From Buxus sempervirens (taxonomy: Eukaryota > Streptophyta > Magnoliopsida > Buxales > Buxaceae), in NCBI GenBank assembly GCA_947561395.2, contig OX387185.1:25611866-25675865 (forward strand): a stretch of 64,000 bases of DNA, given 5' to 3'. The first letter of the stretch is position 1; each line of letters opens with the position of its first letter. The notes under the pieces are model-generated. The model was given only the letters and a program-made list of their open reading frames with translations. It did no database searches and was not told the origin of the DNA. Position numbers and translations under genes: made by a program. Shown in pieces: positions 1 to 64,000 of this stretch.

Positions 1-3000
1 ATGGAGAAAAAGATGATCTATGCTCTCTCCATATTCTATACATATGAAGCAAACATGCGGGGATAAGACGATCCCTTTCCATCTTCTTTGGATTAGATCC
101 GCTGTGTTTATATGTATAAAATGGTAGTCCATAAAAAGGCCTTAATCTTGAGAGGGACCTTAGGCTTCCATAGCTGACATATCGGGAAGGATACACTAGG
201 ATGTGATGAACCATTTGTAACCGAGTTGAAAAAAGATTTGCAAGAAAACAGTCTTTTAGGTGAAACGGACCAATATACCTTATCAGAACCTAGGGGATCA
301 AGAGTCACATCCTTTAAACCATCAATGAGCAAAGAAATCTCTTCCACTTCAGGAGGGCGAAGATTTCTCCGAAATGGAAGATTCCAAGAGAAACCAGAAG
401 AAGACCAATGCAAAGTATCAGCCACAGAAGCATTAGGAAGGAGAGCAAGGGAGAATAAACGAGGAAACCGGGTAGATAACTTCTGATTGCCCCACCATAT
501 ATCATGCCAAAAGCGGATCTCTGATCCTAATACAATGCTTAATCTAATATGAGGGTAAAACAATGATACAAGTTTCATAATGGCCTTCCATGGGTAGTTT
601 CCTGGAGGTCGTGCCCTCAAGTTTATAAACCATCCATTATCATCACTTCCATAATTACTTGTAATCACTCGGTGCCACAAACTCTCTTTTTCTATACTGA
701 AATGCCACAACCATTTAGCAAGAAGAGAGGAGTTTCGATGGGCTATCTTACCCACCCCAATCCCTTCCATCTCTTTATTGAGACAAACCTTATCCCACCT
801 TAATAAATGACTCTTCTTTTTCCCCCTACCTCCCCATAGAAAGTCCCTTTGGGCTTTCTCAATTATGGCCACAACACTCCTAGGCATCCTAAACAGAGAT
901 ATGAAATAAATTGGGAGGTTTGCAAGCACAGCCTTGATTAGGACTATTCTACTCCCAAAGATAAATAGTTCCTCTTCCATAGTGCCAATTGCTTCTCCAC
1001 TCTTTTAATGACTGGCTCCCAAAAACTAAGATTACGAGGGGACGCACCAAGATGAAGACCTAGATACAACATCGGCCAACAACCCAACTGACACCCTAAT
1101 ATTCGACTAAGAGAAAGAGACTCATCCTCTTCTAGATTGAAGCCAACTATGGAGCTCTTCTACCAATTAACCTCTAGACCTGATATCATATGGAAGGTGT
1201 GCAATATGCTCTTCAACCAAATCATTTGGTCCTTAGAAGCATCAAAGAATACCAAGGTATCATCCGCAAACTTTAGGTGGGATATTGTTACCTCATCTCT
1301 TCCGACCTTGAAACCTTTAGTCAAACCCCGACTCCTACCAGTCATGAGAAAGCTATGCAACACCTCAGCTACCAAATTGAATTAGAAGGGGGACAACGGA
1401 TCCCCCTGCCGAATACCCCTAGAAGAAGGAAAAAACCCTCTCACCACTCCATTTACCAGAATAGAGAAGTGAACGTTTCTCAGACACCCCCGAATCCACA
1501 TCCTCCACCTTTCACCAAAACCTTTCCATTTCAACATTGAGTCTATAAAGGCCCACTCCACTTTGTCATATGCCTTTTCAATATCCAATTTACACACTAC
1601 ACATGGCTCTCGAGACCTCTTCCTGCTTTCCACACATTCATTTGCAATTAACGCACAATCCATGATTTGGTGACCCTCCACAAAAGCACTCTGATTCAAG
1701 GAGATAATGTTGGGCAAAACCTTCTTCAGCCTAATTGACAGAACCTTTGCTATGATCTTATAAACACTAGTGGTTAGCCTTATAGGCCTGAATTCTTTAA
1801 CCCCTATTGCCCCTACTTTCTTGGGAATTAGGACAAGGAAGGTTGCATTTGTGGCCTTATGAATCACGCCATTCCTGAAAAACTCCTGGAACACCTTAAA
1901 CACATCATCCTTGACAATCTCCCAATTATTTTTAAAGAATTCAATTGTAAATCCATCGGGCCTGAGCGCCTTATCCCCTTCCATCTCCAATAAAGCTTCC
2001 TTAATCTCCTCCATCTCAAACCCTCTTTCAATCCATCCACTCATCGCCTCACACAACTTTGATTGATTGTTCTCATTTAATTTGAAATACAAGTCTTGCT
2101 CAGACTTGTACAGATTGGTATAGAATTGACAAAGAGACTGACCGATTTCCTCACTATCCTCAATAAATTTGCCATCCACCTCCAACCGCAAAATTGAGTT
2201 TTTTATTCTTCTCCCATTTGCCATCCTATGGAAAAATGCTGTATTCCCATCTCCCTCCTTTAACCATTTTATCCTTGATTTTTGTCTCCAATGCATTTCC
2301 TCATATTTCATAATCCTTTCCAGAGAAGCTTTAACCTCCATTCTTCTTCCCCTATCTTGGGGTCCCCAATCCCCACTTCCTTCCTTAATGTCCAATACGG
2401 TTATTTCATCCAAAACCTCCTTTTTCTGAGTCTCCACCCTTCCAAAGGTTTGCTTATTCCACCCCTTTATTTTATTCTTGACTTCTCGTAAACACCCCAT
2501 AAATCTAAACCCTGCCCACCTTGAGACTACACTACTCCCTTCATTCCACCACCCCTGAATAAGATTCTGGAAAGAGGGATGGTGAAGCCACATATTTTCA
2601 AAATGGAATGTAGTAGGACCACCATGCATGGGCTCATTAGACAATAACAATGGAGAATGGTCAGAAACTGGTCTAGGGAGAATCATTTGAGCAATTGGCA
2701 TAAAATGATTATCCCACGAGCCCGAAACAAAACATCTATCTAACCTAGAACATAACGGAGGAATTTGGAGATTAGACCACGTGAACTGCCCTCCTTGCAA
2801 TGGATAATCGATGAGCTCAGTCTGTTGAATCCAATTCGAAAAATCCCTCGTACTTTTAGTGACTCGATTCTTTCAATTATTTGACTCATAGGAAAATCTA
2901 TACACCTTGAAGTTTCCCACAACCAACCATGGTGTGGCATCCCTAGGATTCCGGTCGTCAACTCTTGCCACAAAAACTCCCTACCCCTGGCCTGACAGGG

Positions 3001-3333
3001 ACAATAAACTACAGATAGTGTCCACTTAAACTTATCACTAACCGGCTCGAACCCCACAGTGATCGAGAAAACGCCCAACTGACTATCGACCTTGCTAAGA
3101 CACTGAGAGTCCCACATAACAACAATCCCACCAGATCTACCGGAAGAAGGTAGAACCACCCACTCTACACCTCCTAATCGCCACAGCCCTCTAACCACTC
3201 TCTGATCCACCTCTTCTAATTTAGATTCAACTAATATGACCACTTCTGGCTTCCTAAGATTACAAATCTCCCTTACCGCCCGTTTTTTATCACTTCCCCC
3301 CAACCCCCTAACATTCCAACATAGCATCTTCAT
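1..3333 (-). pseudogene. LINE copy A ORF2 (endonuclease-RT-zf-RVT), broken and truncated by window edge
   Basis: The endonuclease starts at 3333 with the usual plant LINE opening MKMLCWNVRGLGG. ESKLEE and SGRSGGIVVMWD follow, and a frameshift falls near 2900. RT occupies 2800-1382 (RKSRIKWLKEGDGNTAFFH region, RPDGF, LIPKK, KLDIEKAYDKVEW with the catalytic Asp retained, [11 protein letters not shown]). An in-frame TAA follows directly after PLSPF. The FADD catalytic box lies near 1265 in the piece 1375-1160, which ends in a TAG after GLEVNW. The zf-RVT part starts near 980 and runs past position 1: the segment below 108 still encodes the expected DHLFLH zinc-binding stretch in another frame. 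At least two stops and two frameshifts make it non-functional. Confidence 0.9.
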
Positions 3334-3339
3334 GGATCA

Positions 3340-5963
3340 CTAGACAGTCCCCTTCCCCCAACCTTGCCTTTGAACACTTCAATTGCCATAAATATAGGCA
3401 CTAGCTCCTCGTTCAAAGGAACAACCTCCTCAAGAACCATCTCTGAGAAGGACGAGACTCTGTTCCACATTATATTTGATTCCACCCCCACACTTCCATC
3501 CCTCCTTCTACCACCCTGTCCCCCCCTCCCCCCCCCAATTTATGTGGGCTTCAACAGCCCCTGAACTCCCCTTTGCATTTCCCAATACTTGTGGCATTTC
3601 AGTACTTTCATTCAAGTTTCTGTAGCACCTGATAAAAACAGCCTCTGGAAGGGAGGATAATACATGTTTATTCCAAGAAGAACAACCGACAGGAACCATA
3701 CCTGCTTTAGAGCCATCATGATAGTTGGAAGAACCAACAGGAGAGTGAGGTACAGACCGAGGAGTAGGAAAGACAAGAAGGGGGTCCGATAAAGGAAGCC
3801 TGTGGATCACCTCTTGAGACCTCCGCCTTTGCCCAGGAATTACGCTGACTGATCCTTTCCAAAGATGATGAAGCAAGATCCTTCCCTAGCATCTTCAACC
3901 TCCTGGAGTAAAACTTCTGGAAAGAAAATAGAGGAGTGTCATCCTCCATAGCTTCTTGTCTTCCCTTGCCAGGCTCTTCACGATCATCCGCCATCCTCGA
4001 TCCGTCTGCTCTACAAACTCCACTCACTGTTATAGGGTTGCCTGTTGCTTCCTTAATTCTTGGAGATTGTTCGAAATAAGATGGTATCGTCTCCGCTTGC
4101 TTTAACCCATTATCGTGAGACTGTGGATCTATGGAATTCTGAAGAAATTTCACCATAATTTCCTCCACCCACTGTTCAATCTGAACCTTCCACTTCTCTA
4201 TTTCGCGCTGATTTGAGCTATTGATGTTGTTCACTTCCCTTGCAGCAGATGGCGGAGGCTCTTCCACCTCCGTTCCCTTCGCTCGACCCTTCTAATTAAT
4301 GAAAACTTTGTCTTTGATTGCTCTTACCCTATCACAATCCATCCGAAGGTCGCCGACGACATGTTCTGACGACCTAAACCTCCGATCAGCACCCTGATTA
4401 AGCTGACCTCCTTCCCTGCGTCTAGCTTCACACAGGGTTGAAGAATTGCCTTCCCCCACGATCGCTCCCTCTTGGCGGTTTGGGGCAGCACCTGGACATG
4501 AGCCCAATAAGCCTGGCCCATCTTGGATCCAAACCCCATTACCCACTATACTATTCCCATTCGCAAGGCCATTCATACTGATCCCATTCTCACGTAAATC
4601 AACATCGGGCCCACTCCTACTAGGCCCATGCGATCTACTATTACTGATTGGTGTGAGCCCATTTTCACTTAAACCGACATCAGGCCTGCTCCTGCTAAGC
4701 CCATGCACTCTACTATTACCAAACGTTCTTAATCTGTTCTCACTTAACCCAACCTCAGGCCGACTCCTATTAACTACATTCCCTGAATGATTGGCTGCTC
4801 CACAATTCAAAATAGAATCTGCTCCAAAAAGCCTGTTCTCCCTGTCAAATATGCTCCCAAAAGCCTGTTCTCCCTGTCAAATGACGAACCTGGATCTCCA
4901 TTCATCATTGCGCCTCTAAAGCTCCTGGTACTAGGCCTTCTCTTGAGAAAATGCTACCCGACCCCTCCAACGATAGAGGTCACCCTTTGCTTAGGATATG
5001 AACCATAACCCCAAACTTCACATTTCCATCCCAAACATTAACAACCCGAGGAATCTTCATATGAATTTCCTCCTTTAGTTTGAGAGAAAAGCCACCTGCA
5101 AACCTTCCTGAGGAATGGAATGAACCCATTTGCCCAACTTGTCCGCAAGCTTCTCCAATCGCCTTCAACGATGACTCAGCCCATAAATGGACTGGTATCC
5201 CCAATAACAAAACCCAAGTTCCACCAGAACTTCCTATATCATCACCATTACCCACTCTTCCTTTCCACTGAGAGAATCAAACCTTAATTCCAAAAGCCAG
5301 AAATACCTTCGTCTTCAACATAGCATCGGTGTCCTCTGCAGTCTCCAGGCACACTACCACTGCACAACTTGATATCGAAATAAAACACAACACGAAGCCC
5401 TCCTTCTTCCCCACTTCCATCGGTACCTTCTCCCAATTGGGCACTTCAATAGAGGAAGAACAGAGTAATGGGTATTTCCACCGATTATCATCCTGGAAGT
5501 CATCTTGCCTCATATAAACTGCTGGTGGCTCACCCACAACATGGGATAAACAATTGGTACGATTGCCATTAAACCAAGATTTCTTGATACATTCCGTGGT
5601 CGTGGGACTTGACCTCGATTAAAATAAACCACATCCCCAGAGAATATATTCCCAACCTGCTAGTTCGTTCTCTTTATGGAAAGCAATTAAAGCATTTCTC
5701 CTAGCTCGAGACAAAGCCGAAAGCTGAACAAATTTTCCCCTGGCATTCGCCCTCAGTTCCAGAACAAATGAGGTACTTCCTTCATGAAAAAAACCCAACA
5801 ACCCAATCTTCTCTCTCACCCACAATCCTTGAAATCTTGAGCATAGCCATTTCACCCCTTCTTCGCTTAATTCTCTGTGATGAATAAAGGCCTTACTTGG
5901 AAAATAATTATGGAGGTTTGAGGAAGAAAAATGAGGTTTATGGTGGAAGGTGATATTATCCAA
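3340..5963 (-). pseudogene. LINE copy A ORF1 (DUF4283-like RNA-binding protein), broken
   Basis: ORF1 of plant L1 elements encodes a nucleic-acid-binding protein that coats the element RNA. The recognisable pieces on the minus strand are 5963-5619 (motif SRFQGLWVREKIGLLG, GWEYILWGCGLF), 5537-5277 (QDDFQDDNRWKYPLLCSSS) and 5255-4980 (GGTWVLLLGIPVHLWAESS). They match, in the same order, the three ORF1 pieces of copy B. They lie in different frames, so at least two frameshifts separate them. The remainder, 4980-3340, is a low-complexity linker with repeated SRSRPDVGLSENG-like phrases (about 4750-4590) and no recognised domain. The N-terminus beyond about 5900 does not align with copy B, so the element is either 5'-truncated or diverged there. 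Confidence 0.8.
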
Positions 5964-5999
5964 ATATGAATGGGATTCACGTACGATATTTTCTTTGGC

Positions 6000-6680
6000 G
6001 TCTTGCTAGGGAGGGAGGGCCACTGTGGGAGTGTTTACAATTTTGTGTATGCCTACAAGTGTGAGCTGGAGTTGATCTGCTCATGGCCTATTTGGAGTAT
6101 TGGTCCACTAAGATTATTACTTGAGATCAATATAGACATTCTTAGGAAGGTTACTAATGCTCGTTGGGATTCAACCAAAGAAGAAATTGTGGGACAGAGC
6201 CATAGTACTTTTCAAATTCCTCATGTTTATCATGTTGCTAGGATAGAGCCATTCAACCTATCAAATGAGAATCAAGTTTTTCTAAAACATTTGAAGCAAT
6301 TACAAATCCAGTAGGCAGAGTTCCAGTGAAATTGTTGACTGAAATCAAGGGTTATTAATCTTGTACATTGAATTAAAGTTATGTGTATTCAACCATTGAA
6401 GAAATCCTGAGATAAATCTAAGGTCTACAAGTACCTGAGGTTCTCAATCCCAGGAAGAATAGACCCAGATAAGGAATTACCATAAAGAACCAAGGTTTTT
6501 AGCCCTTGAACCCCAAACAACTCAATCAGTAGGTTCCCAAAGAACATATTGTTCCTCAGAATAACATGTCGAAGTGCAGACAGTAATCCAAGCACAACAG
6601 AAGAACCCCAGTGAGTTTCTTCTTTAGAATACCTACAGAACCTACTTTTTGTTCTTTGCATGTAATCCGATTCCGTGAAC
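6000..6680 (-). pseudogene. LRR receptor-like kinase fragment (ZAR1-like ectodomain), decayed
   Basis: The minus strand encodes leucine-rich repeats in shifting frames. From 6660 downward come KKKLTGVL, then LSALRHVILRNNMFFGNL, then LFGVQGLKTLVLYGNSLSGS, then IENLRYL. Near 6330-6290 there is NNFTGTLPTGF, followed by EKLD and a shifted RLNGSI. Near 6190-6110 there is SHNFFFG, a stop, IPTSISNLPKNVYIDL, and a shifted NNLSGPI. This order matches the ectodomain of plant LRR receptor kinases of the ZAR1-like group, recalled from family knowledge, with at least three frameshifts, one stop and a missing piece. No kinase domain is visible. The fragment stops at the LINE copy A junction near 6000-5965, so the LINE probably landed in or beside it. 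Confidence 0.72.
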
Positions 6681-6684
6681 ATGG

Positions 6685-9600
6685 TTCACTTTGTAAAACG
6701 TGTTAGAATAATCATTTTTGGAGTTATCGGTACTTGTATAATCATTTCTGTTATAACTACAAAATGAGATATAAATCAGGGTTATCCAAACAAGATTATG
6801 GATTTTGGTCCAATAATCTGATTCGAAAATCCAGTGTAACTGAACAAAGGTTGTGGATTCTAAAAATCTATGATTATAACAAGATTCTGATAATCCAGAA
6901 CTGGAATCAGAACTCATAATCCATAATATACCACATTCATTCTAGAGTTGGATTCCCAGTAGGATCATGCTGCCTTTTTTTCCCCTTGTCTATTTCAGAG
7001 GGTGGCTAATTGGGAACCGTTGGTGGTAGATAAACCAGTCACAGGGTAAGGTCATACTTTTCCTTTGAACATGTTTAGATGAACTCTTTTTCCAAGTTGC
7101 ATCTAACAACCTAATATGTTTTCTTAAACAGCACAGATGTTTAACGCCTTTGAATAAATCAACCCAGTTGAAGGATCTGTAAAGGCAGTTTTTTGTGAAA
7201 ATTGTCTGTTAAACAATTAGTAGCTGCACTAATGCTTCTTTTCTGGTCAAGAGCAAATGGAGATCAGAGATTCCATCCAAAGTGGATTGTTTTTCGGTCG
7301 AGAGCTGTAACTCGCCTAACCCCATAGACACTTGCATTGACAAAGAATCAATTCCTGCAAAATTTTAAATGGAAGGAGTGAGCAACCACATTGCTTAGTA
7401 AGGAGAATTTATCATCCTCCACATGTAACTAATGCGACACATTTATATTTTCAAATCAATTACCTTTCGTCATCAATTAATTTCATATGGCTTACTATTC
7501 GTTTATCCATGTTAAAAGTCTGCACAAAATTTATTTTAAAATAAAGTTTAATAATGAAAACACACAATGAATTCTTACAAGCATGCTCATCATAATCATA
7601 TAATTAAACAAAATGTTATGATATGAAAAATGATTGCATATATTGTTAATGCTCAAAAATCAAATCTAGCTGGTTTTCGAGTCAAGCACGCCGACTAAAG
7701 TAATGTAACTTACGGAAAGGATTAAACGCCCTTGGATCCTACCTTACCCCTCAGCAGGGATAAGACTATCTAGAAATATCCATGTGAGCATCATGGGATT
7801 TAGGGTCTTTCAACCCACAAGGTCTAACAGACTCTTGACTATTTCCTCTTTTGCGACTCAAACCCAAGAATTCTATAATTCTAAATAGGAACTAGGAACC
7901 CCTTCAAGCAATATCTACAATAGAATGTGTGGCTAATTTATATCCTTCTTAGTATTTGATACTCTGTTAGGCATACATTCCATCTCAATCGCTCATGGAC
8001 TTAAGATTTTACCATTCCCAAGATTTCCAGAGTTACAATAATACTCTCTTCTATACTTCTAATTCATAATAAATTTAACCATTCCTAGGCAAAATAATTC
8101 GAACACTAAGAGCTGCACTTCCATGATGTACGTACTAATACTAAATATGTAACAACACTCAATTGAAAATAAGTTATGGAAGTATATTAAATGCTCATCT
8201 ACAATTTCTTTGTGTTGTTAGTTGGCTTTCACATAGTACTTTTATCTCTTACATAAGTTCTTACTTTTATAGACTTTATTTTTAATATGTAAAATAGTTA
8301 CGTTAATATATGAAAGTGGATGTGAGTGGCAAGACTTTGGCACTATCTTCCAAAGTCCAAACGGTATACTGATTTCAAAGTTTTTATACCTTCCTATTAG
8401 AAGATCATCGATCTCTTTCTTAAAACGATGAAACCGTGTATGCTTTCTAATGATTTCCATGTACGTAATTATCAAAAGGGCCTACATGAGCAGCTCACAT
8501 TATCTATTTGATGAAGAACAATGATACCATGACAAAAAACGCAGTACACAGAAATTGGAGAACTCACGGTATACTGAAATTAGAAAATTCACAACCTGTG
8601 GAGTGAAGACCGAAAAATAGGCTGGAAGTAAATAAAAGAAAATCATGCAAACAATTTCATGAGGTTGCGCAGTTTCATCATCACCGGAGTTGCACCCTGA
8701 TTGGTAGGAGCATGGAATGTCATGCTTTGGTTAGCCATGAGGACACTTTCCAATTGCTCAATTGAGTAATATCTCCTAGCCAAATAAGAACAAAACTATA
8801 ATTTCCATTAGTGGTTCACTGAATTCAATGAGACAGCCAGCGCATTTTCCAAATTGACAAATGTGAAAACATCAATCACCTTGCAATCATCTTCATAACC
8901 ATGTCAAAACTCTCTAATATGAGGACATCATGGAACTTGCAAGGATCTCACATGAGTTATTCCAACTCACTGATGTCCCAACTAATATGATGCCATCATG
9001 GTCATTTGCACATGTTTTCTTGATTTTTATTTTTAAATTAGACAAGAATCGAACTACTGTAGCAAGTTTACCAAATACAAGCCAATTTCCACCTTGGTTT
9101 CATAACCAAACCACCACGGTTATCATGTTGTTGAGAACTTCCTCATCGATTTTCAATGCACTATTATGATCAATTTATAAAAGCCTTCTTTGCCAAATAT
9201 GTGTCTTAGAATGGGTCTATTCTTTGCTTTCTCAACTGATGTATACCATCGGTTAATGGAACCATATCCTGTCGGTTAACAGAACAAGAAGTGTGTAAAC
9301 GACAAATTCCTAGAATTATATTTTATTACTTCTTGGTTCACCGAAGATTTACAGGGTCTTCCAAACTAAATGTTTTCCCTCTAATTTGTGATCCAAATCA
9401 TTCTAATCAAAAGTCCAGCCTTTGACAACACAAAATTGACTCAAAAACAAATGATCACATCAAGGACGTAGAAAGAAAATAAATCCCCTTACCTTAAATT
9501 GCTCCAAAACGTCTAACTTTTCTATCATCTTCTTCTTTCCTTTTAATGGTCCTTATTTTTCCTCCTTCAATAGCAGAAACAGGAAAATTAATGAATTGAC

Positions 9601-9920
9601 AGAGAGAGGGAAAAATGAATTAGAGAGGGAGAGACATTTGTGGGGAAAAAAAGGCCGTGGGAGAAAAAGAGGTTAGTGTTGCAATTTTTTTTCCTTTTTA
9701 AAACATAATTTGTATGTGTTCAAACTGGGAAATCATACCTGAATAGCAATAAAATTTCAAAGCAGTGGACTTTGATTTGGTCAAGATATTGATCCAAGTC
9801 TAAGTCAAAAGTTTTTAAGTTGGGTCATTACAAGAATGATTGTGGGTAAATTGATTATCGTGGAAATTTTATAAATAGGAATTATAAAATTGTAACCAAG
9901 TACATCATCTGGTTTTCAAA
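6685..9920. other. AT-rich intergenic stretch, no gene recognised
   Basis: Open frames here are short and show no family resemblance on either strand. 6720-6930 contains repeated GATAATC/GATTATC words and ends like TTGTTTGGATAACCCTG when read on the minus strand, which could be a MITE remnant, but no terminal inverted repeat or target duplication could be settled. 7680-7900 has a less AT-rich patch of unknown origin. 9590-9680 is a purine-rich low-complexity run. Confidence 0.5.
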
Positions 9921-9924
9921 TGTG

Positions 9925-10260
9925 TAAAAAGTGGACCATTTATTATTTCATTGCACTTTTACAAGGGAAGTTTATAGTAGGTCCATTCTAGAATTGGGCA
10001 TGGACTGGTGTATGCCTAATAGTTCAAGGATTATTAGCATGTTGAAGTGTGATACAGAATTTTTTCGATTATTCTTTTTTGGTATTTTGTGGGATTTTTT
10101 GGAAGCAAAGAATTAGTTTGACTTTCTGAGAAGAATTTGATACCAAAGGAATGGTGAGTAGAAAGGTATTATTATCTTCGTTATAAGTTTGGATAATAGC
10201 GGCTGTTAAGAGAAAGTTGCTGTTGTTGCTGTAAGGTTTAATATCTGTCTTTTTTACAAC
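9925..10260 (+). pseudogene. LINE remnant: zf-RVT zinc-binding fragment
   Basis: The plus strand from 9931 encodes DHLLFHCTFTREVYSRS, then LGMDWCMPNS and SMLKC. This is the typical C-terminal zf-RVT/post-RT segment of plant LINE ORF2, where H and C residues of the DHLxxHC motif bind zinc. The cysteine expected just upstream (CVKS) lies in another frame at about 9917. Only this piece survives; neither RT nor endonuclease is present upstream. It is a different, older insertion from copy C, which starts 230 bp further on and lies on the opposite strand. Confidence 0.7.
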
Positions 10261-10548
10261 TGAAGCTAATGAAGTTTTTTTTCTATCATCTCATTTAGCC
10301 ATCCTAATTCCTTAGAATGACCTCATGGTTAAAATGACTTTATCACATCCTTATATATACAAGATGATTATTTTGATGGAGTGGCTTGATATTTACAGTG
10401 AAGTTGGAATTTATCATCATTTGAAACTATCTTTTCCAATAAAGCTATGTATTGGTACCATTTTGTTAAATTTGTTGTGTGCTAAACACTTTTTTTTGTT
10501 GATCAGTAAACAAGATATATTATATATATAGATTAATAGAAACATGAT

Positions 10549-10577
10549 TCATAGGTACACAAACAGTGTACCTATGA
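10549..10577 (-). other. 3' UTR stem-loop of LINE copy C
   Basis: TCATAGGTACAC at 10549-10560 pairs perfectly with GTGTACCTATGA at 10566-10577 around a 5-nt loop. In the element's orientation it lies about 55 nt before the poly-A. A sequence at 30557-30577 has the same core stem (AGGTACAC, 5-nt loop, GTGTACCT) at a similar distance from a poly-A. Stem-loops near the 3' end are recognised by the reverse transcriptase in some LINEs; that role here is inference. Confidence 0.7.
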
Positions 10578-10599
10578 TACAAAACTGACATCAAACATA

Positions 10600-13500
10600 C
10601 AAAGCCCGAGGCTAGCTTTATGTATTCTAATACTCCTACTCCCACTCTCCCCCTCTAATGATGTCAACAAACCAATCCTCATATCTGCTGCTGGGCTTCC
10701 TCACCTAATCTGGAAACATGACAAAGGACCAGGTCTTGAAATTGCACATCATTCATCATACCATGAGCTGACAACCAATTATGCATGAGCCTCAAAATTT
10801 TTCTTTCTAGATGTGGCAGATCACGCTCTAGACTTTTAAAAAATGGAGGCAGGAGCAACATGCCACAACATGTTTTTCAGAGAAGTCCCTTTCTTTACAC
10901 CCCAAGCCTGTAGAACCTTATCAAAGCTCTTTTCTTGAACCCACATTATTCCAAATCTTCCAACAATTCTGTTCCATAGGTTGTTGGCTTCCTTGCAATG
11001 GACTAGTAAGTGCTCTACTAATTTTTCACTCTCTTTACAAATTATACATCTATTGGGCATCTGCCATCCTCTATTCTTTAGGTGATTTACAGTTAGGATC
11101 TTGTCCAATCTTGCTGCCCATGTAAAAAAAGCTACCTTACTTGGTATGTATTTTGCCCATATCAGCTTATGTTCCTGAATCTTCAATCTTGTAGAGTTCA
11201 AGCATGCAAAAGCCTCCTATACCGACAATAAGCCTGATTTTCCTCTTGTCCAATGTCTGCCATCCTCCACCTGATCCAGTTGAATACTATAAACCTCCTG
11301 CAATAGCTCTTCAAACAATTCCACCTCCCAATCTTGCAAATCTCTTCTAAACATGATATTCCACACCCTTCCAGCTGAAGTTATCTTCATGTATTCGCTC
11401 ATTGAAGCTTCTTTGTCTCTACATATGGTATATAGGTCATTGTACTTGTCTTTCAAAGGCCCGTTGCCGCGCCAATTATCTACCCAGAACCTGACTTGAC
11501 TGCCATTGCCCACTATAAATCTGCAATCATTCTCTACAGAGGCGAGTAGCTTTGCAATTGGTTTCCATAAACTCACCCCAAATGAGACTTTTGATTGACA
11601 AGGAAACCAACCACCAAACGATGAACCATATATTTTGATGAATAACCTTTCTCCATAGGCTATCAATCTCATTGCCATACCTCCAAATCCACTTTTGGAA
11701 CAAAGCTTTGTTAAAGACATTTAGAGGCCTCAACCCAAGCCCTCCTTCCTCCTTCAATTTACACACTGATTTCCAGCTAAGTGATACTTATCTACCCCCC
11801 CCCCCCCTCCACAGGAATTTCCTTTGGATTTGCTCCAGCTTCACAACAATGGAAATGGGAATTTTAAGAATTGTCATATAAAAAGTAGGAAAACTTGCCA
11901 ACACATTTGACACCAAAGTCAATTTACCCCCTTTAGATAAAATGCAACTCTTCCAGGATGCTAATCTTTTTTCCATTCTTTCAATTAATGGGCTCCAAAC
12001 AGAAGTGTTCTTGTACCTTGCTCCTAGAGGGATCCCCAGATAGGTCGTAGTTTGTTCACCCTCTTCAGCCGAGGATCAGGTTTAGGTCTTCTAAGTTTTC
12101 CACTTCACCAATTCCATACATTTCGCTCTTGACTAAGTTCACTTTCAAACCTGAACAAGCTTGGAAGCATAGGAGAACTCCTTTCAGCCATGTGATGGAC
12201 TGATAAGTTGGATCACAAAAGGTGAGAATGTCATCTGCAAAAAGTAAGTGATTTATGAATACACCTCCTCCAAAATTGACTCCTTGCACTAATCCAAAAT
12301 CTGAAACTCACGCCATCATTTTACTAAATGCCTCCATCACTAATGTGAATAGGAGTGGCGAGAGGGGGTCCCCTTGTCTAAGGCCTTTCAGAGTATTGAA
12401 GAAACCAGTTGATGAGCCATTAATCAACAAAGAGATACGAGCTAATGATATGCGTCAATGAATCCACCTCCTCCACCTTTCTCCAAACCCCATTCTCCTC
12501 ATGATATACAACAAAAAATCCCAATTCACACTATCGTATACCTTTTGGAGGTCTAATTTGCACATTATCTTCCATTTTTTCTCCTTAAGGCATGAATCTA
12601 TGCATTCACTTGGTCTAAGGATCCCATCTTGCAACTGTTGACCCCCCTAAAAATGCTCTTTGGGTTTGTGAAATCAATGGATTCAACACCATCCTTAGTC
12701 TATTAGCAAGCAACTTTGCTATGATCTTATACACACTTCCAACAAGACTTATAGGTCTTAGCTGCTCCAGCTTAAATGCTCCTTTCCTAGGAATCAGCAC
12801 CACAAAAGTTGCATTCATGCTTCTTTCGAAGCTCCCTGTTTTATGGAATTCCTCTACCGTAGCCATCAAATCCTCTTTAACTATTCGCCAACAAGCTTTA
12901 AAGAATGCTAGAGTGAATCCATCTGGGCCCGGTGCTTTGTCGCCATTGAGTCGATCGATGACACCCTTTACCTCCTCCTTTAAGAAAGGCCTTTCCATAC
13001 TATCACTATCTTCGGGGGATAACAGCCCAAAGTCTAATCCATCCACCTTGGCTCTAAAGTGGTTTTCTTCCTTGAAATGCATGAAGAAGGAATCTGAAAT
13101 CTTCTTCTTTATGGCCTCGTCATCTTCATAAATTATCCCGTCTATCTCTACTTTATTAAGATGATTAGTCCTCCATCTCGCACTTGCTAGTTTGTGGAAA
13201 AATTTTGTGTTGCGCTTTCAGCCAAAGTGCCCTTGCTTTTTATCGCCAACTAACTTCCTCCAAGTAGGCTCATCTTCTAAACTCCATTTTCAATCTCTCC
13301 CTGAACAACCATTCCGTGATGCTTAATTATTCCTTGTTTGATTTATTATCAATCTCTTTTATTTGGGCCAATGTTTTTGACAAGTGTTGGTCCAACTTTC
13401 CAAATTCCTTAGAGTTCCACTTCTTCAGAATTAATTTCAGAATCTTCATTTTTTGACTTAGAATGTAGCTCGGAGTCCCTTTTACCTTCAACTCCCCCCA

Positions 13501-14279
13501 CCACTTCTCCACTTTGCTAACAAAATCCGGAGTTTCCAGCCACATGTTTTCGAAGCAGAAGGGAGAGGCCTTTTCTATGAGATTCTCGCTTCTCAACATT
13601 AGTGGGTTGTGATCAGAGACTACTCTTGGCATAACTTCAATAACCAATTTTGGAAACTTTGATTCCCAATCCAATGAAACCAGAAATCTGTCAAGCTTTG
13701 AAGAAGAGTGCTTATTAGACTAGGTATATCTTGATCCTCTTATTGGAATATCTAACAGAGCAAGTCTATGAATAAAGTCTGAAAAATCCTGCATTGCTCT
13801 TGACAAATGTTTACACCTTTCCTCTCCGAAGGATATTTGATGACATTAAAGTCTCCCCCCAAACACCACGCTAATTGAGCATTTTTCCTCACCTCCTCCA
13901 ACTCTTCCCACATCCTACACTGCAAGGATTCCGCATTCGGACCATAAACTCCACTCACTAGGAAAGATTCAGTAGATTTGAAGTGAAACAATTGGGCATA
14001 TGCAGAAAATTCTTTGATCCAAGATTGTTGCAACTGAAAAAGCGCACTTTTCCAGGCTAGAATAATTCCACCTACACTCCCTTTTTATGGCAAGTATATC
14101 CGTTGCACCTTGTTGCAGTCTCATATTTCCCCAATAATCCTTCTATCCACCACTTCCAATTTTGATTCTTGAATAATCAAAATATCCGGTTTCTAAGCTC
14201 TGAACAATGACTTAACTGAATCCCTCTTTTCCCTTGAATTCAACCCTCTAGTGTTCCAAATTATTACCTTAATCTTCAT
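10600..14279 (-). pseudogene. LINE copy C ORF2 (endonuclease-RT-zf-RVT), broken
   Basis: The start at 14279 reads MKIKVIIWNTRGLNS, the standard endonuclease N-terminus. 14033-13752 carries VSGVYGPNAE and CLGGDFNVI, containing the GDFN motif. RT pieces are 13674-13327 (VSDHNPLML), 13082-12615 (LNGDKAPGPDGFTLAFF, LIPRKGA, LRPISLVGSVYKIIAK) and 12289-12065 (INHLLFADDILTF, FADD box). The zf-RVT region spans 11976-10836 (SKVAFFTWAARLDKI, CIICKESEKLVEHLLVHC, zinc-binding C and H residues present) and continues in a new frame to 10679. Each break between pieces is a frameshift or stop. A 13-base C run on the plus strand (11795-11807) lies at the position coding RKFLWRGGGG and coincides with one of the frame changes. 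Confidence 0.88.
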
Positions 14280-14289
14280 AAGACAACTC

Positions 14290-16350
14290 TGAGCCCCTCT
14301 TTACACCCTTTCGGTTTCTATTTTTTCCTCTTGCCGAGCTTGGTGTATCATTTACTGACCATATCAACTTCTGAAGCTCTCTTGCCACTTTGTTAGCTTC
14401 CATCTCTTTCTCGTGCTGTGCTTCTATGGCTGTGAATAATGCTGTTGCTTCCATCTCAAATCCTTCAAAGGACACCCCCAAAACTTGGCTCATCACCATT
14501 ATCTTGTTTAGGATCCCTTCAGATGGACCATCATCCACTTGGACCTCTGCCTCATGCTCCTCCCACAGATTTTGCTCACGTGCTAGCTTCAAGGAGCTTG
14601 AATCAGGTAGCTCCATCCTTGGGGGAAGCACGAGCTCGCCTAAGTTTGCTGCCTGCCCCTCAACAATCTGCTACTACTCCTCTCGAGTAGAATCCAAGTC
14701 TGGAGCCGTTTTCACCTTCTCGATCGACACAGGAGAAGAACACGAATCCTCATCGCTAACCATCCACTTCTCTGGTTCTTCCTCCTCAGCAGAAACAAGG
14801 TCCTCTCCTTCTGGTTGAGAGGGCCTCGGAATCTCTTCATCCGAAGAGTGAGCAAATGCTTCACCTTGGGTAGGCACAAGGATGCCATCTTGTTCTTGGT
14901 TACGCTCGCATGGTTCCAACGGCCACTCTGACGAACGCTGTAGCTCGACCTCCTTAGGTAATGGCGCCTCCACCACTCTCTCATCTCCTTCGCCCGAGCT
15001 CCTCCAAGCGTGCGAGAGATTGCTCTGCTTTGCAACATCCTCCTCGACGCTCGGCGATGGGATTCTAACCCTCGCCAGAACATCGCCTCCTCCACTGTAT
15101 CTCCTTGGGAGATAGTGTCTGAGATGGGAGAAGAACTGAAAGTCGAGGGGTGAAAAGCCGAGAAGACACCCCCTCCTTCTTCATGTTCGATCGGGTCCTA
15201 CTCGATTGGGTTTTGCCGAGAAAACACCCCCTTCGACTCCAACTTGGCCCTCCTTACTTCAACTTCATCAAAATCAGGCCCAACCAAGCCCACACTTCTT
15301 ACTACAACTTGGTACTGCGGTCCACTACCTTCTTGGGCCACCCCCACTCGAGATCCAACCTATCGCCATTGCCAGGATCTAGATGATGTACTTGCATGGG
15401 CCCAACGCCCGTTAATTTGAATATTCTCATCAATGGTCTTTGGCCCAGCATTAATGGCCAAATCAGAATTACTGCGCACGTCACCACCTGAATCCTTGAA
15501 CTGCCTCTGGAATTGGGTCCCACTAAAGTCTTTGCCAGACGAGGGATGTCTGTACACGTCACCTTTTTCTTCCTCCAACAACGAGCTCCATGACCGACAG
15601 GGAGCAAGGAAATTATCCGGCAAGATCGAAATTGCCGTTTCAAAGGCATTTGATCCATCCCAAATGCAAACAGAAGAGGGTATTCTTCGCGCTAATCCCT
15701 TTCTGACCTTCATTAAAATCTTGCACAAGTCATTTTGCATCAACTCAATACTCCCTATCTTTTCTGCACCTCCACACAAACCTCCCACCAGCTTCAAGGT
15801 TGACAGAGCGAGGTGATGTAGGGGATTTCCTAATATGGAGATCCAAAGGCCACCCGCCGAAAAAAGACCCAAGCTTGGCCCACCATGCAGCATTGGTCGA
15901 TAGAAACTGACCTTCGATCTTCCTCCAATCCGAATCTCCTTCCTATGAAGAAGCTTCCCCACCTCTTCCTCAGATCAAACAAATGTGATTGCTTCTTGGC
16001 AGACAGTTCAACGATAGAGCAGCTTGGGTCATGGATGCCCGTCAAAACCTCTTGAACTTTGTCCCACCTAGTTCTAGTAAATGGCTGATTACACATCATT
16101 GCTAGACTCCATTTATGGTCTGTCAAGAAATTCCCACAACTGGGCTCCACCCCATATTCTGAACTTGACCGCAAACCCCATACTGTTTAACAGCATCGAT
16201 CATTTTCAGAGGTGTATTGGTCCTCTGTGGTGTATCCCTCTCTTGATGGTTGGGTGGCCTGTTGTCGAACCTTCCTCTCCTTTTCAACACATCTTCCACA
16301 GCCTCACTGATATAGCTCCATCCATTCTGCTGGGGATGTAGAGGGAAAAT
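14290..16350 (-). pseudogene. LINE copy C ORF1 (DUF4283-like), broken
   Basis: The clearest segment is 15962-15360, with GGLWISILGNPLHHLALS followed by GGLCGGAEKIGSIE and IPSSVCIWDG. This parallels the GGTWVMLLGIPVHLW and VNVWDG blocks of copy B ORF1 and marks the DUF4283-type RNA-binding region. Upstream pieces (16353-16123, 16174-15830) lie in other frames. The acidic, low-complexity C-terminal half (15095-14269) runs in two frames up to just before the endonuclease start. In plant LINEs this protein is thought to act as an RNA chaperone for target-primed reverse transcription. Here frameshifts rule out a full product. Confidence 0.72.
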
Positions 16351-17444
16351 CAAACTCCAAGATGACCTGGGCTCAAATGCAGATAGCTACATGAGACTAC
16401 CCCAATGATTCCTTCTTTTTTCCAAGACAAATTTCCTTGCTCTTGACCGAGTAACTCCAATCACTTCGTGCTCGCTAGAATGATCTATTCTTGCTTTAGT
16501 GTTAGACACTAACTATCTCCACTCATCTTCCTGCAGGATTAGCCATCGGGATCTTCTTCCAAATTTTTCTGTTATGCGAATATTCTGGCATGGACTACCA
16601 ACAAATCATTCGAACAGAAATACCTTCTGCTGGATTTTAATCTGAAGCTTTTGAATCGAACGGTTCAACTGAGACCTTCCGCTTTCAACCGCCGATGGAA
16701 GCGAGTGAAGGCGACTTCCCCCACCTCCTTATCTGAGAGAATGAACAGCCTTAACTGATGACATAGGCACTTCTAACAGTCAATTCCTGTATCAATCTCT
16801 CATAACAACCTCCGACGAACGAAAAAACTCACTATTCGTCCAACACCTCCACCGACACCTTCGATGACTTCTCAGGCTTCCTTCGGCTTTGTGCAGGCCC
16901 TTTGATGTGTAGACGGTTGCCTTTCACTCAAACACCTTTGCACAGACCTTCGTGCAAAGGCTTAACCTTCACGTAGAACCTTCACCTTCACGCAGAGTTA
17001 TCACCTCGGACGCTCAATAACATAGTTGTAAAATTGTTGTCTTTTATTTATTTTTTATTAATCAAGGATTTAAAATTGTTAGGTGCATTAACATAGTTGA
17101 AATCATAATTGATTTCAATAGTGGAGGCGAATGGCGTAGGGTGAACGGCAGCTGTTTTTGCGACCGTCGAGCAAGGTGAATAGCGACCGGCAGTTGTGTC
17201 GCGTTCGTGATTGCGTGTTTTGGTTCGGAGTTGGGTGTGGGAGGCTGTCCGAGAGGTGGTCGGCCCTCGTTGAGATGTGCGATCCCTGCAGTTTTGTAGA
17301 AGGAGGTGTGGCTGCCGCGATAGCCAAGTTGAGTGGCTGTGGGGTTTGTCGCATGGGGGAAGCGGAGGTTCGTGCTTAGCTGCTTCAGGCATTTGGTGAC
17401 TGTGTGTTGTTGTTTTTAATGTTGTCTTGATATTGTCGGCGCAA

Positions 17445-20051
17445 ATGGCGGGTTCTGAGGAAAGAGGCGGAGGGTTTAGGGAGGCTCAGGTGGTCGGAGC
17501 GGAAGAGGAGGAAGGAGGATCAGGTTTTTCGGATCTCTCTTTCGGAGTTCGGGAGGATTTGAGGGCACATTCTCAGGTCATCGCCAGGGGAAGATCAAGA
17601 AGGATGGTGAGGGATGTCAAGATTGGCAATAAGATCTTTGTGTTTTATTTTGCAAACATTTCAAACCGTTTGGCTCTAAAGATTAGGGAGAGGAGCAGGT
17701 GGTTTTCGGAGAGCATTTTGTTGGGTGCTGAAGGGGTGAGTTGGTTATGTTCTAAGTTCCAAGGCCTGCGACTGAGGGAGAAGCTTGGACTGTTGGGAAC
17801 CTTTCGTGAAGGAAGTTCGTCGTGCGTTTTGGAGCTCAAGGAGAACGCAAGGGGAAAATACGTTCAGTTAATTATCCTCTCTCGGGCCAGTAGGAGGGTT
17901 TCACTCATGTTCCCTAGAGAGAATGACATTGCAGGCTGGGAATATGTGTTATGGGGTTGTGGACTGCTTAATTCCCGATCAGGTCTGGAAGTGATGGAGT
18001 GCATTGGAAAGCAATGGTTCAAAGGCAATTGAACAAGCTGCTTATCCCAGGATGGAGGTGAGCCGCCAGCTGTGTGCTTGAGGCAGGAGGGGTTCCAGGA
18101 TGATCACTGTTGGAAGTTCCCATTGCTTTGTTCTTCTCCGATGGAAGTTCCTAATTGGGAGAAGGTGGTGCTGGAAGTTGGGAAGGAGGGATTTGCTTTG
18201 TGTTTTTTTCCGATATCGTCTCATGATGTGATTGTGTGTTCGGAGAGGGAAGAGGAGGCAGATTCTCTGTTGAGGAGCCATGTTTTTTTGGCATCTGGAG
18301 TTAAAATCTATTTCTCCCGTTGGGAGGGCAACTCGGTTTATGGGGCTGATTTGGGTTGTGCTGGGGGAACCTGGGTCATGTTATTGGGGATCCCAGTCCA
18401 TCTATGGGTGGAGTCATCTCATAAGGCGATCGGCGAAGTTTGTGGAGGTATTGGGCAGTTGGGCTCTTTTCGGTCCTCAGGGAGGTTTGCAGGTGGTTTT
18501 TCTCTTAAACTTGAGGAGGAGAACCATCTTAAGATTCCTAGAATGGTTAATGTGTGGGATGGGGACTTGAAGTTTAGTGTGTTGGTTCATATTCTTAGTG
18601 AAGGGTGTCATTTTTCCTTATTGCTGGAGGGGCCGGAAGCTTTATCTTTAGGGGGTTGAAGGTTTAGAGGCAAGAGTTTCAAAGAAGCAGTGGAGGGTGG
18701 CAGACCAGAGTCGTCGGGGGTTAGGGAGAATAGGGGGTTGGGTTCAGTTTTAGCTCTGAATGGCGGGGTAGCCAATCAATTGGGGGATGTGGGCCATTGC
18801 AGTGGGCTCGTTCACGGGGGTTAGGGGCCTGGGAGAAGGCAATCTGTTGGTGTTTCGTTGGTTGGGCCTGTGGCGGGCCTTAGTGTGCAGGGTCCTTAGC
18901 AGGGGGGCGCCAGTGGGTCAAGTGGGCTTCCCAGGAGTGGGCGGATTATCGGGCCTATGGTGGATCAGGTCTTTTGGGACCGCACCCAGGGGGTGGCCTG
19001 ACTCCTTTGCCCAGGGGCTCTGTGGGTAAGGACGACGGCGTCTCTTCTCCGCGGGAGGGAAGACGTGTGGACGAAGGTCGTTTAGACTATGGTGCTATCA
19101 GGGGATCCTTGCCGTTGGAGGATGGTGGCTTCCGAGGAGATTGCGATGAGGGAGGGGCCTCTTTAGTCTCAGGCCTTGACGCGCTGGTGGGGTGCGCAAC
19201 AGAGATGGATGTTGATGACGACTTAGCTCCTGTTCCTAGGATGGTGCAGAGGTCGAGTCTAAATCAGCAAGAAGTTGTTTTCGCGCAAGAAAGATGGAAG
19301 GCACAGATCGAGTAGTAGGTGTAGGAGATCATGCTCAAGTTCCTTCAAAGTTCCACAGGGGCTCGGTCGTGCCATTTTACCCTACAGCAAGCGCTGTCGT
19401 CACCTGGCTGCTCTCTGAGAAGGAACGATGCAACAGGCAAGGTCGCAGCTGGTGGTGGTGAGGCTGGGGCCGTCGCATCCGCTTGCGGTAGGTTGGAGGA
19501 GGTGCGCACGGGGCCTAGCGGGGATGCGCTAGGTTGTATGGGGGGAGACAATGCTCTGAATTCTTTCCACAAGGTTTATTCCAGGAGGTCGAAGTTGCGA
19601 GGCAACCATCTTGATTCATCGGCTTTGGAGAATCTCAGCTGGCGTGAATCCTGTTGATGGTTGTAAGTACCAAGATGGGCCCAACGCAGGTATGCTTCCA
19701 GTCGGTTCGTCTCCTTGTAATGAATATGTATTATCTTCTCTTCCGGATGCTTCTTTTACTAGGTGTTACAACAGCTTGAATGTATGTGCTGAAAAGCCAC
19801 AATTGCTGAGCATTGAGGAGGGGAGTTTGGGGGCTGATCAGGTCATTATAAATGGGGGGGATCAGGGTGGTAGTAGGATGGATGGAAATTTGGGGGTGGA
19901 TTCCAATTTAATGTGGGACAGAGTCGAGGCTTTTTCAGAAATGGTGATTGAGGAGGTTATTCCCCGGAATGGGGAGCAAATGCAAATTGGTAGGGTGGTT
20001 GATCAGTTCAAAGGAAGGATTGGGGGAAAGGGAAAGACTAGTGTTCCATGA
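17445..20051 (+). pseudogene. LINE copy B ORF1 (DUF4283-like RNA-binding protein), broken
   Basis: ATG at 17445 opens MAGSEERGGGFREAQ and reads to a stop at 18032. This part contains LCSKFQGLRLREKLGLLG and GWEYVLWGCGLL. A frameshift moves the reading to 18072-18659 (QEGFQDDHCWKFPLLCSS, GGTWVMLLGIPVHLW, PRMVNVWDG). The remainder to 20051 (pieces 18974-19315, 19331-19657, 19611-20051) is a glycine/serine-rich linker in alternating frames. The last piece ends with an ATG/TGA overlap on ORF2: the ORF2 ATG at 20048 precedes the ORF1 TGA at 20049-20051, an ATGA overlap. That overlap suggests coupled translation or reinitiation in the ancestral element. Confidence 0.8.
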
Positions 20052-21968
20052 AGGTGTTGTGTTGGAATATTAGGGGTTTGGGGGGAAGCGATAAAAAACG
20101 GGCGGTTAAGGAATTGTGTAATCGTAGGAAGCCAGATGTGGTCGTTCTCGTTGAATCTAAGTTAGAGGAGGTGGATCAGAGAGTGGTTAGAGGGTTGTGG
20201 CAACTCCAAGGAGTGGAGTGCTTGTTTTTACCATCTTCAGGTAGATCTGGCGGGATTATAGTTATGTGGGACTCTCAAAGCCTTAGCAAGATTGATAGTC
20301 AGTTAGGTACCTTTTCAATTACTATAGGTTTCGAGTCGGTTAGGGTAGCTTTAAGTGGTCTCTTTCTGCTGTTTATGGTCCTTGTCGGGCTAGGGGGAGA
20401 GAGTTATTCTGGTAGGAATTGGATGATAGGACTCCTAGGGATTCCTCTCCCTGGTTGGTGGTGGGTGATTTTAACGTATACAGATTTTCCCATGAGTCTA
20501 ATAACGGTAGGAATCGTGTCACTAGGAGCATGAGGGATTTCTCAAATTGGATCCAGCAGAGTGAGTTAGTTGACTATCCTTTGCAGGGGTGCAGTTTACA
20601 TGGTCAAACCTTTAGATTCCTCCTTTATGTTCTAGGATTGATAGATGTCTTGCGTCTGGATCATGGGATAAGCACTTTATGCCAATGGTTCAAATGGTTC
20701 TCCCTCGTCCTATTTCTGATCATTCGCCATTCATGTTGTCTAATGAGCCCATTCATGGTGGTCCTTCTCCTTTCAGGTTTGAAAACATGTGGCTTTATCA
20801 TCCTTTTTTCCAGAACCTTATTCAGGAGTGGTGGATGGAAGGGAGAAATGTAGTGTCTGGGTGGGAAGGTTTCAGATTTATGGGTTGTTTGTGTGAGGTC
20901 AAGTATAAAATCAAGGAGTGGAATAAGCAAACTTTTGGGAGATTAGAAAGTCAGAAAAAGGCGGCTTTGGATGAAATAGCTGAATTGGATCTTAAGGAGG
21001 GAAGTGGGGTTTGGGGGCCCCATGATAGGAACAGAAGAGTAGAGGTTCAAGCCTCTCTTGAAAGAGTTTTAAAATTTGAGGAGATTCATTGGAGACAAAA
21101 GTCTAGGATAAGATCGTTAAAGGAAGGAGATGGGAACACGGCTTTCTTCCATAGGATGGCGAATGGGAGAAGAATTAAAAACACAATTTTAAGGTTGGAG
21201 GTGGATGGTAGTGTTATTGAGGATGGTGACGTAATTGGTCAGTCTCTTTGTCACTTCTATGCCAATCTGTATAAATCGGAGCAAGAGTTGTATTTCAACC
21301 TAAAGGAGTGTAATCAATCAAAGGTGAGTGAGGAGTTGAATGGGTGGATTGAAAGATGTTTTGAGATGGAAGAAATCAAGGAAGCGATTTGGGAAATGGA
21401 AGGGGATAAAGCTCCTGGGCCCAATGGCTATTCAATTGAATTTTTTAAATATAATTGGGAGATTGTCAAAGACAACTTGCTTCAAGTGTTTCAGGAGTTT
21501 AACACGAATGACATTATCCACAAGGCTACAAATGCGACCTTCCTTGTTCTAATTCCCAAGAAGGTTGGGGCAATTGGGATTAGGGATGTCAGGCCTATCA
21601 GTCTTACTACTAGTGTGTACAAGATTATTGCAAAGGTATTGTCGCTTAGGTTGAAGAAGGTGTTGCCTAAGATTATATTGGGGAACCAAAGTGCTTTTGT
21701 GGAGGGCCGCCAAATAGTGGATTTTGTGTTGATCGCTAATGAATGTGTGGAGAGCAGGAGGAGGTCTCTGGAGCTAGGTGTCATGTGCAAATTATATATT
21801 GAAAGGGCGTTTGATAGAGTGGAATGGGCCTTTATTGATTCAGTGCTAAAATGGAAAGGTTTTGGTGAAGGTGGAGGAGGTGGATTTGGGGTTGTCTGAG
21901 AAATGTTCATTTTTCTATATTGGTTAATGGAGGTGTAACGGGTTTCTTTCCGTCTTCCAGGGGTATTT

Positions 21969-22704
21969 TGATATACGAACCACACCAACCTATGACGAAA
22001 CCCGTAATCGAACAGGAACTTTGATCGTCTAGAATCAGATTTGTATGGAAACCACAACCCGTTGCTTATATTGAAGCAAGAACCTTGGTATGATGAAGAC
22101 GCCACAAACAGGGATGGATGAACCGTTTGATAAGTCGAGGATGAACGCCACAAGGAAATCCTTGATAAGTTCGAAAAGTTCTAAAAGAACCAAAGAGAAG
22201 AATACTCTTAATTTTCTGAATCACAAGTTGTGTTCCTCCATTGTCTTACACACCTATATATATATATAGGCTGAAAATTACATAGAAAAGATAAAAGACT
22301 CTTAGAATAACTAAAAGACTCTTAGGAAACAACAATTTAGAAAAGATAAAAGGACTCTTAGAATAACTAAAAGACTTTTAGATTAACTAAAAGGCTCTTA
22401 GAATAACTAAAAGACCACATTCATTGAATCTAAATAAAAGACTAAATTCATTGAACCAAGTTTGAAGCATTTCATGCCACCTAAGAATTCCTCCATGTGG
22501 ATTCAAATTTTTACTTTGTTGACTTTGATGATGTGGACTAATCTGGTTGGTTCTTCTTTGTTGATCATGTCCAGCTCCTCTTCTTGGACCTTCTTGATTA
22601 AATTATTAAGCTCTTCCTTGAAATGTTTAGCTCGGGCTCTTGTGACGGGTCCAATTGGGACTTTGATGGGTTCTTGTAATTCTTTAGCATCTTTGCCATC
22701 ATCA
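21969..22704. mobile_element. Solo LTR inside LINE copy B (5-bp TSD TATTT)
   Basis: The 736-bp segment begins TGATATACGAACC and ends GCCATCATCA, giving TG...CA termini. It is flanked by identical TATTT at 21964-21968 and 22705-22709. Removing it and one TATTT restores the LINE RT reading through the conserved GIRQGD...LSP region, as comparison with copy A at 1380-1440 shows. No gag or pol is present, so it is a solo LTR left by recombination of a full element. It contains a TATA-like tract and short tandem repeats of ACTCTTAGAATAACTAAAAG (22300-22430). The superfamily cannot be decided from ends alone. Confidence 0.88.
22255..22268. promoter_or_regulatory. TATA-like tract in the solo LTR
   Basis: An uninterrupted run of seven TA repeats (TATATATATATATA) lies at 22255-22268, 287 bp into the 736-bp LTR. 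This is where a TATA box separating U3 from R would be expected if the LTR reads on the plus strand. The orientation is inferred and not proven; the AT-dinucleotide run could also be a plain microsatellite. Confidence 0.4.
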
Positions 22705-24848
22705 TATTTGGTAGGGGGATCCTCTTTCCCCCTTTTTGTTCACTTTGGTTGCGGAGGTATTGCATAACTACTTAATGGTGGGAAGCAACCAGGGGTTGAT
22801 CAAAGGTTTCAAGGTGGGAAGAGATGGGGTGACAATATCCCACTTACAGTTTGCGGATGATACCTTGGTTTTTTTAGAGGCTTCAAATGACCAAATGGTA
22901 TGGTTGAAGAGCATATTGCATATCTTCCACATGGTTTCTGGTTTGAAGGTGAATTGGGAGAAGAGCTCCATGGTTGGTTTGAATCTTGAGGTGGATGAAT
23001 CTCTCTCTCTTAGTCGGATATTAGGGTGTCAGGTGGGTAGCTGGCCTATGTCGTATTTGGGTCTTCCTCTTGGGGCTTCCCCTCGAAACGTTAGTTTTTG
23101 GGAGCCAGTCATTGAGCGAGTGGAGAAGAGGTTAGCCTTTTAGAAAAGGAATTATTTATCTTTGGGGGGTAGGATAATCTTAATCAAGGTCGTGCTTGCT
23201 AATCTTCTAGTATACTTTATGTCTTTGTTTAGGATGTCTACAAGAGTTGTGGCTATCATTGAGAAAGCCCAAAGGGACTTTCTTTGGGAGGGAGGGGGGA
23301 GGAGGAGGAATCATCTTGTAAGGTGGGATAGAGTATGCTTGGATAAGGAGAAGGGTGGTATTGGGGTGGGTATGGTTGCCCATCGTAACTCCTCTCTCTT
23401 AGCTAAGTGGTTGTGGCGCTTCAGCACGGAAAAAGAAAGTTTGTGGCATTAGGTGATTACAAGCAAATATTGAAGGCATGATAATGGATGGTTCATAAAC
23501 TTGAGGTCTCGACCGTCAGGAAATTGCCCATGGAAGGCTATCTTGAAACTTGCTTCTGTCTTCTACCCTCATATTAGATTGTCTGTTGATTCTGGCTCTT
23601 CGGTTCGTTTCTGGCTTGATCACTGGTGGGGCAATCAGCCTTTATTTCTTCAATTTCCTCGTTTATTCTCTTTGGCTCTATTTCCTAATGCGGTTGTCGC
23701 TGACACTTTGCAGTGGTCATCCTCTGGTTTTTCTTGGAATCTTCCTCTTCGAAGAGACCTTCGCTCTTCTGAAATAGAAGAGATTTCTTCTCTTATTGTT
23801 GGGTTAAAGGATGTAGTCCTTAACCCCCTTGGATCTGATAAGGTCTCATGGTCCCTTTCATCCAATATATTGTTCTCTTGCAGATCTTTCTTTAATTTTG
23901 TCTCGCAAACTTCATCTCATTTTCCGGTCCCTTTCCCAGTCCGTAAGCTCTGGAAGCCTAAGGTCCCTCTAAAGGTTAAAGCTTTTCTATTGACTGCCCT
24001 TTTACATAGGATAAACACAGTTGATTTAATCCAAAGAAGATGGAAAAGGATTGCTCTGTCCCCGCAGATTTATTTCATGTGTATGGAAGATGGAGAGAGA
24101 ATTGATCATCTTTTTGTCCATTGTCAGTTTGCCAGTATCTTGTGGAGGCGGTTGCTTGAATTGATTGGAGTGTCTTGGGTGTTTGCAGATTCATTGAATG
24201 CATGTTTTGATCAGTAGCGGGTGAGGGGTCTTAATAGGAGGGGCAATATATTGTATGGTATGTTATTCCATGCAGGGGTTTGTTTCATATGGTTGGAACG
24301 AAATAGCAGGATCTTCAGGGATGTCAGACGATCGGTGGATCAGGTGTTTGATTCCATGTTAATTGCTGTGGCATTGTGGGCTTCGATGCTACTGGAGTTC
24401 TAGGGATTACGGCCTATTCAGATTGTGAAGGAATGGAAGAAGTGGTGTTCTTCGGATCTTACAGTGGAGGATGTTTCGTCGAGAGGGATGAGGGGGTCAC
24501 TCCCAGACATGGGGATTGGAGTCTTTGACGCCATGCCGTGAGATGTGGTGTGATCAGAAACTGAACGGCTTGTTCAGTTTTTGATTTTGGAATCTAGAGA
24601 GTTTGGTCTTTGCTTTTTCCATGTACAATGGATGGTTGGCCGTAGTGCTTTTCGTTTATGTTTTTTTGGGGTATTTTTGGCATTTGTGAGGTCCGTTGTT
24701 TGTGTGTATTTCGTTTGTATACTCTATACTTTATACTTTTCTCCCATATAATATATATATTAACCACCTTCATTATGCATCAAAAAAAAAAAATAGTCTA
24801 GAATATGATCAGAATTTTTATGTTTGATGAGTATTTTATGATTGATAT

Positions 24849-26810
24849 TGTAATGCCCTAAATCCGGGTGTTGTTTTTTTTTTCTTTTCACGGATTGGGG
24901 CATTACTTGAATGATAACAAAACAATTAAGGACAAGGTATAAAAGATAGAGGATAAATCAGAGTACGCTATCAATCTAAGTCTTAGTTAAAGTATTAATA
25001 GAATAAGAATGTCTCATCTAATAACATTATCCTTAAAATTGAAAGTCTGGTAATAAAGATCATCTACAAGTTTGCAATTCCAACTAATAAAACAAATTCA
25101 TAATACTTCTTTGAATCCAAAACTTAAATCATACATAACAAAGTAGTCTTCTCTTTGACACCAAATAAATCAATCCAACGGTTCTAACCCAGCTGATACG
25201 TTCTCACCAGGAAGATCTGAAAACAAAACCGATAAAACAATGTGAGATAATAAAATCTCAGCAAGTAGCCATGCAAGGAAAATAGTATTTTTATAATCTA
25301 AAGAAAGTATGCTCGGTAAATAAAACAAGGTTCTAAAACCAAGAATACAAAACCAAAGGAGAATCACAATAATACAACCATATCACAATTATAACCATGA
25401 AACCGTTATACAATTCAAGTAATAATATCACTACGTATCCAAATATACCAACATCCATCTCAACCAGAAATCACACAGATAAGTAATAAAAAATCTACAC
25501 AAATATCACTGAAATCCTATTATCAACACACTCTTCCCTCCGAGTACACGGATTTAGGAAATAAAACCATATTGCTAAATGCCACCTAACCGAATTACAA
25601 GTGGACTTTTTTTTATAATTAATGAGAGAAATGATATAAATAGGGTAGAAAAGAACAATACAATCAAAAGGACCCATGAGAAATTGGTCCTCAAAAAATG
25701 CCAGGACTACTCAAAATGCAACCAAATTACAAGTGGACTAGCCGATACCGGTCAGGCAATTCAACAAAAAACAGAAGTACTCAACCGATCCCAGAGCGAA
25801 CTAGCATGCATAGCAAAATACAACCAAATTGTCAATATGCTACCTAACCGAATTACAAAAGGACCAGCCGATACTGGTATGGTTATTCAACACTAAATGG
25901 AAGTACTCAACTGATCTCGGAGTGAGTTAGGATGTAAGGCAAAATCTATAGACCCATCCCAAATCCATGGATAGAAGACAAAAGCAATGAGTAGTATCCT
26001 TACCCAAAATCCATGGGTTGAAGAAATAGCCGCAAGCATATGCTCACCCCAACCCCTCGGGTGGAAGACTATGTTGCAAGAATATTCCCTTATAAAAGAA
26101 ACTTCTATATTTAATCTATTTTCGTGCTAATTAATTCCCTACTTTTAAATATTACTAAAACGCCGTAAAACTCCTTTTTTTTCCCTCAACTTAAGGCTCC
26201 TAATTAACTATAATTACCAATGTGTCATTTTCTCAATTATTAGGCCATAAATCTCATTATTTATAATCAATTTAGATCTAATTTAATTTCTCGAGTTCAA
26301 TAATCATTTTATCTCTATAATAATTTGGTTAATTTAGGAAAGATCAAAATACCCTTTTTCCTTATATAATTCTCATTCAAATCCTCAATATCAAATCCTA
26401 CTCAAACTATTCTAGTTAATCTAGCCATCCAACCCATAGTGTGAGTTTCGGCCAACGCAAAATATTTCTTCTTTTTTCTTTCCTCTTTAAATAATAATTT
26501 TCAAGCGAATAATAATAACAATACTAATATTAATAATAACACTTGTAATAATAATAATAATCATCATAATTATAAAAATTCTATTAACACCAAATCATAG
26601 ACTTACCTTAAATTGAATTCTACAAAATCCCCGGGTCAACTTACAACTCTTCGGGTTGTTCCGAAACCTCACTATCCATTATAAAATAATAAGATCTAAA
26701 TCCTATTATTATTTCTACTTAGTTATTTAATTTCTATAACCAAAGAATTTTATATTATTTTATTATTAATTCTATTTAATTATTAATTACTAGAAATTTG
26801 GGGTTTTACA
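24849..26810. mobile_element. Large solo LTR, probably Ty3-gypsy (5-bp TSD GATAT)
   Basis: The 1962-bp segment begins TGTAATGCCCTAAATCCGGG and ends TTGGGGTTTTACA. It is flanked by perfect GATAT at 24844-24848 and 26811-26815. There is no coding domain inside. TG...CA ends, near-complementary tips (TGTAA...TTACA) and nearly 2 kb length fit a solo LTR of a gypsy-type element; the superfamily is inferred. It begins 56 bp after the poly-A of LINE copy B. The middle part has diverged tandem repeats (25580-25930) and repeats of ATCCATGG-like words (25950-26060). Confidence 0.85.
25580..25930 (+). repeat. Diverged tandem repeat inside the large solo LTR
   Basis: The phrase CCAAATTACAAGTGGACT or CCGAATTACAAGTGGACT recurs at about 25590 and 25725, and a diverged copy (ACCGAATTACAAAAGGACC) at about 25850. 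Each of the last two is followed by AGCCGATAC(C/T)GGT and GAAGTACTCAAC(C/T)GATC. The spacing is roughly 120-135 bp. Internal tandem repeats of this size are common in U3 regions of large plant LTRs. Confidence 0.6.
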
Positions 26811-27267
26811 GATATGCATGACTTGTTGAAATATTAGTTTGCTTAAATCATGAATTTCTTCAATGCCACTTAACTCTCAACCATTTATTACCTGATTTTA
26901 ATTTTGAAATTTAGTGGATAGTTACTGTTAAAAATTATTTGGCTTTCCTTTTTGACACTTTCACACCATCAGTGAATGATATAATTGGCAGATCCACTGC
27001 TGAGATTTTAGTACTGTTACATTTGTTAATTCGCGGGGTCTAGATTCTGTGAATCAATTCTTCATTGTAACACTGAGCATCCTGTCTTGTTTGGAAAAAA
27101 AAAAAGTATTGGATTGATATATATGCTGTAAGTTGATATTGTCCACCGTAAATTGTTATTTTCCCTTTGGTGACACCACCATTGCTAGTCCTGCATTTCT
27201 TATTTGTCAATTGTATTTTGAAAAGTAATCTTGAGTTTCTTTATTTAACTCTTCCTTCATTGACCAG
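26811..27267 (+). other. Probable intron sequence upstream of first visible PPR exon
   Basis: This is T-rich sequence ending in a good acceptor (TTCATTGACCAG) at 27267. It contains no coding-like segment. The first visible exon begins in mid-protein (AFDWLNYV), so the N-terminal exons must lie further 5', beyond the LTR/LINE insertions or in sequence I could not recognise. Confidence 0.5.
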
Positions 27268-27891
27268 GCATTTGATTGGCTAAATTATGTGGAGGAAAAT
27301 CATCGCATGTATCCCATTCTACCAATGTACAATAGTTTGTTGAATGGATGTGTTCAGATGAAAAGCATGATCCATGCCAATAATTGTCTGGATTTAATGG
27401 AAGGACAATTGATGGGAAAGTCTGAAGTAACTTATTGGGAACTCCTCAAGGTTTGTTTTGCATGGAAGCTAATATCATGTTATTATTGTGGAATCGAAGG
27501 CATGGGCTTAGTGTTTATATTCTCATAAGAACTTCGTTGTTCTTGGAATTAGCATTCTTGTTTTTGTTAAATCCTTGTGGTTTTCCGTTTTACTGCTAAG
27601 TTCTCATCATAGAAACATTATTTTTTCATGGAAGCAGGTTCAGGTACAACTTTCTTTGAAGGGAATCTCATGATCTCGAAATTGCTAGTCTTCTGAATGC
27701 TCCACATGAATTATTTTGTTTATGGTGGATGTTAATAATGAAAAGGTCAACTAATTAACATAAAATGCGTCTTGTAACTAATTCATCTCAATAGATAAAT
27801 GCAAATTATATGGCCACTTTCTGGTCATGCTATGCTGAGACTGCAAAGCATATTCTTCTGTAGGTGTGCATGTTAGAGAGAAAGGAAAAGA

Positions 27892-27922
<31 letters not shown>

Positions 27923-30900
27923 TGTGTGGGTGGTTGGGGTATGGAAGTTGGTAAGAAAGTGGAAATAAGGAGTTGAGTTGAGAATGATGAAAACAGAAAA
28001 AATAACCATGAATGGATTTATTAATCTGCAAGGCACATAAGAGTTTGTTCAGTTTGGTTTTTCTTAAGCAGTGGAATTCAGTCAGACCAATGATAATATC
28101 TTTCTGATTATTCTGGTTCTGATGTATGTGCTCTGCTTGGTAAATGATGAATCCTACCATCTGCATGTGTTAGTATACTCTTTTTTTCTTTTTGTATCAG
28201 TTTGTTTCCTGAAGTGCTCTGTACTATGATTTCCGTACTGTGATAAGAATTTTTCTTTTAATTTGGTATTATGTCATGATTGTCGAATATTTATGGAGCG
28301 GTAGAGCTAAGGAGCTTGTTGCTTTTACTTCAGCTATTTTTCATTTCATAGGGTCAATTGTAACTGTTTTTCTCTTTCAGCTTGCAGTTTGGCAGAAAAA
28401 TCTATCTGCAGTCCATGATATCTGGAAGGAGTGCTCTACATTTTATAGTCCGAGCATTGTATCTCTGCGAAAATTTATTTGGTCCTTTACAAGGTTGAGT
28501 GATCTGGTATCTGCATATGAAACATTGCAACAAATGGTGGCTTTGGCTTTCGGGAGAACTGCCTTCATTAAGCGATTTGCTGAAAGAAAGTTTCCATGTT
28601 CAAGATTAGACATTCCAATACCTACAAACTGTGAGTTTGCCATTATGCGGTTTGGCATAGAGGAAAATGGACGTGGTGTGCCTTGTTCATTAACTGAAGG
28701 GTGCAAGGTTAAAAAGAAAAAGATGATGGAACATATAGCCATATGGGCATTTCCAGTTGGCAAAACCATGAAATATGTGGCATTGATAAAGACGTTAATA
28801 GATCTCTTGTTGAGACAGAGAATGATTGTAGAAATTTACTACTGTTTCCTATGGCTCATGAAGAGAATGCCACTGCTTTGGCCTTGGGAAGTACAGAAGA
28901 CAAGAGGGGTGCATTTGAAATGCTGAAAAGAGATGGTACCATGCCAATCATGAGACTCTTGAGGTGGTCTTTTAATGATGTAATACTTGCATGTGCAAAA
29001 TCTAGAAACTGTGAACTGGCTGAGAAGTTGTTCCTTCAGGTATTTTTTCCTATAAATCCTTCTATGTTTCTTATTATAATTAGGTACTAAAATTTTTAGC
29101 AGGAACTCGGTTTTGCTGCAGAAAAAGGTCTTGTAAAATGGTTGAATATTATAAAGTTCTCATGAAAACTATGCCTTTTCCATAATTTGAAATCAGAATA
29201 AGAAAAGAGGCACAGGTTTAGTTATTATTTGAAATCTCGTCACGGTCCCTTATGTTAGTGAAGGCTAAATTTTATTAACCGCAATTTGCAGCAGCAACAG
29301 AATTTTGCTCTACTCTTTTTCTTACCAAGATTTCTGTAATGTTTACTAAATTGAGAGCCAAATCATGTCTAGATGCGCAATCTTGGGTTGGAGCCATCAA
29401 GCTATACCTATGATGCTGTTATTAGAGCTCTTGTTTCCATAAGAGGCGTCACGGATGGCATGAAAATGGCGAGTTTTATTTGATTGATTGTGTTGCAACT
29501 AAGTTTATCACTCTGTTATTGCTTTCATGATTTATCAGATCAATTCATTTTGCTGGTGTCTTTTTAGGTTAGTTTTATTGAGCATATAATTATCATAATA
29601 CTGTTTCTTTTTAATGTTTTGGCAGCTAAAGATAATGCAAAAGAGGAATCTGAAGCCATATGATGCTACGCTTGCAAACCTTTCAATAGGTTGCAGCAAA
29701 ATGCTTGATCTGGACTTAGCTGAGGCTTTGCTGGATCAAATTGTTGAAAATCCACAAATTCACCCTTACAATGCCTTTCTTGCAGCATGTGATGCAATGG
29801 TATATTTTACATCCTTGAATATTCTGTACCATTTTTTATCTCCTTTTATTGAAATATTGCATTGCGAGAAAATAATGAAGGCCCTTCCCACACAAGACAG
29901 AGTATATTGCTCAAATTCAGTCACCTGAAAAAATTTTACAGCCATTAATAATTAACTAGCAACAGAAGTAAATTTTTCATTATGTAATGTCAACTGTCCT
30001 TTAGTGCTTAATTTGCTTTTTAGCAACCTTTTGTGCACAACATGAAAATATGATTTAAACACAGAGAAGAAGATGTTTATGTGGTAGATAGTGCCCATAA
30101 TAAGTACAGTTATGATACTTATGTTTATTTTCCTTCCAGATGGACTTTGTTTTAGTTTTTAATTTGACTTTTCCTATCTCTTAATGCATGGTTTACAAAC
30201 TGCAATGGATTTTCTGTCCAATTTTTGTTCTATTGAACTATCAATACCATATGTGAATGATGAGGTCTGATGGAGTCATGGAGGATAACTTTTGGATATT
30301 TTCTATGTTTTAGGATCAACCTGAGCGTGCGATTCGGNNNNNNNNNNNNNNNNNNNNNNNNNNNNNNNNNNNNNNNNNNNNNNNNNNNNNNNNNNNNNNN
30401 NNNNNNNNNNNNNNNNNNNNNNNNNNNNNNNNNNNNNNNNNNNNNNNNNNNNNNNNNNNNNNNNNNNNNNNNNNNNNNNNNNNNNNNNNNNNNNNNNNNN
30501 NNNNNNNNNNNNNNNNNNNNNNNNNNNNNNNNNNNNNTTTCCAGCATTGTATTTCTAGGTACACGATCTGTGTACCTCCAAATCATGTTCCCTTAATAGA
30601 CATTAATATACATTTCATGTTACTGATTAAAAAAAAAACAATCTTTATTGTTTATGTTATAGCAACATAGTATTGCTTATGTTATAGTGCTTTATTGTTG
30701 TTTACATGATATTAGATAAGATTGAGGAAATAATCAATCTTAAAGAACAATTTTAGATGGACAGGTCAGACGGTCTGGGGATGGTTCGAATATGTCAGCT
30801 GTTCATTAAATGGACAGGTTATGTTGAGGACTACCCATTAATATGCCTTATCAATCCAACTGTAACCCGCCCAATTGCAACCTTGACTAATTTCTAGTAG

Positions 30901-33900
30901 GAAAAACACTCTTCTTGTATCTCATGTACAGAAATCTTGTTTTTGCCCAAGTGGGTGTAGGCTCTTGGCGCATACTTTTTATTGGGCAGAGAGATGTCAA
31001 ATATTTCCCAAATGTTTCCATTGATGACCTTTCGACAAATCTTCTTCTTCACGAGTCCTCCAAACTGCCCTGGAGTTGTTACTGTTCAGTTATTCCTAAT
31101 TTATCCTTCAGTCTTCCCTGGAGAACCATGCTGCTGGTGGAAGATTGAAGGGAAAGAAGTGAAAAGGAAAACATTATATAATTTTAACTAAAACAGAAGA
31201 AGGGAGAGTTCATATATCTTCTAGTATCTGCTCAGGAGAATTTTTCTTTTGAAACTTGATGCCCTCAAGTATGAGATTGATTTGTTATTTTCTGTCAATA
31301 TTTATTTCTTCAGCACATGCTGGTTTTGCCAACTATTATAGGGATCTCAAGAATTAATCCTTTAATTGATTATGTTTCAGCTGAATGCCCTTGGAGCCGA
31401 GGGAATGATAGGAGAGCTTATTCATTATCTAAGCGTAGCAGAAAACTTGTTCTGTCATAAAAACACTTACCCAGGGACATACATCTATAATACAGTACTG
31501 CATTCACTGGTTGAGTCTAGGGAAGTAAGTTCTTCCGTTCATGTTCTAAAACCATCTTGTTCATTTTTGCTATTTGCTGACTTTCTTGACATGTATGGGT
31601 TTTTCTATCATTTAACTTTGTGAGATCACATGAAGTGCAGAATCAAACGGCAATGGAAGTGTTCAAGTATATGAACTTGTTTGGTTTACAACCAGATGCT
31701 TCAACATACAATATTATGATTGACTGCTGCAGTATTACAAGATGTTTCAAGTCTGCTTGTGTACTGGTTGCTATAATGCTGCGTGATGGTTTCCATCCTC
31801 AGATATGCACTTACACTTCTCTATTGAAGGTATTACTAAATCTTCTTAGTTTTGTACAGATTCTGTGTGCATTCAACTAAACTGGTGTATCTTGTGAAAA
31901 TATTTTGAAAAGTATTCATACTTGTTCTTAATAAAGTTTTATCTCCTTAATCTTTCTTTTGAGTTCATAAGATTTAAGAATTCTTGATTTTCACACCGGT
32001 TACTTAGCTAAACTAAATAATAGACGGTTACTACATATATTTATGTGTGTGTGCGTGCATGCATGCATGCATGCATATATATATATGTATGTATGTATGT
32101 ATGTTGTATCAAGGTTGTTAAAACATCTAGGCAAAAATACACGATCGCCTTGCCTATAGCCTAGGAAATTAGGCAGTCGCTTAGGTTATAAGTCATGGAG
32201 CTATAATCTTACGTGACTTAGTACTATATAAAAAGTTGAAAAACTAATATATGCATTATTTTTGAAAAATGACCAGTATGATATATTTGCTACCAAGATA
32301 GCCTGATGTGAGGGTTAGCAACATAAGAAGCCTAAAAGTGTTATGAGTTCTAATTAGAAAATGCGATATTTATTATCTCAATAACAAAAATAATGAGAGT
32401 TGATATTGAGAAAAAGCAGTTAAGAGATTCAGATATTTCTAAAAAGGAAAATTAATGAGAGGGAGGGAGGGAGGGAGGGAGGGAGGTATTCATTTAACAA
32501 AATCTATGGTGGATAGCGATTAACATTCGGACCATGATTAGAGAGAGAAAGGGCCTTATTGATTGGTCACCTGCTCATTTCTATTTTAGCAGATTGTTAT
32601 ACACACAAAATATGGTTAAGTTAGTTATTGTTTATTTGAATTGAGTTACAATTATGTAATTAAGGAATAATTTCTTATTAATAGCTTAATTTGTTATTAC
32701 TTTATATCATAAGTTATTTTAATAGAACAAAAAATTTTGAAGTCTATATAATTAATTATCTAAAGTGTGTTTTGGCCCACAATTATGACTTGGTGAGAAA
32801 AAGGACTAATCACTTAGGCCAGCCGTCTAGGCACCTAGGTGAATGCTTTTAACAACATTGTATGATTTGGTATATCAGAGTTGGTGGAAATATCTATCGA
32901 AACACCATGAGACAATAGGATATATATTATTAATCAATCCAGAACTGTATCAGTTGCTCACCTGCAGGTCTAGATAAGTGTTTAATAACCTGTACTGGAA
33001 TTGAAAAGCACCCACTGGTTGACGCGGGAGTTAAATTCCTCAGTGGGTCATATAATACTTCACTTGGAATTGTATTGAGACCTAGAAAATTCAATCTGTG
33101 AATATCTTTACCTGGATGGTTTAGCTAACCCATCTGGTTCACTAACAATGTGAATGTGGGAGGCAGATGGCAGGAGGCTTTTGTGGGAGTTAAAAAGATC
33201 AAGAGAGAAGAGAGTTCTTTGGTGGTAGCATAGGCTGAAAAGAGAAAAAAAAAAAAAAAATAGGGAAGGGCATAAAAGAATTTGGATCCCTTTGTACTTT
33301 TGTTTTATAAAATTTCTCATCAGCAAATATGCAGATTAATTTTTAGCTGTTGCATTTTTTTTAAAAGATAGTATGTTGTTTAAATTTTACAAATTGTGTA
33401 AGTTTCTGACATTTTGTACTTCCAGTGACATCTTATGCCTGATATTATCTTCCTAACCTGGCTTTGATCATACAGTCAAACTTACCAGACTGACCTATTC
33501 TGACTGGTAGTAGTCTCCCAAAGCAAGATGTAGTAAAACACACCATGCCACTGTATGTGGAACCGAGTTTTAGATGAAAAAGTTGTGCAAATTATTGCTT
33601 AGCTCATTTCTGCATGCATTTATTTTATTGGGCATTTGGCCTTTTGAAGTAAGTTTCCCTTGATTTCTGTATTGGCAACAGCATTAGTGGAGTATCGCTT
33701 TGCTGTATATATCAATCTGCTAATTCCTGGGTTCAAATATGTGCTCAGATTCTGGTAGCAAATGAAGATTTTAATGAAGCTTTGAATATTCTGGATCTAG
33801 CAAGCTCAGAAGGAATTCAGCCTGATACACAATTATTTAACACCATTCTTCAAGAAGCCTCTTACAAGGTAATCTACTCAGAATAATCTTAAAATGTGAA

Positions 33901-34623
33901 AATAATCAAGTACCCTTGGAAGAAACCATTAATACAGCTAAATGAGCACTTGTTTGTAATTACATCATAAATTCGGGGAAGTATTGTCATCTCTAATTAC
34001 ACTCAAGCTGTTTCATATTTGAAAGTCATATAACCAAAATCAAGATCTTCTTAGACGATGCCTGTTCAAGGGTGGGCTACGATATCTGCAAATGCCTATA
34101 CATTGCTTGGCCCTTTCGTAAACTTGTATTGTAGCCTTGACTACTGAAGATTGTTTTTGATTTAACCCCTTTTTCTTCAACTAACTCCACCATTACTTAT
34201 TCTAATTTATGATTGCTGTAGGGACAAATTGACATAATTGAATTTATTGTTGAGCGGATGCACCAAGAGAAAATCCAGCCAGATCCTTCTACCTGCCGCT
34301 ATGTGTTCTATGCTTATGTCAACAGTGGTTTTACTGAAACAGCCATGGAAGCATTGCTGGTCTTGAGCATGCGAATGATCTCTGAGGAACAAAACTTTCT
34401 TCAAGAAAAGAGGTCAGAGTTTGAGGAAGCTTACATTTTTGCTGAAGATCTGCAAGCTGAGTCACGGATAATTGACCTTTTCGAAGATTCAGAGGTGAAT
34501 CTTGCAGCTGCTTTGTTGAATCTAAGATGGTGTGCAATAGTGGGACTCTCTCTTTCATGGTTACCAAATCAAAGTTCATGGGCTACAAGACTTTCCGCCA
34601 AGTACAGTGCAAGAACTATCTGA
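27268..34623 (+). CDS. Pentatricopeptide repeat (PPR) protein, At1g76280-like; 5' incomplete, multi-exon
   Basis: Nine exon pieces with canonical borders, all in phase 0: 27268-27450, 28381-29039, 29373-29468, 29626-29799, 30314-30337 (then N gap), 31381-31524, 31641-31829, 33749-33868, 34222-34623 (stop TGA). They encode AFDWLNYVEENH at the start, PPR motifs such as LKPYDATLANLSIGCS, LQPDASTYNIMIDCC, IQPDTQLFNTILQEAS and IQPDPSTCRYVFYAYV, and an acidic C-terminus with a LNLRWCAIVG motif. PPR proteins bind organelle RNA through helical repeats; this architecture resembles the Arabidopsis At1g76280 product, recalled from memory. Exon 28381-29039 is 659 nt and shifts frame between about 28680 and 28743, consistent with a 1-nt loss. 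One intron (from 29469) has a GC donor. The N gap removes most of the fifth exon. Whether the locus is functional or decaying cannot be told. Confidence 0.82.
27895..27922 (+). repeat. 28-base G homopolymer in a PPR intron
   Basis: An uninterrupted run of 28 G lies within intron 27451-28380, bordered by GAGGA and TGTGTGGG. Such runs are prone to length errors in sequencing and assembly and could fold as a G-quadruplex. Confidence 0.95.
30338..30537. other. Assembly gap of 200 N within a PPR exon
   Basis: Exactly 200 N follow immediately after GATCAACCTGAGCGTGCGATTCGG, the first 24 nt of a PPR exon. Sequence on the far side belongs to a LINE 3' end. The gap therefore hides the rest of the exon, its donor and the 5' part of the LINE; the true length is unknown. 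Confidence 0.97.
30538..30639 (+). mobile_element. LINE 3' tail with stem-loop and poly-A
   Basis: The segment carries AGGTACAC-GATCT-GTGTACCT (30557-30577), then AATCATGTTC, then TGTTACTGATTAAAAAAAAAA. LINE copy C read on the minus strand has the same order: the same stem core, AATCATGTTTC, and TTTACTGATCAACAAAAAAAA. This is the 3' end of a relative of copy C, inserted on the plus strand in the PPR gene; its upstream part is in the N gap or truncated. Confidence 0.7.
32040..32108 (+). repeat. Mixed microsatellite (TGTG, GCAT, TATA, TATG)
   Basis: In succession the sequence carries TGTGTGTGCG, four GCAT repeats, a TATATATATA run and TGTATGTATGTATG. It lies directly beside the DNA-transposon-like element starting at 32110, in a PPR intron. 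Confidence 0.85.
32110..32860. mobile_element. Non-autonomous DNA transposon-like element with terminal inverted repeats
   Basis: The left end CAAGGTTGTTAAAA (32110-32123) matches the reverse complement of the right end, CAATGTTGTTAAAA, at 13 of 14 positions. Both ends continue into CTAGG-containing words (ATCTAGGC left; GGCACCTAGG right). The interior is AT-rich, has no coding region and includes a GGGA microsatellite (about 32460-32486). Target duplication is unclear: TTGTAT occurs on both sides, but partly overlaps the proposed right terminus. hAT- or Mutator-type MITE are the likely classes. The element lies in the intron between the exons ending at 31829 and starting at 33749. Confidence 0.5.
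32459..32487 (+). repeat. GGGA microsatellite
   Basis: Roughly seven GGGA units in tandem, inside the element at 32110-32860. Confidence 0.85.
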
Positions 34624-35260
34624 TAATTGAAATATCATTTGACTTTTTTTTATCAAATTACCATGAACCCGCGGAAGAGTGACATAAAATGGTTGGATAG
34701 TCGACACATGGCTTCAACTAGAATTATCCTCTTGAATATGGAGTTTTGGGTTCAGGGATTTGCACTTACGCGTACTCTTTTATGGTGCCTGATAATGATG
34801 TCTGAATGTGGGAGCAGATTTTATATTTATAGAAGGACCTGAATCTTCTCCAGTTCCAGCGAGCTTGCAATTAATAAATGACTTTCAGGCATAAAAAGCA
34901 TTCCGGTACGTGGATTAATATTCCAGAGCTGCTGAATTTACTTTTCTTGTCTTCTTTATTTCATTGATACCCAGATGACTAAGGCTTAATCAGATCATTT
35001 ATTCCCTTCCCTTTATTGATTGATAAAGGCTTAATTACCGCCTCACTGATGCCTCGAACCCGTGTCGAGATTAAGTTTTTGTACCAGATGCTAAGTTTCA
35101 CCATGCAAAAATTTTCCTGATTAGCCCATGTTACTAATTGATTAAAATGACTTCAAACTGATAGTTCACGGCTCAGAGCAATGGAAGCTATGTTGTGAAA
35201 GATGGTGTGTCTTAATCCAAATCATGTAAGCAAGCTTCTGCAAGGCTTCATTTGTTTTGA
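34624..35260 (+). other. 3' flank/UTR of the PPR gene, no other gene seen
   Basis: The stretch begins after the PPR stop at 34621-34623. It is AT-rich with no conserved coding segment; the 3' UTR presumably lies in its first few hundred bases. No clear single poly-A signal stands out. Confidence 0.4.
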
Positions 35261-36144
35261 TGTAAAATATTTTACAATGTAAATTGTCTTACACGAATTT
35301 GAGTTTCTATAAATTCTGTATTTTGTTTGATGAAAACATGAAAAATAGATTAAAAGCTCTTTTCATATGTTTGGATAGAAATAATGTAGGATAATGGTTT
35401 AGATATTATGGAAACACATTATAGCATTGATGGTTATTTGGTGGTGGTGGTGGTGGTAATGGTATATAAGTGATAGTTATTGGTGGCAGTGGTGGCCATA
35501 TATAAGTGATGATGGTAACAGTATACCACTAATGATGATAGTGATAATAGTAATAATATGTCATCATAACAATGGTAATGATGGTAGAGTAGTTGATGGT
35601 GATGGCGGTTGGTAGTGGTGATGATGATGGTAATACTTGGTGGTGGTGGTTGGTCATGGTGGTATACCAGTGCTGTGATACTTCGATAGTAGTGGTAGTG
35701 GTGACTGCCGCTCCACCACTATGAGATCATGATCGTAAACCATACTTTTGTACGTTTATTACAACGACAACCACCAGTTCTACTGCTAGCGTCACGGTGA
35801 CCACCACTACCACCACCATCAGAACTATAATCACGACACTCTTGTTGCCACCATAATTTCCATCATCACCACCACCACCCTCTCGCTTGTTGCTGTCTCC
35901 ATTGTCAATGCCTTCACCCCAACCACTTTCATCCTCCTTGCTTGCCCCACCGCTCCACCCCCACTCCCATGAATTTGACTGTAAGCATTATAACTTTCCG
36001 AAGATCTATACTATTTTCTTATGTTATTTCAATCCGTAGACACGAAAGTGTTCCCAATCCATTTTCATGTTTCTAGTAAAGTAAATTATAAATTATGGAA
36101 AAAGAAATTCATGTAAAACAATTTGCATTGTAAAATCTTTTACA
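35261..36144. mobile_element. Foldback/MULE-like element with long TIRs and triplet-repeat arms
   Basis: The left end (TGTAAAATATTTTACAATGT...) aligns with the reverse complement of the right end (TGTAAAAGATTTTACAATGC...) over roughly 90 bp with moderate identity, including matched AAACATGAAAA words. This TGTAAAA(N)TTTTACA style of end is typical of Mutator-like MITEs. Inside, 35430-35710 is rich in GGT/GAT triplets and 35760-35890 in ACC/ATC triplets, so the inner arms are also complementary and the element can fold end to end. No transposase is present. A 9-bp target duplication could not be shown; the right flank is occupied by a Helitron-like insertion 7 bp away. Confidence 0.6.
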
Positions 36145-36150
36145 TTTATA

Positions 36151-36349
36151 TCTATACTATATTTACTGCGAGAAGGGCCTTTGGGAATCATGCCTAAAAC
36201 TATGCGTCACTTCCCCAAAATTCCCATTGCCTACATTTTTTGGGTTTCAATGCTACAGGATTTCACCAATCAAAATTATGCTTCTTCAAAAATCAACGGT
36301 TACAAAACTGCCTCCCTCTACGTACAGTACCGCACGTGCATCGTTCTAG
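36151..36349 (+). mobile_element. Short Helitron-like element (candidate)
   Basis: The segment begins TCTATACTATATTTACTGCG after an A and ends GCACGTGCATCGTTCTAG before a T. That matches the Helitron rule of a 5' TC, a 3' CTRR, insertion between A and T, and no target duplication. A GC-rich palindrome (GCACGTGC) lies 6 nt before the CTAG, although a classical hairpin with a loop is weak. At 199 bp it would be non-autonomous. Confidence 0.42.
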
Positions 36350-37862
36350 TTATATATATAAAACGGATAGCTCCCTAGGAAAGCGTGCCTAATATATACT
36401 TTTTTCCCCGAAAATAACTTATCTTATATATTTATTGGGTAATTTTGTCTTTTTCATTTTCACTTTCCAAACTTTTTATTTCTTATCCCTCAGTGTACTA
36501 AAATTGTTTTTTCCATACATATCGTATTTTACGTGTAATCCTCTAGTGAAAATAAATTGAGCCCTATTCTGATTTTCTTGGAAAACGATATTCAAGATTT
36601 TTTATGATACCTCATTTTACAGAAGATTTGACTTATTTTCAGAATGACAAACACGTGCGAATGTAATTCTACTTTAGATTAAATATAAGGGAAAATTTCA
36701 AATACGACCATCTTTTGAAAAGTAAATACAAAAAAAAAAGTTGAAAAGTCTTTCTTACCGAATCATGCAACTTTTCAAAACTATTTACCAAGTGGTCCGA
36801 AAACACTATAGCATATTTCGAAGACCCCATTTTGCCCTTCCCTCTTCGTTTGATTGAAACCCAGGTTCTTTGAAGCGTTGAGCGAGTAGCGAAGGTGGGA
36901 ACCCCATCTTGACGGCGAAGCTTTCTCCGGCTGAATGAAGCCCATCTCGAAACCCCATCTCGAGTGGAACCTCGAAACCGCGAAGCATGTTCGGTTGAAG
37001 GAAGCAATATACAGTCAAATCTCGAAACCCCATGTCCATGGCCCTGGTTTAGCTTGCGTTTTTTGGGGAAGGAAAGGGCCATAGAGGGTTTTGACGAAAC
37101 TCATCAGTGGAACGTTTGCATTGGTAGGGGTTTTGGACGAATCTCCTCAAGATATGAACCTATTGTGGCTAATCATTTTTGGGTATGTTTATCAATGATT
37201 TTCCCTAATTGGTTTTCCTCAAAACTATTCATTGGAATCGCCTGAAGCTCATCGCTTTATTGATCAATGTGTTCGACTAGAAGGCGATTAATCGAACAAT
37301 GAACACATTGTTCATCCAATAAATCGAGTAGAAGTCGATTAATGGGTTAATGAACTTATTGTTCAATGTTATTTGGTGTGTTTTTCGTAATGCTGTGTTT
37401 AGTATAAAGATGTTTGTGGGTAGCATGCTGACTCTTAAGACTCTTAATGGGTAAGAGAGATGATGTCGAAGTTTTAAAAAAAATTAAATACATTTGGTTA
37501 GAATTTATGAGTTAGAAGGCATAACAAGGCCACTTTAGTTGACAAAAGCCTAGAAATTTGAAATATTAAACTATATGTCATTGAAGAGAAATATAATTAT
37601 AGGGTTATTTAGGCTTTATCTAACAATGAAATGGTCAAGTTGGTCATTGTAAAATAAGATTGTAATAGTTCCATTAATGGGTTAATTAACCTATTGTTCA
37701 ATGTTATTTGGTGTGTTTTTCATAATTATGAAATATTTATAAAAAGTTTCAGTGCTTTGAATGGTTAACTCGACACAGCTATTTTATCTATTATTAATGC
37801 GATGGTGCTTTATTCTGAAAATTGAGGAAAACAAAATTTTGAAATTGGTGAATGAAATGTAG
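36350..37862. other. Left flank of the palindrome-rich transposon region, no gene assigned
   Basis: 36680-37080 is a less AT-rich stretch with repeated CTCGAAACC-type words (36940-37035) and short open frames on both strands; none has a recognised domain. From 37260 onward it contains CGATTAATCG (37285-37294) and related ATTAATCG/GATTAATGG words, the motif that marks the region up to 47.1 kb. It may hold the left terminus and 5' exons of the Ulp1-bearing element, but I could not identify a terminal inverted repeat. Confidence 0.4.
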
Positions 37863-39876
37863 GTAAGCCTCAAGGAAGATGGAGTTGTCCAACACACATG
37901 GCAAGTGGAGGAAATGACAGAAGCACGAATGGATTGCCTGGCAATCTATCTTAGGTGGGAGAAAGCACAAAGTTGTGAGGTGGTTAATTAGTATTCTATA
38001 TTCCCACTTGAATCTAATTTTAACACTTGATTATTGATACAGATATTACAAGAACAAATGGACCGGATGGTAGCTGCTGCTCAGGAGATGCAACGTCATT
38101 GCACGGAATTGAAGTTGTACCTCCAGAGACGTGGAGACACACCAACCCATGGTGAACAGCCGGATTCAGCCCATGATTGGTGTTCATCCCATGAGTTGAG
38201 ATGATCACCATCACCGGTTGAAGCCGTTGCTGATGAGCAAGGGTCACCAGTGCAAGTTGCTGATGAGATCGCGTCACCAGAACCGAAGGTTGTGTCTCCA
38301 AGTAAATTCAAGTGAATGATTAAGAAACCCAAAAATTTGTGTTCTCCGTTCGTTGTCCGACACAAATTCCCTTCGTTGAAGCCTGATGAAAAGCGGGTTG
38401 TTGAATATGTAAATGAATTGCATCCAACAAAGTAAGTAATTCTTTATATATATTGTTTCTGAGAGAACATGAAGTTAATGTGTGGAGATGCTTATATTTG
38501 TGTGCCAGATCGACGGAAAATACAATTAGTTTTCCCTCGATGTAGTGTTTCAATTGTGACATGAATTTCTTATTATTGTGTAGCTTGGTTGTTGTGGATT
38601 ATATTAGAATACATGTTACAGTGGAATAGATGCATTGTTTGGCAGATGGATGTTGGGTCGGCAGCATGGTATGTTAGTTTTATCTCGTTGTATAGCTAGT
38701 TAATTCCACAATCATATTAACGGTTATATCTATTATGTATTATGTAATATAGGTAATAGCAGCATATGCTATTTGCCTTATCAACCGACAAGGTTTATAT
38801 TCATCAGGAGTCACAAAGCATTATTGTTCTCCCGTTGTCACTGTAAGCATATTTGACTATTCTAGCTTGCATTAAATTTGTGTAATAAGGTATGTATATG
38901 CGTTTCTAATTCTATTGTAAATCATAGGATATAATCATAAACGGCAAAGATGAGATTGAGATTGATACGATGTATAAGAAGTACTTCTCTCTGAAAACAA
39001 TTGGGTTTCTCCTCTGTGAATGTGAAATGGTAAATTAAGTATGTTTTTTATAGAAATAAAAAACATGTTGTCTTATAATGTTCTTCTCTCAGTAATTTTT
39101 GCAAGTTCTTCCAATCACATGTTTATATTGGGCTTCTCCTCCTAATTAATAGTTAATGTTTTATGTAGATTTTTCTACTAGTATGCCAAAGGAACCATTG
39201 GTTCCTTGTAGTATTGAATGTGAAAGGAAAAAGATTTGAATTGTTGGACTCGGATAGTAGTTCTAGACAAGGTTTGCAAGGGGAGGTAGTCAATAAACTT
39301 GTAGGTTTGCGTTTCCATTGTTAATTTGTAATTTAAATTTGCTAAGCATCCTTTTATGTTATTGTGGAAGTGTTTGACTTAGATGATAGTGCAAGAGATT
39401 TTAATTTGGCAGGCAAAATTTTTTGAGGAGTTATTTGAGACAATTGTCCGCGGAAGACTGTTTGGGATTCCATAATGGGATAGGGAGTAAGCATCAGTGC
39501 CTCATCAAAAGAACGGGTAAGATAATGTATTTGTGGATGATTGGTGTTCTACACTGTTCTAATACGTTTATGTTTTGTTTACCTCAAACTTGTGATGTAG
39601 GTTTGATTGTGGTGTTTTTGTGTTGAAGTTTATGGAGTTTTGGGATGGGCATGTCCTAAACCCTCAATTTGGACAGGCATGCTTTCTTTTTCCAGAACTT
39701 AATTACATCATATGCATTTATTATCTTATAGATGATTGTTTGATGCTAAGTTAATGTCATTACTTGTTATGAAGCAGGATAATATCCCATACTTTAGGAA
39801 GAAGGTGCTGGCAGATTTGGTGTTGGATCCAACTAACAGGTTAAAGGATAACGTGTTGCATCGTCAGATTGGTTGA
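37863..39876 (+). pseudogene. Ulp1-type (C48) cysteine protease of a plant transposon, interrupted by stops
   Basis: Exon-like blocks with splice signals: 37863-37979 (DCLAIYLRWEKAQS), 38043-38431, 38584-38668 (HCLADGCWVGSM), about 38753-38842 (IAAYAICLINRQGLYSSG), about 38930-39027, about 39168-39300 (RNHWFLVVLNVKGKRFELLD), about 39415-39515 and about 39601-39680 (GFDCGVFVLKFMEFWDGH). The last block is about 39780-39876, ending DNVLHRQIG then stop. Ulp1 proteases cleave SUMO-like peptides; plant transposons often carry them. The catalytic His (NHW), Asp (LLDSD), Gln (VPHQKN across a splice) and Cys (DCGVF) are all present. In-frame stops occur in the second block (two TGA) and at 38627-38629 (TAG), so it is a recent pseudogene. 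No N-terminal exons were identified. Confidence 0.75.
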
Positions 39877-41142
39877 TGCTTAGAGAAGACACTTCCATGT
39901 TTGGGGTTGTATAGTGTTTTGTATTCATAGGAACATGAACTACTTTACAATGTTTTGGTGTTATCTTTTTTTGGAGTGATGCGATGTTTGGGGTTATATA
40001 GTTTTTTTTATTCATAGGAATATCAACTACTTTTAATGTTTTGGTTTTTTTCATTTTTGGGAGTGATGTGAACTTCATGTACTTTGAAAGTTTTGGTGTT
40101 TATATATGTCTTGTTGAAAGTGCATTTACAGTTCAAAGCATGCTGTAGCAAGTAATGAAGGCATTGTATTAATCGCTGAAAAAACGTTTAACCTGTTATT
40201 ATTTTGATTAAGCGCAGGGCAAATGTTGATCAATCGATAACAAGTCCGATTAACCGTAGGTTCATCGATTGAAATGCTCCAGATGACCATTAGACGGGTA
40301 TCACAAATTTTCGATTAATCGAATAATATTGTGATCAATCGTAATTAAATTGATTAATTGGTCACTCATAAACCCCAGAAAAAAGGTCACTCAGTATTTC
40401 GTATCGACAATTTCGCGATTCATTTGTTTGACTTTGAATCGATTAATCATAATTGCGATCAATCATAATTAATGTTCAGATTAATCGAATAATATTACGG
40501 TCAATTCAATTAATCGGTAGTTAATCCTGCATAAACCCCAGGAAAAAGGTCATTCTGTATTTCGAATCGGCAATTTTGCGATTCATCTGCTTGACTGTGA
40601 TTAATCGCTAATCATTTCGATTAATCGTGAATATGTACATGCAGTGGCCAAATTGGATAATCTTCGTTAATCGATTAGTCCAGGGTTAATCCTGCATGGT
40701 GAAGAGACTGAAGGACGCACTCTGTTTCTTAAATCGATAATTTACCGATGGATCAATATTTCAATGATCAATCGAGATTAGTTGCCGATGAATCGAATTT
40801 GTACTTTTGAGTCGCGATCCTTAATCATTCAAATTCCGATTCATGTTCCGATAAATCGATGTATATTCCGATCCATCGATATCTTAATCGTAAACATTTC
40901 AAATGGACAAATGTCCAACTAAAAATAAAGACACCAACATAAACAAAAGATCCATTTGATAGCGCACAAATATTCCCATTTAAACATACCACATTATATT
41001 GCTTATATGTGGGAACATAAAAAAAAGTCATAAAGTTATCAAAGTTAAACAAGTCAAGTTCATAAAGTTAAAAAAGTCAAGTTATGAATTAAACAAGTCA
41101 AGATAACCAAAAAAACATCTCCCACATCTTCACTGACATGAA
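39877..41142. repeat. Spacer between convergent transposon genes, rich in CGATTAATCG-type palindromes
   Basis: No gene seen. From 40170 to 40880 the words ATTAATCG, CGATTAAT and ATCGAT recur every few tens of bases, with exact CGATTAATCG at 40312-40321 and 40618-40627. Two stretches (about 40375-40450 and 40535-40610) are a diverged direct repeat built on AAACCCCAG(A/G)AAAAAGGTCA, followed by TATTTCG and a GCGATTCAT word. Confidence 0.7.
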
Positions 41143-42468
41143 CTACACAGCCTCCTCTGCTGCTGCACCTGCACCAGCACCAACACCTGCATCATCATCT
41201 GCATCGGACTCTGGCAAAGGTGGTAGCGATGGCTCCTGTTGACTTTGGCAGGTATAAATGTGGCTCACCACCCGCAACACCCGTTTCACTAGTCGCTTCA
41301 ACCCTCCAAGCTCCTGTTTGACCTCCTTCTTGAAAACTGCGAATTTGTTAGCTTGTGGTTGTGAAGTCGACACTTCTCCATGCAGATGACCAGGGCCTCG
41401 ACGCCTGCCGCGGTGTGCACGTTGCGGATCTGGTATGGATGATGTAGAAGGCATGGATGATGTCGATGGTAGCTGGGGCCCCTTTGGTGCTGCACCTGCC
41501 TCATGCTCCTGCTGAGAGCTTGATGATCTCCCGGTGTCCGTACGCTGATGAGGCAACGGATCTAAATACATGAGTTGGATGTTGGCCCTAGAGAGAGGGA
41601 TTGAACGAACAGTAGATTCAACCGGACCTTGGAGACCATGTTGTTTGGCAAGTTGGGTCATCAGATAAGCGAAAGGAAGAGATCTAGGATTGGATGTTGC
41701 TTTACTTTTACTGGTAGAGAGGATAAACTGACAAATGTGCTTGCAAATCAACATTGGCAGACACATTCGAATGCCCTGAACAACCCGATATAGGAGCATC
41801 ACCATGGTAGGAGTCATGTCATACTTATTACCACGCCTCGGGTACACATTAAATGTGAAGATGTGGTGGAGAATCCTATACTTTGGCATCATACTACCAG
41901 CAGTAAGGGCGGCTCTGTGCCACTCGGCGTCATTCCCACAGAGGGAACGCATTGCCTCCGCAAGGTCCTACTGGAGGGGGGGATCAAATGTGCGCACTTC
42001 ATTACGCGGGATGTGCATCAATTCACTGATGCGGTCAGGGGTGACAAGGACAGATTTATCATTTATATCAACTATAAATGCAGGATCTGGTTCATGGGGA
42101 GCAGTTGTAACACATGCACTCTCATAGAGACGACACGACCAACCTGTTTGCATCACCACCCCAGTCCAAAATACCCTCCCATCCAATTTTCTTAAGAAGT
42201 GGTTCCAAACCATATTTCGAAATTTGGTCTTTGAGCATGGCTTTCTCAATGACCAATGACTTTTGGATGCGTTCCTCACGCCCCCAAGGGCAGCGGATGG
42301 TGTGTGTTCTGGAGACAACGAAGGCGAACTCGTAGCCCAGGCTACAGGCTGCTCAGTATCGTCTGGGTCATAGTCTGACCCAGACGAAGGGAGATCAGGA
42401 GGGGGAGGAGATGGGGTAGGCGTCCTTGCCTTCTTAGCCTTACGACCTAAGGTTTTTCGTTTGGGCAT
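41143..42468 (-). pseudogene. Putative plant transposon protein (Transposase_32-type), one in-frame TAG
   Basis: ATG at 42468 opens MPKRKTLGRKAKKARTPT, a basic nuclear-localisation-like start. An acidic/proline linker follows, then a domain with FWTGVVMQTGWS, DKSVLVTPDRISELMHIP, and after the stop AEWHRAALTAGSMMP, HIFTFNVYPRRG and MLLYRVVQGIRMCLP. This pattern matches the domain annotated as putative plant transposon protein (Transposase_32), as I remember it. The C-terminal third is low complexity (SSTSSMPSTSS, GAGAGAAAEEAV) with a basic stretch. A single TAG at 41968-41970 interrupts an otherwise open 441-codon frame; CAG to TAG is the simplest origin. The gene is convergent with the Ulp1 pseudogene 1.3 kb away, and both lie in the same palindrome-marked region. 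Confidence 0.72.
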
Positions 42469-43057
42469 GTTGGCTTTAAAGCAAAGACGTCAAGGCACAG
42501 ACGAGAACAACAATGGAAGACACGAGTCCATTACAGACAAAATCATCCAAGCATTCAACTACGTGCAACACAAATGAGAGAGGCGCACGAAAGAAGATCA
42601 AAACCCCAAAAAACAAACGAAACAAACAACAAACAATGTACACGAATCGTTAGTTCATTGGAAATGAAATGGAGCAAAGAAGTTGTAAAATCTTAGCACG
42701 TCTTAAGAGAAGAAGAACTTCCACGATTGACGCTATCTCCCAAGAAGAAGTCGACGCAAAAAACCCTAGGGACGGTGGAGAGGATGAGAAATGAGGAATG
42801 ACAAATGAGAAGATGGTGAGACTGGTACGCGCATCGAAAATATTTCAGAGAGTTAATCACAAGGGTCACGTCAGTTGGAAGATGGGATCCCCTGGAAGAT
42901 ATGCGCACGAAACCAAGTGTCGCTTGGTTTCGCCACTTTCGATTAATCGACAAAATCCCTTGATTCATCAGTTGTTTAAGTGACAAAATGATAATTGTAC
43001 GGTTAATCAACTATCTTATGATCAACCTCAAAATAAACGATTAATCGATAAGTTGCC
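42469..43057. other. 5' flank of the Transposase_32-type gene, no further gene
   Basis: The stretch contains two exact CGATTAATCG palindromes (42940-42949 and 43038-43047) within 110 bp of each other, just before the insertion point of the reversed solo LTR. Promoter elements for the minus-strand gene would lie here; none is distinctive. Confidence 0.45.
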
Positions 43058-44869
43058 TGTGAGACACGGGATAAAAATCAATTCGTTGACTTCCTCAATC
43101 ATCACACGGGATTGGTTAAAAACACAGAGTCGCCACCATTCTGTTTTGGTGTGAATGAACACCAAAATATTAAATAAGCTCAAAAAGGCAATTTTAGGGT
43201 AAAAATAACCCTCTAAAAAAAACAACCAGAGATGGGTAAGGGGATTAGGTTATGAACAGGGGAAGGTGTTAGGCACCCCTATTCATCCACACAAGGTGGT
43301 TGCCAGGCATTGTTCATGTTAAAATAAAGGAGGCTTGCTACAAAAATCATAAAAATCACAAAAGACAAAAATGTATGGTTTTTTCATACGAATAGCCTGA
43401 TTGATCCAGAACTTTCAAATATGATCATACCATTCCTAGGGTTTCATGATCAAAATAAAATTGAGCTAAAATCAAATAAAATCAATTTAAAGTGAAATCT
43501 TCAAAAATCTGGTTTCAAGTTAAATTCTAGAAATCTAGAAAAAATATGATTTTTATAAAATATTTCAGAATTGAACTTGAACAGTCTAAGATATAGATAT
43601 AGCCCAAATTTCACATTAAATCAAGAAATCAAAACCAAAAATACCCACGTTGATGAAGAATATCAAAAGGGGAGAACTTTGACTGTAGGGTCTACTCTCA
43701 ATAATGAAAAAGCGATTCAAAAACCACATCATGAAACCCTAGAGGTTACTTTCAGGCTTCTGAATCCAGATCTATCATATTGATCATGATAGATCTAGGA
43801 TCTTAGCCTAATATCACAAAAATCACGAAAACAGTGCTGTAGGTGCAAAAGTGGTGAAAATCCAAATTTTAGCAAAAAGTGGGGATCTCATGTTATAAAT
43901 ATCATGGATTCATATGCTTCATTCAGATTCAACATAAAAACAATTAAAACATGATCAGGATATCCAAAGCAGCCACATCTCACAGATTAGAGCACATGGG
44001 GGTTTACCCTACGGATCCACCTGTTCTATTTTCCCCTAGCTCTCTCTTCACGTTTTACGGCTAGAGAGGATTCTTGAGGTACTTGGAGATAGGTTTGGTT
44101 ATACAAACACAATCAAAGGCTTTATTCTATAAAAAGAGAAAATAGATATGGGGTTCTATTCTAGGGATCCACCTGTTCCCCTTTCCCCTAACTCTCTCTT
44201 CACGTTTTACGGCTAAAGAGACTCTTGAGGTACTTAGAGAAAAGTTTAGGAATACAGAATAAAAGATGGCCTTATTCTACAGCAATAGAGAAGATCCTAT
44301 TACTTCTAGAATTGAAGACAGAAAATAAAAGGGAAAAGGGACTTACCTGGATTGAGCAGGCAGAGCAGCAGGGATTCCTCTCTTCTCTTGGAGCTCCTTG
44401 AACTTCAAATTTTCGTGGCCTTTTGCTTGAGGAAAGGCCCTCTATTTAGAGGCAAACACAGGAGTATGGCTGGTCTAGAAGGATATACCAGGATCTCCCC
44501 AGATTGGGTTAAAAATAAGGATAATGCCAATCCATTGTCAAATAGGATAAATAAGAGATTTCGAAGGGATAAATGAGAGAATTCGAATCTCTCAGAGAGA
44601 TATTTGGGTGCAGATAAGGCTCCAAAATCGAGAAAGGATAAATTCGCACAAAAACCCCCGTGCCCGTATATATATTACGGGCGCGCCCTACCCGTATTAT
44701 TAATACGGGCACGCCGTGCCCGTATATCAACTGCGGGCTTGATCAGACTGTAAACAAAATACGGGCATGACCAGTTTGGCCAGATTTTATACTTTTTTGA
44801 CCTGTTTCAAATCCCAATTAATATTTTCAATTATTTTCTCATTTTGTAGTGCAATTTGGGGTGTCTACA
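43058..44869 (-). mobile_element. Solo LTR of Tat/Ogre type, reversed (5-bp TSD TTGCC)
   Basis: The 1812-bp segment starts TGTGAGACACGGGAT and ends TTGGGGTGTCTACA, with TTGCC at 43053-43057 and 44870-44874. Read on the minus strand it begins TGTAGACACCCCAAATTGCA and has GGTGGCGACTCTGTG near its 3' end, features I associate with Tat-lineage LTRs. GGTGGCGACTCC also precedes the end of the Ogre 5' LTR at about 50618. There are no coding domains, hence a solo LTR. It contains a diverged direct repeat of about 145 bp (about 44015-44100 and 44160-44245, sharing CTCTCTTCACGTTTTACGGC) and a cluster of GCCCGTAT/ATACGGGC inverted words at 44658-44740. Confidence 0.87.
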
Positions 44870-45150
44870 TTGCCGATCATTGAATTTCAAACTGCCCCAC
44901 GTAGTTAATCGTCATTGTTACGATTAATCAATATAGGATTGATCAAGTTCATAGGTCCTTCTCTCTTCTCCGATTTATCGAAAATCTTTGCGATCAATCG
45001 TATCGGAAATGTATCCCACGATGATGTAATTATATCCTTCTTTGATTAATCATAGGATACCATCCCCTTCTTCAGGTTGTTCCCACGAACCTCTATAAGT
45101 ATCCTTCGATTGCTTAAAGAGTATTCTACGAAGAAATATTTGTATCCTTG
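44870..45150. repeat. Palindrome-rich transposon sequence between solo LTR and tandem arrays
   Basis: Continuation of the sequence interrupted at 43057, with GTTAATCG, CGATTAATCA and GATCAATCG words. GTATCC words begin near 45010, foreshadowing the 200-bp array. Confidence 0.6.
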
Positions 45151-46140
45151 ATGCTAATAAGATATCCCCCAATTACGGCCCGGATATAAGTGTAGTAATT
45201 GTGGGATACCATCTTATGCTTCGTGAAATGCTAACGATAATAAATAAGTATCCCTTGAAATATGTAATTGTATCCCACGAATAAAAAATGTATCCACCGA
45301 ATAATGAAATTGTATCCTAGAAAGATATTAATCAAAATTTATTCAATCGATGAATCGAAAGTGTCTCCCCAAGTACGCGTCGGATATAAGTGTTGTAATC
45401 GTGGGATACCATCTTACTCTTCGTGAATTGCCAACAATAAAAAATAAGTATCCCCTGAAATATGTAATTGTATCCCACGAATAAAAAATGTATCCATCGA
45501 ATAATGAAATTGTATCCTAGAAAGGCATTAATCGAAATTTATTCAATCGATGAATCGAAAGTGTCTCCCCAAGTATGCGTTGGATATAAGTGTTGTAATC
45601 GTGGGATACCATCTTACTCTTCGTGAATTGCCAACGATAAAAAATAAGTATCCCCTGAAATATGTAATTGTATCCCACGAATAAAAAATGTATCCACCGA
45701 ATAATGAAATTGTATCCCAGAAAGGCATTAATTGAAATTTATTCAATCGATGAATTGAAAGTGTCTCCCCAAGTACGCGTCGGATATAAGTGTTGTAATT
45801 GTGGGATACCATCTTACTCTTCGTGAATTACCAACGATAAAAAATAAGTATCCCCTGAAATATGTAATTGTATCCCACGAATAAAAAATATATCCACCGA
45901 ATAATGAAATTGTATCCCAGAATGGCATTAATCGAAATTTATTCCGTCGATGAATCGAAAGTTTCTCCCCAAGTACGCATCGGATATAAGTGTTGTAATC
46001 GTGGGATACCATCTTACTCTTCATGAATTGCCAACGATAAAAAATAAGTATCCCATGAAATATGTAATTGTATCCCACGAATAAAAAAGGTATCCACCGA
46101 CTAATGAAATTGTATCCCAAGAATATAAAACGTATCCTTC
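45150..46140 (+). repeat. Tandem array, 200-bp period, about five copies
   Basis: The anchor word GTGTCTCCCC (GTTTCTCCCC in the last copy) falls at 45361, 45561, 45761 and 45961, an exact 200-bp step. A diverged first copy lies near 45160. Each unit contains GGATATAAGTGTTGTAAT, GTGGGATACCATCTTACTCT and several short sub-repeats around GTATCC(C)ACGAATA. Minus-strand open frames in the array (such as 45812-45543) are products of the repetition and not genes. Confidence 0.93.
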
Positions 46141-46199
46141 GATTTCTAAAATTGTATCCCACGAACGGTTAATCGCTTTTTAAATCTTCAATGAAGAAT

Positions 46200-47130
46200 T
46201 CGATTCAAATAAAATTCGTCGATTAATTGGAGTTGTCCACCACAAAAGCCAATGCTGGGTACCAATCAATGATTACCGACTAATCGTAAGTCATATCCGA
46301 CTAACCATTATATTTAGATTCATCGATAATTGGCGATTCAAATTACAGACTGTCGTTTTCTGAGGCAAAATTGCAGGATTAATATTTGATTAATCGAAAC
46401 TTGCCGATGAAAGATTGGGCTATTAGCTATCCATGATAACCGATTAATCGTAACAGATGACCGACTAACCATTAATGTTTGATGCATCGGCGAAGTGCCG
46501 ACTCAAGTTACAGAGTGTCCATTTTCTAAGATAATTTGCAGGATTAAGGATCGATAAATCAATTACTACCAACGAAGGATAGGGCGAATAGCAACTGATG
46601 ATAATTGATTAATTGTAACGAATCACCGACTAACCAAGAATTCTTGATTAATCGATGAAGAGCCGATTCAAATTACTGAGTGTCATTTTTGTAAGACAAA
46701 TTTCAGGACTAAGACTTGATTAATTGAGAATTGCCGATGCACAACTGGGCGCATAGCAACCGATGGTAACCGATTAATCGTAATGATTGACCGACTAATC
46801 ATGAAGTTTTGATTAATCGACGAAGAGCCGATTCAAATTACAGAGTGTCGTTTTTGTAAGACAAATTTCAGGAGTAAGGCCCGATTCATCGAGAATTGCC
46901 GATGCACAACTGGGCGCATAGCAACCGATGGTAACCGATTAATCGTAACGAATGACCGACTAATCATGAATTTTTGATTAATCGGAGACGTTCCGATTCA
47001 AATTCCAGCGTGTCTTTTCCTGAGACTAATTTCAGGATGAACACCCGATTAATCGAGAATTGCCAATGCACAACTGGGCGCATAGCAACCGATGGTAACC
47101 GATTAATCGTTTATTACTAACGATTAATCA
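46200..47130 (+). repeat. Tandem array, 165-bp period, five copies plus ends
   Basis: The word CGATTCAAATTAC or its close variants falls at 46334, 46499, 46664, 46829 and 46994, an exact 165-bp step. Units share ACCGATTAATCGTAA, GACCGACTAA, GAGTGTC, ATTTCAGGA and TTGCCGATG. Exact CGATTAATCG occurs at 46441, 46771, 46936, 47046 and 47100. The array starts within about 70 bp of the end of the unrelated 200-bp array. Confidence 0.93.
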
Positions 47131-47512
47131 TTGATTTGACGATGCATCTAGATTTTGTCGATTAGATGGACGGTTGGTTTTTTTGCTGTGGTGCACCACA
47201 TCGTGCATTGCATAAGATGACTTTGGGTTAATCATAACAAAATGTTAGAGTAACAAGTATTTTGATGAGCAATTTATTAATTAACGATCGCAAATGTTTA
47301 GTCCCTTTGTCATAGGTCTATGAATTTTGAGTTCATTGTCGGATTGATTCAGGTATTTGAGTGTTAGAATGAGAAAAAAATAATATCAATTTCTTAATTG
47401 TTTTGAATGTGCAACCTGGCAAAAAACATTGTTAACCATGCATACATCACTTACTTTTGCATGTTAGCCTCTCCAATTATCAATTACAGACTCTCACCAA
47501 TGTAATAACATC

Positions 47513-47828
47513 TCAGTCACCTATATCTTTATCAGCTTTACTATTGCGGCTTCCATATGCATCTCTTACAGCAGTGATGGTTGTCCGATATGCATCATTC
47601 ACTATTTGTAACTCTTTTTGCACGTGCACCAGCCGACCAGCCACATCCTGAAAATAGGAGAATGATAGAGTTGGTTACGTTAGAGGGTCAATAATAGGAC
47701 TGTAATGAATGGAAATTGCCGATGAACGGTTAGACGAGGTATGAACTATATCTTACAGGGTCAATAATAGGAAATTCAGAGTTCAGATCTTCAGGGGTAA
47801 CTGGAACATCCTCCTTTAACCGTTCCGG
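47513..47828 (-). pseudogene. Two C-terminal exons of an unidentified gene, cut by the Ogre LTR
   Basis: On the minus strand an open stretch from 47828 (PERLKEDVPVTPEDLNS, then FPIIDP) ends at a GTAAGA donor (47757/47756). The intron ends in TTTTCAG, and the second exon 47647-47513 reads DVAGRLVHVQKELQIVNDAY onward to a TGA. The junction is phase 0. The 5' part is missing because the Ogre LTR begins at 47829. I do not recognise the family. Its strand and position suggest it is another gene of the same transposon as the Transposase_32-type protein, or an upstream host gene; neither is proven. Confidence 0.55.
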
Positions 47829-50661
47829 TGTGGACTACACTATAAGCACCTCATTTTTGCGCTCCCAAAAAGCCAGAAATGTAAAAACCCGGCCGAAAAG
47901 TCAAACCCTGAGGGGTGCAAAGTTGACCTTTTAATCAGATAAAATTTGGCCACCTTGATCTATCCCATTGGATAAAGAATCTCAATACGGTTCCAGCGCA
48001 ACTGAGTTTGCAGGAATCGGGGTCCGGATGAAGGTTCTGCGGGCAGTAAAACTTAAGGAAAAGCCAAGAGTTGACTTTTCCTCGATTTCCATGCAAAATA
48101 CCTTACTCTAGCCCAATGGATAGAGAATCCCGACACGGTTCCAGCGCAACTGGGTTTGCAGGAATCGGAGTCCGGATGAAGGTTCTAAGGGCAGTTAACT
48201 TAAGGGAAGGCCAAAAGTTGACTTTTCCTCGGAATCCGTGCCAAGTGTTTAGCCCCATGTCATTAAGTAGAGGGCTCCGATACGAGTCTAACACAATTGA
48301 GTTTACTCAAATCGGAGTTCGGATGAAGGAGATATGATCTGTCGAAGTTTCCGAGCAGCAAAGCCGGAAATTGCACACGTGGCGCAGGAACTGCCCACGT
48401 GGCAGCCAACGCAGCAAAATATCTTAGGGACTAAATCTTAAATATAAAAAATTCGTACGGGCGATCCGTAGATATCAAAAAGGGTCAAATCGGTCGAATC
48501 GGTTGAATCGGTCAAGTCGAAGGGCAAATCCGTAAATTTTTGATTTGTATCGACCGGATACACTAGCTCCGCTTCATGGCCGGACTTGAAGGCCGGATAC
48601 ATAAAGATATTCTCCTCTCCATTCTTGTTGAAACAAGAGGAACTGAAGTGCTGTGGTGGCCAAAGGAGGAGCTCCAGCTCACTTTCCTGCTGCCAGGAGG
48701 TGTCAACACATCCCCAAAAGGTTTTAAAACCTAAGGTAAGGCTCCTCATCATCTGTTATTGAACATTTATTAAAATAGGAATTTTCTGAAATATTTACCA
48801 AACTTGCCTTCACCTCTTTGCATGGGCTCATCTTTATGTCATCCTATGCATGCATTTACTATTGTTTTCGCGTCATGAGGTCTTGCACCGCGTAGGCTTT
48901 GTATGTTAAGCATTAGATTCTTTAAATTGGTGTTTTTTACCATTTTTTTATTGCTGATTTGAGGAGGGGGTATGCCCCCTCATGCTTGAAGGTCTCTTGT
49001 ACCCCTACGTAACCCTCCTCCTCTTTCCCTTCAATGGAGGTTTCGTGGTAAGTAACAAGTCCATGCGTAAAGCTTGCTGGATTGTTCTTTTGCTTTTCTT
49101 TCTCGTTAAATGTTACATATGTAGTGCCATGTGTTATAGAGATCTGCAGCATGTTTACTATGTTTTGGTTGAGAGACCGTGGCCCGCCTTGCATGTCCAC
49201 TGATCATGTGGGAGTAGAAGGACCAAACAGGGACACCGAGGTCCCTGTCCAGCCACAAAGAGCTTCCCATGATCGGGAGGATGTAGCACCTCTAGCCCCC
49301 TTCCCATTGCCTTTGCCGAAAAGTCCAAGGAGGAGAAGCCAAAGGTGGCTTCTCCCAAACCTGTACGTATGTGGGCCCATCCGAGGGCCCACCTGACTCC
49401 TAAAACCTTCCTGGGAGCCCCTGGAATCCATCCCGAAAGGCCAAAGCCCAAAAAAGGGCCATTCCAGGGTGATCCGGCAACTCAGGCCGGATCACCTGAG
49501 GCCTTAGCATATCCGGCCACCAAGGCCAGATAACCTAGAGCCTCTGTGTATCCGGCCACTCTGGCCGGATCACCTGTGGACCTTGTGTATTCGGCTTGAG
49601 TTACCGGATACACACAGAAGCATGCTTTTTTGTATATTCTGTTGTATTGCCAAATTCTATGGTGATTTGCATCAAAATCATTGAACCAGCAGGGTTTCCG
49701 CTCCACCTGGAAACCCAACTTGGGACTTGGACCAACCGGTCCAACTTGGCACATTAGTGGGCCTTCCAACGGGGCCCACCAAGCCCAATGAACCTGAAGG
49801 CATGCAATTAAATAACCTAAGCTAAAAGAACCATGTGAACCGGGCGGGCCAAACCCAATGCGGCCCACCCGCGCCTTGTAATGTGAATGAATGCATAAAT
49901 TGTGTGGTTTGGCCGAGACCTTGGGCTAGGGCCTTTCGGGCCCGCCAAAGCCCGCCAACCGAACCAAGTTAGGGTGCAAGCCCCAAACTCCAAGGAGCTG
50001 GGCTTTCAAAGCCCAAAGCCTGGATCACGGGCCCCAAGCCCAATGACCAGCCCACTTTGGCAAATTAAAGAAGATAAATGTAAAATTCCTTGGCCACCAT
50101 GTGGGCCCACCTAAGGGGCCCACAAGCCAATCCGGCCCACCACTTGCACGAAAACCACTTAAGCTCCAAACTTGAACCTTAATAAAAACCAACTCATTAT
50201 CCAAGGCCCACAGGGCCTCCCAGGGCTAGACAGAGGCCCACCAAGGGCACACGGGCTTACCCAAGCCCACCAAGGGCACCGTGGGCCTTCCAATGGGGCC
50301 CACCCAATCAGACTCAGATAAACTAAGTCAAGCAAAGATAAAATCAACTAAAGGGACCCACACCACTCAGGTGGTCCCACCAAGACCTAACAAAAATACC
50401 TGCTGGATTAGGAATCGGGTGAGAACCAAAAGTGAGAAAGCTGACTCAAATCAGGGAACCCATGGGACCCGTCATCCGACGGGGTGGATTGGGGTGTCTA
50501 CGGACTTCCCCAGCCCGCAACCGAGAACCAAACCTTAGAATCTCAAGCTGCAGACCCAAAGCCCTAAATAGACAAGATTAGGCACCCAGGTGTCCGCCTG
50601 CACCCCATCAGGCGGTGGCGACTCCGAATTTACCCCGTGCCGCGTTTCCCACGCGCACACA
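47829..50661 (+). mobile_element. Ogre 5' LTR, about 2.8 kb
   Basis: It starts TGTGGACTACACTATAAG and ends CGCGCACACA three bases before the PBS. The 3' LTR is not in the window, so the start (47829 or 47831) and the target duplication cannot be confirmed. The first 500 bp hold three copies of a 148-bp repeat. 48480-48620 and 49460-49620 hold GGCCGGATAC/GTATCCGGCC words, and 49860-50400 is very GC-rich with repeated GGGCCC(A) words. Confidence 0.8.
47950..48340 (+). repeat. 148-bp direct repeats in the Ogre LTR
   Basis: The phrase GGTTCCAGCGCAACTG falls at 47989 and 48137 (148 bp apart). A third, diverged copy is anchored by CGATACGAGTCTAAC at 48279, 148 bp after CGACACGGTTCCAGC at 48131. 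All units contain a TCGG(A/G)GT(C/T)CGGATGAAGG phrase. Confidence 0.85.
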
Positions 50662-50664
50662 GCC

Positions 50665-50682
50665 TGGCGACTCCACTGGGGA
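50665..50682 (+). promoter_or_regulatory. Primer binding site (tRNA-Arg-type) of the Ogre element
   Basis: TGGCGACTCCACTGGGGA lies three bases after the LTR end. It begins with TGG, complementary to a tRNA CCA end, and closely matches the tRNA-Arg PBS (TGGCGACTCYRCTGGGGA type) that I recall for Ogre elements. Minus-strand cDNA synthesis would start here. Confidence 0.82.
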
Positions 50683-52194
50683 CCACTTAGCCCAGTAGGA
50701 CCTTGCTTAGACCGAGTCAGCTAAAGGGGGAATTAGTGGATATTTAGGAAAACTTGCTACCTCGCTTAGCAAGGCACGGAATACACGTAACTACGTGTTC
50801 TGGGGAGTCCTGCCACAAGGACGCGATAATTGCCTAAGGCAAGTGGAATTTAAGTGGTCCCCTGTGACCCTCCACTTACCTGGGGATTCTCCCAGGACAT
50901 CGTAAAACGTGCCAATTCCGCACCTTACTATACGAGGCAGTAGGGATTCCTTTATCACCTAAATCCAGACAAAACTCGCCCGTATAGGCACAGCACGCAG
51001 CCCAACTACACACACGGGCACACCACCACACCGTGGATGGATGATTGCGTAGATTTAAATTTTAAATTTCCGCATTGGTGTGATAAAACTGCGGGGGGTG
51101 ACACGCACGAGGGAGGATGCGTGAATGATCCGACCTTTGATAGATGAGTGAATCGGATACTACTACTTCTTTACCAAAACCTAGACCTCTCTAGCAGCCT
51201 ACCCTTCTTATTACTATGAACTGATCTTTGGGATGGTATTAGCACCTACGCTCCCGTGGCTTGCCGGGGAAAGCAGGGTAAACCCATCCCCCCAGTTTAC
51301 TGGAGTCCGTTAGCACCACTGGTTTCTTGCCGTGGCACGCGAGGATCCAGTACTGGTCCAGACCCTTGTAGGCTTATGTCTCGGGCTGGGTATCCTTCCC
51401 CACCTAACGTTTCTGAATGAACCTTGCGTTGAGCATAAGAGGGTGAGTAGGATGTGAATGACAAATAAAATTGGAATAAAATTCAGAGTCCATCAGGGGC
51501 AGCAACCCCCGCTTTTTGCATCAAATGGAGTAAACCCTAGATGCTGGGCTACCTCGGCCCTAGGAAACTCACCCAACCATGATCAGGGGAACCACCCCCG
51601 ATCCATGCATGGAGTCCTGTATGCTATGGGTCTTGACCCATTAGAGTCCACCGGGAGCACTTTAAGTCCAGATTGGTCTTTTAGAGCAGACGAAAGCCGG
51701 CCAGATCAGACAGACAGATGAAAGCATGCCAGGGTACTAAACCCTAGATTTAGGGATTTTTAGCCTACCCACTTTGAAAGCAATTTGTATCCTCCCTTTT
51801 GGCTCCCGACAGCCTTAAGGATGAATTCTTTGCAGCTTTTGTGAATATCTTGTAAAAATTCGCCCTCGGTGGCAAGTTGTAATTTCGCTATGGTCCGACA
51901 CCGAAAGCAGATGAAAGAACAGATGAAAGACAGAAAGACTGATCGGGACTTGAATGTGCTCCTCTACACAAGTATGTCTAGGAGTCGCGCCTTCATTGAC
52001 GCCAACCCCTAGGACCACACACCATGTGTGCCTGAGTTAAGTTCCGCATTGCTTTGTTCTTTCTTCATTTGGTGAAGCATGTTAGAACTGCTAGTGGTTA
52101 TCTTTTTTGCTTAAAATTATACATGTCTTAGGACTAACTTAGAGTCTTGGTGTGGAACCTTAATTTGACTCGGAATTTTGATCGGATAGTTGGC
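50683..52194 (+). other. Ogre leader between PBS and ORF1
   Basis: This is non-coding, with stops in all frames and moderate GC. It would carry the packaging signal and, in related elements, regulatory leader sequence. I see no tandem repeat or recognisable motif here. Confidence 0.6.
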
Positions 52195-53619
52195 ATGGCA
52201 TCTTCATCCTCATTTGAGAGAACCCGTTTCCCTAAGATAGAAAAGTGTGCCTGGGATACCCCCTGGATCCGTTCTTGGACAAGGCAGCTCCAAGGGAGTG
52301 ATCCAAGCAGCATTGCTTTTCTGGGACAGACTTTGTCCCTGTTAAATGTGCCGATTAACTGGGACATGATCCAAGCAGCATTGCTTTTCTGGGATCCCCA
52401 GCTTTCAGTGTTTCGATTCGGGATCAATGAGTTGACTCCCACAATTGAGGAACTTGACCTGTTCCTCCGATTTCGCGACTTAGGAGAACCCGCTAGGCCA
52501 AGCCTCAAAGAAAGCTACAAGAATGAAGCTTGCGCTTTCTTTGGCCTCTCAAGGGGAGAATTCCAGACCTTAGGAGGTGACAAATCATTTAGTCGGGTCT
52601 CTAAAACATTCCTAGCTGAGAAAATGAGAAATAAAAAGCAGGAAAGACCCCGGGCTTGGTTTGACACCTTCACCCTTGTGGTTCTATCGCAAATCTTCTT
52701 TCCAACTGGGGGAGACACCATTAATTTGGCCATCATGGAAATTGTGGATCAACTCAGGGCATTTTACCGAATCATGCCACTGATTCTAGCTCAACTGTTC
52801 CATTCCCTGACTTTGTCCAAAAAAGGAACTCGGAGGTTTCAAGGGTGCGCTCCCCTTCTCCACATTTGGCTGCAAGACCACCTGACGGTGTCATCACCTG
52901 TCAGTGCATATTACAAGGCAACCGGCGACAACATCCATTGGTTGGCTCAAAGAGAGATCAAACCAGACCTACCCGCTCATGAGGATTGGTTTAACGACTT
53001 TCTCCACCTGAAGGGAGAAACGGACATCAGATGGTGGGGTACATACAACATCCCCTACAACCCCATTATAGCTTTCAAGAAAAGAGAGGGACTTGCCTTG
53101 ATAGGCCTTACCCATGCCGTGCCGTACTATCCGATCTGGGTTTTGAGACAGTTTGGGAAACCGCAGGGAATCCCGGTCAAGGACGACTTGGGCAGTTTGA
53201 TTGGTCCACTCACTAAAGAACTAAGGACCCAACTGTTGACAGAGTGGAAGACGGTATGCGTATATCGGGAAGACGTCTTCATCGAATCACATTTTCGAGA
53301 CTACGAGCAATGGATAGCTCGGGAATTTGGCCATGACGGCCCCCCACCTCTTCAGCCTGTCGCATCAGGCGACATTCCAGTTCCGCCCCCTAACACATAT
53401 AGGGACAGGGTGGCCGAACTGCAGGAGACCCACTCCCGTATCCATTCAGCTTATGTGGATTCGGAACGAGAAAGTAGGCAGGCCAATATGGCCTTGCAAC
53501 ACGAAATGGAATTGGTGCGCAAGCGCGCTGAGGAGGACCGACGTCTGCGGAACAAACTTCTGCGAGCCTTGAGGAGGCAAGACGTGTCCTCCCACTATGA
53601 TGATGACCAACCTAGCTAG
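52195..53619 (+). CDS. Ogre ORF1 protein (upstream of gag, DUF7745-like)
   Basis: I place the start at ATG 52195 (MASSSSFERTRFPKIEKC); the frame is also open 16 codons further upstream but without an ATG. The product is 474 aa. Residues about 45-330 form the conserved plant domain seen in Ogre ORF1 proteins and annotated, as I recall, as DUF7745. Landmarks are FWDPQLSVFRFGINELTPT, EELDLFLRF, DTFTLVVLSQIFFPT and GCAPLLHIWLQDHL. The last 80 residues are a charged coiled coil (RVAELQETHSRIHSAYVDSE, EMELVRKRAEEDRRLR). The function is unknown; an ORF1 before gag is diagnostic of Ogre-type elements. The frame is intact, unlike gag downstream. Confidence 0.85.
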   Translation: MASSSSFERTRFPKIEKCAWDTPWIRSWTRQLQGSDPSSIAFLGQTLSLLNVPINWDMIQAALLFWDPQLSVFRFGINELTPTIEELDLFLRFRDLGEPARPSLKESYKNEACAFFGLSRGEFQTLGGDKSFSRVSKTFLAEKMRNKKQERPRAWFDTFTLVVLSQIFFPTGGDTINLAIMEIVDQLRAFYRIMPLILAQLFHSLTLSKKGTRRFQGCAPLLHIWLQDHLTVSSPVSAYYKATGDNIHWLAQREIKPDLPAHEDWFNDFLHLKGETDIRWWGTYNIPYNPIIAFKKREGLALIGLTHAVPYYPIWVLRQFGKPQGIPVKDDLGSLIGPLTKELRTQLLTEWKTVCVYREDVFIESHFRDYEQWIAREFGHDGPPPLQPVASGDIPVPPPNTYRDRVAELQETHSRIHSAYVDSERESRQANMALQHEMELVRKRAEEDRRLRNKLLRALRRQDVSSHYDDDQPS

Positions 53620-53969
53620 ACTTTGGCTTTGTTGTATTTGTTATGAATGATGATGTACTTTGTGCCATGGCGGCACCTTTTGATTAAAGCATGAATTTAT
53701 TTCCACTTTGCTACATATTGTTCAAACTTAACAAGACAAGAATTTGAAATAAAAGAATCAATTCTCTCCAATAGGGCAACTTGGTCTCCGACAGACCACC
53801 TATTCTCAGATAATTTCAATCTCCCTGGTCGCTGCGACCACCTAGTTTCCTTTGATTGCATCTCTCTCATTGAGATCGCGAAACCCAGCAAGTGTTAAAA
53901 AACACCCGAGACTTTGAGCTTAGATCACACCCATCTGTATCTTTTCAAGATCATACGGTCTAACCTATA

Positions 53970-54330
53970 GGGCACCGAAACCACCAACGGATGAGTCGGA
54001 TATTGGTGGAGGATCGTCTTGGCATAGCCTACCCCTTTTAGTGACACCAAAGCCGCCGGTGATTGAATCGGATATTGGCTGCGGAGCGTCCGGGTACTAC
54101 TAGCCGAATCCTTAGGGCACCAAAGCCGCCGACGGATGAGTAGGATATTGGTGGAGGAGCGTCCTGGCATAGCCTTCCCCTTTGTGAGGCGCCGAAGTCA
54201 ATGGTGATTAAACCAACGACTAGCTAAGGCACGCCCGGGAACTACTAGCCGAAGTTTGGCGCCGACGTTGCCAGTGAATGAACTGGAGATTGGCTGAGGT
54301 ACGCCTGGGTGCTGATTTTCAGCTCATCCC
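53970..54330 (+). repeat. About 72-bp tandem repeat, five diverged units, in the ORF1-gag spacer
   Basis: Units begin GGCACCGAAACC (53971), GACACCAAAGCCGCC (about 54043), GGCACCAAAGCCGCC (about 54116), GGCGCCGAAGTC (about 54189) and GGCGCCGACGTTGCC (about 54259). Odd and even units differ: units 1 and 3 share GGATATTGGTGGAGGA and GGCATAGCC, while 2 and 4 share ACTACTAGCCGAA. The array therefore has an alternating two-unit pattern. Confidence 0.85.
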
Positions 54331-54399
54331 CTGCGGAGACCCTGCATTGGTCCAACCCTGTGATTCTGAGCTCAAACAAAGCCCCTTAAATTGAAGGTT

Positions 54400-54860
54400 C
54401 TCTTTCCTTGCCTAAATAGCTAAAATAGATTAGTTCAACCGGGTTCTCTGTCCCAGTCGCTTCCGAGCGACTAAAATAGATCAGCTTTCAAAAGATAGGG
54501 TTCTCTTTCCCAGTTGCCTGCGGGTGACTAAAATAGATCTGGTTATTAGGGTTCTCTCTCCCAGTCGCTCCCGAGCGACTAAAATAGATCAGTGTTCAAA
54601 ATTCTTTGGGTTCTCTCTCCCAGTTGCCTGCGGGTGACTAAACTAGATTCAGCCACTGGGGTTCTCTTTCCCAGTCGCTTCTGAGCGACTAAAATAGATT
54701 AGCTTTCAAAAGATAGGGCTCTCTCTCCCAGTTGCTTGCGGGTGACTAAAATAGATTCGTTCAATAGGGTTCTTTTTCCCGGTCGTCTTAGGACAGCCAA
54801 AATAGATCAGTTGATTCAGAACTGGGTTCTCTTTCTTTGTTACCTTAGGGTAGCTAAAAT
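54400..54860 (+). repeat. Hairpin-bearing tandem repeat, nine units of about 50-60 bp, in the ORF1-gag spacer
   Basis: Each unit reads GGTTCTCT(N)TCCC, then a 6-bp stem with a 4-nt loop, then TAAAATAGA. Stems: GTCGCT/AGCGAC at 54456-54471, 54564-54579 and 54674-54689; GTTGCC/GGTGAC at 54513-54528 and 54623-54638; GTTGCT/GGTGAC at 54731-54746; GTCGTC/GACAGC at 54782-54797; GTTACC/GGTAGC at 54839-54854. Loops are TCCG, CCCG, TCTG, TGCG or TTAG. The two stem types alternate through the first six units. A weaker unit precedes at about 54408. Confidence 0.88.
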
Positions 54861-55047
54861 AGACCAGCTAGTCAAATCATATCAGAAAACAAAAAAAAAT
54901 ATACATAAATAAATGAATAAGTTCAGTCAGATAAAGTTGTGTAAGCAATTTGTGTAGAAATGCACTAATGCCCACTAATTGTTCTACCAGGTACCAAAAA
55001 TTGCTTTCAGAAGCCCGTACCTGTTAAGATCGAGGAGAAGGCTCGAC

Positions 55048-56757
55048 ATGGAACAGCAAGGGGAACATACGCCGTCAGGGCAGCATCCTGCAGAGTCCAG
55101 TCATACTCAGGTAGTTAATGAGATGCAGCAGAAAATGGATAGCATGAGCTCCATCATCCAAGAACTAATGACAGAGCTGCGAGAGTTGAGGCAGGCCCCG
55201 CCAATGGCACCAGTTGCCTAGCAGCCGCAGCCACAGTTCCCGCCACAAGCAGAAGTGGCTCCACTGCCACGCCCAGTAAATCCCCCTCCCCTAGCACCAC
55301 CACCACCACCACCACTGGCAGCGCCATTTCACGTGGCACAACAGGATCAGTTTCCGCCTATCCATCTGGGGCAAGGTGATGAGGACTGGTACAGAACTCA
55401 GGAGGTACAGTTTGAGGAGAAACTGACAGCAGTAAGGGAGGAGAACAGAACAGAGATGGCCGCCCTTAAGGAGCAGCTCAAACAGCTCCAACCTAGCACG
55501 GTGCAAAGTGAGGCTACCCTGGAAAGCCTCTGTTTCTTTTCAGATATCCAACTCCCGGCTAAGTTCAAATGCCCCGAGTTGCACCAGTTTGATGGCACCA
55601 GGTGCCCACTGAACCATTTAAGGTCGTACTCAGGAGACATGTGCCAGTATGCCAAGGAAGAGCGAATCATGGTGCAGTTCTTCCAAAAGTCATTAACCGG
55701 GGCCGCTTACTCTTGGTTCTTGAGTCTGGACAAGGCTAAGATAAAGACATGGAATGACCTGGCAGCAGTCTTCATCCAGCAATATCGCCTAAACAGTCAG
55801 ATAGTGCAGACGAGGGCAGAATTGCAGAGGCTGGCTAAGAAGAGCCAGGAGTCAGTGAGAGAATATGCCAAATGCTGGAAGGAGTTGGCAACGCTGGTAC
55901 AGCCGCCGTTGCTAGAACAAGAGATGACGTCATTGTTTATCGCATCATTGGGCCAACCTTTCTTCACTCTGCTGCTGGGGCAGAGTACGTCAAACTTCAA
56001 TGACCTGATCTTGACTGCGGATTGGATTGAAGATGCAGTGAGGGCCGGAAAGATAGATGGCAGTGGGCAGAGCGCCGCGCCGAGGAGGCCAGTAACAGGA
56101 CTGGGTAGCAGAAACCAGGGGCAAGAGCCCAGGAGACAAGAACAGCAGGCGGTCAACTATGTACACCCTGCACAACCCCATCATTTCTCCCAAAGACCAG
56201 AAGCCGTGGCACCTCAAGGGACCGTGCAGGCTGCTTACCAAGGGGTAAGAAGAACCAGGGAAGAGATGGAGGCCAGAATGAAACGGGTTTTCACTCCACT
56301 CCCGTATGCGCCAGCAGAGCTACTGCCTACTTTGCTGAAGAAGGGGTACGTGCAAGTCAAACCCCCAAATCCCCGCCTGGTCAATGCTAGAAGCTATAAC
56401 GCAGCAGAGCGGTGCGAGTACCACTCTGGTGCTCCAGGGCACCACACCAATCGGTGTTGGGATCTGAGGCATGATATCCAAGACTTGATTGACAGTAAAC
56501 GCATCACTGTTGATCCCCCGGCACCCCCTGCCCAGACTCCAGCAGCTGGCGTGACCACCAATCCGCTCCCAGATCACTCAAAAGCCTCCACTAGTAGAAC
56601 GGCGAATCAAGTGAGCAGTGATCAGGGAACCGGGCAGTTCGACCCTTCTGCACTTATTGGCCGGCCAGGGCAGACAGTGAAGGTGCAGCTTCGAGTAGAA
56701 ACCCCCCTACGGCAATTACAGTTGAGGAGGATACAGGCGTCTATGTCTGTGTTATAG
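55048..56757 (+). pseudogene. Ogre gag, interrupted by one TAG
   Basis: Start chosen at ATG 55048 (MEQQGEHTPSGQHPAESS). After 57 codons, ending in PMAPVA, an in-frame TAG at 55219-55221 (probably from CAG) interrupts the frame, which is then open to 56757. A proline-rich segment (LAPPPPPPLAAP) is followed by a short coiled coil and the Retrotrans_gag capsid region (DGTRCPLNHLRSYSGDM, FFQKSLTGAAYSWFLSLD, WNDLAAVFIQQY, QESVREYAKCWKELA). Near 56415-56475 there is a zinc-knuckle variant, CEYHSGAPGHHTNRC. True coding appears to leave this frame at the C6 run 56702-56707, so the last 16 or so codons before the stop are probably out of frame. Gag would form the virus-like particle. Confidence 0.83.
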
Positions 56758-57532
56758 AGGATGAACCGCAGAGCAGTGAGGAGGTCACGGGGCCATGGAA
56801 CCCAGTGCAATGCGGATGGATCAGTGACTCCCCATCCCCTCACGCAGAGAAGGAATTGGCAGTTCCGAGGGACCCTGGTTCCGAAATGGGCCACCGGACA
56901 CAGACGCGTCCGTGGGCAGTTCAAGGGTACCCCCGCAGATATCTACCGGATGGCCACTTGAGTATATGTCCGCGACTTCAGAGCCCGACCTGCAATCCCT
57001 CACCGATCCCCTATCAGCGGAACCGAGTTCAGAATCCTCTTCCCACGGCACGTCTGAGTGGTACATCCCCCCTTATGCCCCGGAAGAAGAGGAACCGCCA
57101 TCCACTCCTGAACTTGCAACCCTGCTTGATCCGTATGAGAGTTCGGACGAGTCCCCTGATACGGACTCAAAAGATACATCAGCCGAAGAAAGCAGGACAG
57201 TAAACATCATTGAAGAAGACGGCAGTGACTTCCCTACTTATCTCCCTCTGGTGCATTTCCACCCACACACAGACCAAGGGTTTTTCTACCCCACCCCTCT
57301 CGCCAACCCCTCCGCCCTCAACATCCATGACATCATGGACTCCCTCCACAAGACCCCTTCCACCTTTCATTCGAACCACCCACACTGAATCTTTCAAAAC
57401 TCAACCTGGAGCCACCTTCGTACAAGGCCGCACCCCCACCTTACCCCACCCAATATTTCCACCATCAAGCCACCTCCGCAACCACCATTGAAGCAGAAAT
57501 CGATCGGATCACCCGATCTGGTCGATACATAA
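56758..57532 (+). pseudogene. Ogre gag-protease linker, coding in shifting frames
   Basis: Coding-like sequence continues without a single frame. Frame changes fall near 56702-56707 (C6; then TVEEDTGVYVCVIEDEP), near 56930-56960 (around a C5 run; then EYMSATSEPDLQSLTDPL and EEEEPPSTPELATLLDPYES), and between about 57290 and 57385. In the last, HDIMDSLHKTPS gives way to FEPPTLNLSKLNLEPPSY and TIEAEIDRITRSGRYI. A final change at the C7 run 57540-57546 leads into the protease frame. The TRSGRY phrase is typical of the linker before protease in Tat-lineage elements. No domain function is assigned. Confidence 0.65.
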
Positions 57533-58735
57533 ACACTGACCCCCCCACCCGCACCAGAGGAGGGAGCAGAAGCGGAATCGAAAAGGAAAGAAAAAGAGAA
57601 GGACGTGGTTACAGAATTGCCACCGACCCTCAAGAGAAAGGGAAGGGCCACAGAAGAGGAGGTCACAGATTTGCACCACAACATCTACACCCCCGAATAC
57701 GATCTCCTCCAGCAGTTGAACAAGGTACCGGCCCAGATCTCCATAATGCGAATTCTGATTGATTCGGAAAAGCACCGGGCAGTATTAATGAATGTCCTAG
57801 GTGATGCACACGTACCAGCAGATATCGATCTTGAGCAGCTAGGGGCAATGGTGTCAGTGATCATGGCACCCCAGGCTATCTCCTTTTCTGCGGCAGACCT
57901 GCCATCTGAAGGGTGCAATCACACCGAGCCGCTCTATGTAACCGTAAAGTGTGCAGATCTCATCGTGAAACGTGCCATGATTGACAATGGGTCGGCTCTG
58001 AACATATGCCCGATGAGGACGTTTCATAGTTTACAATTAGATCCTTCAATGATCAAGCCGAGCGCTCATAATGTCAGAGGATTCGATAACGCCAGAAGAG
58101 ACTCACTGGGAGAGGTCACTTTGGTGATCATGGTCGCAGATAGGCCCTTTACCATGGAGTTCGAACTCATGGACATCAACGCCTCATTCAACTTGCTGAT
58201 TGGGAGGCCGTGGCTGCATCAGGCAGGAGCAGTATCTTCCACACTGCACAGAATGGTCCGGTTCGTGTCAGGCAACGAACTTATAACAATACATGCTGAG
58301 GATCACCGAGAGTTCGAAAGGGTCGGAGTACCCTATGTGGATTATGAGTTGCCCACCACACTCAATTTCCAAGCAATAGAGATGGTGCGGGTGAACCATA
58401 TCCCTGAATCTGAAAGGGGGCGACGACTCTCGAAAAAGAGGAGAAAGTACATGTTCAGCGCTGTTGACTGCGCAGACTGGGGTCTTAGAGCCGGCGATGG
58501 ATTGGGCAAGTATAAGCAGGGAATTAAGGCAGCCTTCCGACCTTATGAGCAGACTATTGGTTTTGGACTGGGGTTCAGACCGCAGCCAGAAGACTACTCC
58601 AGACTCCTTGGGAACCGTGCCAAGAGAAAAAGGGCAAGAACTGAAGGAAGAGACCCCCACTGGCCCATATGCACACACGAGAACTTGTACCACCGCTTCG
58701 CTAACATGGAGCGTCCCAGGCTATCGAGAACATAG
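57533..58735 (+). CDS. Ogre protease (aspartic) with G-patch-like tail
   Basis: The frame is open from 57533; no ATG is required because it is normally part of the gag-pro polyprotein. The active-site loop near 57975-58000 reads MIDNGSALNICP, the D-N-G variant of the retropepsin D-[ST]-G motif common in Tat-lineage elements. The flap region is followed by FNLLIGRPWLHQAGAV. Near 58460-58580, WGLRAGDGLGKYKQGI and IGFGLGF resemble a G-patch, an RNA-binding glycine-rich module found after protease in some retroelements. The frame ends at TAG 58733-58735 and overlaps by 31 nt the open frame of pol (58705 onward), which lies at -1. Confidence 0.84.
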   Translation, partial: TLTPPPAPEEGAEAESKRKEKEKDVVTELPPTLKRKGRATEEEVTDLHHNIYTPEYDLLQQLNKVPAQISIMRILIDSEKHRAVLMNVLGDAHVPADIDLEQLGAMVSVIMAPQAISFSAADLPSEGCNHTEPLYVTVKCADLIVKRAMIDNGSALNICPMRTFHSLQLDPSMIKPSAHNVRGFDNARRDSLGEVTLVIMVADRPFTMEFELMDINASFNLLIGRPWLHQAGAVSSTLHRMVRFVSGNELITIHAEDHREFERVGVPYVDYELPTTLNFQAIEMVRVNHIPESERGRRLSKKRRKYMFSAVDCADWGLRAGDGLGKYKQGIKAAFRPYEQTIGFGLGFRPQPEDYSRLLGNRAKRKRARTEGRDPHWPICTHENLYHRFANMERPRLSRT

Positions 58736-61700
58736 TCCCCCAGGGATGGGGGGATGAGTTTCTAGATACCCCTGCCAGGGAAGAAGATTACCTGCAAGGG
58801 CTGGCTCAGATGCTCTGGGAAGAGCCACTCTCTATGGAAATGATTGGAGATGTAGTAAAAGTAGACCCATCAGCTCCTGAGGGGTCACCAGAGGGCCTGC
58901 CAGCACTGGTCGCCCTGGATTCAGTTGACGAAGTCACCATGGCCTTCGCCCCACCAGACGAACAGTTCATCCCTGATGGGATCCCGATCAACTCTGCAAG
59001 TGTGATGGAAGTGCCGCCACCTGCTCCCCTGGAAGAATCCAAAGAAGAAGGCCCAATCATGTATGTCTGCATGATGGAAGGGCGAGACAGCTCAGGAGCA
59101 CCAACCCGCAGGCCAAGGTCGCCTCCTCCACACCCCTATATCCCGCACCCGGGAACTCGCGATGGTTTGAACCGCATGTTCCGTAGCATGCCCCAAGTGC
59201 TAGGGCCAGTACCGGAAGAGGTATACCATGCAGCTTACGGCAAATGGGCACCACCAGCTTACTCTTCTACAGTTCCTGGGATACCAATTGGGATACCCAT
59301 AATGTTTGCACCCCCCAGAGTTGACCCGGCCAACGAAGTCACCATCGCGTATGCGCCACCCAGGGACGAGATACCGTGGGCCATCCCCATCAGTGGAGCA
59401 TGGATGGGGATATCATCAGAATCTGGCCCCCAGTCAGAGAGAAGCCAGAACAAGCCAGTGGGAGGCGCAGCACAAGATCCGATTTGCATATCTTCGGATG
59501 ACAGCGCCAACATGGTACTGGCTGAAGAACCAGAAACGGCAGTCATCATCAACAAGAAAGACCAGGCACCACTCAGGAACTGGAGCGCCACACCTTTTGC
59601 CATCAGCAAAGCTGCTATCCCAAAGGGGGTTTCTATCACCTCTGAAGTTTCTATTGTAGCTATTGCTGAAGTTTTTAATGAATATCTGAATGCTTCCTAC
59701 TACCTGCATCTGTTAGAAGAAGAAAATAACAAAAATAAGCAACTTGAACATCGCAATCTTAGTATCGATCCCGACGCACACCTGGAAGATCTGGGGCACG
59801 GGATAGGTAATGAGATTGCCATAATAAAACAAAAAGAACAAAAAGAAATTGAAAAGCCAGTACAGATGGCAATAATAAATGAAATGCATGAGCCAGTGTC
59901 CAAGCTTGAAAATGAGCAAGAACTCGACAAGTCAGATTGGGGCACTCACCCATCGCAGCAAGAAGATTCAAACATCGTCCCCTGTGAGTCTTTCGAGCAT
60001 GAGGATGATGATGAATCATGGGAGACCCCGCTTGAAATCCAACTTGCATTGGAAAGGCATGAAAAGGGTCCTCAGGCTAACATTGAGGAAACAGAGTCAA
60101 TTGACATAGGTGAAATAGCACAACCAAGGATCCTCCAAATTGGTAAAAAGCTGTCACCATTATTGAGAAAACAGATGTTTGATTTTCTTAAATCTTATTC
60201 TGACGTGTTTGCATGGTCATACGAGGATATGCCCGGGTTAGACACGGACTTGGTTGTGCATCGGTTACCGACAAAGTCTGAGGCCGTACCTGTGAAACAG
60301 AAGCTCAGGCGCACGAAGCCGGAATGGGCCCTGAAGATCAAGGAAGAGGTCACTAAGCAGTTGGATGCCGGATTCCTGCAAGTAACTCACTATCCACAGT
60401 GGTTGGCCAACATTGTGCCAGTTCTCAAGAAAGATGGGAAGGTCAGGATGTGTGTCGACTATAGAGACCTGAATAGAGCAAGCCCGAAGGACGACTTCCC
60501 ACTGCCGCACATTGATGTACTGGTAGACAACACAGCAACGCATTCGATGTTCTCTTTCATGGACGGCTTCTCTGGCTACAACCAGATAAGGATGGCACCT
60601 GAGGATATGGAGAAGACATCCTTTATCACGCACTGGGGCACTTACTGTTACCGCGTGATGCCGTTTGGACTGAAGAATGCGGGCCCTACATATCAGCGTG
60701 TGATGACTTTGTTGTTCCACGACATGATACACAGAGAAATGGAAGTGTATGTGGATGACATGATAGCAAAGTCTAAGGAAGAAGAAGACCACTTGGTAAA
60801 CCTTGGAAAAATGTTTGACAGGATCAGAGAGCACAAACTTCAGCTCAACCCAAAGAAGTGTGTGTTTGGAGTGACTTTAGGAAAGCTGCTCGGCTTCATA
60901 GTGGGCAAGCGAGGCATCGAGGTTGATCCTGTCAAAGCAAAGGCAATTCTAGAGATGCCCCCTCCATGTACAGAAAAGGAAGTGCGAGGGTTCCTAGGCA
61001 GATTACAGTATATCAGTAGGTTCATTGCACAGATGACTCCTGTGTGTGAGCCTATATTCAAGCTGCTAAAGAAAGACAACCCTGTGGTTTGGAATGACGA
61101 CTGTCAAGTAGCGTTTGATAAGATCAAGGCTTATCTGATGAGTCCACCGACGTTGGTCCCGCCTGTCCCAGGACGACCTTTGATTATGTATCTGACAGTC
61201 TCAGAGACGGCTGTAGGATGTGTGTTAGGACAGCATGATGAGAAAGGGCGGAAAGAGCAAGCAATCTACTACCTAAGCAAGAAGTTTACCAACATCGAAG
61301 TCAGATACACAATGCTAGAAAAGACGTGTTGTGCCCTAGTCTGGGCAGCTCAGAAGCTCCGACACTATTTTCTTAGTCACACAATCTTACTAATCTCCAA
61401 TCTGGATCCATTGAAGTACATCTTTGAGAAGCCGATCTCCACTGGTAGGGTTGCCAGGTGGCAAGTCCTTTTATCTGAGTATGACATTGTCTACACAACT
61501 AGGAAGGCAATAAAAGGGCAAGCTGTGGCGGATCACTTGGCAGAACATCCACTACCTGACTACCAACCGCTTCTGACTCACTTCCCGGACGAAGATGTGA
61601 TGTGTACAGAGTCTGCAGATGATACCAAAGAAACCAAGTGGCAAATGTTCCTTGACGGGGCAGTGAATGTAAATGGAAAAGGGATCGGAGCAGTGCTAAT

Positions 61701-63369
61701 CTCCCCAGACGGTGTCCAGCACCCGATAGCAGCAAAACTTCTGTTTGATTGCACTAGCAACATGGCCGAGTATGAAGCGTGTGTGTTAGGCCTGCGAGCG
61801 GCAATTGAGATGCATATACAAGAGCTGAAAGTGTTCGGTGACTCAAGTCTTATTATCTATCAAGTGATGGGAGACTGGAAGACCAGAGATGTGAAGTTGG
61901 TACCATACCAAGAGCTGGTCAAGGAATTAGAAGAAGAATTCGAGAGCGTGACATTTGACTACATGCCACGAGACGGGAATCGGTTTGCGGATGCACTAGC
62001 TACGCTGGCATCAATGGCCACCATCACGAATGACGCTTGGGTGCAACCACTGGAAATAGAAATTCGGCGTTACCCTGTTTACTGCTTCAGTGTCGAGAAA
62101 AGCACGCCCGAAGAGGAGCCTTGGTACGCAGACATCGAGAGGTATATAAGAGACAGAATCCTGCCAGAGGGTGCCTCAGCTGTAGAGAAGCGAACTATAC
62201 AGAGGTTGGCAGGGCAATACTTCTACAGTGGGGGCAGACTGTACAAGAAGTCATACAATGATTCCCTATTGCTATGCGTCAGAGAAGCCGAGGCGCAGAG
62301 ATTAATCGAGGAAGTCCATGGAGGCTTGTGCGGCGCACACATGAATGGGCATATGCTAGCAAGGAAGATCCTGAGGATGGGCTATTACTGGATGACCATG
62401 GAGGCAGACTGCTACGCTCATGTCAGAAAATGCCAGTTATGTCAGATTTATGCCGACAACATCCATGCACCGCCAAATACGTTGTACTCCATGATATCAC
62501 CTTGGCCATTCGCCATCTGGGGAATTGACATGATAGGCCAGGTTCATCCAATGGCTTCGAACGGGCATCGGTTCATCTTAGTGGCAATTGACTATTTTAC
62601 CAAGTGGGTAGAGGCCATGTCCTTTGTGGATGTGAAGAAATCTCATGTGCTCAAGTTTATCAGAAACAATATAGTCTGTCGCTACGAAGTTCCAGAAGCG
62701 ATCATCACTGATAATGCAAAGAATCTGAATAATAAGGACATGGAAAAGATGTGTGAAGATCTGAAGATCAGACATCTAAACTCCACGGCATACCGGCCCA
62801 AGATGAATGGGGCAGTAGAGGCTGCCAACAAAAACCTGAAGAAGATACTTGAGAAAATGGTAGTTACTTACAGAGATTGGCATGAGAAGCTGCCCTATGC
62901 ACTGCACGCCTATCGGACGTCGATCAGGACATCGACCGGGGCAACCCCGTTCTCCCTGGTATATGGAATGGAAGCAGTCCTCCCAGTGGAAGCACAGATT
63001 CCGTCGCTCAGAATCCTAAAGGAAGCAGAGATCAGCGACGTCGAATGGGAAGAATCCAGATTTGACCAGTTGCAATTGTTGGATGAAAAGAGGATTAAGG
63101 CTTTGTGCCATGGCCAGCTTTATCAACAGAGAGTGGCGCGAGCCTACAACAGGAAAGTGAAGCCACAACAGTTCAAAGTGGGAGATCTGGTACTAAAGAG
63201 AATTTTTCCTCATCAAGAGGACAACCGTGGGAAATTCAAGCCAAACTACGAAGGGCCATTCGTAGTCCACAAGGTTCTGTCCCGCGGAGCACTTATCCTG
63301 CAAGAGATGGACGGGGCAATTTTTCCTGAGCCGATAAATGCAGACGCAGTCAAACTTTACTATGCCTAA
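58705..63369 (+). CDS. Ogre pol: reverse transcriptase, RNase H, archaeal-type RNase H, integrase
   Basis: The frame is open from 58705; the first ATG is 58810 (MLWEEPLSMEMIGD), giving 1519 aa. Residues about 1-430 are a linker without a recognised domain. RT: MCVDYRDLNRASPKDDFPLP (about 545), FMDGFSGYNQI, MPFGLKNAGPTYQ and YVDDMIAKS (about 646, catalytic YVDD). The first RNase H is degenerate (MYLTVSETAVGCVLGQ lacks the usual Asp). A second, archaeal-type RNase H starts FLDGAVNVNGKGIGAVL (about 946), with NMAEYEACVLGL, VFGDSSLI and DGNRFADALA supplying the D-E-D-D set. Integrase has the HHCC finger (about 1170-1210), GIDMIG, ITDNAK and NGAVEAANKN as D-D-E, and a C-terminal VGDLVLKRIFP region. 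There is no stop or frameshift. Confidence 0.93.
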   Translation, partial: HGASQAIENIVPQGWGDEFLDTPAREEDYLQGLAQMLWEEPLSMEMIGDVVKVDPSAPEGSPEGLPALVALDSVDEVTMAFAPPDEQFIPDGIPINSASVMEVPPPAPLEESKEEGPIMYVCMMEGRDSSGAPTRRPRSPPPHPYIPHPGTRDGLNRMFRSMPQVLGPVPEEVYHAAYGKWAPPAYSSTVPGIPIGIPIMFAPPRVDPANEVTIAYAPPRDEIPWAIPISGAWMGISSESGPQSERSQNKPVGGAAQDPICISSDDSANMVLAEEPETAVIINKKDQAPLRNWSATPFAISKAAIPKGVSITSEVSIVAIAEVFNEYLNASYYLHLLEEENNKNKQLEHRNLSIDPDAHLEDLGHGIGNEIAIIKQKEQKEIEKPVQMAIINEMHEPVSKLENEQELDKSDWGTHPSQQEDSNIVPCESFEHEDDDESWETPLEIQLALERHEKGPQANIEETESIDIGEIAQPRILQIGKKLSPLLRKQMFDFLKSYSDVFAWSYEDMPGLDTDLVVHRLPTKSEAVPVKQKLRRTKPEWALKIKEEVTKQLDAGFLQVTHYPQWLANIVPVLKKDGKVRMCVDYRDLNRASPKDDFPLPHIDVLVDNTATHSMFSFMDGFSGYNQIRMAPEDMEKTSFITHWGTYCYRVMPFGLKNAGPTYQRVMTLLFHDMIHREMEVYVDDMIAKSKEEEDHLVNLGKMFDRIREHKLQLNPKKCVFGVTLGKLLGFIVGKRGIEVDPVKAKAILEMPPPCTEKEVRGFLGRLQYISRFIAQMTPVCEPIFKLLKKDNPVVWNDDCQVAFDKIKAYLMSPPTLVPPVPGRPLIMYLTVSETAVGCVLGQHDEKGRKEQAIYYLSKKFTNIEVRYTMLEKTCCALVWAAQKLRHYFLSHTILLISNLDPLKYIFEKPISTGRVARWQVLLSEYDIVYTTRKAIKGQAVADHLAEHPLPDYQPLLTHFPDEDVMCTESADDTKETKWQMFLDGAVNVNGKGIGAVLISPDGVQHPIAAKLLFDCTSNMAEYEACVLGLRAAIEMHIQELKVFGDSSLIIYQVMGDWKTRDVKLVPYQELVKELEEEFESVTFDYMPRDGNRFADALATLASMATITNDAWVQPLEIEIRRYPVYCFSVEKSTPEEEPWYADIERYIRDRILPEGASAVEKRTIQRLAGQYFYSGGRLYKKSYNDSLLLCVREAEAQRLIEEVHGGLCGAHMNGHMLARKILRMGYYWMTMEADCYAHVRKCQLCQIYADNIHAPPNTLYSMISPWPFAIWGIDMIGQVHPMASNGHRFILVAIDYFTKWVEAMSFVDVKKSHVLKFIRNNIVCRYEVPEAIITDNAKNLNNKDMEKMCEDLKIRHLNSTAYRPKMNGAVEAANKNLKKILEKMVVTYRDWHEKLPYALHAYRTSIRTSTGATPFSLVYGMEAVLPVEAQIPSLRILKEAEISDVEWEESRFDQLQLLDEKRIKALCHGQLYQQRVARAYNRKVKPQQFKVGDLVLKRIFPHQEDNRGKFKPNYEGPFVVHKVLSRGALILQEMDGAIFPEPINADAVKLYYA

Positions 63370-64000
63370 GATCATTCTGATTGGGAAATGAAGAGAGGCC
63401 ATCCTTGACTCTCCTTCAAGACTGTAAATCCTTCCAAATACCTCAAATTCTCCCCTAGTTGAACAATTTTGAGCCTTGAAATTCTTTCAACCCATTGCAA
63501 GTGCTCTACACATCAAACGGGCATTCCTGGCAAAGCAAAAAGAAACAGGGCATTCTGGCCCAGAAAAACCTCAAAAAGAAGAGAAATTGCAATAGAAAAA
63601 GAAAGAAAAAGAAAGAAACATAGAAAATGGGGAAATGTTTACCCAGCAAAAATATAGAGATACAAATAAGCCAGGATGTAAGTCCCACCAACAATAAAAG
63701 TAGCACACTTTGCAAACCCAAAAATTAAAGCTTTTTGAGCCGCTTATCCTTTCTTTCATAACCAAGACCAAGCCTACGTTTCGTCCTATCTCTAAGAGCT
63801 CTCGGATCCCGAAAAGAATGGTCAGGGCAAACAGTTGGGTCTGCATTCATCAGCAATGACGGAATTCAGAGTTTCCTAGAAAGGCTAAACACAATGAAAA
63901 CCCGAAAAAAGGGCGTTGTGTGGTTAGTCCCAAAAAAAAAAAAAAAAACCGGTCACATCTGGATTAAGCAGAGCGAGATGCAGAGGAGAGCAATGACAGT
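63370..64000 (+). other. Ogre 3' internal region, incomplete
   Basis: No gene. A purine-rich stretch (63570-63640, mostly A/G with GAAAAAGAAAGAAAAAGAAA) and an A15-16 run near 63932-63948 are present. Either might relate to a polypurine tract, but without the 3' LTR this cannot be decided. Confidence 0.5.

Follow-up and report, generated by a model that had tools for sequence, protein, structure and literature searches.

Ten exact copies of the palindrome CGATTAATCG occur in the window (the whole 64-kb stretch of DNA analysed here) and, judged from the sequence, these copies, a Ulp1-type protease gene and a Transposase_32 gene are all parts of one Mutator-like transposon (MULE) that starts at position 36689. 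We propose, at roughly even odds (about 0.5), that CGATTAATCG is the element's own cis motif, and that a protein of the element, most likely Transposase_32, binds it and relieves silencing of the family in a VANC-like manner. An initial annotation had suggested that both genes and the palindrome might belong to one undescribed DNA transposon family. The same genome holds a complete relative (C1:8817298-8833075, 15,778 bp), which confirms the single family, while "undescribed" holds in part: the family is a MULE, and MULEs carrying Ulp1 are known (PMC2528002), whereas for a Transposase_32 gene in such a MULE, the palindrome system and its second-family counterpart we found no description in the open-licence papers searched.

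A Mutator-like element and its complete relative

The complete relative is bounded by terminal inverted repeats (TIRs) and an exact 9-bp target-site duplication (TSD), and encodes a mudrA-type transposase, a Ulp1 protease, an intact Transposase_32 and an ORF with a weak likeness to PMD. Its outer TIR arms are 97.7% identical over 176 aligned columns (about 165 of them within the element), and an inner inverted stretch spans 188 columns at 88%. The left TIR of the window copy reappears inverted at the opposite side of the relative, and the stretch around the palindrome at 37285 has an inverted counterpart near the relative's right end. Shared termini and target duplications, the check proposed in the initial annotation, were found genome-wide: among 40 TIR matches (40 of 296 candidates scored) there were nine inverted pairs, spaced 15.0–18.5 kb, and the 9-bp duplication was exact in eight of the nine and carried two mismatches in the ninth. 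MULE target-site duplications are usually of 9 bp; their range is 8 to 11 bp (PMC6446971). By its 9-bp TSD, long TIRs and MULE transposase with a SWIM zinc finger (the last in the relative, not in the window copy) the family is a TIR-type Mutator-like element, and the Peptidase_C48 domain in the relative's spliced gene lies inside the element, as in Ulp1-carrying MULEs. Two other assignments were rejected: separate, unrelated transposons that happen to be neighbors, as one pair of ends in the relative encloses both genes, and a CACTA (En/Spm) element, given ends of GGGAAAATTT and a 9-bp TSD where CACTA elements have CACTA ends and a 3-bp TSD.

The window copy is decayed, interrupted and host to a nested solo LTR (Table 1). 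The region had been taken to begin at 37250; the element begins further left, and its homology to the complete relative ends at 47844. The right TSD counterpart, TAAATGTAA, consists of the bases just past a distant right TIR at C6:25730525. The solo LTR is a clean, later insertion flanked by a duplicated TTGCC, a sequence present once in the relative. Within the intergenic block, the stretch 40471-40627 is related to the 165-bp array but inverted, and units related to the 200-bp array also occur in two derivatives (L005 and L008).

Table 1. Features of the window copy and its flank, with positions in the window.
Feature	Position	Strand	Evidence or remark
Left 9-bp target-site duplication, TAAATATAA	36680..36688		Right counterpart TAAATGTAA, 8/9 bases the same
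Left terminal inverted repeat, starting GGGAAAATTT	36689..36853	+	Homology of the relative begins exactly at 36689
Exact palindrome CGATTAATCG	37285..37294		One-mismatch partner at 37336
Decayed multi-exon gene for a Ulp1-type cysteine protease, with in-frame stops	38041..39880	+	Translation and the relative's gene
Intergenic block, exact palindromes at 40312 and 40618, seven one-mismatch sites	40247..40858		Site counts
Transposase_32 gene, single ORF, one in-frame TAG (about 41968)	41143..42489	-	PF20167 match
Two exact palindromes (42940, 43038) on the 5' side of the Transposase_32 gene	42940..43047		Exact site search
Nested solo LTR, later insertion, TSD TTGCC, palindrome-free	43058..44869		Missing from the relative
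200-bp tandem array, about 4.8 copies	45167..46119		No exact palindrome, few one-mismatch sites
165-bp tandem array, about 5 copies	46269..47110		Exact palindromes at 46441, 46771, 46936, 47046 and 47100
3' part of PMD-like gene, inferred exons	47502..47844	-	Exons read by eye; the next repeat cuts the gene off at 47844

Both transposon-type genes and both tandem arrays of the initial annotation proved real. The window Transposase_32 matches PF20167 (E 4.3e-12) and shares 80% identity with the intact 445-aa copy. In the window Ulp1 the H, D and C motifs are still legible by eye in the translation; a profile search of this copy's own frames gave no Peptidase_C48 match, while the relative's gene, spliced by eye, matches Peptidase_C48 (E 1.3e-15) and the solved SENP2 structure (1tgz; 6.3e-10). 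The main PMD-like ORF (L007:3880-4794(-)) matches PMD at E 0.018, below the cut-off. The relative's transposase matches MULE (9.9e-14), DBD_Tnp_Mut (1.1e-14) and SWIM (1.4e-4); the window copy has no mudrA-type transposase because it breaks off before that gene. The intact Transposase_32 had no relative at E <= 0.001 in the protein database (7991 candidates scored) and none at E <= 1 in either the PDB or NCBIfam. Single-sequence fold prediction for the window Transposase_32 gave a mean pLDDT of 43, too low to be usable, the best part being one C-terminal helix (residues 374-411). Within family A, as we call the family of the window element, dN/dS of Transposase_32 is about 0.7–0.8, weak evidence of constraint that counts against our reading.

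Placement of the palindrome

The ten exact sites had been located correctly, and the 64 kb hold no others; all lie within 37285-47109. The annotation's expectation of fewer than one site per 64 kb by chance agrees with 100 dinucleotide shuffles of the window, none of which contained an exact copy (expectation 0), and its "many" one-mismatch relatives number 24 in the window, 23 of them inside the element (36689-47844). Of the element's 33 exact or one-mismatch sites, none falls in the two gene spans and none in the nested solo LTR, so that the palindrome as part of that LTR was rejected. Half of the ten exact sites lie in the 165-bp array and none in the 200-bp array.

The complete relative repeats this placement, with 18 exact sites and 38 with at most one mismatch, none of the 38 within its genes, which by our own delimitation fill 6407 of 15778 bp. 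In an unprejudiced ranking of 10-bp palindromes in its non-coding DNA, CGATTAATCG came first (18 vs 2 for the runner-up). Fifteen of the 18 exact sites are found 3.7–8.4 kb in from the left end, between genes and in tandem arrays, and the other three are less than 0.9 kb away from one end or the other. The initial annotation had seen the palindromes as transposase binding sites in subterminal regions, a view that this largely internal placement does not support. That they serve the mudrA-type transposase in excision and integration is improbable: two of the 18 exact sites do fall in the inner inverted stretch common to both ends, with the third terminal site nearby, and palindromes persist in deleted derivatives, but the internal position of 15 of the 18, together with outer 165-bp repeats that carry no exact site in either the relative or the window copy, argues against it.

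Across the genome, CGATTAATCG occurs 2484 times, vs 238 for the reversed control. The proposed genome-wide count was thus run, and an even spread was rejected, since the sites are clustered: 41 of the 50 first-listed (C1 up to 8.83 Mb) have a neighboring site within 1 kb. Eleven of the 13 palindrome places in that interval were read. Four match the large element (L003, L005, L008 and L006/L007), among them one derivative with TIR sequence, 12 palindrome sites and no match to the genes (L008) and one with 23 sites in which short fragments are all that remains of the genes (L005). Four more (L010, L012, L013, L014) form an interrelated set of small or fold-back elements. The remaining three (L001, L002, L004), with one exact site each, resemble neither group and count against our reading. 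Around the Transposase_32 genes of family A, the palindrome flanks all 30 loci sampled (the best 30 of 96 matches, including the relative itself and the window copy), with 181 exact sites, while their matched coding stretches contain neither an exact nor a one-mismatch site. Thirteen of these 30 loci have no nearby TIR among the 40 scored matches (of 296 candidates), which also counts against our reading; the window locus is one of them because its right TIR lies 76 kb beyond the gene and its left TIR falls outside the scored 40.

A functionless motif, spread passively with tandem arrays and family copying, seems unlikely to us. It would account for the half of the window's exact sites that lie in the 165-bp array, and conservation over neighboring bases is slight: divergence at motif bases is 0.040 v 0.056 at other non-coding bases for A/T and 0.072 v 0.098 for CpG (p 0.046), and a separate test gave p 0.08, both p values ignoring the relatedness of the copies. 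The lower divergence at motif bases favors our reading, but the excess over other bases is weak, and this weakness counts against it. Yet single sites also stand outside the arrays (37285, 42940, 43038), genes are free of all 38 sites in the relative, and a second family repeats the pattern with other motifs.

A second family and its own motifs

Transposase_32 of this second family (B) is 44–45% identical to that of family A, and its non-coding DNA carries motifs of its own, GGTACC and AACGTCCGCGCGTT. Three B loci hold 24, 20 and 17 copies of GGTACC and 0, 0 and 0 of CGATTAATCG, whereas the 30 family A loci hold 0–1 copies of GGTACC each and no AACGCGCG—a contrast that rests on two families, with B represented by three near-identical loci, not independent because they are 95–96% alike over aligned stretches, and its element read in part. 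Genome-wide, AACGTCCGCGCGTT occurs 942 times (control, 1). Of 100 listed sites, 70 have a B gene no more than 12 kb away, and such zones make up 0.42% of that sequence; the 30 that are not close to a listed B gene, and the two of nine B loci with no B-motif site within 12 kb, count against our reading. Families A and B appear to differ also in their transposase, so the motif difference is not assignable to Transposase_32 alone.

Binding by a protein of the host, such as a homeodomain-like factor or one involved in silencing, at a promoter or enhancer of the element's genes is likewise a doubtful explanation. The motif does lie upstream of Transposase_32 in family A, as do one or two sites of the related GATTAATCG in family B, but B loci otherwise bear entirely different dense motifs, and many A sites sit in arrays remote from gene starts. 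Under the anti-silencing reading that we prefer, CGATTAATCG, which is dense outside the genes, missing within them and amplified in tandem repeats, would act in cis; a nuclear protein encoded by the element, most likely a Transposase_32 dimer, would bind it; and binding would relieve silencing of family A alone, like VANC in Arabidopsis VANDAL elements. More tentatively, Transposase_32 may constitute a second class of sequence-specific anti-silencing factor encoded by transposons, of non-VANC sequence and in TIR-bearing MULEs, whose self-palindromic or compound targets are clade-specific, protein and target co-diverging. If the anti-silencing reading is right, element-specific anti-silencing through short dispersed motifs would not be peculiar to VANC and the TIR-poor VANDALs and would have arisen with another protein family; a "putative plant transposon protein" domain would gain a testable job, the roughly tenfold excess of the palindrome over its reversed control would be explained, and targeted demethylation of DNA would gain a short palindromic address.

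Likeness to known systems

In Arabidopsis VANDAL elements, the VANC motif is short, non-coding, found in tandem repeats and different in each family (PMC5735166), and VANDAL21/Hiun and VANDAL6 are MULEs with extra genes and a dense, repeated, family-specific non-coding motif (PMC5735166, PMC10398659). Family A resembles them in a short motif that is frequent in non-coding DNA, recurs in tandem repeats and is absent from coding sequence, and in the different motif of a related family (A v B). There are also differences: VANC carries DUF1985/DUF287 where Transposase_32 stands here (PMC5735166), and the TIRs of VANDALs are degenerate, short or missing, against about 165 bp in family A (PMC5735166, PMC10398659). 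Searches of Transposase_32 and of the PMD-like ORF with E allowed up to 10 matched neither DUF, although the HMMER filters drop most weak matches. The VANC21 motif is directional and CGATTAATCG palindromic.

In maize En/Spm, the element protein TnpA binds repeated CG-containing sites and counters methylation, a likeness to the arrangement proposed here; En/Spm, however, belongs to the CACTA superfamily, with subterminal sites and a 3-bp TSD, whereas family A is a MULE with mostly internal sites. The PF20167 domain also occurs as an accessory ORF in a sunflower Athila element, an LTR retrotransposon for which the available part of the source reports no motif system (PMC11728184). A further known group is that of the Ulp1-carrying MULEs (Kaonashi/KI-MULE in Arabidopsis, and those of melon, rice and grapevine), which combine a mudrA-type transposase with a Ulp1 C48 protease and for which the portions available mention neither a Transposase_32 gene nor a palindrome array (PMC2528002, PMC13317346). 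TIR-MULEs are among those reported in melon (PMC2528002), and in KI-MULE (PMC2528002, PMC13317346), as in family A, Ulp1 lies on the strand opposite mudrA.

A complete relative and a broken window copy

The initial annotation had tentatively placed the Ulp1 and Transposase_32 genes of the window in one DNA transposon family together with the 10-bp palindrome CGATTAATCG. A complete element in the same genome (C1:8817298-8833075; 15,778 bp), found by fetching the palindrome clusters of contig C1, bears this out, as it holds both genes between one pair of ends and is collinear with window 36689-47844 (~91–93% identity up to 43057, ~80–88% in the arrays beyond). Its left end recurs inverted 15.8 kb away, both ends begin GGGAAAATTT, and the same nine bases (TTTAAAATT) flank each. 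This relative, and with it the collinear window copy, is a Mutator-like element (MULE). The shared termini and target duplications that the initial annotation had proposed to look for were also recovered: a 176-bp end used as query gave 40 genome matches (among 40 of 296 candidates scored), including nine inverted end pairs spaced 14,988–18,500 bp apart, with a 9-bp target duplication that is exact in eight pairs and has two mismatches in the ninth.

Genes of the complete relative and small fold-back elements at three loci read around palindrome sites on contig C1
Feature	Location	Strand	Remarks
Ulp1-type protease	relative, leftmost gene	+	Peptidase_C48 1.3e-15; solved SENP2 6.3e-10; spliced by eye
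Transposase_32 ORF, intact, 445 residues	relative, second from left	-	8.1e-19
Weakly PMD-like ORF	relative, third from left	-	0.018, under curated cut-off
mudrA-type transposase	relative, rightmost gene	-	MULE 9.9e-14; DBD_Tnp_Mut 1.1e-14; SWIM 1.4e-4
Small fold-back element	L010:6516-7340		about 0.75 kb family
Small fold-back element	L012:6061-6799		about 0.75 kb family
Small fold-back element	L013:5085-5831		about 0.75 kb family

The window copy is decayed: its Transposase_32 ORF is interrupted by a single in-frame TAG, and its Ulp1 gene by several stops. The solo LTR at 43058-44869 is missing from the relative and is a clean insertion, because TTGCC flanks it on both sides in the window and occurs singly in the relative; inside it (44658-44727) are three units of 28 bp each, which carry CCCGTAT...ATACGGG-like inverted repeats. 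An end at C6:25730525, 82 kb from 36689, is probably the partner end of the window copy, since the nine flanking bases agree at 8/9 (TAAATATAA, TAAATGTAA). If so, the right half, with the transposase, would lie past the window behind nested insertions; it was absent from the next 30 kb read. A different repeat, 70% like L010:3063-3389, adjoins the element at 47844, and this repeat (from 47845, with a 148-bp duplicate at 47952-48231) is probably part of a nested insertion splitting the copy.

The proposal that the family is undescribed holds in part. Ulp1-carrying MULEs, TIR-bearing ones included, are already published (PMC2528002; PMC13317346). In the open-licence literature searched, we found no description of a Transposase_32 (PF20167) gene paired with Ulp1 in such an element, nor of the palindrome.

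Distribution of the palindrome

All ten exact CGATTAATCG sites reported earlier were found in place and are the only ones in the 64-kb window, against an expectation of 0, and 23 of the 24 one-mismatch relatives in the window fall within the same region. Sites form blocks at 37.3, 40.2–40.9, 42.9–43.05, and 44.9–47.1 kb, leaving both gene spans and the solo LTR free of exact and one-mismatch sites; the block at window 40471-40627 is related, in inverted orientation, to the 165-bp array of 46.3–47.1 kb. Genome-wide (676.5 Mb, 247 contigs; the window is C6:25611866-25675865), CGATTAATCG occurs 2484 times vs 238 for the reversed control, and it is clustered rather than evenly spread (41 of the first 50 sites listed have another ≤1 kb away).

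Searching the genome with Transposase_32 yielded 96 hits (scored: 95 of 1255 candidates), some of them parts of a single gene. Identity over the aligned part is 71% or more in 60 hits (family A), 44–45% in 35 (family B), and 52% in a lone short fragment. In the best 30 family A loci, the relative and the window copy among them, exact CGATTAATCG lies within ~1.5 kb in 30/30 (1 to 9 per locus, 181 in total), and the matched coding stretches hold no exact or one-mismatch site. The relative has 38 sites (≤1 mismatch), all outside genes that by our delimitation occupy 6407 of its 15,778 bp; even placement would give this with a chance of ~2.5e-9, a figure overstated since array sites are not independent. 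When palindromes in its non-coding DNA were ranked without prior choice, CGATTAATCG was the top 10-bp one (18 vs 2 for the next). The palindrome belongs to the element family and avoids its genes. The earlier suggestion of subterminal transposase-binding sites is not supported: 15 of the 18 exact sites are internal (3.7–8.4 kb from the left end), two lie in the inner inverted stretch and one near it, and none in the outer repeats.

CGATTAATCG is also retained in deleted derivatives. One (L008) keeps a whole and a truncated terminal repeat with 12 sites (≤1 mismatch) and no match to the element's genes; the other, a fold-back copy (L005; C1:8570001-8580000), has 3.26-kb arms 98.5% identical, 23 such sites with palindrome arrays near its centre, and, of the family's genes, no more than short pieces of the PMD-like one and the transposase. 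At three loci with one site each (L001, L002, L004) no part of the element matched. The small fold-back elements (see table) are alike among themselves, with 5 to 8 palindrome-like sites each; by eye, their ends are similar to those of the large element.

A second family with other motifs

A family B Transposase_32 query gave 98 matches (scored: 97 of 1393 candidates). Many are 97–99% identical with intact frames (e.g., C3:5766194-5767486), and these genes look young. The three B loci read (L049–L051) hold no CGATTAATCG; their non-coding DNA is dense in GGTACC (24, 20, and 17 sites) and AACGCGCG (11, 8, and 6), and at L049 none of the 24 GGTACC sites falls in the Transposase_32 gene or the transposase end. 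Adjoining these motifs at L049:5082-5360 is an array of ACATGTGTACA-type palindromic units, a possible third motif. The genome holds 942 copies of the 14-mer AACGTCCGCGCGTT vs one of its reversed control. On C1 up to 54.2 Mb, 70 of 100 listed sites lie ≤12 kb from a listed B gene, surroundings that make up 0.42% of the stretch, and none of the 100 lies that close to its two family A genes; among these sites, 7/9 B loci have one and 2/9 do not. B loci also retain GATTAATCG, once or twice, upstream of their Transposase_32 gene, perhaps as a remnant from a common ancestor. In the portion of the B transposase that was read there is a SWIM finger, but comparison with the A transposase pieces gave nothing convincing (best E 0.007); we take it to resemble FAR1/Jittery-type MULEs.

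A putative reader of the motif

In anatomy of motif placement, the CGATTAATCG system is like VANC/VANDAL of Arabidopsis. There, according to PMC5735166 and PMC10398659, a short, tandemly repeated motif crowds the non-coding DNA of introns, intergenic regions, and element termini, seldom reaches this density elsewhere, and differs from one related family to the next; element-encoded VANC binds it and takes methylation off its own family. By analogy, CGATTAATCG may be read by an element-encoded protein. Transposase_32 is the most likely candidate, with the transposase and the PMD-like protein as alternatives, because its gene is traceable in both families (n = 2, a small sample for comparing motifs), its basic N-terminus looks by eye like a nuclear signal, and its C-terminus, predicted as one long helix in an otherwise poor model, could pair two subunits on the palindrome. 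More speculatively, Ulp1 might remove SUMO from silencing proteins at bound sites.

Motif sites are only slightly better kept than their neighbours, in conservation (0.950 v 0.934, p 0.08) and in CpG to TG/CA change (0.077 v 0.101, p 0.046), both comparisons ignoring the kinship of copies. Within family A, Transposase_32 has a dN/dS of ~0.7–0.8; decaying copies or rapid evolution may account for this value.
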